Source of the DNA: a bacterium D16-50
GTDB taxonomy: Bacteria > Bacillota > Clostridia > Lachnospirales > Lachnospiraceae
Assembly: GCA_003612485.1 (NCBI GenBank)
Contig: RAZA01000011.1
Span: forward strand, 1 to 64,000
Direction of reading: 5' to 3'
Length of the DNA: 64,000 nt
Shown here: one piece after another, positions 1 to 64,000 of the stretch
Position numbering within the stretch: position 1 is the first letter of the stretch
Layout: the number at the start of each line of letters is the position of its first letter
The notes under the pieces: model-generated
What the model saw: only the letters and a program-made list of their open reading frames with translations
Databases searched by the model: none
What the model was told of the DNA's origin: nothing
Position numbers and translations under genes: made by a program

Positions 1-188
1 CCACGGCAGGGTAGCCAAGCCCGGCAGGGATAAGCGCTGAAGGCATCTAAGCGCGAAGCCCTCCCCGAGAATAGGTGTCCAAGTGGCGACACGTGAGCCC
101 CCCCGGAGAGGACGGGGTAGATAGGTGCGGGGTGCAGGCGCGGCGACGCGCACAGCTGACGCACACTAATAGGGCGAGAGCTTAACCA
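1..188 (+). rRNA. 23S ribosomal RNA, 3' end (partial)
   Basis: The sequence matches the conserved end of bacterial 23S rRNA: the helix containing GCTGAAGGCATCTAAGC near position 36 and the closing block with ACTAATAGG and GAGAGCTTAACC at about 166-187. The gene enters from the left edge, so only the last ~188 bases are present. The mature 3' end is placed by similarity to the usual ...CTTAACC end and may be off by a few bases. Six tRNA genes follow on the same strand. Confidence 0.95.
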
Positions 189-196
189 GATGAGGA

Positions 197-215
197 GGCG
201 CGCATGCCGCGCGCC
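197..215 (+). other. GC-rich hairpin just after 23S rRNA
   Basis: GGCGCGC at 197-203 pairs with GCGCGCC at 209-215 across a five-base loop. There is no T-run behind it, so it is not an obvious terminator. It lies in the 96-base gap between 23S rRNA and tRNA-Asp, where a 5S gene would often be found, and could be an rRNA processing signal. Confidence 0.5.
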
Positions 216-284
216 CGTGTCCGGGCTGCTGTCTTGGCTGTACGGTGTTCGGTTTTGAGGGTGCAAACCATCAAAATATTTTTT

Positions 285-358
285 GGCCCAGTGGCTCAGT
301 TGGTTAGAGCGCCGCCCTGTCACGGCGGAGGTCGTCGGTTCGAGTCCGATCTGGGTCG
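285..358 (+). tRNA. tRNA-Asp (GTC)
   Basis: Full cloverleaf: acceptor GGCCCAG (285-291) pairs with CTGGGTC (351-357), discriminator G358. The anticodon stem CCGCC/GGCGG (312-316/324-328) encloses anticodon GTC at 319-321, and the T-loop TTCGAGT is present. The 3' CCA is not encoded. First of six tRNAs after 23S rRNA. Confidence 0.97.
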
Positions 359-388
359 TTTACTTTCTAAAGTAAAAATGGAATATAG

Positions 389-461
389 GGGGTCTTAGCT
401 CAGCTGGGAGAGCATCTGCCTTACAAGCAGAGGGTCATAGGTTCGAGCCCTATAGGCCCCA
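389..461 (+). tRNA. tRNA-Val (TAC)
   Basis: Acceptor GGGGTCT (389-395) pairs with AGGCCCC (454-460) through one T-G wobble, discriminator A461. The anticodon loop CTTACAA gives TAC. D-loop and T-loop (TTCGAGC) are canonical. CCA is not encoded. Confidence 0.97.
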
Positions 462-487
462 TTTGATGTAAGGATAATGTATATCGT

Positions 488-560
488 GCCGATGTGGCTC
501 AATTGGCAGAGCAGCTGATTTGTAATCAGCAGGTTATCGGTTCGAGTCCGATCATCGGCT
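488..560 (+). tRNA. tRNA-Thr (TGT)
   Basis: Acceptor GCCGATG (488-494) pairs with CATCGGC (553-559), discriminator T560. The anticodon loop TTTGTAA gives TGT (Thr), flanked by the stem CTGAT/ATCAG. The T-loop TTCGAGT is present. CCA is not encoded. Confidence 0.96.
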
Positions 561-563
561 TAT

Positions 564-645
564 GGATGGGTTCCCGAGTGGCCAAAGGGGACAGACTGTA
601 AATCTGCTGCAAATTGCTTCGGTGGTTCGAATCCACCCCCATCCA
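564..645 (+). tRNA. tRNA-Tyr (GTA)
   Basis: Acceptor GGATGGG (564-570) pairs with CCCATCC (638-644), discriminator A645. The 82-base length with a long variable arm is the class II form expected for bacterial tRNA-Tyr. The anticodon loop CTGTAAA gives GTA. CCA is not encoded. Confidence 0.97.
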
Positions 646-702
646 CTTCTTCCGACAGTAGTATTTGAGAGAGGAAGAGCATATAATATATTAATTGAAT
701 AT

Positions 703-776
703 CGCGGGGTGGAGCAGTCTGGAAGCTCGTCGGGCTCATAACCCGAAGGTCACAGGTTCAAATCCTGTCCCCGCTA
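703..776 (+). tRNA. Initiator tRNA-fMet (CAT)
   Basis: Anticodon loop CTCATAA gives CAT. Two initiator hallmarks are visible: three consecutive G-C pairs (GGG/CCC) at the base of the anticodon stem, and an unpaired first acceptor position (C703 opposite T775), whereas elongator tRNAs pair there. The remaining acceptor GCGGGG pairs with CCCCGC. CCA is not encoded. Confidence 0.95.
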
Positions 777-798
777 CTCAAGGTGTATTAGCCTTAAT

Positions 799-871
<73 letters not shown>

Positions 872-884
872 TTTTTTATTTTTT
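872..884 (+). terminator. T-rich tract ending the rRNA/tRNA unit
   Basis: Six T, one A, then six more T follow the last base of tRNA-Phe. There is no dedicated hairpin other than the tRNA itself, so termination here is inferred from the T-run and from the new promoter 150 bases downstream. Confidence 0.4.
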
Positions 885-1031
885 AGAGTGGAGTTGGAGA
901 AATTTTGTAGTTGTATTTATATATGCTCTTATGTTTTTGGAAGAAAATCTGAAGAAAATGACAAGAAAATGAAAAGAAAGCATCGGAAGGTATTTTTTAG
1001 CCTTTTGGTGCTGTTTTTTTGTAAAAATACA

Positions 1032-1040
1032 TGATATAAT
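1032..1040 (+). promoter_or_regulatory. Extended -10 promoter for the HD-domain gene
   Basis: TATAAT at 1035-1040 is preceded by TG at 1032-1033, the extended -10 form. No good -35 box is seen at the 17-base position, which extended -10 promoters tolerate. The expected start would give a leader of about 95 bases. The rest of the 872-1140 gap is A-rich with repeated AGAAAATG-like words (about 940-980) and no gene. Confidence 0.6.
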
Positions 1041-1140
1041 GAATTGTAATGCTGTCTATGCTGTTCGGCATGTCAGGAGGACTGGGAAGAGACATAGCTG
1101 GGCAGGCTGTGATGATTTTTTTGGGGAGTCAGTATAGAAG

Positions 1141-1746
1141 ATGGGAGAGAGATTTGTAAGATATCGCACGGAGAGACAAGCCAGAAAATGGCAGAGGAGG
1201 CTGGAGCGCTATCGAGTGATCCAGAAGCAGATCAGGGAGGAAGCGCCGGACATTCTCAGATCAAAGAATTTTAATCATATGAAGAGACATATTCAGCATG
1301 GGAACGTAAGCGTGAATGCCCATGTGATGAATGTGGCCAGATACAGCATCGCTATCAGCGAAAGGCTGCATATTGCGTGCAGCAAAAGAGACCTGATCAG
1401 GGGTGCGCTGTTACATGACTATTTTCTTTATGACTGGCATATACCGGACAAGGAGAATCCGCATAGACTGCACGGATTCTATCATCCGGGCGTGGCGCTG
1501 AGGAATGCTTCCAAGGAGTACGAGCTCACGGAGCGGGAGAAGAATATCATCAGGAGACATATGTGGCCCCTGACGGTGGTTCCGCCTAGATGCAGGGAGG
1601 CATGGATCGTGACCACAGCAGACAAATGGTGTTCTTTTATGGAAACCTTGCATATGCTTAGGGGGCATGGCATTGTCCTTCAAAGACATGACGACGAGGA
1701 ATATATCGGAGACGGACGGAATTGGAGCACTTATTCAAACAGCTGA
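1141..1746 (+). CDS. HD-domain phosphohydrolase family protein
   Basis: 201 residues. The HD superfamily binds metal through spaced His/Asp residues and usually cleaves phosphoester bonds. Here the pattern is H61, the H92-D93 doublet in LLHDYFLYDW, further histidines in RLHGFYHPG and the late Asp in TTADKWC. The first 50 residues are strongly basic, suggesting nucleic acid or membrane contact. GGGGAG at 1123-1128 lies 12 bases before the ATG, a loose but usable ribosome binding site. The end overlaps the next gene by 25 bases in another frame, so the two are probably translationally coupled. Substrate unknown; the family call is firm, the role is not. Confidence 0.8.
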   Translation: MGERFVRYRTERQARKWQRRLERYRVIQKQIREEAPDILRSKNFNHMKRHIQHGNVSVNAHVMNVARYSIAISERLHIACSKRDLIRGALLHDYFLYDWHIPDKENPHRLHGFYHPGVALRNASKEYELTEREKNIIRRHMWPLTVVPPRCREAWIVTTADKWCSFMETLHMLRGHGIVLQRHDDEEYIGDGRNWSTYSNS

Positions 1747-3359
1747 GGAAATATGCAGATGGGGACATGTACCCTTATCATATGCCCGGCCACAAGCGGC
1801 AGGCATGGGGGGCGCTTCCCCAACAATTATATGAGTTAGACATCACGGAGATAGAGGGATTCGACAATCTTCATCAGGCGGAGGGGATATTGCAGGAACT
1901 CCAAAAGAAGGCTGCCCGGATCTATGGTGCGGACGAAAGCTTCTATCTTGTTAACGGAAGTACTTGCGGAATTCTGTGTGCGGTGAGCAGCGCGCTTCCT
2001 TCGGGGGGACATATTCTGATGAATCGCAACTGTCATAGATCGGCATATCATGGGGCATATTTGAGAAATCTCACCATATCTTATCTTTGGCCTGCCTATA
2101 TGAAGGAATATGATATTTATGATGCCGTCACGGCGGAACAGATTCGGGAGGCTCTTGAGCAGGAGCCGGACATAGGAGCCGTGCTCATCGTGTCACCTAC
2201 CTATGAGGGCAGGGTGGCAGACGTGAAGGCGATAGCCGAGACGGTACATGCCAAGGGGATTCCCTTGATCGTGGATGAGGCGCATGGAGCCCATCTGGGA
2301 TTGGCAGAGGGTTTTTGGCCGAACAGCTGTCAGGCCGGTGCGGATCTGGTGATTCATAGCGTGCATAAGACGCTCCCTTCTCTGACACAGACGGCGCTTC
2401 TCCATGTAAAAGGGGAAAGGATCAATAGGGCGCTGGTGAAACGCTTCCTGCATATTTACCAGTCCAGCAGCCCATCCTATCTGTTGATGGCCAGCATTGA
2501 CAACGCTCTGGAGTTTGTGGAGCTTGACGGTAGTAAAGCATTTGAAAGCTTTGCCGCAAGTTACGGAAGAATGATGAGGCATCTTGGCGGGTGCAGACAT
2601 TTACACTTTCTGCAGGCTACTCAGCCGGGAGGAGGATCGGAGCAGCACAACCGACAGCAAAAAAAGATGTCGGATCAAGAAGCATCAAAACAGAGAGAGC
2701 TTGCGGATCAGAATCCAAAGCAGGAGCAAAAAAAACTGCCAAGGGGCAGAGGGCCGGATAGACAAGACATAGGGAAGCTCTTGATATCCGTGAAAGGAAC
2801 CGGTCTTACGGGACATCAGCTTTATGAAACTTTGTTGGAAAAGTACCATCTTCAGACGGAGATGGCAGCTGAATCCTATGTGCTTGCCATGTTCACGTTA
2901 AATGACGGCGAAGAGGCCTATGAGCGCATGACACATGCGCTGCTGGAGATTGACGGGAGCCTGCCGGATTCTTTGGAAGTGGGAGGCTCGGATGAAGGGA
3001 CAGAGGCGCAGTCTGAAAATTCCGGCATAGATGGGTCTGCAAAACCATGGGGAGAGGCGGCGATTCCGCTTGCTCAGGCCTGGGATATGGCGGGGGAAGA
3101 GGTTTTGCTGGAGAATGGCATAGGGCGGTGTGCAGGTGAGTTCGTCAATCTATATCCTCCCGGAACACCTCTTCTGGTTCCCGGCGAAATAATAACCAAA
3201 GAGCTGTGGGGGAAGATACGCCGGGCGCGGGAGCAGGGGCTGACAGTGCAGGGAATTCACATATATAAGAACAAGAGTTCCGACGCAAAAATGGGCTCTG
3301 AGGATGAGGCTTACGAAAGCAGTGTCTGCGGAGAAGAGATCTATGTGAAGGTGATATAG
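1722..3359 (+). CDS. Orn/Lys/Arg decarboxylase-type PLP enzyme (YaaO/SpeA-like)
   Basis: 545 residues, starting at a TTG behind GGAGACGGA. It belongs to the fold-type I PLP decarboxylases that make polyamines or cadaverine from basic amino acids. Markers in order are YHMPGHKR near residue 19, NGSTCGI, DEAHGAHLG and the PLP-binding lysine K216 in SVHKTLPS. The C-terminal part carries the GLTGHQLYETLL block. It is longer than the usual ~480 residues because of two hydrophilic insertions, about 2620-2770 and 2970-3070. The order decarboxylase - nucleotide kinase - YaaR - HolB resembles the B. subtilis yaaO-tmk-yaaQ-yaaR-holB region, which supports a YaaO-type protein. Substrate specificity cannot be read from the sequence. 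Confidence 0.9.
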   Translation: MEHLFKQLRKYADGDMYPYHMPGHKRQAWGALPQQLYELDITEIEGFDNLHQAEGILQELQKKAARIYGADESFYLVNGSTCGILCAVSSALPSGGHILMNRNCHRSAYHGAYLRNLTISYLWPAYMKEYDIYDAVTAEQIREALEQEPDIGAVLIVSPTYEGRVADVKAIAETVHAKGIPLIVDEAHGAHLGLAEGFWPNSCQAGADLVIHSVHKTLPSLTQTALLHVKGERINRALVKRFLHIYQSSSPSYLLMASIDNALEFVELDGSKAFESFAASYGRMMRHLGGCRHLHFLQATQPGGGSEQHNRQQKKMSDQEASKQRELADQNPKQEQKKLPRGRGPDRQDIGKLLISVKGTGLTGHQLYETLLEKYHLQTEMAAESYVLAMFTLNDGEEAYERMTHALLEIDGSLPDSLEVGGSDEGTEAQSENSGIDGSAKPWGEAAIPLAQAWDMAGEEVLLENGIGRCAGEFVNLYPPGTPLLVPGEIITKELWGKIRRAREQGLTVQGIHIYKNKSSDAKMGSEDEAYESSVCGEEIYVKVI

Positions 3360-3404
3360 GGCATTTAACACGGCCCTGAAAATATAAGAGTAGGAGAGAG
3401 TATT

Positions 3405-4820
3405 ATGAGAAAGACAAAGATTATTTGTACCATTGGACCTGCAAGCGACAGTGTGGAATGTCTGCAGCAGCTGATGCTGGCGGGCATGAACGTGGCAAGA
3501 TTCAATTTTTCCCATGGAACCCATGAGGAGCAGAAGATAAAATATGAGAAGGTGCTGGAGGCCAGAGAAAAGGTAGGTCTGCCGGTAGCCACGCTTTTGG
3601 ATACCAAGGGGCCGGAGATCCGGCTGAGGGATTTTGAGGGAGGCAAAGCGGAGCTTGTGGCAGGGCAGCAATTCGTTCTGACCACAGAGGAGCTTCTCGG
3701 AACGTGCCAGAAGGCCACGATCACATATAAGAACCTGAAAAACGATGTGGACAGAGGAACCACCATCCTGATCGACGACGGTCTCATAGAGATGACCGTG
3801 GAGGAAATCAGAGGAGAGGAGATCGTGTGTACGGTGGTGAACGGGGGCTTTGTGTCTAACCACAAGGGAGTGAACGTTCCGGGAGCCGTTCTGTCCATGC
3901 CCTATATCAGTGATACGGACAGAGAGGATATTCTGTTCGGCATTGAAATGGGATACGATTTCCTTGCGGCATCCTTTGCCAGATGCAAGGAGGACATTCT
4001 GGAGGTCCGCAGGATTCTGGAGGAGCATGGCAGCAGGATGAAGATCATTGCTAAGATCGAGAACATGCAGGGCATTCAGAATCTGGAGGAGATATTGGAC
4101 GCCTCCGACGGTATCATGGTGGCCAGAGGAGACATGGGGGTGGAGATTCCCATGGAAGAGGTGCCTATTCTGCAGAAGAGGATGATCAAGCTTGCCAACG
4201 ACAAGGGCAAACATGTGATAACGGCCACCCAGATGCTGGAATCCATGATCAAGAATCCCAGACCTACCAGAGCGGAGGCCACAGACATCGCCAACGCCAT
4301 TTATGACGGAACCACTGCCATCATGCTTTCCGGAGAGAGCGCGGCAGGGAAATATCCCGTGGAGGCAGTGCGGACTATGGCGAGAATTGCGGAGAGCGCC
4401 GAAAAAGATATCGACTACTATGAGAGAATGTGTCATGGAGGGAAGGCCGGGGAGGCAGATATCACCACCGCCATCGCCTACGCTACCTGCTCTGCTGCCA
4501 TGGACGTTGGCGCGGCGGCCATCATCACGGTTACGCTGTCGGGATTTACAGCAGAGGCCATATCCAGATTCAAGCCCGCATGTCCTATCATCGGCTGCGC
4601 GGCCAATGAGAGGGTGTGCAGGCAGCTGAATCTCCTATGGGGCGTGAACCCTTTGCAGGTGAGCAAAGAAGAGACCACGGATGCGCTTTTTGATGCGGCC
4701 GTGTCGGAGGCAAAGAAGGCCGGCTATGTGAAGGCCGGCGATGTGGCGGTGATCACAGCCGGAATACCTTTGGGGAAAGCCGGAACCACCAATATGATCC
4801 ATGTAGTTGAGGTGGAATGA
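3405..4820 (+). CDS. pyk: Pyruvate kinase
   Basis: 471 residues, ATG behind GTAGGAGAG. Converts phosphoenolpyruvate and ADP to pyruvate and ATP in glycolysis. The N-terminus RKTKIICTIGPAS, LLDTKGPEIR, IAKIENMQG (about 213-221), the ARGDMGVE loop and TATQMLESM (about 271-279) are the standard substrate- and metal-binding blocks. The length is that of the core enzyme and lacks the extra C-terminal PEP-utiliser domain of Bacillus-type enzymes. It sits between the decarboxylase and the guanylate kinase-like gene on the same strand, with 45 bases before it and overlapping translation signals after it. Confidence 0.97.
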   Translation: MRKTKIICTIGPASDSVECLQQLMLAGMNVARFNFSHGTHEEQKIKYEKVLEAREKVGLPVATLLDTKGPEIRLRDFEGGKAELVAGQQFVLTTEELLGTCQKATITYKNLKNDVDRGTTILIDDGLIEMTVEEIRGEEIVCTVVNGGFVSNHKGVNVPGAVLSMPYISDTDREDILFGIEMGYDFLAASFARCKEDILEVRRILEEHGSRMKIIAKIENMQGIQNLEEILDASDGIMVARGDMGVEIPMEEVPILQKRMIKLANDKGKHVITATQMLESMIKNPRPTRAEATDIANAIYDGTTAIMLSGESAAGKYPVEAVRTMARIAESAEKDIDYYERMCHGGKAGEADITTAIAYATCSAAMDVGAAAIITVTLSGFTAEAISRFKPACPIIGCAANERVCRQLNLLWGVNPLQVSKEETTDALFDAAVSEAKKAGYVKAGDVAVITAGIPLGKAGTTNMIHVVEVE

Positions 4821-4824
4821 GGCC

Positions 4825-5424
4825 ATGGGCAGGATTATATGCCTTATGGGGAGGAGCGCCACAGGCAAGGACACCATCTTCAAGAGACTGGCGCAGGATC
4901 CGCAGCTGGGGCTGTGCAGGATCGTTCCATATACCACCAGACCTATCCGGGAGGGCGAGAAGGATGGGGTGGATTATTTTTTCACCCATGAAGATGTTTT
5001 TCAGGCCCTCCGGTCATCGGGGAGGATCATAGAGGAAAGAGCGTACCATACCATACATGGCCTATGGCGCTATTTTACCGTGAATGATGGTCAGCTGCAG
5101 GATGAAGAGAAGGATTATATTACGATAGGCACGCTGGAGGCCTATCGGAAGCTGCAGGATCATTTCGGCAGTGACAAGCTGATTCCGGTGATGATAGAGC
5201 TGGAGGACGGGGTTCGCCTCCAGCGGGCGCTGGATAGAGAGCGGGCGCAGGAAGTCCCTAAGTATGAGGAGATGTGCCGGCGGTTTCTGGCGGACTGTCA
5301 GGACTTTTCTCAGGAGAAGGTAAGGGAGGCAGGCATTGCCAGAACATTTTGCAATGATGATCTGGAGAAGTGTCTGATGGAGATCAGAGAATATCTTACG
5401 GAAAAAGGACATTTTCACAAATAG
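4825..5424 (+). CDS. gmk: Guanylate kinase-like protein
   Basis: 199 residues. Guanylate kinase phosphorylates GMP to GDP. The P-loop GRSATGKDT sits at residues 8-16 and the GMP-binding block TTRPIREGEKDGVDYFF at about 41-57, both recognisable. Divergent points: the P-loop begins GRSA rather than the usual GPSG, and the segment after IIEERAY reads HTIHGLWRYFT instead of the usual V-x-G-N-x-Y-G-T. It may therefore be a paralogue, with a canonical Gmk elsewhere. The ATG at 4825 was preferred over a TTG at 4807 because AGGTGG (4810-4815) is well spaced from it. It occupies the place of tmk in the related Bacillus gene order. Confidence 0.75.
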   Translation: MGRIICLMGRSATGKDTIFKRLAQDPQLGLCRIVPYTTRPIREGEKDGVDYFFTHEDVFQALRSSGRIIEERAYHTIHGLWRYFTVNDGQLQDEEKDYITIGTLEAYRKLQDHFGSDKLIPVMIELEDGVRLQRALDRERAQEVPKYEEMCRRFLADCQDFSQEKVREAGIARTFCNDDLEKCLMEIREYLTEKGHFHK

Positions 5425-5440
5425 GGTGTTCTGTAAAATA

Positions 5441-5510
5441 GGATTGATGGGACATAAGGCCGGATTAATCGAATATGGAACCGGATTGATCAGGCATAAA
5501 CCGGATTGAC
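5441..5510 (+). repeat. Four 20-21 bp direct repeats (iteron-like)
   Basis: The word GGATTgAT/GGATTaAT/GGATTgAT/GGATTgAC begins at 5441, 5462, 5483 and 5503. Copies 2-4 are preceded by CC, and the copies are separated by ATA-containing spacers. The spacing is 21, 21 and 20 bases, two helical turns. It fills the gap between the kinase gene and yaaR. Could be a tandem protein-binding site; no function is known. Confidence 0.6.
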
Positions 5511-5536
5511 AAAAAGGAATAGGAGGAGGCAGGCAT

Positions 5537-5977
5537 ATGGAAATCAAGGTGGGACAAGTGAAGCAGAGCACCCCGGTGGAGCAGACCCAGAGCACCCAGC
5601 CCACCGACGGGAGCTTCAAGTTCATGCTTGCCAGCCATATCGAGGAATCAGAGCTGCAGACCAGACTGCAGGGACTCATGGAAGAGATCACCATGCAGGG
5701 AGACAGACTGGCCAAGCGCCGGGACGTGAAGGACATGAAGCATTATAGGAGTCTTGTGAAGGCCTTCATGAACGAGGTGGTGACTCATTCCCATGCCTTT
5801 TCCAGAGAAAATTTTCTGGATCGCAGGGGGCGGCATAGGGTGTACGGCATCATCCGGCTGGTGGACGAGAATCTGGATCAGCTGGCGCAGGAGCTTATGA
5901 AGGATGAGCAGGATCATCTGGAGATCCTGAATAAGATCGGGGAGATCCGGGGGCTGCTGCTGGACATTTTCACATAA
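5537..5977 (+). CDS. yaaR: YaaR family protein (DUF327)
   Basis: 146 residues, ATG preceded by AGGAGGAGGC, a very strong ribosome binding site. The body ([15 protein letters not shown]..., [37 protein letters not shown]) has the features of the YaaR family, a small helical cytoplasmic protein found next to holB in many Firmicutes. The first ~30 residues are polar and rich in Q/T/P, probably disordered. The biochemical role is not established. The immediate neighbour is holB, 62 bases downstream. The unusual tandem repeats just upstream make separate regulation possible. Confidence 0.88.
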
Positions 5978-6039
5978 TATTGCACGGCGCCTGACAGAAG
6001 GCTGCAGGGCAGGGAGACCACAAGAGGAGGAATGGCATT

Positions 6040-7032
6040 ATGGCGGGATTTCAGGATATTTATGGGCAGGAACAGATCAGGGAGCATCTGCAGAATGCGC
6101 TTTCTACCGGGAAGGTGTCTCATGCGTATATCCTAAACGGGGAGAAGTCTTCAGGGAAGGAATTTATTGCAAAAGTGTTCGCCATGGCTCTGCAGTGTGA
6201 GGAGGATGGGAAGGAGCCTTGTCAGAAATGTCATTCCTGCAGGCAGGCCCTTTCAGGCAACCACCCGGACATCATACGGGTCATTCATGAGAAGCCCAAC
6301 ACCATCAGCGTGGACGACATCCGCACGCAGGTGAACGGGGATGTGGCCATCAAGCCCTACAGCGGAAAGTACAAGGTGTACATTCTGAGCGAGGCAGAAA
6401 AGATGACGGCGCAGGCTCAGAACGCGCTGCTCAAGACTCTTGAGGAGCCGCCGGAATACGCGGTGATCATGCTGCTGACCTCCAATGTGAACGCCCTGCT
6501 GCCCACCATCGTCAGCCGCTGTGTGACGCTGGACATGAAGCCGGTGCCGGACGAGGTCGTGCGGCGGTTCCTCTGCGGACAGATGCAGGTGCCGGATTAT
6601 AAGGCGGAGGTCTGCGTGGCTTTTGCCAGAGGCAATATCGGCAAGGCGAAGGCGCTGGCCTCCAGCGAGGATTTTGAGAAGGTGAAGGCGGAGGCCCTTT
6701 CTCTGCTGAAATACATACAGGAGATGGATCTGAACGAGATCATAGCCGCCGTGAAGAAGATCACGGAATACAAGCTGGAAGTAAGCGATTATTTGGATAT
6801 CTGCGTGATCTGGTATCGGGACGCGCTGCTGTTCAAAGCCACCAGCGACGTAAACCATCTGATCTTCAGGGAAGAGCTGCAGGCGCTTCGGAGGACGGCC
6901 CAGAGGAGCAGCTATGAGGGTATCGAGAACATTATTAAGGCGCTGGACACTGCAAAGAGGAGGCTGGATGCCAATGTGAATTTTGAGCTGGTGATGCAGA
7001 TGCTTTTGATGACCATTCAGGAGAATAGTTGA
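6040..7032 (+). CDS. holB: DNA polymerase III subunit delta' (HolB)
   Basis: 330 residues, ATG behind AGAGGAGG. Delta' is part of the clamp loader that places the sliding clamp on DNA. Visible features: GQEQIREHLQNAL start; a degenerate Walker A in NGEKSSGKE (about residues 34-42); a zinc-binding Cys cluster in the segment EPCQKCHSC plus the preceding C; ISVDDIR; NALLKTLEEPP; and SRC near residue 163, matching the SRC motif of the family. The degenerate P-loop is normal for delta', which does not hydrolyse ATP. The yaaR-holB pair is conserved, but the yaaT/ricT gene usually next in Firmicutes is absent here. Confidence 0.95.
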   Translation: MAGFQDIYGQEQIREHLQNALSTGKVSHAYILNGEKSSGKEFIAKVFAMALQCEEDGKEPCQKCHSCRQALSGNHPDIIRVIHEKPNTISVDDIRTQVNGDVAIKPYSGKYKVYILSEAEKMTAQAQNALLKTLEEPPEYAVIMLLTSNVNALLPTIVSRCVTLDMKPVPDEVVRRFLCGQMQVPDYKAEVCVAFARGNIGKAKALASSEDFEKVKAEALSLLKYIQEMDLNEIIAAVKKITEYKLEVSDYLDICVIWYRDALLFKATSDVNHLIFREELQALRRTAQRSSYEGIENIIKALDTAKRRLDANVNFELVMQMLLMTIQENS

Positions 7033-7054
7033 AATTTTTAACACGATCTGTCCC

Positions 7055-7083
7055 TTGACATTTTTGGTGTGGTCGTTTAACCT
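7055..7083 (+). promoter_or_regulatory. Promoter for the Cys-rich secreted protein
   Basis: A perfect TTGACA at 7055-7060 is followed, 17 bases on, by a weak -10, TAACCT (7078-7083). The location after holB and 75 bases before the ATG fits a separate promoter. The weak -10 suggests activator dependence or a misassigned -10. Confidence 0.45.
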
Positions 7084-7158
7084 AAAAGAGGATATCCGCT
7101 AGAGTTTTCTTGTACAAGGGCATTATTGTTGAACAAAAGCATCAAAGGAGGAATCAAA

Positions 7159-7494
7159 ATGAAGTTTTTCAAGAAGAAGGGCGTAGCATTGCTTGTGGCA
7201 GGCGGAGTGGTATTGGCTAGCTCGTTGGGAGCATATGCCTGTGATAGAACCATGGGCTGTGAGGCAACCGCAAAGACGGTGGAATGCACTCTTGCTATGT
7301 GGCCTGAGGCAGGTGGTACCCACACGGTAATGGAAGAGGGAAAGGTCAAGATCTGTACTATAACATATGGAAAAGCAATGCATAAGGTAAATTGTACAGG
7401 ATGTGGATATTCCTATCCTGATGAAACGAGAACGTGCAAAACGCTTCATAGCTATGAGGGATGTATTGATACGTTTGGTCAATGCAAGTATTAA
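7159..7494 (+). CDS. Small Cys-rich secreted protein, unrecognised
   Basis: 111 residues. The start is fixed by AAAGGAGGA at 7144-7152; the ATG at 7126 lacks such a site. Residues 1-27 form a signal peptide: KKFFKKK-type basic start, a hydrophobic core and AYA before the first Cys. The position before that Cys (A-Y-A-C) is not a lipobox, so export and release by signal peptidase I is more likely than lipidation. The mature part, about 84 residues, has nine cysteines, including a CxxC (CTGC), so disulfides or metal binding are likely; the odd number leaves one Cys free or intermolecular. It has its own promoter. I do not recognise the family. Confidence 0.75.
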   Translation: MKFFKKKGVALLVAGGVVLASSLGAYACDRTMGCEATAKTVECTLAMWPEAGGTHTVMEEGKVKICTITYGKAMHKVNCTGCGYSYPDETRTCKTLHSYEGCIDTFGQCKY

Positions 7495-7641
7495 GTCATA
7501 AAGAGTCGGTTCTGAGGAGATTTGTAAGCAGGGTTCAGCCCATCGGTTTTTGCAGAACTGGTGGCTGGACCTTGTTTTATGTCAGGGCACACTTTGTCGG
7601 GATTGAGAGAAGAGAGAACTTTGGGTGAAAGAGGAACGATC

Positions 7642-10011
7642 ATGAAGAAAGAATTCAAGCGTCGAGTCATAAGCCTATTTGGCATTCTGGCGGTTCTATG
7701 GAGCGCTGTCGGCTGCGGCAATGAAGAGACAGCCGGTGACGGAGTCTGGCAGCGGAAGGAGAGGGTGGAGCATGATCTGACATCCGGCGGGTGGAAGGAG
7801 CCTGAGGAGACAGCGGACAGCAGTGAGCCTTGGCAGGCCACTGATTATTGGGAATGCCTCAGTCCGGGAACGGCCGTGGAGGGTATGCGGTACGCGGGAC
7901 GTATGCATACAGCGAATGGGTCGGAGGTTCTTTTGCTGGAAAGATTTGTGGCAGATCGGGCAGGGGCCGGGGCACAGAAGTATTTTTTGACTTGTCTGGA
8001 CACGCTGACCATGGAGGCAGAGATAAGGGAGCTTTCCTTTTCGGCGGAGGCAGAGGGAGGACAAGAGGCGGATGCAGGGCGGGAAGATCTGCAAATGCTG
8101 GCTGCAGAGCTGAATAAGGATCTGAATGAGAGAAGGCTGTTCATTACCGGAATGTCTGGGAATGGCGATGAAATTTGTATATTTGCGCATCAGTGGGATC
8201 AGGAAGCCGAGAGTACCGTCCATTATTATGTCCTATGGATGGATAGGCAGGGGAATTTGGCAAGTGCGGTGGATCTGCTGCCGGAGATAAAGCGTTCAGG
8301 GATGGAGCAGGGAGATGTTCTGCCTGACGGCATTGTATGTGACAAGGAGGGACGTTTCTATATAGGCGAGGAGAAGATAGGGCTTTTTGACAGCAATGGC
8401 AAGTTTCTGAAGCTGATAGAGGCTTCAGACGGCTCGGGAAATCAGGTCTTCTGTACCGGACGGCTTCCTGACGGGAGACTGGTATTTGAACACAATACAG
8501 CGGGGGGCGGCGTCGCAATATTCTGTCTGGAGGGACTGGAGGAGAAGGTGCTCTATCAGGGCAGCGGATCAATCTCGGCCCATAGGAATTTCAGCGCCTT
8601 CGGAGAAATTCTCTACATGGAGAGCGGAAAGCTGCTGCGGTGGGATGCGGCGGGAGGGGGCAGCGAGGTCCTTTACAGCGACAGCGGACTTGCCGCTCTG
8701 GGCATGGATTGCGATGAAATCATAGAGAATTCCGCCGAAGAAGTTGTGCTTTTGTATTTTGACGGCAACACGTCCTTTGCTTTTCGTCTCCGGCTTGGAG
8801 CCGACATGCCCGTGACGGATATTACCGTCTTTGCGGTGAGCGGGAGTGGGAAGCTGGAGGCGGCGGCCAAGGAGTACTGCTGGAGGCATCCCGGTGTAAG
8901 GATACAAGTGGAGAACAGAAAGGAAGGAGAGGATTTCGAGGCGGCTATGGTTCGGCTGACCGGGCAGCTGTCTCAGGGGAAGGGGCCGGACATGTTTTTG
9001 CTGCCGATAGCGCAGCTGGAGTCGTTTTCGGAGCAGGGGATTCTTGCGGACTTGTCCGGAGTCCTGACGGAGGAGATGGAAGCTTGGATATTCCCCAAGG
9101 TGCTGCAGGGAGGCATGGTGGGCGGGAAGCTTTATGGCATCGTGGATGCAGTTTCCGTGAATACGGTTATAGTGTCGGAGAAGATATGGCAGGAGGAGAC
9201 TTGGACTGCGCAGGATGTGATGCGGCTGACTGAGGAAAACGGATATACAAGGGTGTTTGGCAGGCAGTCGCCGGCTGCCCTGCTGTATAGCCTTGTGGCG
9301 AAAGATGTGGCAGCAGGGAACTCCGATCTGGTAGACCTATCGGGAAGACGGTGCAGCTTTGACTCAGAGGAGTTCATTGAACTGCTGGAATTCTGCAAGA
9401 AATATGGGACTTCGCCGGAGGATAGGAGAGATGTTTCCCTTCAGGAGGAGAGGGAGGAGGCAATAAGGGACGTGAAGGAGGGCAGGACGCTGGCCTATTG
9501 CAGCAATGGGAGCCTGATGAATCTCAGCAGTGATATGGCGGCTTTCGGAGATGGGTATAGATGTGTGGGCTATCCCACGGACGGGGATTACGGCAGCTAC
9601 GTGGAATATTATGATTGCTATGGGGTGAATGCGGACTCCCCGAACAAGGAGGCCGCCTACGATTTTCTGCGCTATGTTCTTGGGGAAAGGAACCAGCGGA
9701 AGACGGGGATCACTACCATCAGAAAGGATATTCTCTGCAACAATGTTGCGGACGGCGCGCAGCCCGGAGAATCTCCGGTATTCTGGTGCGACCGCCGAAC
9801 TGTGACACCTCTTGAGGGACGGTCTGACGGAAGCTCTTTTCTGCCGGAATATCTGGAGATACTGGAGAAGGGAGGCTGGACGTCGGCCTGGGCGGACACG
9901 CTGGGAATGATCATCAGCGAGGAGGCTGCGTCCTATTTCAGCGGAGACAAGACTGCGGAGGCTGCGGCGGAGGTGATTCAGAGAAGGGCCCAGATTTACC
10001 TGAATGAGTGA
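7642..10011 (+). CDS. Large solute-binding-type lipoprotein
   Basis: 789 residues from the ATG at 7642, behind AGAGG. The N-terminus MKKEFKRRVI then a hydrophobic stretch ends in SAVGCGNE, a lipobox with Cys about residue 24, so it is probably a membrane-anchored extracellular protein. Residues ~60-410 are beta-rich with repeated short strands and turns, possibly a propeller-like sensing domain. Residues ~415-789 resemble family 1 ABC substrate-binding proteins (ITVFAVSGSGKLEAAAKEY, PDMFLLP, YGIVDAVSVN, AYDFLRYVLG). No permease or ATPase gene is adjacent, so it may work as a sensor or with distant transporters. Ligand unknown. A strong terminator follows. Confidence 0.8.
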   Translation: MKKEFKRRVISLFGILAVLWSAVGCGNEETAGDGVWQRKERVEHDLTSGGWKEPEETADSSEPWQATDYWECLSPGTAVEGMRYAGRMHTANGSEVLLLERFVADRAGAGAQKYFLTCLDTLTMEAEIRELSFSAEAEGGQEADAGREDLQMLAAELNKDLNERRLFITGMSGNGDEICIFAHQWDQEAESTVHYYVLWMDRQGNLASAVDLLPEIKRSGMEQGDVLPDGIVCDKEGRFYIGEEKIGLFDSNGKFLKLIEASDGSGNQVFCTGRLPDGRLVFEHNTAGGGVAIFCLEGLEEKVLYQGSGSISAHRNFSAFGEILYMESGKLLRWDAAGGGSEVLYSDSGLAALGMDCDEIIENSAEEVVLLYFDGNTSFAFRLRLGADMPVTDITVFAVSGSGKLEAAAKEYCWRHPGVRIQVENRKEGEDFEAAMVRLTGQLSQGKGPDMFLLPIAQLESFSEQGILADLSGVLTEEMEAWIFPKVLQGGMVGGKLYGIVDAVSVNTVIVSEKIWQEETWTAQDVMRLTEENGYTRVFGRQSPAALLYSLVAKDVAAGNSDLVDLSGRRCSFDSEEFIELLEFCKKYGTSPEDRRDVSLQEEREEAIRDVKEGRTLAYCSNGSLMNLSSDMAAFGDGYRCVGYPTDGDYGSYVEYYDCYGVNADSPNKEAAYDFLRYVLGERNQRKTGITTIRKDILCNNVADGAQPGESPVFWCDRRTVTPLEGRSDGSSFLPEYLEILEKGGWTSAWADTLGMIISEEAASYFSGDKTAEAAAEVIQRRAQIYLNE

Positions 10012-10017
10012 TGGAAC

Positions 10018-10044
10018 GGCGCGGCTTGAGGGCCGCGCCTTTTT
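10018..10044 (+). terminator. Intrinsic terminator after the lipoprotein gene
   Basis: GGCGCGGC (10018-10025) pairs with GCCGCGCC (10032-10039) over a six-base loop, followed by five T (10040-10044). Begins seven bases after the stop codon. Confidence 0.92.
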
Positions 10045-10135
10045 ACAGCGGAATTTGTGTCCGTACAAGGCTGTCTCCGGGTTTCCCGGTGCAATTGGAA
10101 GGGCGCTGCAGGCTGCAGCTCTCTTCGGTTGGTGC

Positions 10136-10164
10136 TTGCGCATTTTAGGTATGCGTGATAAGAT
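10136..10164 (+). promoter_or_regulatory. Promoter for the CPBP protease operon
   Basis: TTGCGC (10136-10141), a 17-base spacer and TAAGAT (10159-10164) form a plausible housekeeping promoter after the terminator at 10018-10044. It would drive the protease, thioesterase and S1 protein genes. Confidence 0.45.
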
Positions 10165-10228
10165 AGATGCATGAAAAGTCGGGAGGATACGCTTTTTCGG
10201 AGCCTCCTGCAGGACGGAGGTCTGTAAC

Positions 10229-11425
10229 ATGGACGGGATGAACGGGTATACGCAAAATATGGGGCAGCCGGACACAGGAACCGGCGGCTATGGGGGCAAT
10301 GCCGGTCAGCAGGGCGCAGGGACCAACTACTATATGGGATACGGGCAGTCTGGCTTCGGCGTGGACGCTTGGGGGCAGCCCATGTATAGAATGCCCACTC
10401 CGGAGGAGGAAGTGAAGGCAGCCAGAAAGCATTTTTCAAAGCTGGGGCTGATGTTTCTCTTGGGAACCATAGTGATATTCGTTGTGCAGATTGCCGCATC
10501 CCTGATCTATCTGCTGAAGCCGGAATGGGTGTGGAATCCAAACATCACCCTGATGATGTCCATGCTGCCCATGTATCTCATAGGAATGCCGGTACTGATC
10601 TTCTTGGTGAAGCAGGTTCCTGCGGAGCGGGTGGAGAAGCATTCCATGAAGGCGGGAAGCTTTGTCGTGGCGGCCATTATGTGCTTCGCCATCGTATATA
10701 TCTCCAATATAGCGGGCAATATCATGACATGGATCATCGGTATGCTGAAGGGCAGTCTGGTGCAGAATGAGATCGCCAATGTGACTACGTCGGTGAGTAT
10801 CTGGATGGTGGTGATCTACATGGTGCTCTGTGCGCCGTTCATGGAGGAGTATGTGTTTCGGAAGCTGATTGTGGATAGGACGGTGCGGTACGGGCAGGGG
10901 GCCGCAGTGCTCATGTCCGGCCTGATGTTCGGCTTATTTCACGGCAATTTGAACCAGTTCATGTATGCCTTCACGCTGGGGATGTTTTTGGCCTTCCTTT
11001 ATGTGAAGACGGGAAAGCTGAAGATCACCATCGCTCTCCATATGATGATCAACTTCGTGGGCGGCGTTGTAAGCGTCAAGCTGGTGGATTTGATTGATCT
11101 GGACGAATACTTCAGGGTGGTGTCGGAGGGCGGGGAACTGTCGGCCATGATGTCCTATATGATGGATCATATTGGCGGATGGATAGCCTATTTCCTCTTC
11201 ATACTGTTTGTGTTCGGCATTATGATCGCAGGAGGAGTGCTGCTGATTGTTTTTCTGGTAAAAAAGAGGTTTACCCTGAACAGAGGCACTGTGGTGCTGC
11301 CCAAGGGAAAGCGCTTCAGTACAATGCTTCTGAATGTGGGTATGATACTCTACAGTATTTTCTGGATAGGAATGATATTCTGGCAGATGTTCGGCAGCGA
11401 TATCATGAGTTTTATAAGAGGATGA
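10229..11425 (+). CDS. CPBP family intramembrane metalloprotease
   Basis: 398 residues, ATG behind GGAGG (10216-10220). The first ~60 residues are Gly/Gln/Tyr-rich and soluble (GMNGYTQNMG...), followed by about eight membrane segments. The Abi/CPBP catalytic motifs are all present: EEYVFR (about residues 206-211), the FxxxH-type block FGLFHGN (about 233-239) and ALHMMINF with its Asn. These proteases relate to CAAX-processing enzymes; in bacteria some confer bacteriocin immunity or process peptides. Overlap or tight spacing (9 bases) with the thioesterase gene suggests an operon. Substrate unknown. Confidence 0.9.
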   Translation: MDGMNGYTQNMGQPDTGTGGYGGNAGQQGAGTNYYMGYGQSGFGVDAWGQPMYRMPTPEEEVKAARKHFSKLGLMFLLGTIVIFVVQIAASLIYLLKPEWVWNPNITLMMSMLPMYLIGMPVLIFLVKQVPAERVEKHSMKAGSFVVAAIMCFAIVYISNIAGNIMTWIIGMLKGSLVQNEIANVTTSVSIWMVVIYMVLCAPFMEEYVFRKLIVDRTVRYGQGAAVLMSGLMFGLFHGNLNQFMYAFTLGMFLAFLYVKTGKLKITIALHMMINFVGGVVSVKLVDLIDLDEYFRVVSEGGELSAMMSYMMDHIGGWIAYFLFILFVFGIMIAGGVLLIVFLVKKRFTLNRGTVVLPKGKRFSTMLLNVGMILYSIFWIGMIFWQMFGSDIMSFIRG

Positions 11426-11434
11426 GGCGGGAAC

Positions 11435-12166
11435 ATGTATACCTTTGAAAGCAGAATCAGGTACAGCGAGACTGACAGTGGAGGGAAGCTTACCATGGCT
11501 TCCCTTATCAATTATTTTCAGGACAGTTCTACCTTCCAGTCGGAGGATCTGGGACTGGGAGTGGCATATATGAGAGAGCGGCGTCTGGTGTGGGTGCTGT
11601 CCGCATGGCAGATCGTGGTGCGCCGCTATCCCGGATTGTGCGAGAAAGTGACGGTGGGGACACAGCCCTACGATATGAAGGGATTTCTGGGGTACCGCAA
11701 CTTTGCCATGCTGGATGAGACAGGGGAGTATATTGCGAAGGCAAACTCCCTATGGAGTCTGCTGAATGCGGACACCGGAAAGCCCGTGGCCGTGCCGGAG
11801 GAGATGCTGGAGGGATATGGGCTGGGGGAAAGGCTGGACATGGAATATGCCCCTCGGAAGATAGCGTTTCCTGAGGGCGGGGAGGCCGGAGACCCTGTGA
11901 CAGTGAGGAAGCACCATCTGGACACCAACTGCCATGTGAACAATCAACAGTTTATCAGCATTGCCATGGACTGCCTGCCGGAGGATTTTCAGGTGGGACA
12001 GGTTCGGGCGGAATATAAACGTCAGGCGTTTCTGGACGATGTGCTGGTGCCCCGGGTGGCGGAGGAGGGGGACAGAACGCTGGTGGCGCTGGAGGATGCG
12101 CAGGGAAAGCCCTATGCAGTGACGGAGTTTCTGCGGATGGGGGTTTGCAATAAGAAGGAACATTAG
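11435..12166 (+). CDS. Acyl-ACP thioesterase
   Basis: 243 residues, ATG behind AGGCGGG. A double hot-dog fold enzyme that releases fatty acids from acyl carrier protein. The N-terminal half starts YTFESRIRYSETDSGGKL, matching the first hot-dog; the second carries HLDTNCHVNN at about 160-169, the D-x-N-x-H catalytic motif of the FatA/bacterial thioesterase family. The length is typical for clostridial members. Nine bases separate it from the protease gene and 24 from the S1-domain gene, so the three are probably cotranscribed. Confidence 0.93.
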   Translation: MYTFESRIRYSETDSGGKLTMASLINYFQDSSTFQSEDLGLGVAYMRERRLVWVLSAWQIVVRRYPGLCEKVTVGTQPYDMKGFLGYRNFAMLDETGEYIAKANSLWSLLNADTGKPVAVPEEMLEGYGLGERLDMEYAPRKIAFPEGGEAGDPVTVRKHHLDTNCHVNNQQFISIAMDCLPEDFQVGQVRAEYKRQAFLDDVLVPRVAEEGDRTLVALEDAQGKPYAVTEFLRMGVCNKKEH

Positions 12167-12190
12167 AAGGGACAAAGGGAGGGCAAGGGA

Positions 12191-13027
12191 ATGATTCGTT
12201 TGGGCGAGAGGCAGGAGCTTGAGATCGTGAAGAAAGTGGAGTTCGGCGTATATCTGGCGGATCCGTCGGAGGACTGGGAGGAGAGGATTCTTCTGCCGGC
12301 GAAGCAGGTGCCGGAGGGGAGCGCCGTGGGAGATAAGGTTGATGTCTTCGTCTATCGGGATTCCAGAGACCGGATGATAGCTACGGTGCGGGAACCCAAG
12401 CTCATGATGGGGCAGGTGGCGGAGCTGACCGTGGCCCAGATGGGCAAGATAGGGGCGTTTCTGGACTGGGGGCTGGAGAAGGATCTGCTCCTTCCCTTCA
12501 AGCAGCAGAGAGGCAGGCTCGAAGAGGGGGACAAGGTGCTGGTGGCTCTCTATATCGACAAGAGCGACAGACTCTGCGCCACGATGAATGTGTACGAGAA
12601 TCTGCGAACGGACAGTCCCTACAAGCCGGATGACAGAGTGGTGGGGAGGGTCTATGAGATCAGCGACAATTTCGGGGCCTTTGTGGCGGTGGACAACTTG
12701 TATTCTGCGCTGATCCCCAAGAGGGAGATGTATGGAAGGATAGAACTGGGCACAGACGTCAGCGCCCGCGTGGCTCAGGTGCGGGAGGACGGCAGGCTGT
12801 CCCTGAGCGTTCGGGAGAAGGCCTATCTGCAGATGGACAAGGATGCGGAGGAGCTGCTGGCCATCATAGACAGTTATGCAGGCGTACTGCCTTTCAACGA
12901 CAAAGCTTCCCCGGAGATCATTAAGAGGGAAACCAACATGAGCAAGAACGAGTTCAAGCGCGCGGTGGGAAGGCTGCTGAAGGAGGGGAAGATCGAGATC
13001 GGAGAGAAGGTCATCAGGAGGCGGTAG
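12191..13027 (+). CDS. cvfB: CvfB-type S1 RNA-binding protein
   Basis: 278 residues, ATG behind AGGGAGGGCAAGGG. The architecture matches CvfB/YitL: tandem OB-fold S1-like domains (LGERQELEIVKKVEFGVYL; VAELTVAQMGKIGAFLDWG; VVGRVYEISDNFGAFVAVD) and a C-terminal winged helix (FNDKASPEIIKRETNMSKNEFKRAVGRLLKEGKI). In staphylococci CvfB influences virulence gene expression and binds RNA; here the role is inferred only from the family. Last gene of the likely protease-thioesterase-cvfB operon. Confidence 0.92.
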   Translation: MIRLGERQELEIVKKVEFGVYLADPSEDWEERILLPAKQVPEGSAVGDKVDVFVYRDSRDRMIATVREPKLMMGQVAELTVAQMGKIGAFLDWGLEKDLLLPFKQQRGRLEEGDKVLVALYIDKSDRLCATMNVYENLRTDSPYKPDDRVVGRVYEISDNFGAFVAVDNLYSALIPKREMYGRIELGTDVSARVAQVREDGRLSLSVREKAYLQMDKDAEELLAIIDSYAGVLPFNDKASPEIIKRETNMSKNEFKRAVGRLLKEGKIEIGEKVIRRR

Positions 13028-13084
13028 TCGCCAGAGAGGATCCGGGGCACGATTATTAAGAAAAAAGAAAATTCTGTGAACGGA

Positions 13085-13113
13085 TGGAAAAAGGCATAGA
13101 ACTGTGCTACAAT
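13085..13113 (+). promoter_or_regulatory. Promoter for the YjfB-type gene
   Basis: TGGAAA (13085-13090), 17 bases, TACAAT (13108-13113) match the housekeeping consensus at four and five of six positions. No sigma-D-type GCCGATAT box was found, although yjfB is a motility-regulon gene in Bacillus. Confidence 0.5.
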
Positions 13114-13173
13114 AAGTGAGAGCGGAAGGCTTCTGGCGCAGAGGCGGAATTTATATCAGGAGGTAGGGTTTTA

Positions 13174-13362
13174 ATGGATATTGCAGGATTGTCAACGGCA
13201 TTGTCGAATGTTTCGCTGCAGTCTCAGGTCAGTGTTGCGGTGCTGAACAAGGCCATGGACACCAGCGAGGCGCTGGGGAACGGAATGGTAGAGATGATGG
13301 ATGCCGCTATGGAGTTGAGCGTGAATCCCAATTTGGGCGCAAATTTTGACATGCGTGTCTGA
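13174..13362 (+). CDS. YjfB-type putative motility protein
   Basis: 62 residues, ATG behind CAGGAGGTAGG. The start MDIAGLSTALSNVSLQSQVSVAVLNKAMD and the end NPNLGANFDMRV follow the YjfB family of very short proteins, found in motile Firmicutes and linked to flagellar regulons. Function not established. It has its own promoter and terminator, a monocistronic unit. Its presence agrees with the flagellar rod genes at 28.5-30.5 kb. Confidence 0.85.
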   Translation: MDIAGLSTALSNVSLQSQVSVAVLNKAMDTSEALGNGMVEMMDAAMELSVNPNLGANFDMRV

Positions 13363-13388
13363 GGGGGGAGCGTTTAAGGCGAAAAGCT

Positions 13389-13419
13389 GCCTGAGGAATG
13401 TGCTTCAGGCGGTTTTTTT
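13389..13419 (+). terminator. Intrinsic terminator after yjfB-type gene
   Basis: GCCTGA (13389-13394) pairs with TCAGGC (13405-13410) and is followed by GG and seven T. Confidence 0.85.
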
Positions 13420-13564
13420 GTGAAAATTCATAGATGCCTATTGCTTTTTAGCCGAGTTTTCTGTACATTTGTAATGTAGAGTTTCTATTTGCAGTCAGAA
13501 GTGACACCAAAAAAGCATTCTTATACAAAATCCAGATTGTCCGGCGAAAAGGGAGAGGTATTCT

Positions 13565-14650
13565 ATGATATCAAATCAGATTCTGCAGAACACAATTGAT
13601 GGACTCAAGAGTATTACAAGGGTAGAATTCTGCGTCATGGACGTGGACGGTAAAGAGGCTGCCTCTACGACAGATATGTACAGCAATGCGCAGGTGGTGG
13701 CGGAATTCGTAGCTTCTCCTGCGGATTCTCAAGTGATACAAAGTTACCAGTTTTTCAAGATCTATGACGAGCAGCAGTTAGAGTACGTTCTGGTGGCAGG
13801 GGGAACCGGGGAGGATGTATACGTCATTGGGAAGATGGCGGCATTCCAGATTCAGAACCTGCTGGTGGCGTATAAGGAGCGCTTCGACAAAGACAATTTC
13901 ATCAAGAATCTGCTGTTGGACAATCTGCTGTTGGTGGATATATATAATAGGTCAAAGAAGCTGCATATTCAGACCGATGTGCCCAGAGTGGTCATGGTGA
14001 CAGAGTGTGGCAGAGGAAGGGAGAGCAACATTCTGGAGCTGACCAGAACCTATTTCAATGGAAGCAGCAGGGACTTTGCCACAGAGGTGGACGAAGCCAG
14101 CGTGATTGTAGTGAAGGAGCTGGCGGAGGGCGATACTCTGGAGGAGATCGACAGGACGGCCAAACAGCTTTGGGCGTTTCTGAAGAAGGAGGGCATTTTG
14201 GACGTCCGCATAGCCTATGGGACGGTGGTTCAGGAGATCAAGGAGGTGAGCCGTTCCTATAAGGAGGCCAAGATGGCTCTGGACGTGGGGAGGATCTTTT
14301 TTGATGAGAGAGAGATCATAGCCTACAGCGAACTGGGGATAGGGCGCCTGATCTATCAGCTGCCAATTCCGCTGTGCAGGATGTTCATTCAGGAGATTTT
14401 CGGGGGGCGGAGCCCGGATGATTTTGATGAGGAGACATTAACTACGATCCATAAATTTTTTGAGAACAGTCTGAATGTATCAGAGACGTCCAGACAGCTT
14501 TTTATCCATAGGAACACCTTGGTGTACCGGCTGGACAAGCTGCAGAAAAGCACAGGTCTGGATCTGAGGATTTTTGAGGATGCCATTACCTTCAAGATCG
14601 CTCTGATGGTGGTAAAATATATGAAGTATATGGAGAATTCCAGCTATTGA
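13565..14650 (+). CDS. PucR/CdaR-type transcriptional regulator
   Basis: 361 residues, ATG behind GGGAGAGG. The C-terminal ~60 residues (FFENSLNVSETSRQLF..HRNTLVYRLDKL..STGLDL) are the helix-turn-helix typical of the PucR family; the middle part (IAYGTVVQEIKEVSRSYKEAKMALDVG) is the GGDEF-like segment found in CdaR-type members. The N-terminal ~130 residues resemble a sugar-diacid/ligand-sensing region. Known relatives regulate carbohydrate or purine use; the target here is unknown. It lies 64 bases before ftsE and could be cotranscribed or independent. Confidence 0.85.
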   Translation: MISNQILQNTIDGLKSITRVEFCVMDVDGKEAASTTDMYSNAQVVAEFVASPADSQVIQSYQFFKIYDEQQLEYVLVAGGTGEDVYVIGKMAAFQIQNLLVAYKERFDKDNFIKNLLLDNLLLVDIYNRSKKLHIQTDVPRVVMVTECGRGRESNILELTRTYFNGSSRDFATEVDEASVIVVKELAEGDTLEEIDRTAKQLWAFLKKEGILDVRIAYGTVVQEIKEVSRSYKEAKMALDVGRIFFDEREIIAYSELGIGRLIYQLPIPLCRMFIQEIFGGRSPDDFDEETLTTIHKFFENSLNVSETSRQLFIHRNTLVYRLDKLQKSTGLDLRIFEDAITFKIALMVVKYMKYMENSSY

Positions 14651-14714
14651 GTCCGGTGCAGCCAAGGGATTCAATTGCCGGAGTTTCGGTCGTTGTGCTG
14701 AGTGGAGGAAGAAA

Positions 14715-15458
14715 ATGACCAACAAGCTGCTGGCCATAAAGAAACGGGAACAGTTTATAGAGGAAAATGGAATCATATATCTGGAGAATGTGAGCAAGGT
14801 TTATTCCAAGGGTTCTCCCGCCATCAATGGGATGACTCTCGGAATCGGGAAAGGGGAGTTCGTGTTCATCGTGGGGGACAGCGGATCGGGAAAGTCTACC
14901 TTGATCAGGCTCCTGCTGCGGGAGCTGGTGGCTTCCAGCGGCAGCGTCTACGTCATGGGGAGCGATCTTGCGAAGCTGAAGCATAGGCAGGTGCCCAAGT
15001 TCCGCCGTAATCTGGGGGTGGTGTTTCAGGACTTCCGCCTGCTGAACGATAGGAATGTGTATGAGAATGTGGCGTTCGCCCAGAGGATCATAGAGGTCCC
15101 CTCCAAGGACATCAGAAGGAACGTGCCTTCGATTCTGGCTACTGTGGGGCTTGCAGGAAAATACAAGGCGAAGACGAAGCAGCTGTCAGGAGGGGAGCAG
15201 CAGAGGGTGGCGCTGGCCAGAGCGCTGGTGAACAAGCCCTCCATCCTTTTGGCAGACGAGCCTACCGGCAATCTGGACCCCAAGAATTCCTGGGAGATCA
15301 TGACGCTTTTGGAGGAAATCAACAAGAGCGGAACCACAGTGGTGGTGGTCACCCACAATAGGGAGATCGTCAATGCTATGCATAAGCGTGTAGTCACCAT
15401 GAAGAAGGGCGTGATCATCAGCGACGAAGAGGGAGGCGAGTACATCGATGAAGATTAG
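14715..15458 (+). CDS. ftsE: Cell division ATP-binding protein FtsE
   Basis: 247 residues, ATG behind GTGGAGGAAG. ABC ATPase that works with FtsX to switch on peptidoglycan hydrolysis during division or elongation. Walker A GDSGSGKST is at 54-62, Q-loop in VVFQDFRLL, signature LSGGEQQR at 157-164, Walker B ILLADEPT at about 177-184, followed by H-loop VVVTHNR. About 20 extra residues precede the usual IYLENVSKVY start. The last codons overlap ftsX by 11 bases, indicating translational coupling. Confidence 0.97.
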   Translation: MTNKLLAIKKREQFIEENGIIYLENVSKVYSKGSPAINGMTLGIGKGEFVFIVGDSGSGKSTLIRLLLRELVASSGSVYVMGSDLAKLKHRQVPKFRRNLGVVFQDFRLLNDRNVYENVAFAQRIIEVPSKDIRRNVPSILATVGLAGKYKAKTKQLSGGEQQRVALARALVNKPSILLADEPTGNLDPKNSWEIMTLLEEINKSGTTVVVVTHNREIVNAMHKRVVTMKKGVIISDEEGGEYIDED

Positions 15459-16395
15459 CACATTGCTCTATACCATCAAACAAGGCTTCGCCAATATCTT
15501 CCGCAATAAATGGTATTCACTGGCTTCCGTGGCCACCATAGCCGCATGTCTGTTTCTGTTCGGCCTATTCTATGCGGTGGTGATGAACTTCCGCAGCATC
15601 GTGATGAAGGCGGAGGAGGGCGTGTCGGTGACAGTGTTCTTCCACAATGAGCATGACTATTTCTGCGAGAGCCATGAGCCGGGGCAGATTGCCACCGAGG
15701 CCCGGATAGAGGAGATCGGTCAGATGATAGCCTCCCGCACGGAGGTGCTGGACGTGGTGTTCACCTCCGACGAGGAGACCTGGCAGAATTTCGCCAGAGA
15801 TTTCTTCGGGGAGGAGTATGAAAAGTTCGCCATTGGGTTTCTGGACAATCCCTTGAAGGGCGATAATACTTATGAGATCTTTCTCAAGGATGTGTCCATG
15901 CAGAACACGCTGGTCACATGGCTGGAATCCATCCCGGAAGTGCGGAAGGTGAATTATTCCGAGCTGACCGCAGATACTTTGAGCGGAGCGAATCTGCTGA
16001 TCGCCTATGTGTCTGTGGGAATCATAGTGATTCTGCTGGCAGTGAGCATTTTCCTCATCAGCAATACAGTTGCCATCGGCATTTCCGTCCGATCCGAGGA
16101 GATCAACATCATGAAGTATATCGGCGCCACCGATTTCTTCGTCAGGGCGCCCTTCGTGCTGGAGGGTATGCTGATCGGGCTTCTGGGGGCGGCGCTGCCT
16201 CTGTGCCTGATATACAATATATATAATTATGCTCTGGCGTATATCATGGAGCAGTTTTCGATTCTGAGCGGATTTCTGGCGTTTCTGCCGGTGGATGAGG
16301 TGTTCCGGGTGCTGATTCCGGTGTCCGTAATAGTGGGCGTAGGCATCGGATTTTTGGGAAGCGTCACCACGGTGAGAAAGCATCTGCATGTATAG
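15448..16395 (+). CDS. ftsX: Cell division protein FtsX
   Basis: 315 residues. Membrane partner of FtsE: one N-terminal membrane segment after FRNKWYSLASVATI, a large extracellular loop (about residues 50-175), then three more segments in a FtsX/MacB-type permease domain (ISNTVAIGISVRSEEINIMKYIGAT is the coupling region). The extracellular loop contacts a peptidoglycan hydrolase or its activator; the coiled-coil M23 protein directly downstream is the likely partner. Confidence 0.96.
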   Translation: MKISTLLYTIKQGFANIFRNKWYSLASVATIAACLFLFGLFYAVVMNFRSIVMKAEEGVSVTVFFHNEHDYFCESHEPGQIATEARIEEIGQMIASRTEVLDVVFTSDEETWQNFARDFFGEEYEKFAIGFLDNPLKGDNTYEIFLKDVSMQNTLVTWLESIPEVRKVNYSELTADTLSGANLLIAYVSVGIIVILLAVSIFLISNTVAIGISVRSEEINIMKYIGATDFFVRAPFVLEGMLIGLLGAALPLCLIYNIYNYALAYIMEQFSILSGFLAFLPVDEVFRVLIPVSVIVGVGIGFLGSVTTVRKHLHV

Positions 16396-16481
16396 GCTCT
16401 CATGGGCGGGAGCATCAGGCTATGGCAAGGGGAATGTTCCATGAAAGAAAGGCGTTTCGCAGGAAGCGCAGGGGTATCGGT

Positions 16482-17723
16482 ATGAAAAGAAAGACGTTGA
16501 ATCGGGTAGTATGTTCGATAATGACATTGGGGCTTCTGTGCTTCTGTAATCCGGCTGTGTCCATGGACGCAGCCGCTTCAAGCTTGTCCTCCATCACATC
16601 GGACAGCATAAAGGAGAAGGAGAACCAGATCTCTCAGATAAGGGGAGAGAAGGACAACCTGCAGGACAGTCTCAGCAGTCTGAAGGACATTAAGAAGAAT
16701 CTGGAGATTCAGAAGGCGGGCCTGAAGGAGTACTTAAAGCAGCTGGATGAGAGTCTTGCGCTGATCATGAGCAACATTGCGGAGCTGAAGGAAAAGATCA
16801 GCGTCAAGGAGGGGGAGATTCAGGAGACCGAGGAGGAGCTGGAGTCGGCGCTGGCCAGAGAGGAGAGCCAGCGGGAGGCCATGGCCGTCCACATCAGACT
16901 GGTCTACGAGCGGGGAAGCACCAGTATGGTGGAGATGCTTCTGAAGGCCAAGAACTTCGGGGATTTCCTGAATCGGGCAGACCGTGTGGAGAAGCTGGTG
17001 GCCTACGATCAGGAAATGTTGGAAGCCTACAAGATGGTCACGGAATATGTGGAACTCTGCAAGGAGGAGCTGGAGCTGGAAAAGGAGATTTTGGATGAGA
17101 CCAAAGCCACTGTTGAGGCCGAGCAGAAGAATCTGGAGGAGCTTATAGAGCAGAAGACCCAGGACATCCTCCGGTATGAGACGGACATCAGCAGCAAGGA
17201 GAAGGCCATAAAGGAGTACGAGGAACAGATCAGGATTCAGGAGGAGGAGATTAAGCTTTTAGAGGCCGCGGTGGCTGAGGAGCGCAAAAAGCTGCTGGCC
17301 AGCAACGGTCCGGTCATCTCCTACGACGGAGGAATGTTCAAGTTCCCGCTGGCATCATTGACTGCCGTCAGCGACGAGTATGGCTGGAGAATCAATCCTA
17401 TTTCCGGCAGGGAGGAGTTCCACAACGGAGTGGATCTGGCGGCGCCGGGGGGAACGGACATCTATGCCGCCTATGACGGGATAGTAGTGGCGGCGGCCTA
17501 TAACGATTCCATGGGCAATTATGTGATGATAAATCATGGGGACGGATTATATACTATTTATATGCACGCTTCTGCGCTGTACGTGAAGAAGGACGATGTG
17601 GTGGCCAGAGGGGAGACCATCGCCGCAGTGGGAACTACCGGCTATTCCACGGGAAATCATCTGCACTTCACCGTGAGGCTAAACGGGAATTATGTATCTC
17701 CCTGGGAATATCTGAAGCAGTAG
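16482..17723 (+). CDS. Secreted coiled-coil M23 peptidase (EnvC-like), FtsEX partner
   Basis: 413 residues; the ATG at 16482 follows AGGGGT, while upstream in-frame starts add a charged stretch before the signal peptide. Signal peptide MKRKTLNRVV...CNPAVSMDAAA. Residues ~35-275 are a long coiled coil (many K/E/Q heptads). The C-terminal ~120 residues are an M23 domain with H314 and D318 in HNGVD and H393/H395 in HLHF, the zinc ligands, so it can be catalytically active. Position after ftsEX and the coiled-coil/M23 plan, as in PcsB- or EnvC-type partners, suggest it is controlled by FtsX. That link is inferred. Confidence 0.9.
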   Translation: MKRKTLNRVVCSIMTLGLLCFCNPAVSMDAAASSLSSITSDSIKEKENQISQIRGEKDNLQDSLSSLKDIKKNLEIQKAGLKEYLKQLDESLALIMSNIAELKEKISVKEGEIQETEEELESALAREESQREAMAVHIRLVYERGSTSMVEMLLKAKNFGDFLNRADRVEKLVAYDQEMLEAYKMVTEYVELCKEELELEKEILDETKATVEAEQKNLEELIEQKTQDILRYETDISSKEKAIKEYEEQIRIQEEEIKLLEAAVAEERKKLLASNGPVISYDGGMFKFPLASLTAVSDEYGWRINPISGREEFHNGVDLAAPGGTDIYAAYDGIVVAAAYNDSMGNYVMINHGDGLYTIYMHASALYVKKDDVVARGETIAAVGTTGYSTGNHLHFTVRLNGNYVSPWEYLKQ

Positions 17724-17817
17724 GGGCCGGAGTGGTTTAAAAAGTCCGGAGTCTGGAAGGTACGGACGGTTCGGAAGGCGTCCGGGGAACCGTATCAGAA
17801 TAGGAGGTAATTTCGAT

Positions 17818-19191
17818 ATGGATGAGAACAGGGGCAACGGCGGCGCTACCGCCTATTTTGACAACATCTCAGGAGGGTCGGGGACAGGGGCTGCAAACAA
17901 CTCTCAGTATTACGGGATGCCGCCCGTTCAGCCGCCCGGAAATTCAGGGGGGGAAAGAGGCAGCGGAAAGGGATTGTTTGTTGGAGGGCTGATCACCGGA
18001 TTGGCTGCGGCCTTGCTGATAGTGGGAATCTGCTATCTGGGACTGTATGTACAGAATGCCGTCGACGATAGGCAGAACGGGGCCTCAGAGGTGTCCTTGG
18101 GGCAGGGCAGCGTCATAGACGAGGATGTGCTGGCAAAGATGCAGGCGCTGGAGAAGACGATCAACCAGTATTTTTATCTGCACGAGGTCACCGACGCGGA
18201 GCTGCAAAACGGCATCTATAAAGGGATGCTTCGGGCGTTGGGGGATCCCTATTCCGAGTATTATACCCCGGAGGAGCTTGCATCCTTGATGCAGAGTACG
18301 GAAGGTGTGTATTTCGGCATCGGCGCGTATATGGAGCAGGACAAGGCGACAACGCTGCCGAAGATTACTGGAACCATCGCCGGATCGCCGTCGGAAGAAG
18401 TGGACATACGGCCCAATGACCTAATATATGAGGTGGACGGGGTACCCACCTATGGGATGAGCCTGACGGATGTGACATCCATGATCAAGGGTCCCGAAAA
18501 TACGGAGGTGGTTCTCACCCTGATCAGGAAAAACGAGTCAGATTATGTAGAAGTAGTTGTTACCCGCAGGAAGGTTGAGTCCCCCACAGTGACTTATGAG
18601 ATGAAAGAGAACGGAATGGCTTATATTCAGGTCACCGAGTTCGATGAGGTCACGATCAAGCAGTTCTCCAATGCTCTTTCGGACGCAAGGGAGGACGGCA
18701 TGAAGGGCATGATTCTGGATCTGCGGGCGAATCCCGGCGGAAGCCTCAATGCGGTGGTGGAAATGCTGCGGATGATTCTCCCTGAGGGAATGATCGTGTA
18801 TACGGAGGACAAGAACGGAAACCGCTCGGAGTATACCTGCGACGGAAAGAAGGAGCTGGAGGTGCCGCTGGTGGTTTTGGTGGACGGGAATTCAGCCAGC
18901 GCGTCTGAGATCATGGCAGGGGCCATCAAGGACTACGGTCTGGGCACTCTGGTGGGAACCACTACCTTCGGAAAGGGTATCGTGCAGCAGATCATCCCCT
19001 TCCGGGACGGCTCTGCGGTGAAAGTTACCATCAGTTCTTATTTCACTCCCAAGGGCAATAATATACATGGCATCGGCGTAGAGCCCGATATAGTGTGCGA
19101 GTTTGACGGGGAGGCATACTATGGCAGCGAGGACCGTCCCGACAACCAGTTGGAAAAGGCGAAGGAAGTGCTGAAGGGAATGCTGAAGTGA
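17818..19191 (+). CDS. S41 family C-terminal processing peptidase
   Basis: 457 residues, ATG behind ATAGGAGGTAA. A Gly/Asn-rich cytoplasmic start of ~50 residues is followed by one membrane segment (LFVGGLITGLAAALLIVGICYLGLYV), so the protease domain faces outward. The PDZ domain (about 170-245; GIGAYMEQD...) and S41 core follow; the nucleophile is S359 in GNSASASE and the general base K386 in TFGKGIVQ. Related to CtpA/CtpB, which trim cell-wall or signalling proteins. Same strand and 95 bases after the M23 gene, so it may act on the envelope machinery beside it. Confidence 0.94.
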   Translation: MDENRGNGGATAYFDNISGGSGTGAANNSQYYGMPPVQPPGNSGGERGSGKGLFVGGLITGLAAALLIVGICYLGLYVQNAVDDRQNGASEVSLGQGSVIDEDVLAKMQALEKTINQYFYLHEVTDAELQNGIYKGMLRALGDPYSEYYTPEELASLMQSTEGVYFGIGAYMEQDKATTLPKITGTIAGSPSEEVDIRPNDLIYEVDGVPTYGMSLTDVTSMIKGPENTEVVLTLIRKNESDYVEVVVTRRKVESPTVTYEMKENGMAYIQVTEFDEVTIKQFSNALSDAREDGMKGMILDLRANPGGSLNAVVEMLRMILPEGMIVYTEDKNGNRSEYTCDGKKELEVPLVVLVDGNSASASEIMAGAIKDYGLGTLVGTTTFGKGIVQQIIPFRDGSAVKVTISSYFTPKGNNIHGIGVEPDIVCEFDGEAYYGSEDRPDNQLEKAKEVLKGMLK

Positions 19192-19341
19192 CGGATAGGA
19201 TGTGCTTTTTTGCGGCGGAATGTTCGCAGGGGCCAAGCGCCTGACGAAAAGGACGGATCTGACAGTGTATCCGCTGGAATAAAATATAAAGAATCGTGGA
19301 AACCGGCGGAGGCTTGGCGGTGGCAGGGCAGGAGGGAAAGG

Positions 19342-19596
19342 ATGGGCATTTTTGCGAGAAGGGCAGCCGTGAGACAGCTTGATGAGAAACTGGAGCGTAT
19401 TCAGAACAATTTTGAGAACAATTATAAGGATGCGGCCCAGCTGAACTTAAGGGAGTTTGAGGAGCTGTTTCATAGGATGTGTCAGGAGGGCAGCCTTTCG
19501 GAGAGGCAGAGGATCTACTATAGCGATAAGCTGGAGGAGCTGGGAGGAAGGATGAAGAACTTCACCCATAAGGATCAGAAGCCTACGTGGACTTGA
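19342..19596 (+). CDS. Small helical protein, unrecognised
   Basis: 84 residues; the ATG at 19342 is preceded by GGAGGGAAAGG, which decides the start over an upstream one at 19210. The sequence (VRQLDEKLERIQNNFENNYKDAAQLNLREFEELFHRM) is charged and alpha-helical without signal peptide or membrane segment. No family recognised. It ends just before a strong terminator and is probably the last gene of the ftsEX-M23-S41 unit. Confidence 0.7.
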   Translation: MGIFARRAAVRQLDEKLERIQNNFENNYKDAAQLNLREFEELFHRMCQEGSLSERQRIYYSDKLEELGGRMKNFTHKDQKPTWT

Positions 19597-19649
19597 TAAA
19601 AAAGGGGCACGGTGAGAAAAAAGACCATGTCCCGCTGTGCTGAGGAATA

Positions 19650-19685
19650 CCGGAGCGGACATAAAACTTCCGCTCCGGCTTTTTT
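19650..19685 (+). terminator. Intrinsic terminator
   Basis: CCGGAGCGG (19650-19658) pairs with CCGCTCCGG (19670-19678), then C and six T. The T-run abuts the stop codon of the converging acetyltransferase gene. Confidence 0.93.
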
Positions 19686-20262
19686 AATTATATAGAATTC
19701 CAAGATCCAACCGCACTTCTTTGCGTTCCAGATCCCGATTCTGATAACAGCAGGCGTCGAAGCCGATCAGAGTGAAGCCTTCCTGCATATAGAAGGCAAT
19801 GGCCTCTGTATTGCAGGATTGAGTCTCCAAAATCAAGGCTCTCCGATTCTCCCGCTGAACCTGTTCCTTTGCCAGCCCCATCAGGGCATGGGCGATCCCC
19901 TGCCTACGGTAATCCTCATGTACCCATAGTTCCGTGACCATCAGACGGTTAGACCATTCCTCCGGGCAGGTCTCGATACACGCAATCATTTCACCCTCTT
20001 TTACGATGCCCCATGCATAGGCCTTCTCCCAGTGCTCCTGATACAGCTTGTCCGGAAAATCATATTCCTCGGGAACATGGCTCACGGGCTCCGGGAAGGG
20101 CTTTTTTTCCAGTGTCACCTGAAACCCCTTGGGGGTCTGCTCTATTGCCACATCGTAATATTCTGTGGCAGTATACCTCATAGGGATAGGGGTGCCCTGC
20201 CATTTTTCTTTGGGCAGGGGGATTATGTCATAGGTATTTCTTTCTGTATTGAATTGGCGCAT
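19684..20262 (-). CDS. GNAT family N-acetyltransferase
   Basis: 192 residues on the minus strand; the start at 20262 has AGAAAGGAAAAGAG upstream. Transfers an acetyl group from acetyl-CoA to an amine. The C-terminal half has the GNAT blocks: VTELWVHEDYRRQGIAHALM, with the acetyl-CoA loop RRQGIA, then LETQSCNTEAIAFYMQEGFTLIG. The N-terminal half (~90 residues) is a poorly defined extension. Convergent with the preceding operon and divergent from uvrB, 360 bases away. Substrate unknown. Confidence 0.9.
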   Translation of the reverse strand: MRQFNTERNTYDIIPLPKEKWQGTPIPMRYTATEYYDVAIEQTPKGFQVTLEKKPFPEPVSHVPEEYDFPDKLYQEHWEKAYAWGIVKEGEMIACIETCPEEWSNRLMVTELWVHEDYRRQGIAHALMGLAKEQVQRENRRALILETQSCNTEAIAFYMQEGFTLIGFDACCYQNRDLERKEVRLDLGILYN

Positions 20263-20421
20263 CTCTTTTCCTTTCTGCCGATCTCTTTTATAATCTCTGA
20301 CATGCTTTTGCTTTTTTATAGAATATGTTAAACACAAACAGCTATAAAGTCAAGGTTTTCAGGGTAGTCTCTAAACTGTGGAACCGCTTTCTCCCTAAGA
20401 TACTTGTGATGACAGATATAG

Positions 20422-20446
20422 GAACAAATTTTCGGAACAAATGTTC
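20422..20446 (+). promoter_or_regulatory. LexA/SOS operator, tandem (uvrB)
   Basis: GAAC-AAAT-GTTC at 20435-20446 is a perfect GAAC-N4-GTTC SOS box of the Gram-positive type. A second, imperfect copy, GAAC-AAAT-TTTC, lies immediately before it at 20422-20433. Both are 45-70 bases upstream of the uvrB -10, which fits LexA control of excision repair. Confidence 0.8.
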
Positions 20447-20466
20447 TAAAAATTGCTGTTTGCATC

Positions 20467-20495
20467 TATACAAATAAATTGCTGTATGGTATAAT
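20467..20495 (+). promoter_or_regulatory. uvrB promoter
   Basis: TATACA (20467-20472), 17-base spacer, TATAAT (20490-20495). Lies just downstream of the SOS boxes. The 20263-20622 gap contains only these sites, a CCGAAAC/GTTTCGG inverted repeat (20497-20503, 20515-20521) and the hairpin below. Confidence 0.65.
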
Positions 20496-20534
20496 ACCGA
20501 AACAGAAGGGCGTTGTTTCGGCTTTTGATTCCAT

Positions 20535-20550
20535 GTGCGCCGGGGCGCAC
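20535..20550 (+). other. Hairpin in the uvrB leader
   Basis: GTGCGC (20535-20540) and GCGCAC (20545-20550) form a six-pair stem with a CGGG loop, 72 bases before the uvrB start. No T-run follows, so it is a leader structure rather than a terminator. Confidence 0.45.
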
Positions 20551-20622
20551 TGTTTCGGCTTATTCGAGGTTCTTTCCCCGATGAGATAAGGTGTTTTCAA
20601 TTGAGTTATGGAGGTGACATTT

Positions 20623-22641
20623 GTGCAAAATGAACAAAAGGCATTCAAGCTTCATTCCGAATACAAACCCACCGGTGATCAGCCTGCGGCCATAGAAGCT
20701 CTTGTGAAAGGTTTCAAGGAAGGCAATCAGTTCCAGACTCTGCTGGGCGTCACGGGTTCGGGCAAAACCTTTACCATGGCAAACGTCATCGCCGCCCTGA
20801 ACAAGCCCACCTTGGTCATAGCCCACAACAAGACTCTGGCAGGCCAGCTCTACGGTGAGTTCAAGGAATTTTTCCCGGAAAATGCGGTAGAATACTTTGT
20901 GTCCTACTACGATTATTATCAGCCGGAGGCTTATGTGCCCTCTTCGGACACTTATATTGCAAAGGACTCCTCCATCAACGATGAGATAGACAAGCTGCGC
21001 TTGTCGGCCACTGCATCCTTGACGGAGCGCAGGGACGTGGTGGTGGTGGCCAGCGTGTCTTGTATCTATGGGCTGGGCAGCCCGGATGAATACAAAGACA
21101 TGATTGTATCTCTGCGCCCGGGTATGGTGAAGGATAGGGATCAGGTGCTGCGGGAGCTGGTGGACATTCAATACACCCGCAACGAGATGGACATGCACAG
21201 AGGATGTTTTCGTGTGCATGGGGACGTGATAGAAGTCTATCCGGCTCAAGGGGGAGACTACTTCATCAGGATTGAGTTCTTCGGGGACGAGATCGACCGG
21301 ATCGCGGAGGTGGAGCCTCTGTCCGGCCGGGTTCATGCGGTGCTGAACCATATTGCCATTTTCCCCGCCTCCCATTATGTGGTCTCTCAGGAGAAGATCA
21401 AGAAGGCCTGCAACGATATCGAGAGGGAGATGGAGGAGCGGGTGCGGTTTTTCAAGGGGGAGGACAAGCTTATCGAAGCCCAGCGTATTGCGGAGAGGAC
21501 GAATTTTGATATCGAGATGCTGCGGGAGACGGGCTTCTGCTCCGGCATCGAGAATTATTCCAGACATTTGAACGGAATGCCTGCGGGAGCTCCGCCTCTG
21601 ACTTTGATGGACTTTTTCGGAGACGACTTTTTGATAATTATAGATGAGTCCCATATGACCATTCCTCAGATCAGGGGGATGTACGCAGGGGACAGATCCA
21701 GAAAGAACACTTTGGTGGACTATGGATTCAGACTGCCTTCAGCCTTGGACAACAGACCTTTGAATTTCGAGGAATTTGAGACCCACATCGACCAGATGAT
21801 GTTCGTTTCCGCCACGCCTTCCGATTATGAGGCGGAACATGAGCTGTTTCGGACGGAACAGATCATACGACCCACGGGACTGCTGGATCCGGAGGTGGAT
21901 GTGCGGCCCGTGGAAGGACAGATCGATGATCTGATCGGGGAGATCCGGAAGGAGACGGACAAGCACAACAAGGTGCTGATCACTACCCTGACAAAGAGGA
22001 TGGCGGAGGATCTCACCGGCTATATGAGGGATGTGGGCATCCGGGTGCGGTATATGCATTCGGACATTGACACGCTGGAGCGTGCGGAGATCATCCGGGA
22101 CATGCGTCTGGATGTGTTCGACGTACTGGTGGGAATCAACCTGCTGAGAGAGGGCTTGGATATTCCCGAAATCTCGCTGGTGGCCATACTGGATGCAGAC
22201 AAGGAGGGCTTTCTGCGAAGCGCAACCTCCCTGATCCAGACCATCGGGCGGGCGGCCAGAAATGCCGAGGGGCATGTGATTATGTATGCGGATACCATCA
22301 CCGATTCCATGCGCATGGCGTTGGACGAGACCAGCCGGCGGCGGGAGATTCAGCAGAAGTACAATGAGGAGCATGGCATCACACCCCAGACCATCAAGAA
22401 GGCTGTCCGGGAGTTGATCTCCATCTCCAAGGCCATCGCCAAGGAGGAGCTGCGGTTTGAAAAGGATCCGGAATCCATGAACCGCAAGGAGCTGGAGAAG
22501 CTGATTTCGGAGATTCAGAAGAAGATGCAGAAGGCGGCGGCGGATCTGAACTTTGAGGCGGCGGCGGAGCTGAGGGATAAGATGCTGGAGCTGAAAAAGT
22601 CCCTTCAGGAGCTTGAGGCGAAGGAGAAAGATGCCCAATGA
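20623..22641 (+). CDS. uvrB: Excinuclease ABC subunit B
   Basis: 672 residues. Damage-verifying helicase-like subunit of nucleotide excision repair. GTG at 20623 is chosen because GGAGGTGA (20610-20617) is five bases upstream; an ATG at 20608 overlaps that site. P-loop [10 protein letters not shown], the beta-hairpin region [21 protein letters not shown] and helicase motif VI in QTIGRAARN are present. The C-terminal UVR motif ([21 protein letters not shown].., about 620-660) binds UvrC. Expression is probably SOS-controlled. Confidence 0.98.
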
Positions 22642-22733
22642 GGGCGCTGCAAAGGACAAGATAAGGAAATCGGCAAAAGCGGAGGCTTAGGCTGCCGCCT
22701 TTGGGGATAACCGGAGCAGAAGGGGAGTATGAG

Positions 22734-24338
22734 GTGAAAGCAGGAAAGCAGGTTCTGCGAGTTCTATACATTGTAATGGGCATCGTCTTTTTGCCGGTGG
22801 TGTTTTGTGTGATCTTTATTGGCAACCGCATGAACTATAATCAGGGGCTGAAGCTGACGGCGCTGTTTCCCAATTATGTCTTGTTTCTGCTGGCACTGCT
22901 TGGGGCAGCGGGGATCTGCCTGCTTGCCCTTTGGGCAAAACGGATACGGCTGACGCCCAAGACAAATCTCATCGTAAACATTGTGCTGGCGGTGTCTTTT
23001 CTGATCTTGTTTTTCATAAATGTCCGCATTGCAAAGGAGATTGCCTTCCGTCTCCCCTGGGATGTGGGGGTAGTGGACGTGGAGGCCAGAAAGCTTGCGG
23101 AGGGGATTCCTCTGGGCTATAATGTGTATTTTTCCATGTATTCAAACAATGTCCCCATGGTCTATTTCCTGAAGCAGCTCTATGTCGAAGCCAGAGAGCT
23201 GGGAACCTATCCCTATGTGTATGAGTTTGTGTGGCTGGAGGTAAATTGCGCCCTGATTTCGCTGGGAGGATTCTTTTGCTGCCTCACGGTGAAGCGGCTG
23301 ACAAAAGAAATCCTGCCCACTGTTTTAGCCTTTCTGCTGTATCTGGCCTTGGCGGGGATATCGCCCTGGAAGATATCGCCCTACACGGACACCTACGGCA
23401 TGGCTTTTCCCATTATGTGTATTTATTTCTATCTCTGCTATAGGGATGCTCAAAGGATTGGAGAGAAGTATGTGTTTATGGCGCTTTCCATGATAGGCGG
23501 CGCGGCAGGAGGGCTTTTGAAGCCCAGCGGGTATATTGTGGTCATGGCAGTTTTGGGGGTGGAGCTTATCAGCCTTTTGACTGCCCGGGGGAGAGGCTGG
23601 AAGTATTTTTTGGCAGAGGTGGGTTTGGCGGCGGCGCTGCTTCTGGCAAGGCAGGCATATGTGGATCACATGATGGAGGATATAGGGCTGGATTTTAACC
23701 CGGAGATTGAGGCCAGCTGGCAGAATTACTTCTACATGGGCCTCAATGAGGAAAGCACCGGCAGCTATCATCCCGGCGACGCGGGGATCATCGGAGAATT
23801 CCAGACAGACAAAAATGCCAGAAACCAAGTGGCTCTGGAGCGGGCCTTTGCCCGGATGGAGGAGAGAGGACTTTTCGGCAGCATCTACTATTGGCTGAGA
23901 AAGATGACCATGGTATTCAATGACGGAACCTTCGGATGGCGGGGGGAGGTCTGGATCAATGAACCATATCCGGAGGGGCTGGCAGGAAACGATGGGCTGA
24001 CTGTATTTCTCAGGGACTTATTCTGGCCTGAGGGAAACCATGTGGGCAGATATAATACCCTTTCCCAGCTGGCATGGATATTCTGTATATTCGGCATTTC
24101 CGGTATCTGTCTTTGTCCCGAAGGGCAGAGGGAGAAATATGCCGTGACTGTGGCAAGCTTTTTGGGAATCTTTTTTTACCAGATGCTTTTTGAGGCCCGG
24201 GCCAGATATCTGCTGGTATTCTTTCCCCTGCTGGCGGCGCTTTCCGTATGCGGCATGTGGCAGTACGTCCGTCTGACGGCGAAAGGCTTGGAGGGGTGGC
24301 GGCTTGCAAGGCAGAAAATACAAACAGTACTGAAATAG
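22734..24338 (+). CDS. Polytopic membrane protein, GT-C glycosyltransferase-like
   Basis: 534 residues; GTG at 22734 with AGGGGAG upstream. About ten to twelve membrane segments, with a first loop [18 protein letters not shown] that resembles the Asp-containing loop of GT-C enzymes using polyprenyl-phosphate sugar donors, followed by PYTDTYGM. Family assignment is by topology only. It is wedged between uvrB and uvrA in the same orientation, 92 and 13 bases from them, so it is probably cotranscribed with the repair genes, a surprising context. Confidence 0.65.
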
Positions 24339-24351
24339 GAGGAGATTTATT

Positions 24352-27216
24352 TTGGAAGAGATCAAGAAGATGCGCCCCAGAGAGTACATCAAGATCCGAG
24401 GCGCCAATGAGCATAACCTGAAGAATATCGATTTGGACATTCCCAGAAACGAGATGGTAGTTCTGACAGGCATGTCAGGATCCGGCAAGTCTTCGCTGGC
24501 CTTCGACACCATCTATGCGGAGGGCCAGCGTCGGTATATGGAGTCTCTGTCCTCCTACGCCAGAATGTTTTTGGGACAGATGGAGAAACCTAATGTGGAG
24601 CGGATCGAGGGGCTTTCCCCTGCCATCTCCATAGATCAGAAATCCACCAATAGGAATCCCCGGTCTACAGTGGGAACCGTCACGGAGATTTATGATTATT
24701 TCCGTCTGCTTTATGCCAGAATAGGAATTCCGCACTGTCCCAATTGCGGAAGGGAGATATCCAAGCAGACGGTGGATCAGATGGTGGATCAGATCATGGA
24801 GCTGCCGGAGGGTACAAAGCTGCAGCTGCTGGCCCCGGTGGTCAGAGGGCGCAAGGGCGAACACGCCAAGGTGCTGGACAGAGCCAGAAAGAGCGGCTAT
24901 GTGCGTGTGCGCGTAGACGGCAGTATGTACGAGCTGACGGAAGAGATCTCTTTGGAGAAGAATATTAAGCACAACATTGACATCGTGGTGGATAGGCTGG
25001 CGGTGAAGAAGGGAATGGAGCGCCGTCTGGCAGATTCTATAGAAAATGTGCTGAATCTTGCGGACAATCTGCTGGTGGTGGACATCATAGGGGGTGAGCC
25101 TATGACCTTCAGCCAGAGCTTTTCCTGCCCGGACTGCGGCATAGGCATCAGTGAGATCGAGCCAAGAAGCTTCTCCTTCAACAATCCTTTCGGAGCCTGC
25201 CCCATGTGTTCGGGACTGGGCTATAAGATGGAATTCGACATCGACCTGATGATCCCGGATCAGCGTCTCAGCATCAGCGAGGGGGCTATTTCCGTCATGG
25301 GCTGGCAGTCCTGCGGCGAAAAAAACAGCTTTACCAACGCGCTGCTGCAGGCGCTGTGCAAAGAATATCATTTCGATCTGGATACCCCCTTCGGTGAATA
25401 TCCGGAGGAAGTGAAAAATATTCTGATCCATGGAACGGACGGCAAAGAGGTGGAGGTACATTATCAGGGGCAGAGGGGAAAGGGCGTCTATCCCATGGCC
25501 TTCGAGGGTCTGGTGCGGAATGTGGAGAGGAAGTATAGGGAGACTTTTTCCGAGACCATGAAGCAGGAATACGAAAGCTTCATGCGGATCACGCCCTGCA
25601 AGGAATGCAAGGGAATGCGCCTGAAGAAGGAAGCGCTGGCGGTGACAGTCTGCGGAAAGAACATCCATGAGATCACTTCGGTGTCCATTCGGGAGCTTCA
25701 CGGTTTCTTGAAGGACTTGGAACTCACCAGCCAGCAGATGCTCATAGGAGAGCGCATCATCAGGGAAATTCGGGCCAGAGTAGGCTTTCTGGTGGATGTT
25801 GGGCTGGAATACCTCTCCCTGTCCAGAGGGACGGGCAGCTTGTCGGGAGGGGAGGCCCAGAGGATCCGCCTTGCCACTCAGATCGGCTCCGGGCTGGTGG
25901 GAGTCTGCTACATTCTGGACGAGCCCAGCATCGGACTCCATCAGAGGGACAACGACAAGCTGCTGAACACTCTGCAGAGCCTGAAGAATCTGGGGAATAC
26001 CCTGATCGTGGTGGAGCATGACGAGGATACCATGCTGGCCGCTGATTACGTGGTGGATATCGGGCCGGGAGCCGGCTCCCACGGCGGGGAGGTGGTGGCC
26101 TGCGGCACGGCGGAGGAGATCATGAAGGTGCCGGGATCCGTTACCGGAAAATATCTCAGCGGAGAGCTGAAGATCCCTGTGCCAAAGGAAAGGAGAAAGC
26201 CCGGAGGAGCCCTGAAGGTGGTGGGGGCCAGAGAGAACAATTTGAAAAACATTGACGTGGAGATCCCGCTGGGGATCATGACCTGCGTCACGGGGGTGTC
26301 GGGCTCCGGGAAGAGCTCTCTGGTCAACGAGATTCTTTATAAGCATCTGGCCAGAGACTTAAACCGCGCCAGATGTATTCCCGGAAGGCATAGGGATATT
26401 CTGGGGCTGGAGCAGCTGGACAAGGTCATAGCCATTGACCAGTCTCCTATAGGGCGGACACCTAGATCCAATCCCGCCACCTACACGGGAGTTTTCGATC
26501 AGATCAGGGATCTTTTCGCCTCTACGGCGGATGCCAAGACCAAAGGCTACGGTAAGGGGCGTTTCAGCTTCAATGTGAAGGGAGGCCGCTGTGAGGCCTG
26601 CAGCGGCGACGGCATCATCAAGATCGAGATGCACTTCCTGCCGGATGTGTATGTCCCCTGCGAGGTCTGCGGCGGCAAGCGCTACAATAGGGAGACCTTG
26701 GACGTAAAGTACAAAGGAAAGAATATATTCGACGTACTTGACATGACCGTGGAGGAAGCGCTGCCGTTTTTTGAAAATCTTCCCTCCATCCGGCGCAAGA
26801 TCGAGACGCTGAACGACGTGGGCCTCTCCTATATCAAGCTGGGGCAGCCCTCCACTACTTTGTCCGGGGGAGAGGCACAGCGCATAAAGCTGGCTACGGA
26901 GCTTTCCAAGCGCAGCACGGGCAGGACCATCTACATTCTGGACGAGCCTACCACGGGGCTGCACTTTGCGGACGTACACAAGCTGGTGGACATTCTCCAT
27001 AGGCTTGCGGACGGAGGCAATACGGTGGTGGTTATAGAGCATAATCTGGATGTGATCAAGGCGGCGGACTATATCATCGACATGGGGCCTGAGGGCGGGG
27101 ACCGGGGAGGCACTGTCATTGCCAGAGGAACCCCGGAGGAAATCGCTGAAAATCCGGCGTCCTATACGGGGATCTATGTGAAGCGGATGCTGGAACGGGA
27201 TCGGGACAGGGCCTGA
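24352..27216 (+). CDS. uvrA: Excinuclease ABC subunit A
   Basis: 954 residues, TTG start with AGGAGGA (24338-24344) seven bases upstream. Damage-sensing ATPase of nucleotide excision repair. It has two ABC modules with Walker [10 protein letters not shown] (near residue 41) and GVSGSGKSS (about 648), two LSGGEAQRI signatures, and zinc clusters CPNC..., CPDC/CPMC and [20 protein letters not shown] and DEPTTGLH are the Walker B regions. Length is typical. Terminator follows. Confidence 0.99.
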
Positions 27217-27313
27217 AACAATAGGAGCTCACAAGAATTTTCTGGAAACATGGAGAAAGACCTAAAGAAGCCAAGCTTATATGCCGAAAAAATATAAGAA
27301 TGCATATAATGGC

Positions 27314-27352
27314 CCTGCCGTGAAATACCTGCGGCAGGTTTAGGTTTTTTAT
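27314..27352 (+). terminator. Intrinsic terminator after uvrA
   Basis: CCTGCCG (27314-27320) pairs with CGGCAGG (27332-27338), then TTTAGGTTTTTT. Confidence 0.85.
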
Positions 27353-27394
27353 TAAAATTTTCATAAACCCCTATGAAAATGGATTTGTTTCGGT

Positions 27395-27400
27395 TATAAT
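27395..27400 (+). promoter_or_regulatory. -10 element for mreB/flagellar rod unit
   Basis: TATAAT at 27395-27400, 75 bases before the mreB start. The -35 at the standard spacing (TATGAA) is poor, so only the -10 is convincing. Confidence 0.5.
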
Positions 27401-27474
27401 ACGGAATGTATGACCTTGTTTCGGTATTATGGACAAGGAGAGCTTTGGTGGAATCCATTAGAAGGGGGCATCGT

Positions 27475-28467
27475 ATGCAGTGTACAGATATCGGGATTGA
27501 TTTGGGTACGGCCAGCATTTTAGTATACATCAGAGGAAAGGGCGTTGTTCTGAAGGAGCCCTCCGTAGTAGCATTCGACAGAGATACCAACAAGATCAAG
27601 GCCATCGGGGAGGACGCGAGGCTGATGCTGGGCAGAACCCCCGGCAACATCGTTGCGGTAAGGCCTCTGCGCCAAGGAGTCATCTCCGACTATTCCGTGA
27701 CGGAGAAGATGATGAAATATTTCATCCAGAAGGCATTGGGCAGGAGAACCTTCAGAAAGCCCCGGATTGCGGTGTGTGTTCCCAGCGGAGTCACCGAGGT
27801 GGAGAAGAAGGCTGTGGAGGATGCTACCTATCAGGCAGGCGCAAGGCAGGTGGACATCATTGAAGAGCCCATTGCGGCAGCTATCGGCGCGGGCATCGAT
27901 ATCGCGAAGCCCTGCGGGAACATGATCGTGGACATCGGCGGCGGCACGTCGGATATCGCAGTGATTTCCCTTGGCGGCACGGTGGTAAGCGCTTCCATCA
28001 AGGTTGCAGGGGATGATTTCGACGAAGCCATTGTACGGTATATGCGTAAGAAGCACAATCTTCTGATCGGTGAGCGAACAGCAGAGGATCTCAAGATCAA
28101 GATCGGTTCGGCCTACAAGAGGCCGGAGATTGACTATATGGACGTCAGAGGCCGGAATCTGGTGACGGGCCTGCCTAAGACGGTGAAGGTATCCTCCGAG
28201 GAGACGGAGGAGGCGCTGAGGGAAATCACGGCGCAGGTGGTGGAGACTATCCACAGCGTTCTGGAAAAGACGCCGCCGGAGCTTGCGGCGGACATTGCGG
28301 ACAGAGGGATCGTTCTCACTGGAGGCGGCAGCCTGCTGAGAGGGCTCGAGGAGCTGATTTCCGCCAAGACGGGCATCAACACCATGACGGCGGAGGATCC
28401 CATGACGGCGGTGGCCGTGGGAACCGGCAGATATGTGGAGTTTCTGTCCGGCTATAACGAGAGATAG
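27475..28467 (+). CDS. mreB: Rod shape-determining protein MreB/Mbl
   Basis: 330 residues from the ATG at 27475 behind AAGGGGGC; an upstream in-frame start adds a non-conserved tail. Actin-like ATPase that guides side-wall synthesis. Phosphate 1 GIDLGTASI, IIEEPIAAAIG, phosphate 2 DIGGGTSDIAVI, and adenosine loop GIVLTGGGSLLRGL are all present. Followed directly by two flagellar rod proteins as in B. subtilis mbl-flhO-flhP, which makes Mbl the best orthologue guess; mreBCD itself would be elsewhere. Confidence 0.95.
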   Translation: MQCTDIGIDLGTASILVYIRGKGVVLKEPSVVAFDRDTNKIKAIGEDARLMLGRTPGNIVAVRPLRQGVISDYSVTEKMMKYFIQKALGRRTFRKPRIAVCVPSGVTEVEKKAVEDATYQAGARQVDIIEEPIAAAIGAGIDIAKPCGNMIVDIGGGTSDIAVISLGGTVVSASIKVAGDDFDEAIVRYMRKKHNLLIGERTAEDLKIKIGSAYKRPEIDYMDVRGRNLVTGLPKTVKVSSEETEEALREITAQVVETIHSVLEKTPPELAADIADRGIVLTGGGSLLRGLEELISAKTGINTMTAEDPMTAVAVGTGRYVEFLSGYNER

Positions 28468-28491
28468 GGCGGCATGAGAAGGAGGCAGTAA

Positions 28492-29268
28492 ATGCTAAAG
28501 GGACTATACACTGCGTACACAGGCATGATCAATGAGCAGCACAGAATGGATACCATGACCAACAATCTTGCCAATGTGTCCACGGTAGGATATAAAAAAG
28601 AGGGGGCTACCAGCCAGTCTTTCGACAGCATTCTGACCGTGAAGCTCAAGGATACTTCCATAGGAAAGACCCTTGCGGAGCGCATGGGCAGGAACAATCC
28701 GGGTGTGAAGATCGGTGAGAACTATACGGATTTCACTCAGGGTTCTTTCCGGATCACGGACAATACCTATGATCTGGCGCTGGCGGGGGAAGGTTTTTTT
28801 GCCATAGAGTTCACTAATAAGGCGGGGGAAACCTCCACCATGTACACCAGAGGGGGGCAGTTTACCCTGAACAAGGAGGGGTATCTGGTGACGGAGGACG
28901 GAGATTATGTTCTCGACGTCCAGAACCGGAGGATTCAGGTGGACACCACGCAAGAGGCACGGATCACCAATGACGGGATCATCTCTCAGAACGGCAGAAA
29001 CGTGGCCAGAATACAGGTGGCCGACTTCGAGGACTATAATTATCTGGAAAAGTACGGCGAGACCTATTATAGACCGGTGGAAGGCGCCAGACTCACCACG
29101 GGCACGGCGGCCATTAAATCGGGCTATCTGGAGATGGCCAATGTTCAGGTGGTGTCCGAGATGGTGAATCTGATCGCCATCACAAGACAGTATGAGAGCA
29201 ATCAGAAGATTATACAGACCTACGACGGCACTCTGGAGACGGCAGTAACCCAGATCGGCAGAGTGTAA
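28492..29268 (+). CDS. flhO: Flagellar rod/hook-basal body protein (FlhO, FlgF-type)
   Basis: 258 residues, ATG behind AGAAGGAGGC. The start MLKGLYTAYTGMINEQHRMDTMTNNLANVST is the conserved N-terminal helix of flagellar rod proteins; the C-terminus (MVNLIAITRQYESNQKIIQTYDGTLETAV) is the matching C-terminal helix. The middle forms the rod D1 domain. It assembles outside the membrane through the flagellar export apparatus, so it lacks a signal peptide. Order after mbl matches B. subtilis flhO. Confidence 0.93.
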   Translation: MLKGLYTAYTGMINEQHRMDTMTNNLANVSTVGYKKEGATSQSFDSILTVKLKDTSIGKTLAERMGRNNPGVKIGENYTDFTQGSFRITDNTYDLALAGEGFFAIEFTNKAGETSTMYTRGGQFTLNKEGYLVTEDGDYVLDVQNRRIQVDTTQEARITNDGIISQNGRNVARIQVADFEDYNYLEKYGETYYRPVEGARLTTGTAAIKSGYLEMANVQVVSEMVNLIAITRQYESNQKIIQTYDGTLETAVTQIGRV

Positions 29269-29341
29269 TATAGTTAAAATGGACCTAGTATGAAGCCATA
29301 GGAAGAATAGATTGAGGCCACACAAAGAAAGGACATGAATT

Positions 29342-30157
29342 ATGGTACGCAGCTTATGGACAGCCGCAACCGGCATGGTTGCGCAGCAGACGAATATCGA
29401 CACGATAGCAAACAATTTGTCCAACGTAAATACGCAGGGCTATAAGACGCAGGCAAATGAGTTCAAGACTCTGCTGTATCAGACGCTGCAGACAAGGACC
29501 ACCAGCGCCAACGGAGAGCAGAAGCCTACCAGCGCGCAAGTTGGACTGGGTGTTCGCAATTCCGCCATCTCTACAATCTTCAGGCAGGGGCCTCTTATGG
29601 GAACGGACAATACTACGGACTTTGCCATTGACGGCAAGGGTTTCTTTGCGGTGCGCGGAGCTGACGGCAATACATACTATACCCGCAACGGCAACTTCAA
29701 GTTCGCTCTGGCTACCAACGGCAATATGCTGGCTACCTCCGACGGTCTGCCTGTTATGAGCAGCGCGGGCCAGCCCATTATATTGGGCAGTAATTATATT
29801 CTTTCCAATATCAGCGTGAACAAGGACGGGCAGCTGTGCTATCCCGACGAAAAGAACAATCTGCAGCCCATAGGGATCAATATCGCGCTGTACCAGTTCA
29901 ACAATCCCAACGGTCTGGACCGGCTGGAGGACAGCTTGTATGCCCAGACGGCTGCCAGCGGCCAGCCCATGAATGAGGCGGTGAACAATGGTCTGGAGAA
30001 GAGTCATGTGATTCAGAGCTATCTGGAGGGCTCCAATGTGCAGGTGGTGGACGAGATGGTGAACATGATCGTGGCGCAGAGGGCCTATGAACTGAATTCC
30101 AAGGCTATCACGGCATCCGACGAGATGCTGCAGCAGGCCAACAATCTGAGGAGATAA
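29342..30157 (+). CDS. flhP: Flagellar rod protein (FlhP, FlgG-type)
   Basis: 271 residues, ATG behind AAGAAAGGACATGAATT. N-terminal MVRSLWTAATGMVAQQTNIDTIANNLSNVNTQGYK and C-terminal MVNMIVAQRAYELNSKAITASDEMLQQANNL are the paired rod helices of FlgG-type distal rod proteins. Related to but distinct from the preceding FlhO. Together with it and the rod-binding protein it forms the distal rod, implying that the cell makes flagella with the remaining genes outside the window. Confidence 0.94.
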   Translation: MVRSLWTAATGMVAQQTNIDTIANNLSNVNTQGYKTQANEFKTLLYQTLQTRTTSANGEQKPTSAQVGLGVRNSAISTIFRQGPLMGTDNTTDFAIDGKGFFAVRGADGNTYYTRNGNFKFALATNGNMLATSDGLPVMSSAGQPIILGSNYILSNISVNKDGQLCYPDEKNNLQPIGINIALYQFNNPNGLDRLEDSLYAQTAASGQPMNEAVNNGLEKSHVIQSYLEGSNVQVVDEMVNMIVAQRAYELNSKAITASDEMLQQANNLRR

Positions 30158-30177
30158 AGGCATAAGGAGAGCATGAG

Positions 30178-30552
30178 ATGATAGATTACAGTGATGTGGC
30201 TTCCATGTATGGCAGCACCTATGCCAATGCGGCGAACCAGACGGCGAACAAGCTCCAGAACACATTGGACGGTGTGAAGGGCACGGCCTCTAAGGATGAG
30301 CTGATGGACGCCTGCAGGCAGTTCGAGGCGTATTTCGTGGAGCAGATGTTCAAGTCCATGATGAAGACGGTTCCCTCAGAAGGAAATACATCAAACTATA
30401 CATCCACCATGATGGACTATTATAAGGATCAGATGGTTCAGAGCATGGCGGAGGAGAGCACGGCGCAGGGGGGCTTCGGGCTGGCCCAGATGCTGTACGA
30501 GCAGATGAAGCGCAACTACGGCGTATCGGAGATTCCCGAAGGCGTCGAGTAG
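30178..30552 (+). CDS. Flagellar rod-binding protein (FlgJ N-terminal type)
   Basis: 124 residues, ATG behind AAGGAGAGC. The block ELMDACRQFEAYFVEQMFKSMMKTVP followed by YYKDQMVQSMAEESTAQGGFGLAQMLYEQM is the rod-capping domain of FlgJ without the muramidase half. Common in Firmicutes, where a separate lysozyme is used. End of the mreB-flhO-flhP-rod unit, 20 bases after flhP. Confidence 0.88.
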   Translation: MIDYSDVASMYGSTYANAANQTANKLQNTLDGVKGTASKDELMDACRQFEAYFVEQMFKSMMKTVPSEGNTSNYTSTMMDYYKDQMVQSMAEESTAQGGFGLAQMLYEQMKRNYGVSEIPEGVE

Positions 30553-30591
30553 GCTGAGACTTACTTTTAGATAAACATAGTGGGAAATGGG

Positions 30592-30622
30592 ACAAGGTTG
30601 CTTAGGATCAGAGCAGCCTTGT
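30592..30622 (+). terminator. Possible terminator hairpin after flagellar rod unit
   Basis: ACAAGGTTGC (30592-30601) pairs with GCAGCCTTGT (30613-30622) with one T-G wobble. The trailing tract is only TGTGATTTTG, so termination would be weak; transcription could continue into recD2. Confidence 0.4.
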
Positions 30623-30661
30623 TGTGATTTTGTGCAAAAGCATCCGCTTAGGGGAAATGGA

Positions 30662-32896
30662 ATGGACACGATCAATGGATATGTAGAGCATATTGTCTTT
30701 CAGAACAGCGAGAACGGATATACGGTGCTGAATCTGACTACAGAGGAAGGGGAGATCACCTGCGTAGGTGTGTGTCAGGGCCTGACGCAGGGGGAGAGCA
30801 TCTCTGCACAGGGAGAGTACATGTCCCATCCTGTGTACGGGAGTCAGTTCAAGATCGGCAGCTATCAGGTGGTGATGCCCAAGGACAGCGTGGGCATGGA
30901 AAGATATCTGGCATCCGGAGCCATAAAGGGCATCGGAGGGGCGCTGGCGGCCAGAATCGTAAAGCGTTTCGGGGACGATACTTTCCGGATCATCGAAGAG
31001 GAGCCGGAGAGGCTGACGGAGGTGAAGGGCATCAGCGAGCGCAAGGCCAAGGAGATCGCCATTCAGATGGAGGAGAAGAAGGATCTTCGGGATGCTTTCG
31101 TGTTTCTGCAGCAGTATGGCATTTCCAATGCCATGGCAGTGAAAATTTACAATGCCTATGGGATGAACTTATATGGGATACTTCGGGAAAATCCTTACCG
31201 TCTGGCAGAGGACATCAGCGGCATAGGCTTCAAGATGGCGGATGAGCTGGCAGCGAAGATCGGTATTCAGGGGGATTCCGACTACCGCATACGGAGCGGC
31301 ATTTATTATTGCCTGATGCAGGCAGTGGGGGAGGGCAACTGCTATCTGCCCATGGATATGCTGCTGGAGAGGGCGGAGGCGCTGCTGGGGGTGGATAAGG
31401 AGAGCATACGCCCTCAGGCGGACAATCTGATGATGGACAAAAAGCTGGTCATCAAGGGAGAGTGCGTGTTTGCGGCCGCCTATTACTATGCGGAGCTCAA
31501 CTGTGCCCGGATGCTGCAGGATCTGAATATTTCCTTTGTGCCGGAGGAGGTTCCGCTTCAGGAGAGCATGGACAGGACGGCCCGTAAGCTGGAGAATCTG
31601 GCCGCGGGCCTGAAGATGGAGCTGGACGGACTGCAGCTGGAGGCGGTGACGGAGTGCGTTCAGAACGGCTTGTTCATTCTGTCCGGAGGACCCGGAACGG
31701 GCAAGACCACCACCATAAATATGATCATACGATATTTTGAGGCCGAAGGGCAGGATATTCTTCTTGGAGCGCCCACGGGCAGGGCGGCAAAGCGCATGAC
31801 CGAGGCCACCGGGTTCGAGGCCAGAACCATACATAGGATGCTGGAGCTGAACAGCGCGCTGTCGGACGAAGATTCCCGCAAGGTTCGCTTTGAGAGGAAC
31901 GAGGAAAATCCTCTGGAGGCGGACGTGGTCATCATAGACGAGATGAGCATGGTGGACATCCAGCTGTTTCAGGCTCTGCTGAAGGCCATTGCCCCGGGGA
32001 CCCGTCTGGTGCTGGTGGGGGATGTGAACCAGCTGCCCAGCGTGGGGCCGGGTCAGGTGCTGAGGGATCTGATTGCCAGTCGGTGCTTTCCTATGGTGGA
32101 GCTGAAGAAAATATTCAGGCAGGCGGACGGAAGTGATATTGTAGTGAATGCGCACCGGATCAATGAGGGGAAACAGATTCGGCTCAACAACAAGTCCAGA
32201 GATTTTTTTCTGCTGGAGAGAAACGACATAAATGTCATATATAAACATATGATTCAGCTGATTCAAGAGAAGCTTCCGCCCTATGTGCAGGCGTCCCCCC
32301 ACGATATTCAGGTGCTTACCCCCATGCGGAAGGGAGGATTGGGCTGCGAGACGCTCAACGGCATTCTGCAGAGATATCTGAACCCTCCGGATTCCCGCAA
32401 GAAGGAACATGTCAGCGGGGATACCGTGTACCGGGAGGGGGACAAGGTGATGCAGGTGAAGAACAATTATCAGCTGGAATGGGAGATCGTCAGCAAATAC
32501 GGGATTCCTATAGACAAGGGAGTGGGCGTGTTCAACGGGGACATGGGAAGGATCCTGGAGATCAATGAGGCGGCGTCCTGTCTTACGGTGGAATATGACG
32601 AAGCAAGGAGAGTTAATTATCCCTTTTCCCTTTTGGAGGAGCTGGAGCTGTCTTATGCAGTGACTATCCACAAGTCTCAGGGCAGCGAATATCCTGCGGT
32701 GATACTGCCTCTGCTGGGCGGTCCCCGGATGCTCTTCAACCGGAATCTGCTGTACACGGCCATCACCAGAGCAAAGAGCTGCGTTACCATTCTGGGCAGC
32801 AGCGACACGGTGCGGGAAATGATTGACAATGCCAGCGAGAGCCGCAGGTTTACGGCGCTTGCGGCCAGAGCGCGGGAGCTTTATGCACAATCATGA
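30662..32896 (+). CDS. recD2: RecD2-type ATP-dependent DNA helicase
   Basis: 744 residues; ATG at 30662 behind AGGGGAA. A 5'-3' superfamily 1 helicase acting without RecBC. N-terminal OB-like region, helix-hairpin-helix region (IKGIGGALAARIVKRFG, LTEVKGISERKAKEI), Walker A SGGPGTGKTTT at about 341-351, Walker B VVIIDEMSM, and motif VI region VTIHKSQGSEYPAV, then ITRAK. Length and domain plan match RecD2/YrrC. It probably shares transcription with comF downstream. Confidence 0.95.
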   Translation: MDTINGYVEHIVFQNSENGYTVLNLTTEEGEITCVGVCQGLTQGESISAQGEYMSHPVYGSQFKIGSYQVVMPKDSVGMERYLASGAIKGIGGALAARIVKRFGDDTFRIIEEEPERLTEVKGISERKAKEIAIQMEEKKDLRDAFVFLQQYGISNAMAVKIYNAYGMNLYGILRENPYRLAEDISGIGFKMADELAAKIGIQGDSDYRIRSGIYYCLMQAVGEGNCYLPMDMLLERAEALLGVDKESIRPQADNLMMDKKLVIKGECVFAAAYYYAELNCARMLQDLNISFVPEEVPLQESMDRTARKLENLAAGLKMELDGLQLEAVTECVQNGLFILSGGPGTGKTTTINMIIRYFEAEGQDILLGAPTGRAAKRMTEATGFEARTIHRMLELNSALSDEDSRKVRFERNEENPLEADVVIIDEMSMVDIQLFQALLKAIAPGTRLVLVGDVNQLPSVGPGQVLRDLIASRCFPMVELKKIFRQADGSDIVVNAHRINEGKQIRLNNKSRDFFLLERNDINVIYKHMIQLIQEKLPPYVQASPHDIQVLTPMRKGGLGCETLNGILQRYLNPPDSRKKEHVSGDTVYREGDKVMQVKNNYQLEWEIVSKYGIPIDKGVGVFNGDMGRILEINEAASCLTVEYDEARRVNYPFSLLEELELSYAVTIHKSQGSEYPAVILPLLGGPRMLFNRNLLYTAITRAKSCVTILGSSDTVREMIDNASESRRFTALAARARELYAQS

Positions 32897-33002
32897 AGAA
32901 AAGAGAGTAGGAATGTAAAGGTAAAGGGGGCATCCCTGCAGGGCTTTGCCCGGAGCGCTGAAGGAGAGGATTTCGTTTGGAGGGTGCGTGGAGAGAAAAA
33001 TC

Positions 33003-33752
33003 ATGAGGATATTGGCCGGAGGGAAAAAGGCGGCAGCGCGAAGCTATGAGGGGCTGTGCCAGCTCCTGTTTCCCCTGCGGTGCCCCGTCTGTGACGGGAT
33101 CGTGTGGCCTTGGGGGGAGAAGGCATGTCTGGAATGTCTAGAGCAGCTGAAGATGGCCGTGCCCCCCTGGTGCATGAAGTGCGGGAAGAAGCTTCCGGCT
33201 CAGGGAGAGTACTGCCCGGACTGCAGGAAAAAAAGTCATGAGTTCATACGGGGAAGAGGGCTTTATGAGTACGGAAGCGCGGCAATGCCCATATACCGGT
33301 TTAAATATGGGGGCCGTCAGGAATATGCGGGGTTTTTCGGGGAGCAGATGGCGGAATATCTGGGAGATTTCATCAGGGGAGTGGGGCCGGACGCTCTGGT
33401 TCCCATACCGCTGCACAGAAAGAGGCTGGCTGCAAGGGGCTATAATCAGGCGGAGCTGCTGGCAAAAGTGCTGGGCAGGCAGCTGGGGCTGCCGGTAAGC
33501 AGCGGTTTCCTTGTCAGGGAGAAAAATACCAGGCCGCTCAAATATGAAAATCCCGGAGATAGGCAAAATAATTTGAAAAAGGCTTTTAATATAGCCCAAA
33601 ATGATGTAAAATTAAAGCGGGTAGTTTTGATTGACGATATTTATACCACGGGCAGCACGGTAGACGAGGCGGCGAGGACTCTTAAGGCCGCAGGAGTACA
33701 GGAGGTCTACTTTGCCGTACTGGCCTGCGGGGCGGCATTCTATGCAAATTAA
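33003..33752 (+). CDS. comFC: ComF family phosphoribosyltransferase-like protein
   Basis: 249 residues from ATG 33003; a GTG at 32988 close to GGAGG is an alternative start, so the first residues are uncertain. The N-terminal half carries Cys pairs CPVC, C..C, CMKC and CPDC, likely zinc-binding. The C-terminal half has the PRPP-binding motif VVLIDDIYTTGSTVDEA at about 206-222 and the ARGYNQAELLAK block. In naturally competent bacteria ComFC is needed for DNA uptake. Followed, as in B. subtilis, by a YvyF-like flagellar protein. Confidence 0.9.
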   Translation: MRILAGGKKAAARSYEGLCQLLFPLRCPVCDGIVWPWGEKACLECLEQLKMAVPPWCMKCGKKLPAQGEYCPDCRKKSHEFIRGRGLYEYGSAAMPIYRFKYGGRQEYAGFFGEQMAEYLGDFIRGVGPDALVPIPLHRKRLAARGYNQAELLAKVLGRQLGLPVSSGFLVREKNTRPLKYENPGDRQNNLKKAFNIAQNDVKLKRVVLIDDIYTTGSTVDEAARTLKAAGVQEVYFAVLACGAAFYAN

Positions 33753-33775
33753 AATCACAGAAAAGAGAGGACGCT

Positions 33776-34183
33776 ATGAACGTAAGAAATTGCAGAAGCT
33801 GTGGGAATATCTTCAACTATGTGGTTGGACAGGTGATATGCCCTGCATGCCGTGAAAAAATGGAGCAGAAGTTTCAGGAGGTAAAGGAGTACATCCGGAG
33901 CCATAAGGGGGTGGGCATCAATGAGGTGGCCGAGGCATGTGACGTTGATGTGGCGCAGATCCGCCAGTGGCTGAAAGATGACCGGCTTGAGGTCACGGAG
34001 GACTCTGCAATCTATCTGACCTGCGAGGCCTGCGGGTTCCCTATCCGCAGCGGTAGATTTTGCGAGAAGTGCGCCGGTAACATGAGCCGCGGCTTTCAGG
34101 AGCTGCTGAAGGAGAACAAGGCGGCTCAGACCAAACCGGCCAAGGATGACGGGCAGGGGCCCAAGATGAGATTCCTGAAGTAG
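33776..34183 (+). CDS. YvyF-like flagellar operon protein
   Basis: 135 residues, ATG after AAGAGAGGACGCT. Two Cys clusters (C-x2-C and CPAC in the first 25 residues; CEAC/CEKC near 85-105) suggest zinc ribbons flanking a helix-turn-helix-like centre (GVGINEVAEACDVDVAQIRQWLKDDRL). This matches the YvyF family located between comFC and flgM in B. subtilis. Proposed regulator of flagellar genes; function here inferred from order and motifs. The usual flgM is not seen next. Confidence 0.85.
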   Translation: MNVRNCRSCGNIFNYVVGQVICPACREKMEQKFQEVKEYIRSHKGVGINEVAEACDVDVAQIRQWLKDDRLEVTEDSAIYLTCEACGFPIRSGRFCEKCAGNMSRGFQELLKENKAAQTKPAKDDGQGPKMRFLK

Positions 34184-34282
34184 GACAGAGCCTCATAAGC
34201 TTCACGGCGCGGAGGAGGCCTTGCGAGGATTGGAGGATTTGCTCCCGCCGGAAGACGCGGCATGGGAGCAGGGAGAGATATT

Positions 34283-34675
34283 ATGCTCAATGAAGAACGA
34301 GTGATCCTGATGACCAGAATGGTCTCATATGAAAAAAACGAGGGCAAAAAGAACGTGAAGGTGGGAAATTACTTCCGCAGCGATTATATTGCGGTGCAGA
34401 TTCTGAAGTCGGTGATCTGTGCCACCATCGCATTCTGCATTATATTCGGACTCTACCTTCTGTGCAATTTGGAGGAACTGATGCAGGAGATTTACACTAT
34501 GGATCTGTTCGCCTATGCAAAAAACATATTGACCTATTATGTGGCGGCTGTGGTTGGCTATGGGGCGGTGACATATGTGGCTTGTTCCTGGAAGTATTCA
34601 AGAGCGAAGAGAAGCCTGAAGAACTATTATCATAATTTAAAAAAGCTGAATTCCCTTTATTCTGAGACGAAATAA
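34283..34675 (+). CDS. Two-TM membrane protein, unrecognised
   Basis: 130 residues; ATG at 34283 with GGGAGA six bases upstream. Two membrane segments (ILKSVICATIAFCIIFGLYLL and ILTYYVAAVVGYGAVTYVAC) with a charged basic C-terminal tail (YSRAKRSLKNYYHNLKKL). No family recognised. Its position, followed at 23 bases by a larger membrane protein and then cdaA, suggests it belongs with the c-di-AMP/cell-envelope operon. Confidence 0.7.
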   Translation: MLNEERVILMTRMVSYEKNEGKKNVKVGNYFRSDYIAVQILKSVICATIAFCIIFGLYLLCNLEELMQEIYTMDLFAYAKNILTYYVAAVVGYGAVTYVACSWKYSRAKRSLKNYYHNLKKLNSLYSETK

Positions 34676-34698
34676 GGGAGTTTGGGCTGGAGGACAGA

Positions 34699-35910
34699 AT
34701 GACGGTTTTACTGGAAATGAAACAGAAATTGAGGCTGATATACAGCAAGTATGAGGTGCTGATCCTGCCTGTGGCCAAGTTTCTATTGGCTTTCGTCACA
34801 CTGAACGCGCTGAACGGCAAAATGGGCTATATGACCCAGCTGGATGACATGGTGATCGTGCTGATTGTGGCACTGACATGCTCCTTCCTGCCTACGGGGA
34901 TGCTGGTGGTGTTTGCCACGCTGTTCAGTCTGGCGCATATGTATGCGCTTTCCATGGAAGTGGCGCTGGTGGGGCTCTGCGTATATCTGGTGATGTACCT
35001 GCTGTTCTTTCGGTTCAGCCCCAAGGATTCCATCGTGGTGGTTCTCACGCCGCTGCTGTGCGGCATGAAGATCCCCTATGTAGTTCCCATTGCCGTGGGG
35101 CTGCTGTGCGGGCCCTCCTCCGTAGTGTCTGTGGGCTGTGGAGTGGCGGTCTACTACTTGCTGGAGGTAGTGGTAGGCGTCTCCCCCAACATCAAGACCA
35201 TGGGGGAGGATGAAGACGCTATCATGAACAAGATACGCATGGTGGTGGAGGCCCTTGTGGGCAACAAGGCGATGGTGGTGGTGATCGCCGCCTTTGCGGT
35301 GACGGTGCTGGTGGTGTATGTGATCCGCAGGCTGTCTATAGACTATGCATGGATCATCGCCATACTGGCGGGGGCCATGACGGACATAGCGGCTCTGCTC
35401 ATAGGGGATATGCTCTATGATGTGAACATCTCGGTGGGCGGAGCGCTGCTGGGAACGCTTTTGGCCGTTGCCGTAGCGGTAGTGATACAATTTCTGCGGT
35501 TCTGCGTGGACTATAAGCGCACGGAGAAAGTGCAGTTCGAGGACGACGAGTATTATTATTACGTGAAGGCCGTTCCGAAGATGTCAGTGACGGTGCCTAC
35601 GAGAACCGTAAAGAAGATCAATTCCCAGCGGGTTCGCAGCGCGTCGCAGGATTCCCGGAGCGCCGAGAGAAAGCCTGCCGCGAAGAGCGCCGACCGGGGA
35701 GCAGGGGCCGGTGGCCGTTCGGTTACCACGGAGAGAACAAGCTACGGCAGGAACGGCTCTCAAAGGGGAAGCTATAGCAGCGCCCGGGAGCGCAGCGGCC
35801 AGAAGGGCGGCAGAAACACCGCAGGGAGAAGCGTCACCATAGGGAGCACCGACAATACCAGAGCAGAGGCAGACGACAACAGTACAGACCAGACAAGTGA
35901 ATGGCTGTAA
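34699..35910 (+). CDS. Polytopic membrane protein with Ser/Arg-rich tail, upstream of cdaA
   Basis: 403 residues, ATG behind TGGAGGACAG-type site. About eight to nine membrane segments in residues 15-285, then a cytoplasmic tail of ~120 residues rich in R, S and G (SASQDSRSAERKPAAKSAD...), low complexity and probably disordered. No family recognised. It precedes cdaA by 27 bases, so it may be part of a regulatory or anchoring complex for the cyclase; only the genomic position supports this. Confidence 0.75.
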   Translation: MTVLLEMKQKLRLIYSKYEVLILPVAKFLLAFVTLNALNGKMGYMTQLDDMVIVLIVALTCSFLPTGMLVVFATLFSLAHMYALSMEVALVGLCVYLVMYLLFFRFSPKDSIVVVLTPLLCGMKIPYVVPIAVGLLCGPSSVVSVGCGVAVYYLLEVVVGVSPNIKTMGEDEDAIMNKIRMVVEALVGNKAMVVVIAAFAVTVLVVYVIRRLSIDYAWIIAILAGAMTDIAALLIGDMLYDVNISVGGALLGTLLAVAVAVVIQFLRFCVDYKRTEKVQFEDDEYYYYVKAVPKMSVTVPTRTVKKINSQRVRSASQDSRSAERKPAAKSADRGAGAGGRSVTTERTSYGRNGSQRGSYSSARERSGQKGGRNTAGRSVTIGSTDNTRAEADDNSTDQTSEWL

Positions 35911-35937
35911 TTCAAAAAGAAGCAGGGCAGAACGAAG

Positions 35938-36822
35938 ATGCAATGGTTAGAGACGGCAGAACAGTATATCAGGGATATTCCCACATATGCGGACACGATT
36001 GACATAAGCGATGTATTTGAGATATTCATCATCGCCTTTATGGTGTATTATATTTTGGCATGGATGAAGACCACCAGATCCTGGAAGATGGTCAGAGGAC
36101 TGCTGTTTATTTTTCTGTTCCTGCTGATTCTGGATCTGATGGACATGACCACGATCGTGTGGATTTTCCAGAACGTGCTGGGCTTCATCGTTACGGCCCT
36201 GATCGTGGTGATGCAGCCGGAGCTGCGCCATGCGCTGGAGGAATTGGGCAATAAGAATTTCCTGCCCAGTATCGGATTTTTAGATTCCTCCAGAGGGCAG
36301 GACAGTTCTTTCTCCGAGAAGACCGTCAACGAGATCGCCAAGGCGTGCTCGGAGATGGGGAGAGCCAAGACAGGGGCGCTGATCGTGATCGAGAGGAAAG
36401 AGGTGCTCAAGGAGTATGAGCGCACGGGTATTGAGGTGGACGGTCTGGTGACCAGCCAGCTGCTGATCAATATTTTTGAACATAACACACCGCTTCATGA
36501 CGGAGCTGTGATTATCAGAGGGAATCGGGTGACATATGCCACCTGCTACCTGCCGCTGTCCGACAATCCGGGCCTGAGCAAGGAGCTGGGAACCAGACAT
36601 AGGGCGGGAGTCGGTATCTCGGAAGCCACGGACTCTCTCACGGTGATCGTTTCCGAGGAGACGGGGGGGATCAGCGTGGCCCATGAGGGAGAGCTGGAAA
36701 GAAATTTGAGTTTGGATGGCCTGAAGGAAAAAATGCGCGAGATCATGAATATGAATAGTGAGGAAGACACGAAGCGCAGGCATAGGCGTAAAAGAAAGGG
36801 ACAAGAAGAAGCTGAAAAGTAA
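35938..36822 (+). CDS. cdaA: Diadenylate cyclase CdaA
   Basis: 294 residues, membrane-bound enzyme that makes c-di-AMP from two ATP. Three N-terminal membrane segments (about 25-110) precede the DAC domain with catalytic D188-G189-A190 and R220-H221-R222 (RHR), the two signature motifs. Followed by a YbbR-repeat protein (CdaR) and GlmM, the conserved operon that ties c-di-AMP level to cell-wall precursor supply. RBS GAACGAAG-like, weak; translation may be coupled to the upstream gene. Confidence 0.97.
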   Translation: MQWLETAEQYIRDIPTYADTIDISDVFEIFIIAFMVYYILAWMKTTRSWKMVRGLLFIFLFLLILDLMDMTTIVWIFQNVLGFIVTALIVVMQPELRHALEELGNKNFLPSIGFLDSSRGQDSSFSEKTVNEIAKACSEMGRAKTGALIVIERKEVLKEYERTGIEVDGLVTSQLLINIFEHNTPLHDGAVIIRGNRVTYATCYLPLSDNPGLSKELGTRHRAGVGISEATDSLTVIVSEETGGISVAHEGELERNLSLDGLKEKMREIMNMNSEEDTKRRHRRKRKGQEEAEK

Positions 36823-36880
36823 GCTTTCAAATTCTGACCGTGATCGGTATGTGCGCTGAAGCGTGCAGAGGAGTATAAGG

Positions 36881-38164
36881 ATGAAGAAGAAGTTGTTGAG
36901 AAATCTGGGCCTCAAGCTGCTTTCTGTGATGATCGCCGTGGTTCTGTGGTTTGTGGTGGTCATGACCAACAATCCCAAGGACACCAAGACTTTCTATGAT
37001 GTTCCGGTGAAGCTGGTCAATGTGGAGCTGCTGGCAAAAGAGGGCAAGGTTTATGAGGTTCTGGATGGCACGGATCTGGTCAGAGTCACTGTGGAGATGC
37101 CCAGAAACAGGATGGGCGAGCTGACCAAGGAAGATATCGTGGCGGAAGCCGATGTGAGCAAGCTTACAGAGATCAACACGGTTCCCATCACCTGCTCCGT
37201 GATCAACCCCGATCTGAACATAAGCGACATAAAGTGCAGCCGGGACGCGGTGCGCCTCAGTGTGGAGGAAGAGGCCAAAAAGTGGCTGAATGTACAGGCT
37301 ATTCCGTTAGGCAACGTGGGAGAGGGATACGTGGTGGACAGCATAGACAAGAGTCCTACGAGAATACAGATTGTGGGACCTAAGTCAGCCGTGGACAAGG
37401 TGAGCAGCGTGGTGGCGGAAGTGGATGTGACCAACGCCATATCCAATGTGACGGTGAATGTGGAACCGCTGTTCTATGATGCGGAGGGGAATCTGCTGCA
37501 TCTGCCCAGCGTGACCAAAAACGAAGACAATATACATGTGGAAGTGAAGGTTCTGGCAACGAAGGAGGTTCCTCTGGAGCTGAGCTACATGGGTCAGCCG
37601 GCGGAAGGGTATCTGGTTACGGGCCGGATTGATATCGATCCGCCTACGGTATTGGTGGCCGGTACACTGAACTCTCTGGTGGGGGTAAACAAGATCACCA
37701 TACCTGCGGAGGAGATCGATATCACCGGGGCTACGGAGGACTATACCACCAGTGTGAGCATCAGGAAGCATCTTCCCGACAATCTGAAGCTGGTGGAGGT
37801 GGAGGGAAGCAACGGCAGGGCCAACGTTACCGTGGGTATTGAGCCCGAGGCGGAAAGGACACTGACCATAGCGGAGAGAAATATCAGCATAGAATCCCTT
37901 CCGGAGGGCTTTGAGGCAGACTTCGAGCAGGAGGCCGGGCCCTATCGGCTGACGATCTCCGGCCTGAATAGTGATATTTCCGGAATTGATCAGGGCGAAG
38001 TGAGAGGAACAGTGAACGTGGCGGCATGGATGGAGAGCGAGAACATGAGCCAGCTGGCGGCCGGAACCTATCGGCTGCCGGTGAGCTTCGAGTTTCCGGA
38101 GGAGATAAGGATGGAGAATGAATTGTTCGTCAGGCTGACGATCGTGGAAGTGGAGGAAGAGTAG
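36881..38164 (+). CDS. cdaR: CdaR, YbbR-repeat regulator of CdaA
   Basis: 427 residues; ATG at 36881 with GAGGAG upstream, preferred over a GTG at 36863. One N-terminal membrane anchor (LKLLSVMIAVVLWFVVVMTNN) and at least four YbbR domains in the extracytoplasmic part (units with ...V.V.V......PL...G.P..GY, e.g. KEVPLELSYMGQPAEGYLVTG). CdaR binds CdaA and modulates its activity. 58 bases after cdaA and two bases before glmM. Confidence 0.94.
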   Translation: MKKKLLRNLGLKLLSVMIAVVLWFVVVMTNNPKDTKTFYDVPVKLVNVELLAKEGKVYEVLDGTDLVRVTVEMPRNRMGELTKEDIVAEADVSKLTEINTVPITCSVINPDLNISDIKCSRDAVRLSVEEEAKKWLNVQAIPLGNVGEGYVVDSIDKSPTRIQIVGPKSAVDKVSSVVAEVDVTNAISNVTVNVEPLFYDAEGNLLHLPSVTKNEDNIHVEVKVLATKEVPLELSYMGQPAEGYLVTGRIDIDPPTVLVAGTLNSLVGVNKITIPAEEIDITGATEDYTTSVSIRKHLPDNLKLVEVEGSNGRANVTVGIEPEAERTLTIAERNISIESLPEGFEADFEQEAGPYRLTISGLNSDISGIDQGEVRGTVNVAAWMESENMSQLAAGTYRLPVSFEFPEEIRMENELFVRLTIVEVEEE

Positions 38165-38166
38165 CA

Positions 38167-39516
38167 ATGGGCAGATTATTCGGAACGGATGGTGTGAGGG
38201 GGATCGCGAACGAGGAGCTTACGCCCCTGCTTGCCATGCAGCTGGGGCAGGCGGGAGCCTATGTACTGACGAAGGAGAAGGCGCATAAGCCCACTATCAT
38301 GGTAGGGTGCGACACGCGTATATCCGGCGATATGCTGGCGAACGCATTGATGGCGGGAGCTTGTTCCGTAGGCGCTAACTGTGTCTATGTGGGGGTGATT
38401 CCCACTCCTGCGGTGGCGTTTCTGACACAGAAGTACAAGGTGGATGCAGGGGTGGTGATTTCCGCCTCCCACAATCCGGTGGAGTTCAATGGAATCAAGT
38501 TCTTCGACGGCAATGGCTACAAGCTGCCTGATGAGCTGGAGGACGAGATTGAAGGCTTGATCAGGGACGGTATGACAGGGGTGAATTTCCCCACGGGTCC
38601 TGCGGTGGGCAAGGTGAAGTATCGCACGGACGCCAGAGAAGAATACATCAATCATGCCATTCAGGCGGTTCCGGTGGAATTGAACGGCATGAAGATAGTG
38701 GTGGACTGTGCCGAGGGAGCGGCCTATTACACTTCAGTGGAGGCGCTGAAGGAGCTGGGGGCAGGCATTGTGGCCATCCACAACAATCCTGACGGCACCA
38801 ATATCAATGCCAACTGCGGCTCTACCCATATGGAGGAGCTTCAGGCCAGAGTAGTATACGAAAAGGCTCATATAGGTCTGGCATTCGACGGGGATGCGGA
38901 CAGACTGCTGGCAGTGGACGAGAACGGCAGAATCGTGGACGGAGATCAGATCATGGCTATCGTGGGCAACCATATGAAGAGCCATGGGAAGCTGAAGAAG
39001 GATACCATCGTGGCCACGGTCATGAGCAATCTGGGATTTTTCCTGATGGGGAAGGAAAACGGACTGACCATAGAACAGACCAAGGTAGGCGACCGCTATG
39101 TGCTGGAGCGCATGAAGGAAATCGGCGCAAGTCTGGGAGGCGAGCAGTCAGGGCATATCATCTTTTTGGATGAGAACACCACGGGGGACGGTCTGCTCAG
39201 CGCCCTGCACCTGCTTCAGGTCATGGTGGACACGGGCAAGAGCCTTTCCGAGCTGGCCCAGATTATGGAGGTGCTGCCGCAGGCGCTGGTAAATGCCAAG
39301 GTGGCTAACCACAAGAAAGAGAAGTACATGGAATACCCGGTGATCGCGGAAGCCATCCGGAAACTGGAGGCGGAGTTTGCCGGTGAGGGCAGAGTGCTGA
39401 TCAGGCCTTCCGGTACGGAGCCTCTGGTGCGCGTCATGATAGAGGGCAAGAATCAGCAGGTCATCAGTGAGGAGGCCGAAAAGCTGGCCAACCTGATTCA
39501 GGATGTGATGTTCTGA
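38167..39516 (+). CDS. glmM: Phosphoglucosamine mutase GlmM
   Basis: 449 residues, ATG two bases after cdaR stop with GGAAGAG upstream. Converts glucosamine-6-phosphate to glucosamine-1-phosphate for peptidoglycan. Start GRLFGTDGVRGIAN, phosphoserine loop SASHNP with catalytic S101, metal loop DGDADR, sugar-binding GGEQSGH and the C-terminal RPSGTEPLVRVM are all present. Known relatives interact with CdaA, coupling c-di-AMP to wall synthesis. Confidence 0.98.
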   Translation: MGRLFGTDGVRGIANEELTPLLAMQLGQAGAYVLTKEKAHKPTIMVGCDTRISGDMLANALMAGACSVGANCVYVGVIPTPAVAFLTQKYKVDAGVVISASHNPVEFNGIKFFDGNGYKLPDELEDEIEGLIRDGMTGVNFPTGPAVGKVKYRTDAREEYINHAIQAVPVELNGMKIVVDCAEGAAYYTSVEALKELGAGIVAIHNNPDGTNINANCGSTHMEELQARVVYEKAHIGLAFDGDADRLLAVDENGRIVDGDQIMAIVGNHMKSHGKLKKDTIVATVMSNLGFFLMGKENGLTIEQTKVGDRYVLERMKEIGASLGGEQSGHIIFLDENTTGDGLLSALHLLQVMVDTGKSLSELAQIMEVLPQALVNAKVANHKKEKYMEYPVIAEAIRKLEAEFAGEGRVLIRPSGTEPLVRVMIEGKNQQVISEEAEKLANLIQDVMF

Positions 39517-39662
39517 GAAAGAGCATGCATAAGGTATGCCCACGGAAGTTGTGGGAAGAGGATCGGGTTCATAGGGCCGCAGGGGCGCGGGATAATCCGA
39601 GGGCATAGGATAGGTCCAAATAAGAAGGTAAGAGGGTAATGAATGGATTGGAGGAAGGGTAA

Positions 39663-39926
39663 ATGGTAAGCCAGAAGGTTACGATCAAGAATCCTACCGG
39701 GCTGCATCTGAGGCCGGCGGGGATATTGTGCAAGGAAGCCATGCAGTTCAAGGCCTTGATCACGTTTTCTTTTAAGGGAAACACCGCAAATGCCAAAAGC
39801 GTGCTGAGCGTGCTGGGTGCATGTATTAAGTGCGGTGATGAGATCGAGTTCGTCTGTGAGGGGGAGGACGAGCAGGAAGCTTTGAAGGCATTGGTCGGCG
39901 TGGTCGAGAGCGGATTGGGAGAATGA
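39663..39926 (+). CDS. ptsH: HPr family phosphocarrier protein
   Basis: 87 residues, ATG behind TTGGAGGAAGGG. Carries phosphate from enzyme I to PTS sugar permeases. H15 (in TGLHLRPAG) and regulatory S46 (NAKSVLSVLG) are both in place, so it should take part in sugar transport and HprK-dependent carbon control. A paralogue such as Crh cannot be excluded, but Crh lacks H15. Own unit, ending in a bidirectional terminator. Confidence 0.93.
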   Translation: MVSQKVTIKNPTGLHLRPAGILCKEAMQFKALITFSFKGNTANAKSVLSVLGACIKCGDEIEFVCEGEDEQEALKALVGVVESGLGE

Positions 39927-39986
39927 ACCGAGAGATTGGGGAAGGAACCCAAAGGATGAGAACCTGATTAGCGAAAGGAATAAAAG

Positions 39987-40023
39987 GAGCCGGGGATCTA
40001 TGGTGATGCCCCGGCTCTTTTTT
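39987..40023. terminator. Bidirectional terminator between HPr and DUF3048 genes
   Basis: GAGCCGGGG (39987-39995) pairs with CCCCGGCTC (40009-40017), then six or more T on the plus strand. AAAA before the stem gives a short T-run on the minus strand, so it can serve both converging genes. Confidence 0.9.
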
Positions 40024-40038
40024 GCTTGAAAAGAGAAG

Positions 40039-41199
40039 TCAGCGGAAAGTAAAGGAATCGTCTTCCTGTACCACACATATCATGGTCTTGCCCGTGTTGA
40101 GCGTTATCTCGTTGCCGTATTCGTCGTAGAACTTTGTGGCGCCATAGTCGCTGGTCTTTTCCCAGGTCACGGGAATGCCCTTTCCATTGGTGAAGAACCA
40201 TCCTGCCTTGGCGGTATCCTGACACTGAAGGGCCAGATATCCTTCCCCCAGATCCTCATAGCTGATGTACTGGACCAAAATATTCTTGAAGGTGAGCTGC
40301 TCCCCGGTAGCCTCGTCGATGTGAGGGCCGTCGGTGCCGCCGGATAGGTATTGTGAACGGTAGTAGAGACCATCGTCCTCGTTGTATTCAAAGTAGCACC
40401 GGGTCAGAGGATAGCAGCCCGACATATCGATGTAAACGGCGCTTTTGGCGCTGCTGTCATATTGATCCAAGGTATTGGGGTGCAGTTTGCTGGAGAACTG
40501 GAAATGAGGAGTGTCAGCCATGTTCCTATAATTCAGAGAATAGCCCTTGTCACCGATGATACGCTTCAGGCCTGCGCCGGTGGCGTAAGCATTGTGGGGA
40601 GCGTTGCGGTCCGTGGAGCGGAAAAATGCGGGATCGTCTGTTCCCAGAATGCCGTCGATGTTCTCCGTAGTAGGCTGGGCGATGAGGTCGTCTATAAAGA
40701 ACGGCCCTCCAAGATGAACCAGAAAGGCATCCCATTCAAAGGCCCAATATGCGTAATAGGTGCGCAGGCTCCGGACATTTCCGATCTTGTCGAGGGACTG
40801 CCAATCTTCATAGACTGCCATCATTCTGGTCATGCGGTATTCTACATTGGCCTCATAGAGTATGGAGGCCTCAGAAAGGCTGTAGTGGGGAAGGGCGTTT
40901 ATTTCGTTGGGAATCACTACTGCGATGGGGCGGGTGGCAGCCACGCCTGCGTCCACCCATTCATTGGTGAGGCGGCTTCTGACCATGCCCTCTCTGGGCG
41001 GCTGGGAGTCATCCTCCACGACTATGTTCGGCGGCGGCGTCTCGGAGACGGGCAGCTGGGGCGCGGAAACGGAGGGTTGTGTGGACCCTGCGCTGGACTC
41101 CTGCGAAGGGGAATCGGAAGGCCCGTCCTTGGAGCCGCAGGCAGAAAGCGCCGCCAATATGGCTGAAAGCAGGATCAAGAATTTTATTTTGTTCATCAT
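40039..41199 (-). CDS. DUF3048 family lipoprotein (YerB-like)
   Basis: 386 residues, minus strand, start behind AGGAGAGCTT. The signal peptide ends in the lipobox LSACG, so it is lipid-anchored outside. A Ser/Pro-rich linker (~45 residues) leads to the DUF3048 body: RPIAVVIPNEINALPHYSLSEASILYE, RMMAVYEDW, IGNVRSLRTYY. Function not established; B. subtilis YerB is a relative. It is flanked by its own promoter and a bidirectional terminator. Confidence 0.9.
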   Translation of the reverse strand: MMNKIKFLILLSAILAALSACGSKDGPSDSPSQESSAGSTQPSVSAPQLPVSETPPPNIVVEDDSQPPREGMVRSRLTNEWVDAGVAATRPIAVVIPNEINALPHYSLSEASILYEANVEYRMTRMMAVYEDWQSLDKIGNVRSLRTYYAYWAFEWDAFLVHLGGPFFIDDLIAQPTTENIDGILGTDDPAFFRSTDRNAPHNAYATGAGLKRIIGDKGYSLNYRNMADTPHFQFSSKLHPNTLDQYDSSAKSAVYIDMSGCYPLTRCYFEYNEDDGLYYRSQYLSGGTDGPHIDEATGEQLTFKNILVQYISYEDLGEGYLALQCQDTAKAGWFFTNGKGIPVTWEKTSDYGATKFYDEYGNEITLNTGKTMICVVQEDDSFTFR

Positions 41200-41234
41200 A
41201 AGCTCTCCTATGGTAAAAAATGTTACATGACCTT

Positions 41235-41263
41235 ATTCTACCATAAAAAAAGGCATCAGTCAT
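41235..41263 (-). promoter_or_regulatory. Promoter of the DUF3048 gene
   Basis: On the minus strand ATGACT (41258-41263), 17 bases, TAGAAT (41235-41240). Confidence 0.5.
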
Positions 41264-41298
41264 CGTGCGGGCAGAAAATTAAGAAATATTTATTATCA

Positions 41299-41327
41299 TT
41301 GCCATTTCAGGCTAAAAATTGTATACT
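41299..41327 (+). promoter_or_regulatory. Promoter of the exopolysaccharide locus
   Basis: TTGCCA (41299-41304), 17 bases, TATACT (41322-41327): five of six matches in each box with ideal spacing, divergent from the DUF3048 promoter. Confidence 0.75.
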
Positions 41328-41392
41328 GGAAAAAAGAGATAAAAAGAGGGCACCAAAGAGAAGAGACGGAACCGGATGAGGAGAACATAGTC

Positions 41393-42322
41393 ATGAGTTT
41401 GCTGAGCGTGATAGTGCCTTGCTATAATGAAGAGGAAAATATAGCTCTTTTCTATGAGGAGCTTATAAGGAATACGGGTTTTCTTGCGGAGCACCATATG
41501 GAGCTGGAGGTAGTCTATGTGGACGACGGCTCCAGGGACGGAACCGTTTCGGAGGTGAAGAAGCTTCGGGAGAAGGACGAAAGAGTGCATCTGGTCTCTT
41601 TTTCGAGGAACTTCGGCAAGGAGGCGGCAATGTTTGCCGGGCTGGAAAACTGCGACGGCGAGTACGTGGTGATAATGGATGTGGATCTGCAGGATCCCCC
41701 TTCCCTGCTGCCGGAAATGTTTTCATATATGAGGGAAGGCTATGATTCCGTAGCTACCAGACGGGTCACCAGAAAAGGAGAGCCGCCCATCAGAAGCTTT
41801 TTTGCCAGAATGTTCTATCGGCTCATGCGGCGGATCTCGAAGACAGAGATCGTGGACGGAGCCAGAGATTACCGCCTGATGACCAGACAGATGGTGGATG
41901 CTATCTTGTCCATGCGGGAGTACAACCGATTCACCAAGGGGATATTCGGCTGGGTGGGCTTTCGCACGAAATGGATGGAGTATGAGAACGTGGAGCGGGC
42001 CAGAGGGGAGACGAAGTGGAACTTCTGGAAGCTTTTTCTCTATTCGCTGGACGGAATCGCCGCTTTTTCCACGGTGCCTTTGATGTTTGCCTCGGTGGTG
42101 GGGGTGTTTTTCTGTGTGGTGGCATTTTTGATGATCCTTTTCATCATTGTGCGGAAACTGATTTTCGGTGATCCTGTTTCGGGATGGCCCTCTCTGGTAT
42201 GCATTATTCTGATGACCAGCGGTGTGCAGTTTTTCTGCACCGGTATTCTTGGGCAGTATCTGGCCAAGACCTATATGGAGGTGAAAAACCGCCCCATCTA
42301 TCTGGTAAGGGAGAAGCTGTAG
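41393..42322 (+). CDS. Membrane-bound GT2 glycosyltransferase (DPM1/GtrB-like)
   Basis: 309 residues, ATG behind GAGGAGA. N-terminal GT-A domain with SVIVPCYNEEENI, DDGSRDGT and DVDLQDPP; two C-terminal membrane segments (about 230-300). This plan is that of enzymes moving a sugar from a nucleotide donor to polyprenyl phosphate, feeding a GT-C or polymerase step. Such a GT-C step could be provided by polytopic proteins of this locus. Sugar unknown. Confidence 0.92.
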   Translation: MSLLSVIVPCYNEEENIALFYEELIRNTGFLAEHHMELEVVYVDDGSRDGTVSEVKKLREKDERVHLVSFSRNFGKEAAMFAGLENCDGEYVVIMDVDLQDPPSLLPEMFSYMREGYDSVATRRVTRKGEPPIRSFFARMFYRLMRRISKTEIVDGARDYRLMTRQMVDAILSMREYNRFTKGIFGWVGFRTKWMEYENVERARGETKWNFWKLFLYSLDGIAAFSTVPLMFASVVGVFFCVVAFLMILFIIVRKLIFGDPVSGWPSLVCIILMTSGVQFFCTGILGQYLAKTYMEVKNRPIYLVREKL

Positions 42323-42441
42323 CGAAAGTCTTAACGACTTCTTAGCGGTCGCAGGTCTTTTAAAAATCAGATATATATGGTAAAATTATTGTATTCATAG
42401 CGGTAAAGAAGCAGCAGTCAACATAAGAAAGGGGAATTCAT

Positions 42442-42819
42442 ATGGAGATTACTGCTATGAGGGATTGCGAGTTGGAGAGGTATATAACTGAGATTATGCT
42501 GGATATCGGGGTGCCGGCACATTTGAAGGGATATCAATTCCTGCGGGAGGCGATTCTGCTGTCGGGAAGAGATATGGAAGTAGTCACTAGCGTGACGAAG
42601 CTGTTGTACCCCACCATTGCCAGAAGGTTCAAGACGACAGACCAAAAGGTGGAGCGCGCCATACGGAATGCCATCGAAGTTTCGTGGGGCAGGGGAAATG
42701 TACAGACCTTTGAGAAGATGTTCGGATATTCCGCATCGTCGGGCAGGACCAGACCTACCAACAGTGAATATATCGCTCGGATCGCGGATAAAGTTCGCCT
42801 CGACATTAAAGCAATGTAG
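42442..42819 (+). CDS. Stand-alone Spo0A C-terminal DNA-binding domain protein
   Basis: 125 residues, ATG behind AAAGGGGA. From residue ~14 it follows the effector domain of Spo0A closely: EIMLDIGVPAHLKGYQFLR, VTKLLYPTIARRF, KVERAIRNAIEVSWGRGN and RPTNSEYIARIADKVRL. The phosphoacceptor receiver domain is missing, so it cannot be a phosphorelay response regulator in the usual way. It may bind 0A-box-like DNA constitutively or compete with Spo0A. It is flanked by exopolysaccharide genes and ends in its own terminator. Confidence 0.92.
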   Translation: MEITAMRDCELERYITEIMLDIGVPAHLKGYQFLREAILLSGRDMEVVTSVTKLLYPTIARRFKTTDQKVERAIRNAIEVSWGRGNVQTFEKMFGYSASSGRTRPTNSEYIARIADKVRLDIKAM

Positions 42820-42883
42820 TTTTTTGTAGGTGAGAACATAAGAAAACAAGAGATAAATATGCTTCTTACTGCGTGAATGGAGA

Positions 42884-42911
42884 GCAGCCGTATAAAAATG
42901 CGGCTGCTTTT
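42884..42911 (+). terminator. Intrinsic terminator after the Spo0A-domain gene
   Basis: GCAGCCG (42884-42890) pairs with CGGCTGC (42901-42907), then four T. Confidence 0.8.
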
Positions 42912-43055
42912 GTGGACGTTGGGAATGAGTTGTGATATAATGTCCGCAAAGAGCAGGACCGGCGCCCTTAAAAGGCAGTCGTCCGACCTTCTGGAACGGT
43001 GCGTCTGGAAAGCGCCTCGGCAGGCAGAGCCTGCCGCAGGATTTGGGGACATGAC

Positions 43056-43982
43056 GTGGAAAGATACAGATTTAGCGATTGGCTCATCACATTGGAAATC
43101 ATCATAATCGGGCTGGCCGAGGCGGCGCATTTGTGCGGCTTGTTTTTTGGCTGGCCTTTTTCCCGGTGCACATTGCTCCTCGGGGGACTGGTGCTGGCGG
43201 CAGGGGTTGTGGGCATATGTTTCTGGGCCGTGAGGCAAAAGAGCGGCAGCGTGGGGCGAAGGAGAAAAGCACCTTTGGGGCGGGACAAGCCCATGGGAGC
43301 GGAGAGAGCCGTGGGAGGTTTAGAGCTTTTCTTATATGCACTGTTCCTTCTTCTGGTCTTGTCCCAGCTTATTTTCATTCGGATAGGGGATACTGTCTAT
43401 ATGGAGCGGGACATGACCGTGGAGACGGTGGGCAGCTTTCTGGCGGCTGACGGAATCTATCGGGTGAATCCTATGACCGGTCTTCCCTATCAGGTCGGAA
43501 TGCCGCTGCGTCTCAAGATACTGTGCCTGCCTACGCTCTACGGCAGTCTATGCAGGGCCACGGGCTTTGATCCTGTCACGGTGGTGCGGTTCATCGTGCC
43601 GGAGATTACGCTGATCAGCAGCTACGCCGCGTTTTCCGCTCTGGGGCATTGTCTGTTTCCTCAGGACAGAAAGAGGCATGCCTGTTTTCTGGCAGTGGCT
43701 GCGCTTCTTATATGGACGGGCATCTATGGTTATGGAACGGAAGGGTTTAACCTGCTGTGCTATGGCTGGCGGGGGGAGGCTATCCGCAACTGCGTGCTCA
43801 TTCCCTGGCTGGTATCGCTGCTCCTGCGCAGAAAATGGCCGGGCGTCGTTCTGTGCATTCTGGCGGAGGCCTGCATGGTCTGGACATTGTATGGGGGCGG
43901 GGTCTGCGCGGCCCTGACGCTGGGCATGGCCGGTGCAGGGCTGTGCTGCAGGGCATATTCCGGGAAGGAGCATGGGAAATGA
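43056..43982 (+). CDS. Polytopic membrane protein (first of a coupled pair)
   Basis: 308 residues; GTG at 43056 behind GGGGA. About seven membrane segments with an extracellular region around DTVYMERDMTVETVGSF and the motif YGYGTEGFNLLCYGWRGEA. No enzyme family can be fixed; membrane proteins like this occur in clostridial surface-polysaccharide clusters. Its stop TGA overlaps the ATG of the next gene (ATGA), and the next protein continues with membrane segments, so the two may form one complex or derive from one ancestral protein. Confidence 0.7.
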   Translation: MERYRFSDWLITLEIIIIGLAEAAHLCGLFFGWPFSRCTLLLGGLVLAAGVVGICFWAVRQKSGSVGRRRKAPLGRDKPMGAERAVGGLELFLYALFLLLVLSQLIFIRIGDTVYMERDMTVETVGSFLAADGIYRVNPMTGLPYQVGMPLRLKILCLPTLYGSLCRATGFDPVTVVRFIVPEITLISSYAAFSALGHCLFPQDRKRHACFLAVAALLIWTGIYGYGTEGFNLLCYGWRGEAIRNCVLIPWLVSLLLRRKWPGVVLCILAEACMVWTLYGGGVCAALTLGMAGAGLCCRAYSGKEHGK

Positions 43983-44938
43983 CGGAGCTGATGAGGAAGG
44001 CCTGGCTGGGGTGGGCAGAGTATACCGACCACGGAAAGCTGGCGGCATTGTTGCTGGCCTCGCTGCTTTTTTTGTGGTTCGGCAGAAAAAAAGCGGAGCA
44101 GAGGACATTGCGGCTCTACGCCACCGTGATGACAGTCTGCTGCATTTTCCCTCCGGGAGCCGCGGTCCTCATGGCTTACCAGACCAAATTCTATGATTAC
44201 ATGTGGATCTGGAGTCTGGTGCCTATGACGGCAGTGACGGCCTGGGGGATCGTGCTGGCATTAGAAGGGCTTTGGCCGGACTTTAGGCCGGGACAGTGGC
44301 GCAGAGGGCTGCCCGCAGGAGCGATACTGCTGGGAGCGGTTCTGCTGTGCGGCTCTTTGGGGCGTCCGGTCTGGAGCGACAAGGGACAGGCAGCGGAAAG
44401 AAGTCATGCCTACAGCGTGCTGGACGAGCTGGAGGAGGTATGGCAGGAGGAGAGGCTGTGCCTCTGGGCCCCTCAAAGGATCATGGAATATGCCAGAGAG
44501 GCGAATCCGGAGATACTTCTGCCTTATGGCAGGAATATGTGGGACACTTCTCTGAACGGTTATGCCTATGATGTGTATGATGAAAATATCGTAGAAATGT
44601 ACCTATGGATGGAGGGGCTTGAAGGGACAAGCTTAAGGGCATCCGGCAACGAGGCCGGTGCCGAGGATTGGACGGAAGGCCGGATGCCGGAGGATAGGAC
44701 ACCGGAAGGCGGCGAGCCTGAAGACCCCGCACCGGAGGCGGCCGCAGCTTCCGGGGGCAGTGCGGATACAGTTTATGCGCCGAAGGTTTACGGGGGATAT
44801 GCGGTGGACGCCGGAGTGACATGTATATTGCTCCCTGAGGGAACGGAGCAGGGAATTTTACGGGAGTTGGAGAAAACGTTGCAGGTTGAGGCACGGAAGC
44901 TGGAGGGCTATTGGATGCTTTATGGATGGACTGATTAG
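43979..44938 (+). CDS. Membrane protein (second of a coupled pair)
   Basis: 319 residues, ATG overlapping the previous stop. N-terminal ~130 residues hold about four membrane segments; the remaining part is extracellular-looking and contains a Glu/Pro/Ala-rich low-complexity insertion (about residues 215-265, 44625-44765). It ends overlapping the next glycosyltransferase by 17 bases, so the block 43056-45680 is one operon. Function unknown; possibly a GT-C-like or polymer-handling component with the preceding gene. Confidence 0.65.
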   Translation: MTELMRKAWLGWAEYTDHGKLAALLLASLLFLWFGRKKAEQRTLRLYATVMTVCCIFPPGAAVLMAYQTKFYDYMWIWSLVPMTAVTAWGIVLALEGLWPDFRPGQWRRGLPAGAILLGAVLLCGSLGRPVWSDKGQAAERSHAYSVLDELEEVWQEERLCLWAPQRIMEYAREANPEILLPYGRNMWDTSLNGYAYDVYDENIVEMYLWMEGLEGTSLRASGNEAGAEDWTEGRMPEDRTPEGGEPEDPAPEAAAASGGSADTVYAPKVYGGYAVDAGVTCILLPEGTEQGILRELEKTLQVEARKLEGYWMLYGWTD

Positions 44939-45680
44939 TGTTATTGTGCCGGTATATAATGTAGAAAAATATATTGTGGAGACCATGGAGTGCGTGGAAG
45001 CCCAGACCTATGGGGACTGGGAGCTGCTTCTGGTGGAAGACGGCAGCAGTGACGGGACTGGTGAGAAGATCCTGCGCCACGTGGAGGAAAAGGGAGAGTC
45101 CCGAATCCGGCTGATCAGGCAGCCTTCCAACATGGGAGCGGCCATGGCCAGAAACAGGGGACTTGCGGAGGCGAGAGGAAGGTATATTGCTTATCTGGAC
45201 GCCGACGATCTGTGGGTGCCGGAAAAGCTGGAGAGGGAGCTGAGGTTCTTGCAGGAGAAGGATGCAGCATTCGTCTTTACGGGCTATGAATTCGCGGACC
45301 ACCAGGGCAGGGGCACGGGAAAAGTGGTTCATGTGCCTGAGACCTTGAGCTATCGGCAGGCATTGAGCAATACCACGATCTTCACCACCACGGTGATGTT
45401 CGACACCGAAAAGATTCCTAAAGAAGAGCTGGAGATGCCCAGAGTGAAAAGCGAGGACACCGCATTGTGGTTCAGGGTGCTTAGAAATGGGTATACTGCC
45501 TATGGATTGAATGAGAATCTGGTGAAGTACCGCAGATCGGGCAAGTCGCTTTCCTCCAATAAGCTGGAGGCTGTACGCAGGATTTGGAATCTGTACCGAA
45601 AATCGGAAGGTTTAGGCTTCTGGGAGAGCGCATACCATTTCTGCTTCTGGGCGGTGAGGGCCGTTAGAAGAAGAATATAG
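44922..45680 (+). CDS. Glycosyltransferase family 2
   Basis: 252 residues. The ATG at 44922 lies inside the end of the preceding gene, so translation is probably coupled. GT-A fold: SVIVPVYNVEKYI, VEDGSSDGTGE, NRGLAEARGRYIAYLDADD with the DxD-type DAD. No membrane segment. Likely adds one sugar in the repeat unit of the exopolysaccharide. Acceptor and sugar unknown. Confidence 0.92.
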   Translation: MDGLISVIVPVYNVEKYIVETMECVEAQTYGDWELLLVEDGSSDGTGEKILRHVEEKGESRIRLIRQPSNMGAAMARNRGLAEARGRYIAYLDADDLWVPEKLERELRFLQEKDAAFVFTGYEFADHQGRGTGKVVHVPETLSYRQALSNTTIFTTTVMFDTEKIPKEELEMPRVKSEDTALWFRVLRNGYTAYGLNENLVKYRRSGKSLSSNKLEAVRRIWNLYRKSEGLGFWESAYHFCFWAVRAVRRRI

Positions 45681-45740
45681 CAGGGGCAGCATCTGCGCTG
45701 GGGCGGATAGGGCTTTTGAGGATAAGGGGAGGATTCCGCG

Positions 45741-47201
45741 TTGAGGACAAGTACAAACGAAAAAAGGATAAGACATCGGGAGGGCTTCAAGAGGCTGATC
45801 AATATGGGACTCTCGGCCATATGTCTGGGACTGGAGATCGGGATTTTCGCGCATCACTGGCTGGTGGACTTTCAGTTCAGTCTGGTGGGCGACCTGACTA
45901 ACGTGTTCTGGTTCAAGGGACATGTGCTGGAGATAGCCATCTACGGCAGTATTCTGCTGCTGCTTTCCGTCATGTACGGGGGCATGCGTCTGGGCTACCT
46001 GAAAAATGCGGAGATTATATTTTCGCAGGTCTTTTCCACGCTTATGGCAAACATTTTGATCTATGCGGAGCTGTCGGTGATGGCCTTCCAGCTTTTCGTG
46101 CCTCATGTATTCATCACAATGATGATCGAACAGACGCTAGTCATAATCATATACATCAATGTGGCCAATAGGCTTTACCGATTCATTTTTCCGCCCCGGA
46201 GACTGCTGCTGATCCATGGAGACCGATCTATTGAAGGTATCTGCAGTAAATTCGAGAGCCGCGCGGACAAATATCTGATCACCAAGACCGTGCATGTGAA
46301 GGAGGGCGCCGAAGCCATCTGCAGGATGATTCTGGAGTCCTATGAGAGGGATGAGTGCAATGCCGTGGTGATAGGTGATATTTCCGTGGAGGAGAGGACG
46401 CCTCTGATAAAGTTCTGTTACGGGCAGTCCATTCGGGTATACCTGCTGCCTAAGATTTCGGATGTGATATTGATGGGGGCGGAAGAACTGCATGTATTCG
46501 ACAGTCCCATGCTTTTGACCAGAGAATACAGCCTTTCCATAGAACAGCGCTTTATCAAGAGATTCATGGATATTTGTCTGTCGCTGCTGCTGTTATTGAT
46601 CGCTTCGCCCATTATGCTGGTCACGGCTATAGTAATCAAGCTGTATGACGGGGGGCCGGTTCTCTATAAGCAGGTTCGCTGCACCAGAAATCAGAGAGAA
46701 TTCTATATCATGAAATTCCGCAGCATGAAGACGGATGCGGAGAAGGACGGGGTGGCAAGGCTGGCCAGCAAAAATGACAGCCGTGTCACTCCTATAGGGA
46801 AGGTGATCCGGAAGTGCAGGATCGATGAGCTGCCCCAGCTGGTGAACATCCTGAGGGGGGACATGTCCTTCATCGGTCCGAGGCCGGAGAGACCGGAGAT
46901 TATCGCCCAGTACATGGAGGTGATGCCGGAGTTCGCCTACCGCATGAAGGTGAAGGCGGGCCTGGCAGGCTTTGCGCAGGTCTACGGCAAATATAATACT
47001 ACGCCCTATGACAAGCTGAAGCTGGATCTCACCTATATCGAGAACTATACCGTATGGCTGGATATCAAGCTTATGCTTTTGACGCTGAAGATCCTATTCT
47101 GGCCGGACAGCACGGAAGGGATAGACGGCGAGCAGATCACGGCGCTGAGGGAAGAGAAGGAGAGGCAGCGGGCCCTGAATGGCAGAGGGGATGAAGAGTA
47201 G
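45741..47201 (+). CDS. Initiating sugar-phosphate transferase (WbaP/EpsE-type)
   Basis: 486 residues, TTG start behind GGGGAGGA. Four N-terminal membrane segments, a CoA-binding-like middle domain (about 140-260), another membrane helix, then the bacterial sugar transferase domain (from about residue 272): KRFMDICLSLLL, GPVLYKQVR, YIMKFRSMKTDAE, CRIDELPQLVNILRGDMSFIGPRPERPE. It loads the first sugar-1-phosphate on undecaprenyl phosphate, starting exopolysaccharide repeat synthesis. Confidence 0.95.
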   Translation: MRTSTNEKRIRHREGFKRLINMGLSAICLGLEIGIFAHHWLVDFQFSLVGDLTNVFWFKGHVLEIAIYGSILLLLSVMYGGMRLGYLKNAEIIFSQVFSTLMANILIYAELSVMAFQLFVPHVFITMMIEQTLVIIIYINVANRLYRFIFPPRRLLLIHGDRSIEGICSKFESRADKYLITKTVHVKEGAEAICRMILESYERDECNAVVIGDISVEERTPLIKFCYGQSIRVYLLPKISDVILMGAEELHVFDSPMLLTREYSLSIEQRFIKRFMDICLSLLLLLIASPIMLVTAIVIKLYDGGPVLYKQVRCTRNQREFYIMKFRSMKTDAEKDGVARLASKNDSRVTPIGKVIRKCRIDELPQLVNILRGDMSFIGPRPERPEIIAQYMEVMPEFAYRMKVKAGLAGFAQVYGKYNTTPYDKLKLDLTYIENYTVWLDIKLMLLTLKILFWPDSTEGIDGEQITALREEKERQRALNGRGDEE

Positions 47202-47341
47202 CCGCCGGGCGGAGGAGCCTATGAGGGGATATCGGACGTGTCAGGGATGAGGGCAGTATAAGCGACTGTCAGGAGAAAAAGATCTTGTGAGATTTTGGGC
47301 GGATAGAATCGGTAGGAATTAAAGAGGGATAATAGGCGGAG

Positions 47342-47362
47342 GCTCCGCTCTGCGGGGCTTTT
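47342..47362 (+). terminator. Weak terminator/attenuator hairpin
   Basis: GCTCCGC (47342-47348) pairs with GCGGGGC (47352-47358) with one wobble, then four T, 28 bases before the next start. Could trim transcription between the sugar transferase and the Wzz-like gene. Confidence 0.5.
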
Positions 47363-47389
47363 GGCGGGATATATATGGAGGAGACGGAT

Positions 47390-48469
47390 ATGTGGAAGGG
47401 GCATTATGGCAGGGAGCCTTTTGACCTGCGGCTGACCATGCTGCGGATGCTTTATAAGCTGCCGCTGATTCTGGGGCTTACCCTTCTGGGAAGTCTGGTG
47501 CTGGGGGGAGGATATTATGCAAAGAATGTTCTGCTCCGTGGGGAGAGCATGTACAGCGCTGCCTCCCGCTACCGCATAGAATATGCGGTGGAGGAGGAGA
47601 AGGACGTGGGCACGGTATATATCAACCAGATGAGCTGGAACACTTACCTTCGGTCGGATATGTTTCTGGAAAGTTTGAAAGAAAAACTGACAGATATGTC
47701 AAATGATATAGAACTGGGAGAAATAGATGTTTCCCGGTTGGGGGATTCGCTTGAGGCGGTAGTGGAGTCGGACCTGAGGCTGCTGACTGTCGTGGTCTCC
47801 ACAAAGAGTCCGGAAAGGAGCGTGCAGATTGCCGAGGCTGTGGAGGCGGTCTTGACGGGAGGCTTTGCGGAGGAGATCCGAGAGATCGAAACAATAAAGG
47901 TAATAGAGGCAGGAAATAGCGCGAACGAAGTGGTTCCCGACGTGAGGGTGGGGAGGGCGTTTGCCCTGAGCGCGGTGCTGTCCTGCTTTTTTGCGGTGTT
48001 GATTCTGCTGCTGAAGGAGACCGGGGACGACGGCGTCTGGCTGCCTTCGACTCTGTGGAAGAGGTACGGCCTGAGGGCAGCGGGCACTTTGGAGAGCAAG
48101 GAGCTTCGGGAGAACATGGGGTATTTTTTCTCCCAGAGCAGTGGGGCCGTGGCTGTGTGCGGCTGTCAGGAGGACATAGATACCTCGAAGGTGTTGGAAA
48201 GCCTTAAGCTAAAATGCCCTGAGACGGTAAGCGGGGAGTGGTTTGCAGTGCCGGAAGCCCCCTTCGGTGAAGGCGTATGTCATAAGCTTCGGGAGGCGAA
48301 GGGTATTTTGCTGGTGGTGCGGGCCGGGAGTCATACGGGCAGGCGGCTGGAGCGAGTGCTGGAGTATCTGGAGCAGCAGGACTGTCAGGTGACGGCGGCG
48401 CTGCTCTGGGACGCGGACGAGAGGCTGATTCGCAGATATTATTTTCTCAGGGGCACAGACCGTCCATGA
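47390..48469 (+). CDS. Wzz/CapA-like chain-length protein with P-loop-less kinase-like tail
   Basis: 359 residues; ATG at 47390 behind GGAGGAG with six-base spacing, better than the ATG at 47375. Two membrane segments near residues 27-47 and ~190-207 bracket an extracytoplasmic loop, as in polysaccharide co-polymerases. The C-terminal ~130 residues (AVAVCGCQEDIDTSKVLESLKLKCPE..., ILLVVRAGSHTGRRLERVLEYLEQQDCQVTAALLW) follow the beta-alpha pattern of BY-kinases (CpsD) but have no Walker A, Walker B or Tyr cluster. Probably controls chain length with a degenerate, non-catalytic partner domain fused on. Confidence 0.75.
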   Translation: MWKGHYGREPFDLRLTMLRMLYKLPLILGLTLLGSLVLGGGYYAKNVLLRGESMYSAASRYRIEYAVEEEKDVGTVYINQMSWNTYLRSDMFLESLKEKLTDMSNDIELGEIDVSRLGDSLEAVVESDLRLLTVVVSTKSPERSVQIAEAVEAVLTGGFAEEIREIETIKVIEAGNSANEVVPDVRVGRAFALSAVLSCFFAVLILLLKETGDDGVWLPSTLWKRYGLRAAGTLESKELRENMGYFFSQSSGAVAVCGCQEDIDTSKVLESLKLKCPETVSGEWFAVPEAPFGEGVCHKLREAKGILLVVRAGSHTGRRLERVLEYLEQQDCQVTAALLWDADERLIRRYYFLRGTDRP

Positions 48470-48551
48470 GGACATGAAAAGGCATATCATGGGGCAGGCG
48501 GCTTATGATGGAGGGCATCATAGGAAGGCGGATCATGGGAAAGGATAGTCT

Positions 48552-49337
48552 ATGAAGGTTCAGGTGCTGGCTTCGGTGATGAACGAGGAGCCGAAAGCGC
48601 TGGCAGGCAGGATGATGCTGGAGTCGGACGCGGTGATCATCAATCAGTGCGATAGGTTGGACTATGAGGAGGTAGAGTGGAAAGGGCATCGTCTCAGGTT
48701 CTGCTCCTTTCCGGAGAGAGGAGTGGGCAGGAGCCGCAACGAGGCCATTCTGCGGGCAGATGGGGATATCTGCCTTTTTTCGGATGGGGATATCGTCTAC
48801 GAGCCGGGGTACAGCGAGGCCATTGCGGCGGAATTTATCCGCAGACCTGATGCAGATATGATACTTTTCAATGTTATGGTGGAAGAAGAGCGCCGCACAT
48901 ATTGGATCACAGAGCGAAAGAGGGTTCATTGGTACAACTGCGGCAGGTATGGGGCGGTGAGCTTCGCAGTGCGCAGGGAGAGCCTGCTTTCCTCCAGAGT
49001 AATGTTTTCTCTGCTGTTTGGCGGCGGAGCAAGGTACAGCAACGGGGAGGACAGCCTTTTTCTCAAGGAGTTCATGGACAAGGGGTACAAGGTGTATACA
49101 GCGCCTGTGACCATTGCCAGAGAGATCGGGGGGGATTCCACCTGGTTCAAGGGGTATGACGAGAAATTCTTCCGGGACAGAGGAGTGCTGTACCGGCAGC
49201 TTTACGGCAGGCTCCATGGCCTGATGGCGCTGCGTTTTTTGCTTGCCCATAGGGAGAAGCTTTGTGGGGAAGTGCCGCTTAAGCAGGCTTACCGATGGAT
49301 GATGGGAGCTGGGAAGAACTGTCGGTCTGCGCAATAG
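48552..49337 (+). CDS. Glycosyltransferase-like protein, GT-A fold
   Basis: 261 residues, ATG behind GGGAAAGGA. Starts MKVQVLASVMNEEP and has GVGRSRNEAILRADGDICLFSDGDIVYEPGY, in which SDGD is the likely DxD donor-binding site. No membrane segment. A divergent family 2 transferase working on the exopolysaccharide repeat; sugar unknown. Confidence 0.8.
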   Translation: MKVQVLASVMNEEPKALAGRMMLESDAVIINQCDRLDYEEVEWKGHRLRFCSFPERGVGRSRNEAILRADGDICLFSDGDIVYEPGYSEAIAAEFIRRPDADMILFNVMVEEERRTYWITERKRVHWYNCGRYGAVSFAVRRESLLSSRVMFSLLFGGGARYSNGEDSLFLKEFMDKGYKVYTAPVTIAREIGGDSTWFKGYDEKFFRDRGVLYRQLYGRLHGLMALRFLLAHREKLCGEVPLKQAYRWMMGAGKNCRSAQ

Positions 49338-49392
49338 GGAGATGGCCGGGAGAAAAGGGTATGGCCGATCTGCATGACGGCCGGGAGGCAGT

Positions 49393-50565
49393 ATGGAGTG
49401 GAGCGCTTTGGTCTATGTGGCGCTGGCGGCGGCAGTGGTGGCGCTGGGGCTTTGCGTGGAGAATAAGGAATATGTGCAGGCTGCCGTGGAGGGCGGCAGG
49501 GCGTTTGGATGCCGGCCTACGGAGAGGCGGCAGGCGAGGAATAGGATAGCGGCCATAGGAATCTACTGCCTTTTGACAGGAGTGTCAGCTTGCAGGATCG
49601 CTGTGGGCAATGATTATTGGGTGTACCGGGACAATTTCAAGCTGATCGCACAAGAGCGGCATGTGGCATCGGAATTTGGCTTCAACTATATTGTGAAATG
49701 GCTGCAGGAGCTTTTCGGCTATGACAATTATCTGCCGGTTTTCGCCTTTTTTTCCATAATAACAGTGTTTTTTTTCGTGAAGGCTCTGTTGGACCAAGGG
49801 AGCCGTTTCGCGTTCTCCCTCTACCTGCTGATGATGGGAGGATATTATTTCAACAGCCTTAACTCGGTGAGATACTATCTCGCTCTTGCCATTGCGCTTT
49901 ATTCTATGAAATATGTGCTGCGGGGCGAATATGGGAAATTTCTGCTGTGGATCTTGGCGGGGGCCATGTTCCACAAGTCGATTCTATTGGTGGTTCCGGT
50001 GTATCTTGCCGCCCGGTTTCTGGCGGCGGTTCGTTTAAAAAAATGGCATTATGGGCTGGGGGGGCTTTTTCTTCTGTCTTTGATATTCGGGCAGCAGCTG
50101 TATAGGGAGATTATTTTCTACTTCTACCCATATTATCGGGATTCCATGTTTGACGACGGACAACTGTCCTATGCCAATATACTGAAATGTGTGGGCGCTC
50201 TGGGGCTTTGCGTCCTATGCTGGCGCGGGAGTCTGGCCGGCAAACAGAGGGAGGACGGCGCCGGGAAGACTTTTGGGGGAAGGCTTCTGGCCAGAAGGTT
50301 CTATTTTTTTCTGAACTTGTTCGGACTGGTGGTGTACTGCTGCGGGTCCTTTATTCCCGAAGTGTCCAGAGTGGGGTATTATATGATTGTCTCCCAGATT
50401 TTTCTGCTGCCGGAGTTGCTGGGAGAGATGTCCTGCAGATGGCTGCGCAGGCTCTGCACCGCAGGGGTGGCCGCTGCTTTCGGCGCATATTTTGTCCTGA
50501 TGCTTCGGGGAATGTACGCGGTGGACGTGAGGCTGCTGCCCTATCTGAACTGGATCTTTAATTAG
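49393..50565 (+). CDS. EpsG-like polysaccharide polymerase
   Basis: 390 residues, ATG behind GGGAGG. About ten membrane segments. The EpsG/Wzy-type features are RIAVGNDYWVYRDNF in the first outside loop, GYYFNSLNSVRYYLALAI and AMFHKSILLVVPVYLAAR. EpsG proteins polymerise or help export repeat units outside the membrane. It lies between glycosyltransferase genes with short gaps, in the middle of the locus. Confidence 0.87.
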   Translation: MEWSALVYVALAAAVVALGLCVENKEYVQAAVEGGRAFGCRPTERRQARNRIAAIGIYCLLTGVSACRIAVGNDYWVYRDNFKLIAQERHVASEFGFNYIVKWLQELFGYDNYLPVFAFFSIITVFFFVKALLDQGSRFAFSLYLLMMGGYYFNSLNSVRYYLALAIALYSMKYVLRGEYGKFLLWILAGAMFHKSILLVVPVYLAARFLAAVRLKKWHYGLGGLFLLSLIFGQQLYREIIFYFYPYYRDSMFDDGQLSYANILKCVGALGLCVLCWRGSLAGKQREDGAGKTFGGRLLARRFYFFLNLFGLVVYCCGSFIPEVSRVGYYMIVSQIFLLPELLGEMSCRWLRRLCTAGVAAAFGAYFVLMLRGMYAVDVRLLPYLNWIFN

Positions 50566-50621
50566 CATGAGGGCTTTCAAAAGAAAGAAGGTCTGCGGAA
50601 GGCCGCAGCCGGGAGGAGAGC

Positions 50622-52076
50622 ATGAAGGTATTGTGGCTGTGCAACATGATGCTGCCGGTGATAGCCGGACATATGGGGCAGGAGGGAACCAACAAGGAGG
50701 GCTGGGTCAGCGGCATGGCAGAGGCAGTGCTGGCGGACCAGAGCGGAAACGGCATCGTTCTTTCTGTGGCCTTTCCCATGCAGAGTATGCCGGAGGGAGC
50801 GGAGGGCGCCTGCTGTCAGGGAAGAATATCTCAGGAGGGGATGGCGGCCTTTGATTATTATGGCTTCTTGGAGGATGTTAGAAATCCCGAAAAATATGAT
50901 GAAGGTCTGGAACAAATCCTGAAAAATATCGTCGATAGAGTGAAGCCGGATATCGTGCATTGTTTCGGCACGGAGTATCCTCATACGCTTGCCATGTGCA
51001 GAATTTTTCCGCGCAAGGACAGGCTGCTGTTGGGGCTTCAGGGGCTCTGCACTTTGTATGCGGAGGCATATTTTGCAGATCTGCCCAAAAAGGTCGTAGG
51101 TTCTGTGACCTTCAGGGACTGGCTGAAAAGAGACAGCATCCGGCAGCAGAAGGAAAAGTTCACCTGCCGGGGGCGCATGGAGAGGGAGGCCGTCGCATTG
51201 GCGGGGAATGTCACCGGGCGTACCCAATGGGACAAGGCCGGCGCATATGCCTGGAATCCCGAGGCCAAATATCATTTCATGAACGAAAGCCTTCGGAGGG
51301 AATTTTATGGGCCGGTGTGGCAGAAGGAAAAGACAGTTTCCCATTCTATATTTTTGAGTCAGGGGGATTATCCTCTGAAGGGTCTTCACTATATGCTGCT
51401 TGCGCTGCCAAAGATCCTGAAGGTATATCCTGACGTAAAGGTGTATGTAGCAGGCAACAGCATCGTGGAGTACGGCACCTGGAAGCAGAAGCTGAAGATA
51501 TCCGCCTATGGGAAGTATCTGCGCAGGCTGATTTCCCAGAACTGTCTGGAGGGCAAGGTAGTCTTTCTGGGAAAGCTGGATGCGGGACAGATGCGGGACA
51601 GATATCTTCAGAGCAGCCTTTTCGTGTGCTGCTCCGCCATGGAGAATTCTCCTAACTCTTTGGGAGAGGCCATGCTTTTAGGTATGCCCTGTGTCAGCGG
51701 GGCGGTGGGAGGCATTGCAAGCATCTTCAGAGGCGGAGAGGACGGGATCCTTTATGAGGGGGCTCCGGCGGAGGAGAACGAGAGCCAAGCTGCAGCAGAA
51801 GGCTGCGGTCCGGACAGCCCGGAGGAAAGCAGGGGCGCAGGCAGGGGGAAGAATTCTGAGGGCGGCAAGAGGCCGGAGGGAAACGGAGGGCCAAAAGGAG
51901 CAAAAGGCAGGCTGGAAGCGGTGGCCGGAAATCTTGCAGCGGCTGTCCTTGGGATGTGGCAGGATCCGCAGAAGGCGGGGGAATACTGCCGCAATGCCAG
52001 AAGCCATGCGCTGGAGACCCATGACAGAGAGAAAAATTACCGGAGACTGGTGGAGATATATGAAGAGATCCTTTAA
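50622..52076 (+). CDS. Glycosyltransferase, GT4/GT-B fold
   Basis: 484 residues, ATG behind GGGAGGAGAG. N-terminal Rossmann-like half (MKVLWLCNMMLPVI..., PDIVHCFGTEYPHT) and C-terminal half with SLGEAMLLGMPCVSGAVGGIASIFRGGEDGILYE, the donor-binding E-x7-E region of family 4. A hydrophilic low-complexity insertion (about residues 385-430, 51770-51910) interrupts the C-terminal domain after ILYEGAP. Its end overlaps the next gene by 17 bases. Confidence 0.9.
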   Translation: MKVLWLCNMMLPVIAGHMGQEGTNKEGWVSGMAEAVLADQSGNGIVLSVAFPMQSMPEGAEGACCQGRISQEGMAAFDYYGFLEDVRNPEKYDEGLEQILKNIVDRVKPDIVHCFGTEYPHTLAMCRIFPRKDRLLLGLQGLCTLYAEAYFADLPKKVVGSVTFRDWLKRDSIRQQKEKFTCRGRMEREAVALAGNVTGRTQWDKAGAYAWNPEAKYHFMNESLRREFYGPVWQKEKTVSHSIFLSQGDYPLKGLHYMLLALPKILKVYPDVKVYVAGNSIVEYGTWKQKLKISAYGKYLRRLISQNCLEGKVVFLGKLDAGQMRDRYLQSSLFVCCSAMENSPNSLGEAMLLGMPCVSGAVGGIASIFRGGEDGILYEGAPAEENESQAAAEGCGPDSPEESRGAGRGKNSEGGKRPEGNGGPKGAKGRLEAVAGNLAAAVLGMWQDPQKAGEYCRNARSHALETHDREKNYRRLVEIYEEIL

Positions 52077-53397
52077 CGTAGTGTTTGTGTCCAATTACAT
52101 CAATCATCATCAGATACCCTTCTGCAACGCCATGTTCCGCCTGCTGGAGGGACGCTTTCTTTTTATACAGACAGAGGTCATGGAAGAGGAACGGGTGCGC
52201 ATGGGCTGGCATGAGAAGCAGAGGCCGGCCTATGTGAAGTGTTTCTACGAGGAGGAGGAATTCTGCCGGAAGGAGATCTGCGACTGCGATATTTTGCTGT
52301 TCGGAGGAACGGATGAGGAGTGTTACGTTAGAGAGAGGCTGGAAGCGGGCAGGCCCATTGTGCGGTATAGCGAGAGGCTATACAAGACTGGGCAGTGGAA
52401 GGCCGTGTCCCCCAGAGGACTGAGAAAAAAATATCAGGATCATACCAGATACCGCAGGGGGCCGGTTTACCTACTCTGCTCGGGAGCGTATGTCGCAGGC
52501 GACTTCCGCATTGTGGGGGCCTATCCGGACAAGATGTACTGCTGGGGATATTTCCCGGAGACCAGACGCTATGACTTGGACAAGCTGATGGAGGAGAAGG
52601 GACATAAAGGGGCGGAACCGAGCAAAGACAAGTGCGTCGCTTGGGAGCGGACGGGGGACGGTCGTACCGTGCCCGGACAGCAGGAAAGCGGCGGGGAAAT
52701 AGGGAACGGAAGAACTCCCGCTTTGCTGTGGGCGGCCAGAATGATTCATTGGAAGCATCCGGAGCTGGCGGTGGAGACAGCCAGACATTTAAAGGAGAAG
52801 GGGCTTTCCTTTCACATGAACATCATCGGAGATGGGGAGCTGCGCCCGAGGATGGAGGAGCTGGCAGAGCGCTACGGGCTGGGGGAACTGGTGAGCTTTT
52901 GCGGCTTTCAGTCTCCGGAGGCGGTGCGGCAGTATATGGAAAAGTCGGATATCTTTCTTTTTACCAGCGACAGGCAGGAGGGCTGGGGGGCGGTGGCCAA
53001 TGAGGCCATGAACAGCGGCTGCGCTCTTGTGGCAGGACATATGATCGGTGCGGTTCCCTTTCTGGTGAAAAACGGCGAGAACGGTTTTGTCTATGAGGAG
53101 GGAAAGCCTGAGCAGCTCTTTGCCCTGACGGAGACATTGGTGAGGGACAAGGATCTGTGCAGGAGAATGGGCAGAAGCGCCTATGAGACCATAGTGGGGG
53201 CATGGAACGCGGAATATGCAGCGGAGAGCCTGATTAAGCTGATGGAGAGGATTCTGGAGAGATCCGGGGAGGACGTTAACCTTTGCAGGGCGGAGGACGA
53301 TCTGAGGCTGTTGCCCTGTGCCCCTGCGCCGGTGCTCTGGGAACAGAGCGCCCGCAGACAGACAAGGCGGGAGTGGAAAGAGAGGAATCGGAAATGA
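52060..53397 (+). CDS. Glycosyltransferase, GT4-type
   Basis: 445 residues. ATG at 52060 near GGTGGAG, inside the end of the previous gene. First half VVFVSNYINHHQIPFCNAM...; second half LLWAARMIHWKHPELAVETA, IIGDGELRP, SFCGFQSPEAVRQYM, and the donor site region SDRQEGWGAVANEAMNSGCALVAG. A hydrophilic insertion (about 52600-52720) precedes the second half. The stop overlaps the next ATG. Probably another sugar-adding step of the same polymer. Confidence 0.9.
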   Translation: MKRSFNVVFVSNYINHHQIPFCNAMFRLLEGRFLFIQTEVMEEERVRMGWHEKQRPAYVKCFYEEEEFCRKEICDCDILLFGGTDEECYVRERLEAGRPIVRYSERLYKTGQWKAVSPRGLRKKYQDHTRYRRGPVYLLCSGAYVAGDFRIVGAYPDKMYCWGYFPETRRYDLDKLMEEKGHKGAEPSKDKCVAWERTGDGRTVPGQQESGGEIGNGRTPALLWAARMIHWKHPELAVETARHLKEKGLSFHMNIIGDGELRPRMEELAERYGLGELVSFCGFQSPEAVRQYMEKSDIFLFTSDRQEGWGAVANEAMNSGCALVAGHMIGAVPFLVKNGENGFVYEEGKPEQLFALTETLVRDKDLCRRMGRSAYETIVGAWNAEYAAESLIKLMERILERSGEDVNLCRAEDDLRLLPCAPAPVLWEQSARRQTRREWKERNRK

Positions 53398-54380
53398 GCA
53401 GGAATCCATTGATTACGGTCATTGTGCCGGTCTATAACATTCTTGACTATCTGCCCAGATGCGTGCATTCCATCACTGCCCAGACCTACGGCAATCTTGA
53501 GATCATCTTGGTAGACGACGGATCTACGGACGGCACGGGAGAGCTGTGCGACAGGCTGGCTCAGGAGGATGGGCGTATCAGCGTATACCATAAGGAAAAC
53601 GGAGGCTCTTCCTCCGCGCGGAATCTGGCGCTGGAAAAGGCAGGGGGGGAGTATGTGGGGTTCGTGGACAGCGACGACTATATAGACCCTCATATGTATC
53701 AGCGCCTGATGGAGGCCATAGGGACGTTTCAGGTGTCTGCGGCCCAGATCGGAAGGGACGAGACGGATGAAAAGGGGAATCTTCTGCCTGATATCTGTGT
53801 GCCGCCCAAGGAAGCGGCAGTCATAGACAGCAGCGATTTTTTGAAGGAGCTGCTGCTCCATAGGGGCGACTGCTCTTTCTGCACCAAGCTGATACGGCGT
53901 GAGCTGTTTCCCAAGGATGCATTTCCGGTGGGAAAGCTAAACGAAGACTTTAATCTCCTGATCCGGATGCTGCCCCAAATAGGCAGGCTGGCATCTCTGC
54001 CGGAGCAGGATTATCATGTATTTTATAGAATTGGGAGCAATTCCCGGAAGGCGGAAAAATCTAATTTCTCGCCGGTTTTTGGGGACTGTGTGGACAATGC
54101 GGACATGGTGGGGGAAATTGTAAAGAGAGACTATCCCCGGCTTGGGGACGTGGCGTTTCGGTTCGGCATTTTTCAGCGGCTGGAGTATTTGCTGCATATT
54201 CCCATAGCACAGATGCGGCGGGACAATGCCATGTATCGCAGAATAGTCGCATACATGCGGAAAAACTGGGCCAGATCCATGAGAAATCCGATTTTGACTA
54301 AAAAAAACAAAGTATATCATACCTTATTTGCCATAGCGCCCAAAGGCATCAGGCAGCTGCACAGTGTACTGCGCCGGTGA
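53394..54380 (+). CDS. Glycosyltransferase family 2
   Basis: 328 residues, ATG overlapping the previous stop, with AGAGGAA upstream. GT-A domain: ITVIVPVYNILDYL, LVDDGSTDGTGE, SSSARNLALEKAGGEYVGFVDSDDY with D-x-D as DSDD, followed by a C-terminal helical part. Soluble. Part of the tightly packed run of transferases from 49.4 kb. Confidence 0.93.
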   Translation: MSRNPLITVIVPVYNILDYLPRCVHSITAQTYGNLEIILVDDGSTDGTGELCDRLAQEDGRISVYHKENGGSSSARNLALEKAGGEYVGFVDSDDYIDPHMYQRLMEAIGTFQVSAAQIGRDETDEKGNLLPDICVPPKEAAVIDSSDFLKELLLHRGDCSFCTKLIRRELFPKDAFPVGKLNEDFNLLIRMLPQIGRLASLPEQDYHVFYRIGSNSRKAEKSNFSPVFGDCVDNADMVGEIVKRDYPRLGDVAFRFGIFQRLEYLLHIPIAQMRRDNAMYRRIVAYMRKNWARSMRNPILTKKNKVYHTLFAIAPKGIRQLHSVLRR

Positions 54381-54560
54381 TAGGCGGGGATGAAAAGCGG
54401 GCATACGGTGCAGGCCAAAGCAAGGCCTATAACACCAAAGTAGCAGGGCACAACGGCACAAGAACATGGCGCAGCTTTAGCGCCGGGCGGAAAAGCCGAC
54501 AGACAAGGTCGGAACAAGGGCAGATATGCGGCCTGCCGATACAGCCAGAATCTACCGGTT
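54381..54560 (+). other. GC-rich structured intergenic region
   Basis: Three clear stem-loops lie between the transferase stop and the promoter below: GGTG/CACC (54408-54411, 54434-54437) enclosing AGGCC/GGCCT (54413-54417, 54425-54429); GGCGC/GCGCC (54469-54473, 54481-54485); CCGAC/GTCGG (54497-54501, 54509-54513). None has a T-run. The whole 54381-54724 gap is open in the frame of the next gene, but the encoded residues look non-proteinaceous and a good start lies downstream. Could be a structured RNA or remnant DNA. Confidence 0.4.
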
Positions 54561-54578
54561 TCTTGCGGAATAAATTCA

Positions 54579-54587
54579 TGTTATACT
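54579..54587 (+). promoter_or_regulatory. Extended -10 promoter of the glucosaminidase gene
   Basis: TG at 54579-54580, T, then TATACT (54582-54587): an extended -10 element. -35 region TTTCTT is weak. Leader would be about 130 bases, without a recognisable riboswitch. Confidence 0.55.
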
Positions 54588-54724
54588 GTGGCATGGCGAT
54601 GAGGAAGAGTGAGGGCATTAAACAGAGCGGGCTGTATTTTCACAGTTCGTTTCCCCTGAGACGTACTGGGGGAAGCTTGTTGGAAACAAGAGGGTTTGTT
54701 AGTAGCAGGCGGAGGAGAGTGTTT

Positions 54725-57442
54725 ATGAAGAAGCGTATGAAGCATATATTGGGAGTGGCGCTGGCGGGTATCCTGCTCTGCGCAGATATCCAGTGGCCTG
54801 CGCCCAAGACGGCTGCGGCACAAGAATGGTCTGAGGGGGCCGGTAGAGAGAGCGAGGCGCAGAAGTCGGATTATGGTTTGGACATGCTGCCGTCGGGAGC
54901 GGGCACGCAGGAAGGCGGGGCAGTGTCGGAGACGGGGCAGCCGGGAGCCGGAGCGGGCACACAAGAAAGCGGCACAGCATCGGAGACGGGGCAGCCGGAG
55001 GCAGGAGCGGGCACACAGGAAAGCGGCACAGCATCAGAGACGGGGCAGCCGGGAGCCGGAGCGGGGACGCAGGAAGGCGGGGCAGTGTCGGAGACGGGCC
55101 AGCCGGGAGCCGGAGCGGGCGTGCAGGAAAGCGGTACAGCGCCGGGTATGGGGCAGCCGGGAGCCGGAGCGGGGACGCAGGAGAGCGGGGCAGTGTCGGA
55201 GACGGGCCAGCCGGGAGTCGGAGCGGGCGTGCAGGAAAGCGGTACAGCGCCGGGTATGGGGCAGCCGGGAGCCGGAGCCGACTCTCAGGAGAGCGCTGGG
55301 GCAGCAGGAACGGGTCAGCAGGGCGATGCAGGCGCCGGGAATACATATGGCGCAGGCCGGCGGACTTCGGAGAATGCCGACGAGGAGACGGCCGAATGGA
55401 TCCGGCTGGCAGGGGAGGCTCTGACAGAACTTGCCGCAGAGAGGGACATTCTGGCTACGGTATACCTCAGCGATGAGTATCCCATTCGCCGGGAGCCTTC
55501 TTATGACAGCGAGGCGGCGGTGACTGTTCTCAGCGGTCAGACGGTGAATATTCTGGATATTTATGTGGACGAGGAGCCTCAGGTCTGGGAATACGTGAGA
55601 CTGGACTTTGAGGGGCGGGAGATATACGGCTATGTTCCCAGAACTTATCTGGCCTGTGCGGATTCCCGGTTTCTGGCATGGGAGGAGCAGTATGGACTGA
55701 ATCTGGACGCGGAGACCTATGTTGTAGATGAGAACGGGAATAAGGTCTATTCGGATATTCAACAGTTTCCCGAAAGCTACCGACCGGCGCTTCTGGAGCT
55801 GAAAAAGAAACATCCCAATTGGATATTTGCCAAGCTGAACACCACGCTTGACTGGGAGACGACGATTCGTAACGAGCTGAAGGACGGGAAGAGTCTGGTG
55901 TATTATACCTTTCCGGACTGGGCCAAGGAAGGGCCGTATGACGAAGGCACATGGTACTATGCCTCGGAAGCCGTTCTGAAACAGCAGATGGATCCCCGGA
56001 ACGGCCTCACGGAGAAGGGAATCTTTCAGTTTGAGCAGCTGACCTTCAATAAAGAGTACCATACGGAGGCGGCGGTGAAGGCGTTCCTGAACAACACCTT
56101 TATGCATGACGGGCAGGTGGCGCCGGGGACGGACATGACCTATGCCACGATCTTCTGGGCGATTGCCAAGGAGGAGGGCAGAGAGGTCAGTCCCTTCCAT
56201 CTGGTGGCCAGAGTGATTCAGGAGCAGGGACATCAGGGGACTTCCCCCATGATCTCCGGCACCTGCAAGGGCTACGAGGGATACTATAATTATTTTAACG
56301 TGGGAGCCACGGGAAAAACGCAGGCGGAAGTGCTTAAGACCGGATTGGAGTATGCGAAGAAGCATGGATGGAAGGGGGCATACTATTCCATTCTGGGCGG
56401 CGCGGATTTCATTTCCGCCAATTATATCAAGAAGGGTCAGGACACTTTGTACCTGCAGAAGTTCAATGTAAACCCCAACGGCACCTATCCCGTTTACACC
56501 CACCAGTATATGCAGAATATATCGGCACCCTCTTCGGAAGGCGCAAATATCAAGAAGCTTTACGAGACCGCAGGCGCGCTGGAAAATTCCTTTGTGTTCA
56601 AGATTCCGGTGTATGAAAATATGCCCCCGGAGGCCTGCGGCGAACCCAAGGTGAGCACGAATGTGGTTGTGACCCCGCCCAAGGGCTATGGCGACACTAC
56701 GCTGTGGCTGGACGGCGTGGCCTATACGGGGGAGCTGCGGAACGGCAACCTGATCGTGACAGCGCCTGACGGGAAGGCAAAGACGGCGGTTCTCTATAAA
56801 TATGACGGAAGCGGGATTCCTACGGGCATGTATCTCTGGAGCCTGAGCTATAATGGGACGGCATACACCGCCACACCTGAGACGGGGCTGGAGGATTTGC
56901 TGACCTATCACGGCTTTTCTATCCGGATTACCGGAAAGAGCGGGCTGAGGTTCAAGACGGGCATTTCCGCATCTTTACGGGCAGCGCTTACTGCAGCCGG
57001 AGTAAACGGATATAGGCTGAAGGAATACGGCACTTTGATCATGAACGATGCCAATAGGGCGCAGTATCCAATGATAAAGGGAGGGCAGAAGATTGTGGAA
57101 AGTCTGGCCTATGGTCTGGACTCAAGCGGCAGACTGCAGGATGTGATCTTTGAGACCGTAGCCGGGAGGCATCGGTATACCTCCGTTTTGGTGGGGATAC
57201 CTGCCAGCCAGTACAAGACCCAGTATGCCTTCAGAGGCTATGCGGTGCTGGAGAAGAACGGCACGCAGGTGATTGTATATGGCCCTGTTGTGGTTAGGAA
57301 TATCTATGGTCTGGCGAAGCAGCTGATCGAAAAGGGAAGCTATGAGCCAGGAACAGACGCATATGCCTTTTTGCAGAAGCTGATCAGTGACGCGGATGCC
57401 TTCGATAAGCCTACCGTGAGCAGCGGGAATGCGGCCAGATAA
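54725..57442 (+). CDS. Secreted SH3/glucosaminidase cell-wall hydrolase with tandem repeats
   Basis: 905 residues; ATG at 54725 behind GGAGGAGA. Signal peptide MKKRMKHILGVALAGILLCADI... then eight 18-residue repeats (about 58-201; GAGTQESGTASETGQPGA type). SH3-like domain at about 241-315 (VYLSDEYPIRREPSYDS...). Glucosaminidase-like domain at about 352-635 (ALLELKKKHPNWIFAKL, FQFEQLTF), with probable catalytic E500 in VIQEQGHQG. A C-terminal beta-rich region follows. Likely trims peptidoglycan at the surface; the repeats are a stalk or linker. It ends the transferase run, linking polymer and wall remodelling. Confidence 0.85.
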   Translation: MKKRMKHILGVALAGILLCADIQWPAPKTAAAQEWSEGAGRESEAQKSDYGLDMLPSGAGTQEGGAVSETGQPGAGAGTQESGTASETGQPEAGAGTQESGTASETGQPGAGAGTQEGGAVSETGQPGAGAGVQESGTAPGMGQPGAGAGTQESGAVSETGQPGVGAGVQESGTAPGMGQPGAGADSQESAGAAGTGQQGDAGAGNTYGAGRRTSENADEETAEWIRLAGEALTELAAERDILATVYLSDEYPIRREPSYDSEAAVTVLSGQTVNILDIYVDEEPQVWEYVRLDFEGREIYGYVPRTYLACADSRFLAWEEQYGLNLDAETYVVDENGNKVYSDIQQFPESYRPALLELKKKHPNWIFAKLNTTLDWETTIRNELKDGKSLVYYTFPDWAKEGPYDEGTWYYASEAVLKQQMDPRNGLTEKGIFQFEQLTFNKEYHTEAAVKAFLNNTFMHDGQVAPGTDMTYATIFWAIAKEEGREVSPFHLVARVIQEQGHQGTSPMISGTCKGYEGYYNYFNVGATGKTQAEVLKTGLEYAKKHGWKGAYYSILGGADFISANYIKKGQDTLYLQKFNVNPNGTYPVYTHQYMQNISAPSSEGANIKKLYETAGALENSFVFKIPVYENMPPEACGEPKVSTNVVVTPPKGYGDTTLWLDGVAYTGELRNGNLIVTAPDGKAKTAVLYKYDGSGIPTGMYLWSLSYNGTAYTATPETGLEDLLTYHGFSIRITGKSGLRFKTGISASLRAALTAAGVNGYRLKEYGTLIMNDANRAQYPMIKGGQKIVESLAYGLDSSGRLQDVIFETVAGRHRYTSVLVGIPASQYKTQYAFRGYAVLEKNGTQVIVYGPVVVRNIYGLAKQLIEKGSYEPGTDAYAFLQKLISDADAFDKPTVSSGNAAR
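54896..55327 (+). repeat. Eight tandem 54-bp coding repeats
   Basis: Exactly eight 54-base units (432 bases) encode 18-residue repeats inside the glucosaminidase gene. Units fall into subtypes: TQEGGAVSETGQPGA (1,4, variant 6), TQESGTASETGQP (2,3), VQESGTAPGMGQPGA (5,7) and a divergent last unit. Units 4-5 and 6-7 look like a 108-bp duplication. Near-identical copies imply recent expansion. Confidence 0.95.
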
Positions 57443-57545
57443 GCATCGTAGGAAAGCTTTAGGCGAAAGATTCGGCATAAAGGGAAACTGTGAGGGCAGA
57501 AGGAAACAGAACGGTTTTTCGTTTTTTGGACGAATGGGAGGAATT

Positions 57546-58544
57546 ATGAAAAAGATCAAGTTATTGTATATAGTATTATGCATGGGGGCCGCGGTGGCTC
57601 TTGCAGGCTGCGGGGACGGGACCGATGAGCTGGGGAATTCCGGGGAGAGCGGATTCACCATGGTGGAGCCTACCGACTTGTCGGGGATGGTTTCCGGCAC
57701 AATGGAGGAGTCTCAGGGAAAGGCCCCGGAGGCCGATGGGGCTGCTCAGGGCATAGGGATATCTTATATTACCGGTCAGCTCACGGAGGAAGAGGAGACT
57801 GCGGTGCTGGAGGCTATGAAAACGCTGCACCAGAATCTGGAGATAGAAGATTATATTGGAGAAGGCATCCATCTGGTCAGCAGCGAGGTGTGGTTCGAGA
57901 GTATGGCCGCCCGGCTTTTTGAGGGATGCCGCAGCTATACGCTGGAGGAGGACGGCAAGGTCTTGCTCTCCGTGCAGGTGGGCTATGATATCGCCGGAAA
58001 CCCCTATGCCAATATATGTTATCAGGGAGAGGAAGGAAAGCTCCTGCTTCTGAAGCAGGCTGCCGGGGTGACGTGGCTGATGGAAACCACGGTGGCGGAC
58101 GGAAGGTATGAGGGGGCATTCAATATATGGCAGTTTGACACGGTGCAGGGAAAAATAGAAAGACAGCAGGGAACCTATGCGCAGGGCATACTGGTAGGGG
58201 AATATACCAAATCAGTGTATGACAAGGCGCAAGGGGGGGCTTTCGAGCTGTGGAACAATCGTGAAAACTTCGCCTATGAGACGAATACGATGGTGTATGA
58301 TGAGCAGGGAGAGATTATCCCCACACCCTCGCCTGAGCCTACGCCGCAGCCTACCAAGAGGCCTGCAGTCACGTCCACGCCGACGCCCACACAAGCGCCT
58401 ACGCCGGCTCCTACACCCGAGCCGCCTGCAAAGGAGCCGGATCCGCAACCGGAGCCGGAACCTGAACCTCAGCCTACGCCGGCACCTACACAAGCGCCTA
58501 CGCAAGGGGACAATGATGCGGATTGGTCAGAGGATTTGATGTAA
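57546..58544 (+). CDS. Lipoprotein with Pro/Thr-rich tail, unrecognised
   Basis: 332 residues; ATG at 57546 after GGGAGGAATT. Signal peptide with lipobox ALAGCGD (Cys about residue 22). The middle ~200 residues form a soluble domain with beta-strand-like segments (VLLSVQVGYDIAGNPYANI, GVTWLMETTVADGRYEG, GKIERQQGTYAQG), reminiscent of repetitive antitoxin/MORN-like patterns but not assignable. The C-terminal ~75 residues are PTPTPEP-type low complexity, usual in wall-spanning proteins. Gene lies between the hydrolase and the capsule dehydratase. Confidence 0.7.
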   Translation: MKKIKLLYIVLCMGAAVALAGCGDGTDELGNSGESGFTMVEPTDLSGMVSGTMEESQGKAPEADGAAQGIGISYITGQLTEEEETAVLEAMKTLHQNLEIEDYIGEGIHLVSSEVWFESMAARLFEGCRSYTLEEDGKVLLSVQVGYDIAGNPYANICYQGEEGKLLLLKQAAGVTWLMETTVADGRYEGAFNIWQFDTVQGKIERQQGTYAQGILVGEYTKSVYDKAQGGAFELWNNRENFAYETNTMVYDEQGEIIPTPSPEPTPQPTKRPAVTSTPTPTQAPTPAPTPEPPAKEPDPQPEPEPEPQPTPAPTQAPTQGDNDADWSEDLM

Positions 58545-58557
58545 AGAGCTTTTTCGC

Positions 58558-58586
58558 TTGCGGATTCCCCAAGGATGTTATATACT
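58558..58586 (+). promoter_or_regulatory. Promoter for the CapD-like gene
   Basis: TTGCGG (58558-58563), 17 bases, TATACT (58581-58586), immediately after the lipoprotein stop. Confidence 0.55.
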
Positions 58587-58623
58587 GAGTGCAATGCTTG
58601 TTTGCAAGGGGAGGACGGCCTTG

Positions 58624-60489
58624 ATGAAAAAGGAGAGAAGTTTCCTGAGGATACCTATGAACCGTATTATCGCGCTGGTGCTGATGGACATAATGGCGAT
58701 ACTGATATCTTCGTTCGCTGCTTTATATCTGCGCTTTGAATTCAGCTTCAGGGAGATTCCCAAGGAGTATCTGAACCGGTATGAGAGGATCATTCCATAT
58801 ACGGTGGGCTTCACGCTGCTTTTCTTCTTGATCTGGAGGCTGTACAAAAGCGTGTGGCGGTATGCCAGCGCTACGGAATTGCTCAATATCTCCTTTGCTA
58901 CCAGCAGCGCGGCTCTGGCTCAGATGATCCTATGTCATTTCACCGGATGGAATATGCCCAGAAGCTACCACGTGCTTTTTTGGATTTTTTTGTTCGGCAT
59001 GACATGCGTGATCAGGTTCAGTTACCGTATTCTGCGGATCCTGAATTCCAAGAGGCAGAACATTTTGGGTGGGAAGCCCGGAGTGCATGTGATGATCATC
59101 GGGGCGGGCGCGGCGGCAAACATGATCTTGAAGGAGATAGAGGTCAGCCAGTACATCAATCTGAAGGTTAGATGCATCATCGATGATCAGCCGGGCTGTC
59201 ACGGCAAGCTTCTGCGGGGGATTCCTATCGTAGGGGGCAGGGACAAGATTGTGGACGCGGCGGCGCAGTATAGAATTGATGAGATTATCTTCGCAATTCC
59301 TTCCGCCAGCAGGCAGACCCGGAAGGAAATACTGGATATCTGCAAGGAGACGGGATGTAAGCTTCGGACCATACCGGGAACCTACCAGCTGATCAATGGG
59401 GAGGTCTCGGTGTCTGCCTTGAAGGAAGTGGAGATAGAAGATCTGCTGGGCCGGGAGCCGATCAGGACGAATATAGACGAGATCATAGATTATGTAAGCA
59501 ATTCCGTGGTTATGGTTACGGGAGGCGGAGGCTCTATCGGCAGTGAGCTTTGCCGGCAGATCGCCGGACATCATCCGAAGCGATTGGTTATCGTGGACAT
59601 CTATGAGAATAATGCCTATGATATTCAGCAGGAGCTGCGCAGGAAATATCCGGGGCTGGATCTGGTGGTGCTGATCGCTTCGGTTCGCAATACCAACCGC
59701 ATGGAGCAGATATTTGAGACCTACCGCCCGGAGATTGTCTACCATGCGGCGGCCCATAAGCATGTTCCGCTGATGGAGGACAGTCCCAATGAGGCGGTGA
59801 AAAACAATGTGCTTGGAACCTGGAAGGTAGTGCAGGCGGCGGACAAATGGAAGGTTCGGCGGTTCGTGCTGATCTCCACGGACAAGGCGGTGAACCCCAC
59901 CAATATCATGGGGGCTACTAAGCGTATCTGTGAGATGATCATACAGACATACAACAACCACTCCGAAACGGAGTTTGTAGCGGTGCGCTTCGGCAATGTG
60001 CTGGGCAGCAACGGCAGCGTGATTCCGCTGTTCAAGCGTCAGATTGCTGAGGGAGGTCCCGTGACGGTAACGGACGCCAATATGGTGCGGTATTTTATGA
60101 CCATCCCGGAGGCGGTCTCTCTGGTGCTGCAGGCGGGAGCCTATGCCAAGGGCGGCGAGATCTTCGTGCTGGACATGGGTGAGCCGGTGAAAATCATGGA
60201 GCTGGCCCAGAACCTGATCAAGCTGTCAGGCTTTAGGGTGGGCGAGGACATTGAAATCAAGATCACGGGACTGCGCCCAGGGGAGAAGCTGTACGAGGAG
60301 ATGCTGATGGCGGAAGAGGGCATGAAGGACACCGCCAACAAGATGATCCATATCGGCCAGCCCATCCAGATTGACGAGGAGAAATTCATGAAGCAGCTGG
60401 AGGAGCTGAAGGAATATGTGGTGAGAGAGCCGGAGGACATCCGGGAATATGTGAGAAAGATCGCGCCTACATATGTGCCGAAGGAGTAG
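58624..60489 (+). CDS. Nucleoside-diphosphate-sugar 4,6-dehydratase (CapD/PglF-type)
   Basis: 621 residues; ATG at 58624 with AAGGGGAGGA upstream. Four N-terminal membrane segments, a first Rossmann-like domain (VMIIGAGAAA near 155), then the catalytic SDR domain: VMVTGGGGSIGSEL near 297, AAAHKHVPLMED, and STDKAVNPTN near 418 with the TDK catalytic triad of this group. Makes UDP-4-keto-6-deoxy-HexNAc, the precursor of bacillosamine or related sugars. It can supply a modified amino sugar for the polymer built by the upstream genes. Confidence 0.94.
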   Translation: MKKERSFLRIPMNRIIALVLMDIMAILISSFAALYLRFEFSFREIPKEYLNRYERIIPYTVGFTLLFFLIWRLYKSVWRYASATELLNISFATSSAALAQMILCHFTGWNMPRSYHVLFWIFLFGMTCVIRFSYRILRILNSKRQNILGGKPGVHVMIIGAGAAANMILKEIEVSQYINLKVRCIIDDQPGCHGKLLRGIPIVGGRDKIVDAAAQYRIDEIIFAIPSASRQTRKEILDICKETGCKLRTIPGTYQLINGEVSVSALKEVEIEDLLGREPIRTNIDEIIDYVSNSVVMVTGGGGSIGSELCRQIAGHHPKRLVIVDIYENNAYDIQQELRRKYPGLDLVVLIASVRNTNRMEQIFETYRPEIVYHAAAHKHVPLMEDSPNEAVKNNVLGTWKVVQAADKWKVRRFVLISTDKAVNPTNIMGATKRICEMIIQTYNNHSETEFVAVRFGNVLGSNGSVIPLFKRQIAEGGPVTVTDANMVRYFMTIPEAVSLVLQAGAYAKGGEIFVLDMGEPVKIMELAQNLIKLSGFRVGEDIEIKITGLRPGEKLYEEMLMAEEGMKDTANKMIHIGQPIQIDEEKFMKQLEELKEYVVREPEDIREYVRKIAPTYVPKE

Positions 60490-60575
60490 GCGGGGATGCG
60501 GATATGGCATGGGGGGAAACCAAGAAAAATCGTAGCAAGAAATGAAATGAGTATATAAAGAATATGGAAGAGAAG

Positions 60576-60633
60576 ACACCCTCTGGATTTATGGCTGCAT
60601 AGGAACGCAGTCTTGAATTCAGAGGGTGTTTGT
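60576..60633 (+). terminator. Terminator-like long stem-loop closing the polysaccharide locus
   Basis: ACACCCTCTG (60576-60585) pairs with CAGAGGGTGT (60620-60629), followed by TTGTT. The loop holds a smaller GCTGC/GCAG-type pairing. The T-run is weak but the ten-pair stem is strong. Confidence 0.65.
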
Positions 60634-60714
60634 TGGCATCGCCGAAAAGTTCTTGGCAGGAATGTTCAGAATGAAGGATGGAGGAATGCAGATTGAAAAA
60701 TAATCAAACAAGCT

Positions 60715-60744
60715 ATTGTACTACATTCAAAAGAATGATACAAT
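60715..60744 (+). promoter_or_regulatory. Promoter overlapped by an imperfect palindrome
   Basis: TTGTAC (60716-60721), 17 bases, TACAAT (60739-60744). The same interval is an imperfect inverted repeat: ATTGTA (60715-60720) with ATTC on the left arm, AAAA centre, GAAT and TACAAT on the right. The overlap with both promoter boxes suggests a repressor operator. Confidence 0.55.
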
Positions 60745-60782
60745 AGTCGAAAAAGGGATGTCCGAGGGGAATGTAAAGGATA

Positions 60783-62153
60783 ATGAGAATTTATGGACGA
60801 AATTTGGATAGGAATAAGGGCAGTGATTGTCTCGATGTCCGTGGCCCAAATTCCAAGTATAAAAAATATAAGGATCCCGTTGGCAGAAGTAGAAGGGAGA
60901 TGCTCGGAAGTAGTATAAGGTATGGGAGCATATTCTGTGCTTGGAGCATGTTGATCTTTTTTGCGGTTCAGGTGGATAATGAATATCTAAGCCAATGCAA
61001 AGGATGTTTTTCGGGACTTGTTCATAGGTTTGTGGTATTAGGGCATGAATGGGGGATCAGTCATGATTTCTTATATGATACGCTGGGGGGATATTCAAGT
61101 GTTCTGCTGACGGTGGTAGGAATGATCGTGACCGGATGGCTGAGCCTTTCGGATCGTTTGGAGAAGAAGGTGTATGGAATTCGCAGAAAGGAGTTGTTTG
61201 GAAGGAATTGGCTGGGGAGATGGCTGGTGGATTCTTTTATAGGTGTGTTCACTACCCCTGCGTGGATGATGTACGCGCTGATTCGTAAATACTGCTTTAC
61301 GGCCTATTTCATTATGGTATTGATATTTGTTCAATTTTTGGTAAGCAACCTATTGCTTGCGATGACTTATAGCAGAGGCGGGGATCTCAGAAGGCTTATC
61401 AAAAAAATAAAACGTAGCGGGACCAAATCTAAGGGAGCGACCGGCTTTGAGACTTTTGGTGAATTGCTGGATAGGATCGAGGCATCCTTGGAGGAAAATA
61501 CGGACTGGAATGAAGTCAATGCCCTTTTTCTGTCTTGTGTAAGGAAGGTAGGACGGAAAAAAGGGGAGCAGAAGCTGTATAGGATCAGCAGGGATTTTGT
61601 GACAAGGGTCTATGCTAAAAGAAATGAAGATAGGATAGTGGATTTAGCGGTGCTGTATATTAAGGAAGTGGATAAGGGCTTTGAGGCGGGTGGTGAGAAA
61701 GGGACAAAGCTGGTGTATTGGGCATTGTTGGATAGTCTATATCAAAATTGCGAGGAAGAGCAGATAGCGTCTTATCTGGGCAGGCTGACGGATATGCTTT
61801 CTTTGAACGATGGGTTATATGGTATTGAGGTAAATTTTCCGGTAGTTTGGATTGAAGAAATATTTGCTATGGTGGCTGTGCAGACGGAATACTGGCTGCA
61901 GAAAAATAATAGTAGATTGAGGTGTTTTGGGGAAACCTTCGGTAAGATTATACAGATGGGAGAAATGGCGTATGTAGATGAAGGAAGGGGAAAGATGCTT
62001 TTGGAATTCATCGATGTTCGCCAATTTGCGCTTAGGGAAGTGGATGGAACAATGCGGCAGTGTTTTTTCCTTTTGAGGGACAGATACCTGAAGGCAGAGA
62101 CGCCAGATCATCTAGATAGTCTGCTCTGGGGCATTTGGGAACTGCAACAATGA
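60783..62153 (+). CDS. Four-TM membrane protein with helical cytoplasmic domain, unrecognised
   Basis: 456 residues, ATG with AAAGGA upstream. Basic N-terminus (residues 20-45), membrane segments at about 46-64, 102-123, 151-168 and 172-195, then ~260 residues of soluble, alpha-helical, charged sequence (FGELLDRIEASLEENTDW, LVYWALLDSLYQNCEEEQIASYLGRL). The end overlaps or abuts the next gene. Codons are A+T-richer than in the preceding locus, consistent with a separate, perhaps acquired, module. No family recognised; a membrane sensor or anchor for the downstream putative metalloprotein is possible. Confidence 0.75.
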   Translation: MRIYGRNLDRNKGSDCLDVRGPNSKYKKYKDPVGRSRREMLGSSIRYGSIFCAWSMLIFFAVQVDNEYLSQCKGCFSGLVHRFVVLGHEWGISHDFLYDTLGGYSSVLLTVVGMIVTGWLSLSDRLEKKVYGIRRKELFGRNWLGRWLVDSFIGVFTTPAWMMYALIRKYCFTAYFIMVLIFVQFLVSNLLLAMTYSRGGDLRRLIKKIKRSGTKSKGATGFETFGELLDRIEASLEENTDWNEVNALFLSCVRKVGRKKGEQKLYRISRDFVTRVYAKRNEDRIVDLAVLYIKEVDKGFEAGGEKGTKLVYWALLDSLYQNCEEEQIASYLGRLTDMLSLNDGLYGIEVNFPVVWIEEIFAMVAVQTEYWLQKNNSRLRCFGETFGKIIQMGEMAYVDEGRGKMLLEFIDVRQFALREVDGTMRQCFFLLRDRYLKAETPDHLDSLLWGIWELQQ

Positions 62154-62170
62154 AAGAAGGGAGAAGGAGC

Positions 62171-64000
62171 ATGGATGATATGGTGTGCAGAGCGATAACA
62201 TTCATCAATTACAACATGCCAATCAGAGATGGCGCAGATAAGTGGGAAGGGTTTGAGAAATACTTTACCACAGGGTTTTTTGATTTCATGTACACAAAAC
62301 GGGTGCCGTGCCAATATGAGCATGACCAGTTGCGGGAATTATGGAATTACGGAGTTGAATGTATCGCCAGAGGAGAGGGGTGTTACGCTCACCAAAGTGT
62401 TTTTTGCTTTAGTCAGGATAGTTGGAACGGTGGCATATCGGATGTAGAATTTTGGAATCCGAATGAATATAGAGATATGCTGTTGACCTTTGTTGTTTTT
62501 ATTCAGACGAAAGATTATATTATTGGCGTTGAAAAGATGGGGGCGCAATGTGAGCAATTTAATGAGGCGGCGCGCAAAAGGCTGGAAGGGAAAGGCCTAG
62601 CGTATACATACGGAACTGTAGACAAAAACGATTTCGTAGTTTGTATTCGGAGCAAGGATTATAAAAAGGCGGTAGACGCAATCATGGCTCTTCATGATGC
62701 TGGTAGTTCTGTGGTGTACAGTTATTCTGTTTTTGGGATATCGGAAGTGCGGCAGCAGCATATGAGTGAGGAGGAGTACGCAGAGCTTAATTGTCAAGAG
62801 ATAGACTCTATAAGTCTGAAAGGGGTTACCAACAGCGTCAAGCTAGAGGAAAACGCTTTTTATCCATTGAATCAAAAGTACTTCAGCTTCTGCAAGAAGC
62901 TTGTTGAGAAACTGTATGATGGAAGGATAGCATCGGAGCAAGGGCCGGATTATAAGATTTATGATATTTTAGGCGACAATGATTTTCGGCTGATTGCTCG
63001 AATGGTTCCATTAGGAAATCTGATCAGGCAGCTAGGAAAGGGAGGATTGTTAAGCTACTATGGAAAGTACACGCAGTTTACGTTTTTTTCTACACATCTT
63101 GTTTTGAATACGCGGGATCTGAATAGGGAAACCCAGATGATTTCCATCAGTGATGATGAAATGGATAGGGGAAACGCAGCTCTGAAGAAAGAGTACAAGA
63201 CAGAACAGTGCGAAATGCTGAAAAATAAACTGAATTGCGTGATGGAAAAGATGAAGGAAACGGAGGTGATGGAACGACGGTATGTTGAGAGGTTGACGGC
63301 TGCTTGTCAGGGGGGTTACCAGCTTCTGCAGTCATTGACGGCAATGGAGGCAGCGCCTACTAAAAAATATGATTTTTTTTCCATGTATTATCCGCTGAAA
63401 ATGCTGGTAAATATTCTGGAAGAGGTATGCGATAAGAAAGGAGAGGTTAAAGGGCTGGCTGAGGATGATTGGCTGTATGATTTTATTCACAAGATCAGCA
63501 TGACTCTGCACGGGACGCTGAGAACGGATATCCAGTTTTTTCAGATAAGGGACTTTAATGCGACTCTGCATTATGCGCCGGCTAAACTGAGGGCATATTA
63601 TACTTTGTTTGTGTTTGTACTTTCTGCACATGTCAAGGAGGTGAGCTCGGAGAAAGCGGAAGCGAAAAGGCACGGTTATATTTTCTGCCCTGGAATGTTC
63701 AAGGATGTTGCAGTAAGACAATTGAGACGCCGACCCGAGAATAAGAGACGGCTGATGCTCATCACGGTGCCGGAGCGGTATCTATATTCTCCTAAGAATT
63801 TATCTATTATCTTGACGCACGAGGTGGGGCATCTGGCGGGAGAGAGACTGAGAAAGAGGAATGAAAGGCACTCTGTCTTTTTGAAATGTAGTTTTTATGT
63901 TTTATGTATGGAACTGACGAAGACTGTTGCATATAAAGTAGAAGGGGGGATGGATGTTAATGCTAGGAAGATGATACATAAAAACATTTGGGCTTTTTAC
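62171..64000 (+). CDS. Large protein with predicted alpha/beta domain and HEVGH metallopeptidase motif (partial, runs off the window)
   Basis: 610 codons open to the window edge. ATG at 62171 is behind AGAAGGGAG; an earlier ATG at 62150 overlaps the previous stop (ATGA) and is an alternative. Residues ~100-190 show a beta-alpha-beta-beta-alpha-beta order (LLTFVVFIQT; AYTYGTVDKNDFVVCIR; AVDAIMALH; SVVYSYSVFGI) resembling the ferredoxin-like fold of GGDEF/cyclase palms, though no GGDEF or metal-site motif is seen. Near residue 550 HEVGH (63818-63832) in ILTHEVGHLAGERLRKR is a zincin motif: two His ligands plus catalytic Glu. No signal peptide. Family unrecognised; the C-terminus is missing. Confidence 0.8.
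   Translation, partial: MDDMVCRAITFINYNMPIRDGADKWEGFEKYFTTGFFDFMYTKRVPCQYEHDQLRELWNYGVECIARGEGCYAHQSVFCFSQDSWNGGISDVEFWNPNEYRDMLLTFVVFIQTKDYIIGVEKMGAQCEQFNEAARKRLEGKGLAYTYGTVDKNDFVVCIRSKDYKKAVDAIMALHDAGSSVVYSYSVFGISEVRQQHMSEEEYAELNCQEIDSISLKGVTNSVKLEENAFYPLNQKYFSFCKKLVEKLYDGRIASEQGPDYKIYDILGDNDFRLIARMVPLGNLIRQLGKGGLLSYYGKYTQFTFFSTHLVLNTRDLNRETQMISISDDEMDRGNAALKKEYKTEQCEMLKNKLNCVMEKMKETEVMERRYVERLTAACQGGYQLLQSLTAMEAAPTKKYDFFSMYYPLKMLVNILEEVCDKKGEVKGLAEDDWLYDFIHKISMTLHGTLRTDIQFFQIRDFNATLHYAPAKLRAYYTLFVFVLSAHVKEVSSEKAEAKRHGYIFCPGMFKDVAVRQLRRRPENKRRLMLITVPERYLYSPKNLSIILTHEVGHLAGERLRKRNERHSVFLKCSFYVLCMELTKTVAYKVEGGMDVNARKMIHKNIWAFY

Follow-up and report, generated by a model that had tools for sequence, protein, structure and literature searches.

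An in-frame tandem-repeat tail of variable length on a predicted secreted GH73-like glucosaminidase from a Lachnospiraceae polysaccharide locus

A short tandem array near the start of a wall hydrolase gene probably encodes, in the reading preferred here, a free, disordered and acidic tail on a secreted GH73-type N-acetylglucosaminidase belonging to a polysaccharide locus. The tail would change length by whole units under weak constraint and may restrain or modulate how the enzyme reaches the wall. This reading, taken as a whole, is held at about even confidence. The array was found in a 64,000-nucleotide stretch of contig RAZA01000011.1 from bacterium D16-50 (Lachnospiraceae), here called the window.

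The repeat array

54896..55327, + strand: 54-bp tandem array, seven close units and a degenerate eighth; 18-residue unit, e.g. GAGTQESGTASETGQPGA
55058..55273, + strand: duplicated 108-bp block, units 4-5 and 6-7, 105 of 108 bases identical

Tandem Repeats Finder detects the array at two periods, 54 (positions 54896-55278, 7.1 copies, score 493) and 108 (54896-55323, 4.0 copies, score 475). When the 432 bases of the array were codon-shuffled 200 times, the top score was 73. Units 1 to 7 differ from each other at 0-13 of 54 bases, and unit 8 differs from the others at 18-22. An initial annotation of this DNA had described eight near-identical repeats; the array and its place stand, but the number of near-identical units is seven. 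That annotation also had the units keep the frame exactly, and all of them are indeed read in the frame set by the ATG at 54725. A further suggestion, that units 4-5 and 6-7 arose by a 108-bp duplication, is supported, as a recent event, by comparison of the dimers: units 4-5 and 6-7 show 3 mismatches in 108 bases, and the two other dimer comparisons made show 19 and 22. Unit 5 is identical to unit 7.

Within 54701-55500, exact direct repeats reach at most 60 bp. Since ordinary reads can resolve a repeat of this length, collapse or expansion of the array during assembly appears unlikely. Three matches to the 54-bp unit were listed in a search of the genome, every one inside the array itself, and no G-quadruplex motif occurs on either strand of the array. 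The array is open in four of the six frames. Because at least four open frames were also obtained in 45 of 500 codon shuffles, the long open reading frames at 54723-55346 (-), 55034-56911 (-) and 54873-55424 (+) were set aside as by-products of the 73% G+C. Taken alone, the array is a coding minisatellite of the ordinary sort.

The encoded protein

54725..57442, + strand: gene for a predicted secreted GH73-like (SagB-like) glucosaminidase of 905 residues, ATG start with GAGGAGA just upstream
54725..54820, + strand: predicted signal peptide, residues 1-32, cleavage predicted between KTAAA and QEW by a home-made motif rule
54821..55378, + strand: low-complexity N-terminal tail, 186 residues, net charge -19, 27% Gly, 18% Ser+Thr, 8% hydrophobic
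55484..55651, + strand: SH3_3-like domain, residues 254-309, 18.8 bits against a Pfam cut-off of 27
55943..56569, + strand: GH73/SagB-like catalytic domain, residues 407-615, NCBIfam E 6.5e-17, Foldseek to SagB E 1.2e-11
56222..56224, + strand: codon of Glu500, which lines up with the AtlE and SagB catalytic glutamate and is invariant among all 35 orthologues aligned
56621..57406, + strand: C-terminal domain without a Pfam or NCBIfam name, beta-rich in the model

Pfam gives a single match to the 905-residue protein, SH3_3, which is below threshold here and reaches E 0.1 or better in 24 of 35 orthologues. PF01832, which we take to be the Pfam mark of a GH73-type glucosaminidase, has no match, and the SagB model NF052642 scores 61.6 bits, below its curated cut-off of 425. 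Membership of the GH73 fold is supported by a structure model. An AlphaFold model from an alignment of 35 orthologues covers residues 219-905 with a mean pLDDT of 88.3; the disorder of the tail is predicted from its composition. The 11 best Foldseek matches to the model are structures of SagB, Atl, AtlE and a C. perfringens autolysin (E 1.2e-11 to 1.3e-8, target TM 0.58-0.74, rmsd 3.8-7.1).

By alignment, Glu500 corresponds to the catalytic glutamate of SagB and AtlE; its column holds Ala in 4pi8, the E138A catalytic mutant of AtlE. The protein would be expected to act as an N-acetylglucosaminidase. In staphylococcal enzymes the substrate motif is YA(S/T)D, as given in the available part of PMC7170848. 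At the aligned place the window's protein has YMQN, which is invariant in 35 of 35 orthologues, and for this reason the protein is named GH73-like and divergent.

For the C-terminal domain the best fold match is to cytokine-receptor fibronectin domains (Z 8.0 over 97 residues), a middling value, and Foldseek TM-scores are at most 0.35 among the 50 matches listed. Given such middling matches, the fold is left unnamed. The domain is 38-67% identical to the window's copy in other species. It (56621-57406 in the window, 1878-2657 in L115) also ends a 1029-residue protein of the same genome that matches Peptidase_M6, at 44% identity. The domain thus seems to be a module that secreted proteins of these bacteria have in common.

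Tail length among species

A genus set of 101 genomes, the window's own included, contained 72 with a match at E 0.001, some of them through the C-terminal domain alone. In a set of 138 genomes, the first 642 residues were matched at E 1e-150 in 46. The set analysed consists of 37 non-redundant full-length orthologues from one genome per species, repeated loci of one genome being counted once; 48 loci were excluded in which the match ends short of the C-terminal domain or begins late. Among the genomes searched, the nearest match to the window's protein is about 68-69% identical. Tail length was taken from the home-made cleavage rule. A first version of the rule (35 genes) shifts single tail lengths by up to about 21 residues, and the number of tails of at least 80 residues is seven under both versions. 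Several of the excluded loci, with a different C-terminal part, also bear low-complexity tails, for example a long run of the 7-residue EGTQQGG in L035.

Tails range from 0 to 198 residues in the 37 orthologues. Twenty-five have 15 residues or fewer and seven have at least 80. In a tree built from the protein outside the tail, all seven long tails fall in one clade of 18 rows with support 100/99, and a minimum of three changes on that tree is needed for tails of at least 80 residues, as for arrays of at least three copies. Six of the 37 genes have such an array in the tail (4,068 bp in total), against one of the 37 with an array in the remainder of the gene (75,249 bp; L134). Thirteen of the 14 tail array periods listed are divisible by three (24, 30, 36, 42, 54, 60 and 108); the exception is a low-scoring row of period 28 in L002, where the main period is 60.

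Close relatives can differ widely in the tail. For example, L002 and L003 are 94% identical outside it and have tails of 168 and 128 residues, the 40-residue gap corresponding to two 20-residue units, and L005 and L007 (91% identical) have 136 and 37 residues, a gap of 99. The proposal in the initial annotation that length could vary thus holds between species. The sequence GEDPGEPADGG is present three times in L003 and absent from L002, which suggests homogenisation within the array. Equal short tails are found in the close pairs L016/L019, L008/L010 and L009/L011 (96, 90 and 88% identical). Between the window and L004 the tails are similar, with 0 of 500 column permutations reaching the score. 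The tails of the sisters L004 and L006 are no more alike than controls, and 442 of 500 permutations reach the score. The tail therefore looks like a fast-changing, dispensable part, a type for which other wall enzymes already provide examples.

Such turnover of unit sequence and length between close species, and the many orthologues nearly devoid of a tail, are also what would be expected if the repeats were neutral, that is, tolerated and expanding or contracting by slippage or recombination while the enzyme is unaffected. This is quite possible, though less probable than the preferred reading. Two observations weigh on the other side. The seven long tails are all acidic (net charge -19 to -36) and all poor in hydrophobic residues (4-16%), a common character that selection against misfolding alone could also explain. 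In units 1 to 7 of the window, 21 columns vary, 11 at codon position 3, six at position 2 and four at position 1. This bias hints at an amino-acid constraint not called for in a tail that is wholly free, and the third-position excess could likewise reflect selection against misfolding alone.

A free or an anchored end

A small-x-Ala motif follows the hydrophobic core in all 37 orthologues (AxA in 19, VxA in 14, TxA in two and SxA in two). The same motif is held by 59% of windows of equal length from the folded part, so the count is weaker evidence than a trained predictor would give. Fourteen orthologues have tails of five residues or fewer, and in these the motif lies no more than a few residues from the folded core. 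The window's protein has no lipobox, no LPXTG and no hydrophobic C-terminus. Among the 37 orthologues a lipobox pattern occurs in one (L039) and an LPxT[GAS] pattern in one (L022, inside the conserved part), and a hydrophobic C-terminus fit for a membrane segment in none. Since the repeats follow the predicted cleavage site in a protein with no visible anchor, the tail most likely has a free N-terminal end once the signal peptide is cleaved. The initial annotation spoke of a surface hydrolase; the hydrolase type agrees with the domain matches and the protein is predicted to be secreted, but no wall or membrane anchor was found that would attach it to the surface.

It had also taken the repeats for a stalk setting how far the catalytic domain reaches. 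For this the hydrophobic segment would have to stay in the membrane. The tail does lie between that segment and the catalytic core and does vary in length, stalks of variable length are a known class, the periscope proteins (PMC8201768, from the part of the paper available), and the cleavage rule is weak alone with its 59% background. An anchored stalk is nevertheless improbable. The cleavage-like motif precedes the repeats, it is present in every orthologue and adjoins the folded core where the tail is nearly missing, the two anchor patterns are confined to single orthologues other than the window's protein, and the place of the supposed stalk measures 15 residues or fewer in 25 of 37 orthologues.

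The polysaccharide locus

49393..54380, + strand: upstream polysaccharide genes, EpsG, two GT4-type and one GT2-type glycosyltransferase, conserved
57429..60489, + strand: downstream genes, a putative lipoprotein with a Pro/Thr/Glu-rich tail, then a Polysacc_synt_2 protein, present in many orthologous loci

The wall hydrolase regularly forms part of a polysaccharide locus. The order EpsG-GT4-GT4-GT2-glucosaminidase-lipoprotein-Polysacc_synt_2 (49393-60489 in the window) is found again in many orthologous loci; the last protein is presumably PglF/CapD-like. Upstream counts refer to the 35 loci with at least 1,300 bp of upstream sequence. A GT2 gene lies upstream on the same strand in 32 of these, including the window, and within 800 bp in 27. 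The two GT4 genes are present in 26 and 25 loci and EpsG in 21. GT2 is missing from L011 and L020 despite about 4.9 kb of flank, and is not seen in L133, where the flank is only 1.4 kb; in L008, L010, L028, L030 and L021 it lies further upstream with the Polysacc_synt_2 gene in between. The lipoprotein gene is present in 28 and the Polysacc_synt_2 gene in 20 of the 35 loci that have at least 700 bp of downstream sequence. Several flanks are too short to contain every gene counted here.

The putative lipoprotein gene (57429-58544) adjoins that of the hydrolase; its product has no Pfam match and a low-complexity C-terminal tail rich in Pro, Thr, Glu and Gln. A 456-residue open reading frame at 60783-62153, after the Polysacc_synt_2 gene, has no Pfam match at E 0.01. 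Rfam gave nothing up to E 1 in 48000-62000, and no sigma-70-like promoter was found in 54300-54800, where 0.5 would be expected. A link to phage was considered and rejected: five pattern matches were obtained in viral contigs, none coding for a relative.

Glycosyltransferase genes so close to the hydrolase might modify its tail, making it a platform for glycosylation. A precedent is E. faecalis AtlA, whose N-terminal domain is glycosylated in a manner that requires GtfAB (PMC5542707, available text). But 17 of the 27 loci with GT2 within 800 bp upstream have tails of 15 residues or fewer, which argues that the neighbouring glycosyltransferases are not there for the tail, and this role is very unlikely.

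A possible role for the tail

In the preferred reading, a free tail that damps the enzyme, the array would grow and shrink by whole in-frame units, through recombination or slippage. Its length and sequence would be nearly free, with frame, acidity and low hydrophobicity kept. After cleavage of the signal peptide, the tail would hang off the core formed by the SH3, GH73 and C-terminal domains. There it may damp or tune access to the wall in the manner of the disordered N-terminal domain of AtlA, possibly until proteases trim it. According to the available portion of PMC5542707, removal of the AtlA domain raised septum cleavage more than 10-fold in vitro, whereas truncation changed activity on whole sacculi only about twofold, from 252 to 488 units. 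The analogy is loose, the 18% Ser+Thr of the tail being well under the 28% Thr and 12% Ser of the AtlA domain (PMC5542707, same portion). Because 25 of the 37 orthologues are nearly or wholly without a tail, it may do nothing at all; the damping tail is favoured, by analogy, with the neutral tail as a close rival.

A bolder extension, which we think unlikely, is that one Lachnospiraceae clade has built disordered acidic tails from units of fast turnover (unrelated in one sister pair), with tail length as a quickly adjustable brake that would match wall opening to the polymer of the locus. YMQN would then point to the polymer, or its attachment site, as the target.

The orthologues form a natural series in which one enzyme carries tails of 0 to about 200 residues while gene and locus are otherwise conserved. 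Such a series would allow the effect of repeat variation in autolysins that lack an anchor to be tested directly.

Comparison with known systems

Among the open-access matches listed for a Lachnospiraceae EpsG-glucosaminidase locus, for disordered tandem-repeat tails on hydrolases and for Acetatifactor autolysins, the two periscope papers alone were on point.

E. faecalis AtlA shares the general plan of a signal peptide, an N-terminal domain predicted to be disordered, a glucosaminidase domain and a C-terminal part (PMC5542707, as far as the accessible text goes). It differs in ending with LysM repeats and in an N-terminal domain far richer in Thr and Ser; the window's protein has instead an SH3-like domain, an unnamed C-terminal domain and a tandem array rich in Gly, Gln and Glu. 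S. aureus SagB is the best match of the catalytic domain in both sequence and fold, yet its model scores 61.6 against 425 bits and the staphylococcal YA(S/T)D (PMC7170848, part available) is YMQN here.

The other closest analogue, beside AtlA, is E. faecalis EpaU, an autolysin encoded inside a wall-polysaccharide cluster. It too has a disordered N-terminal segment, rich in Ser and Thr, and its C-terminal domain binds the wall (PMC13343894, in the sections available). The EpaU catalytic domain belongs to GH25 instead of GH73. The binding domain of EpaU also varies greatly between strains, in the same sections, whereas the window's C-terminal domain is kept among species at 38-67% identity.

Periscope proteins resemble the present case in that highly similar DNA repeats alter the length of surface or secreted proteins (PMC9704523, available part). 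That 2022 review includes repeat-variable autolysins that lack wall-attachment motifs and, in the same part, describes the role of their repeat variation as undefined. The repeats of the class are long; the units here are highly similar yet short, at 54 bp. Wall-attached members have folded stalk repeats of about 50-165 residues (PMC9704523, same part), whereas the window's protein has no visible anchor and carries a low-complexity 18-residue unit after a cleavage-like site.
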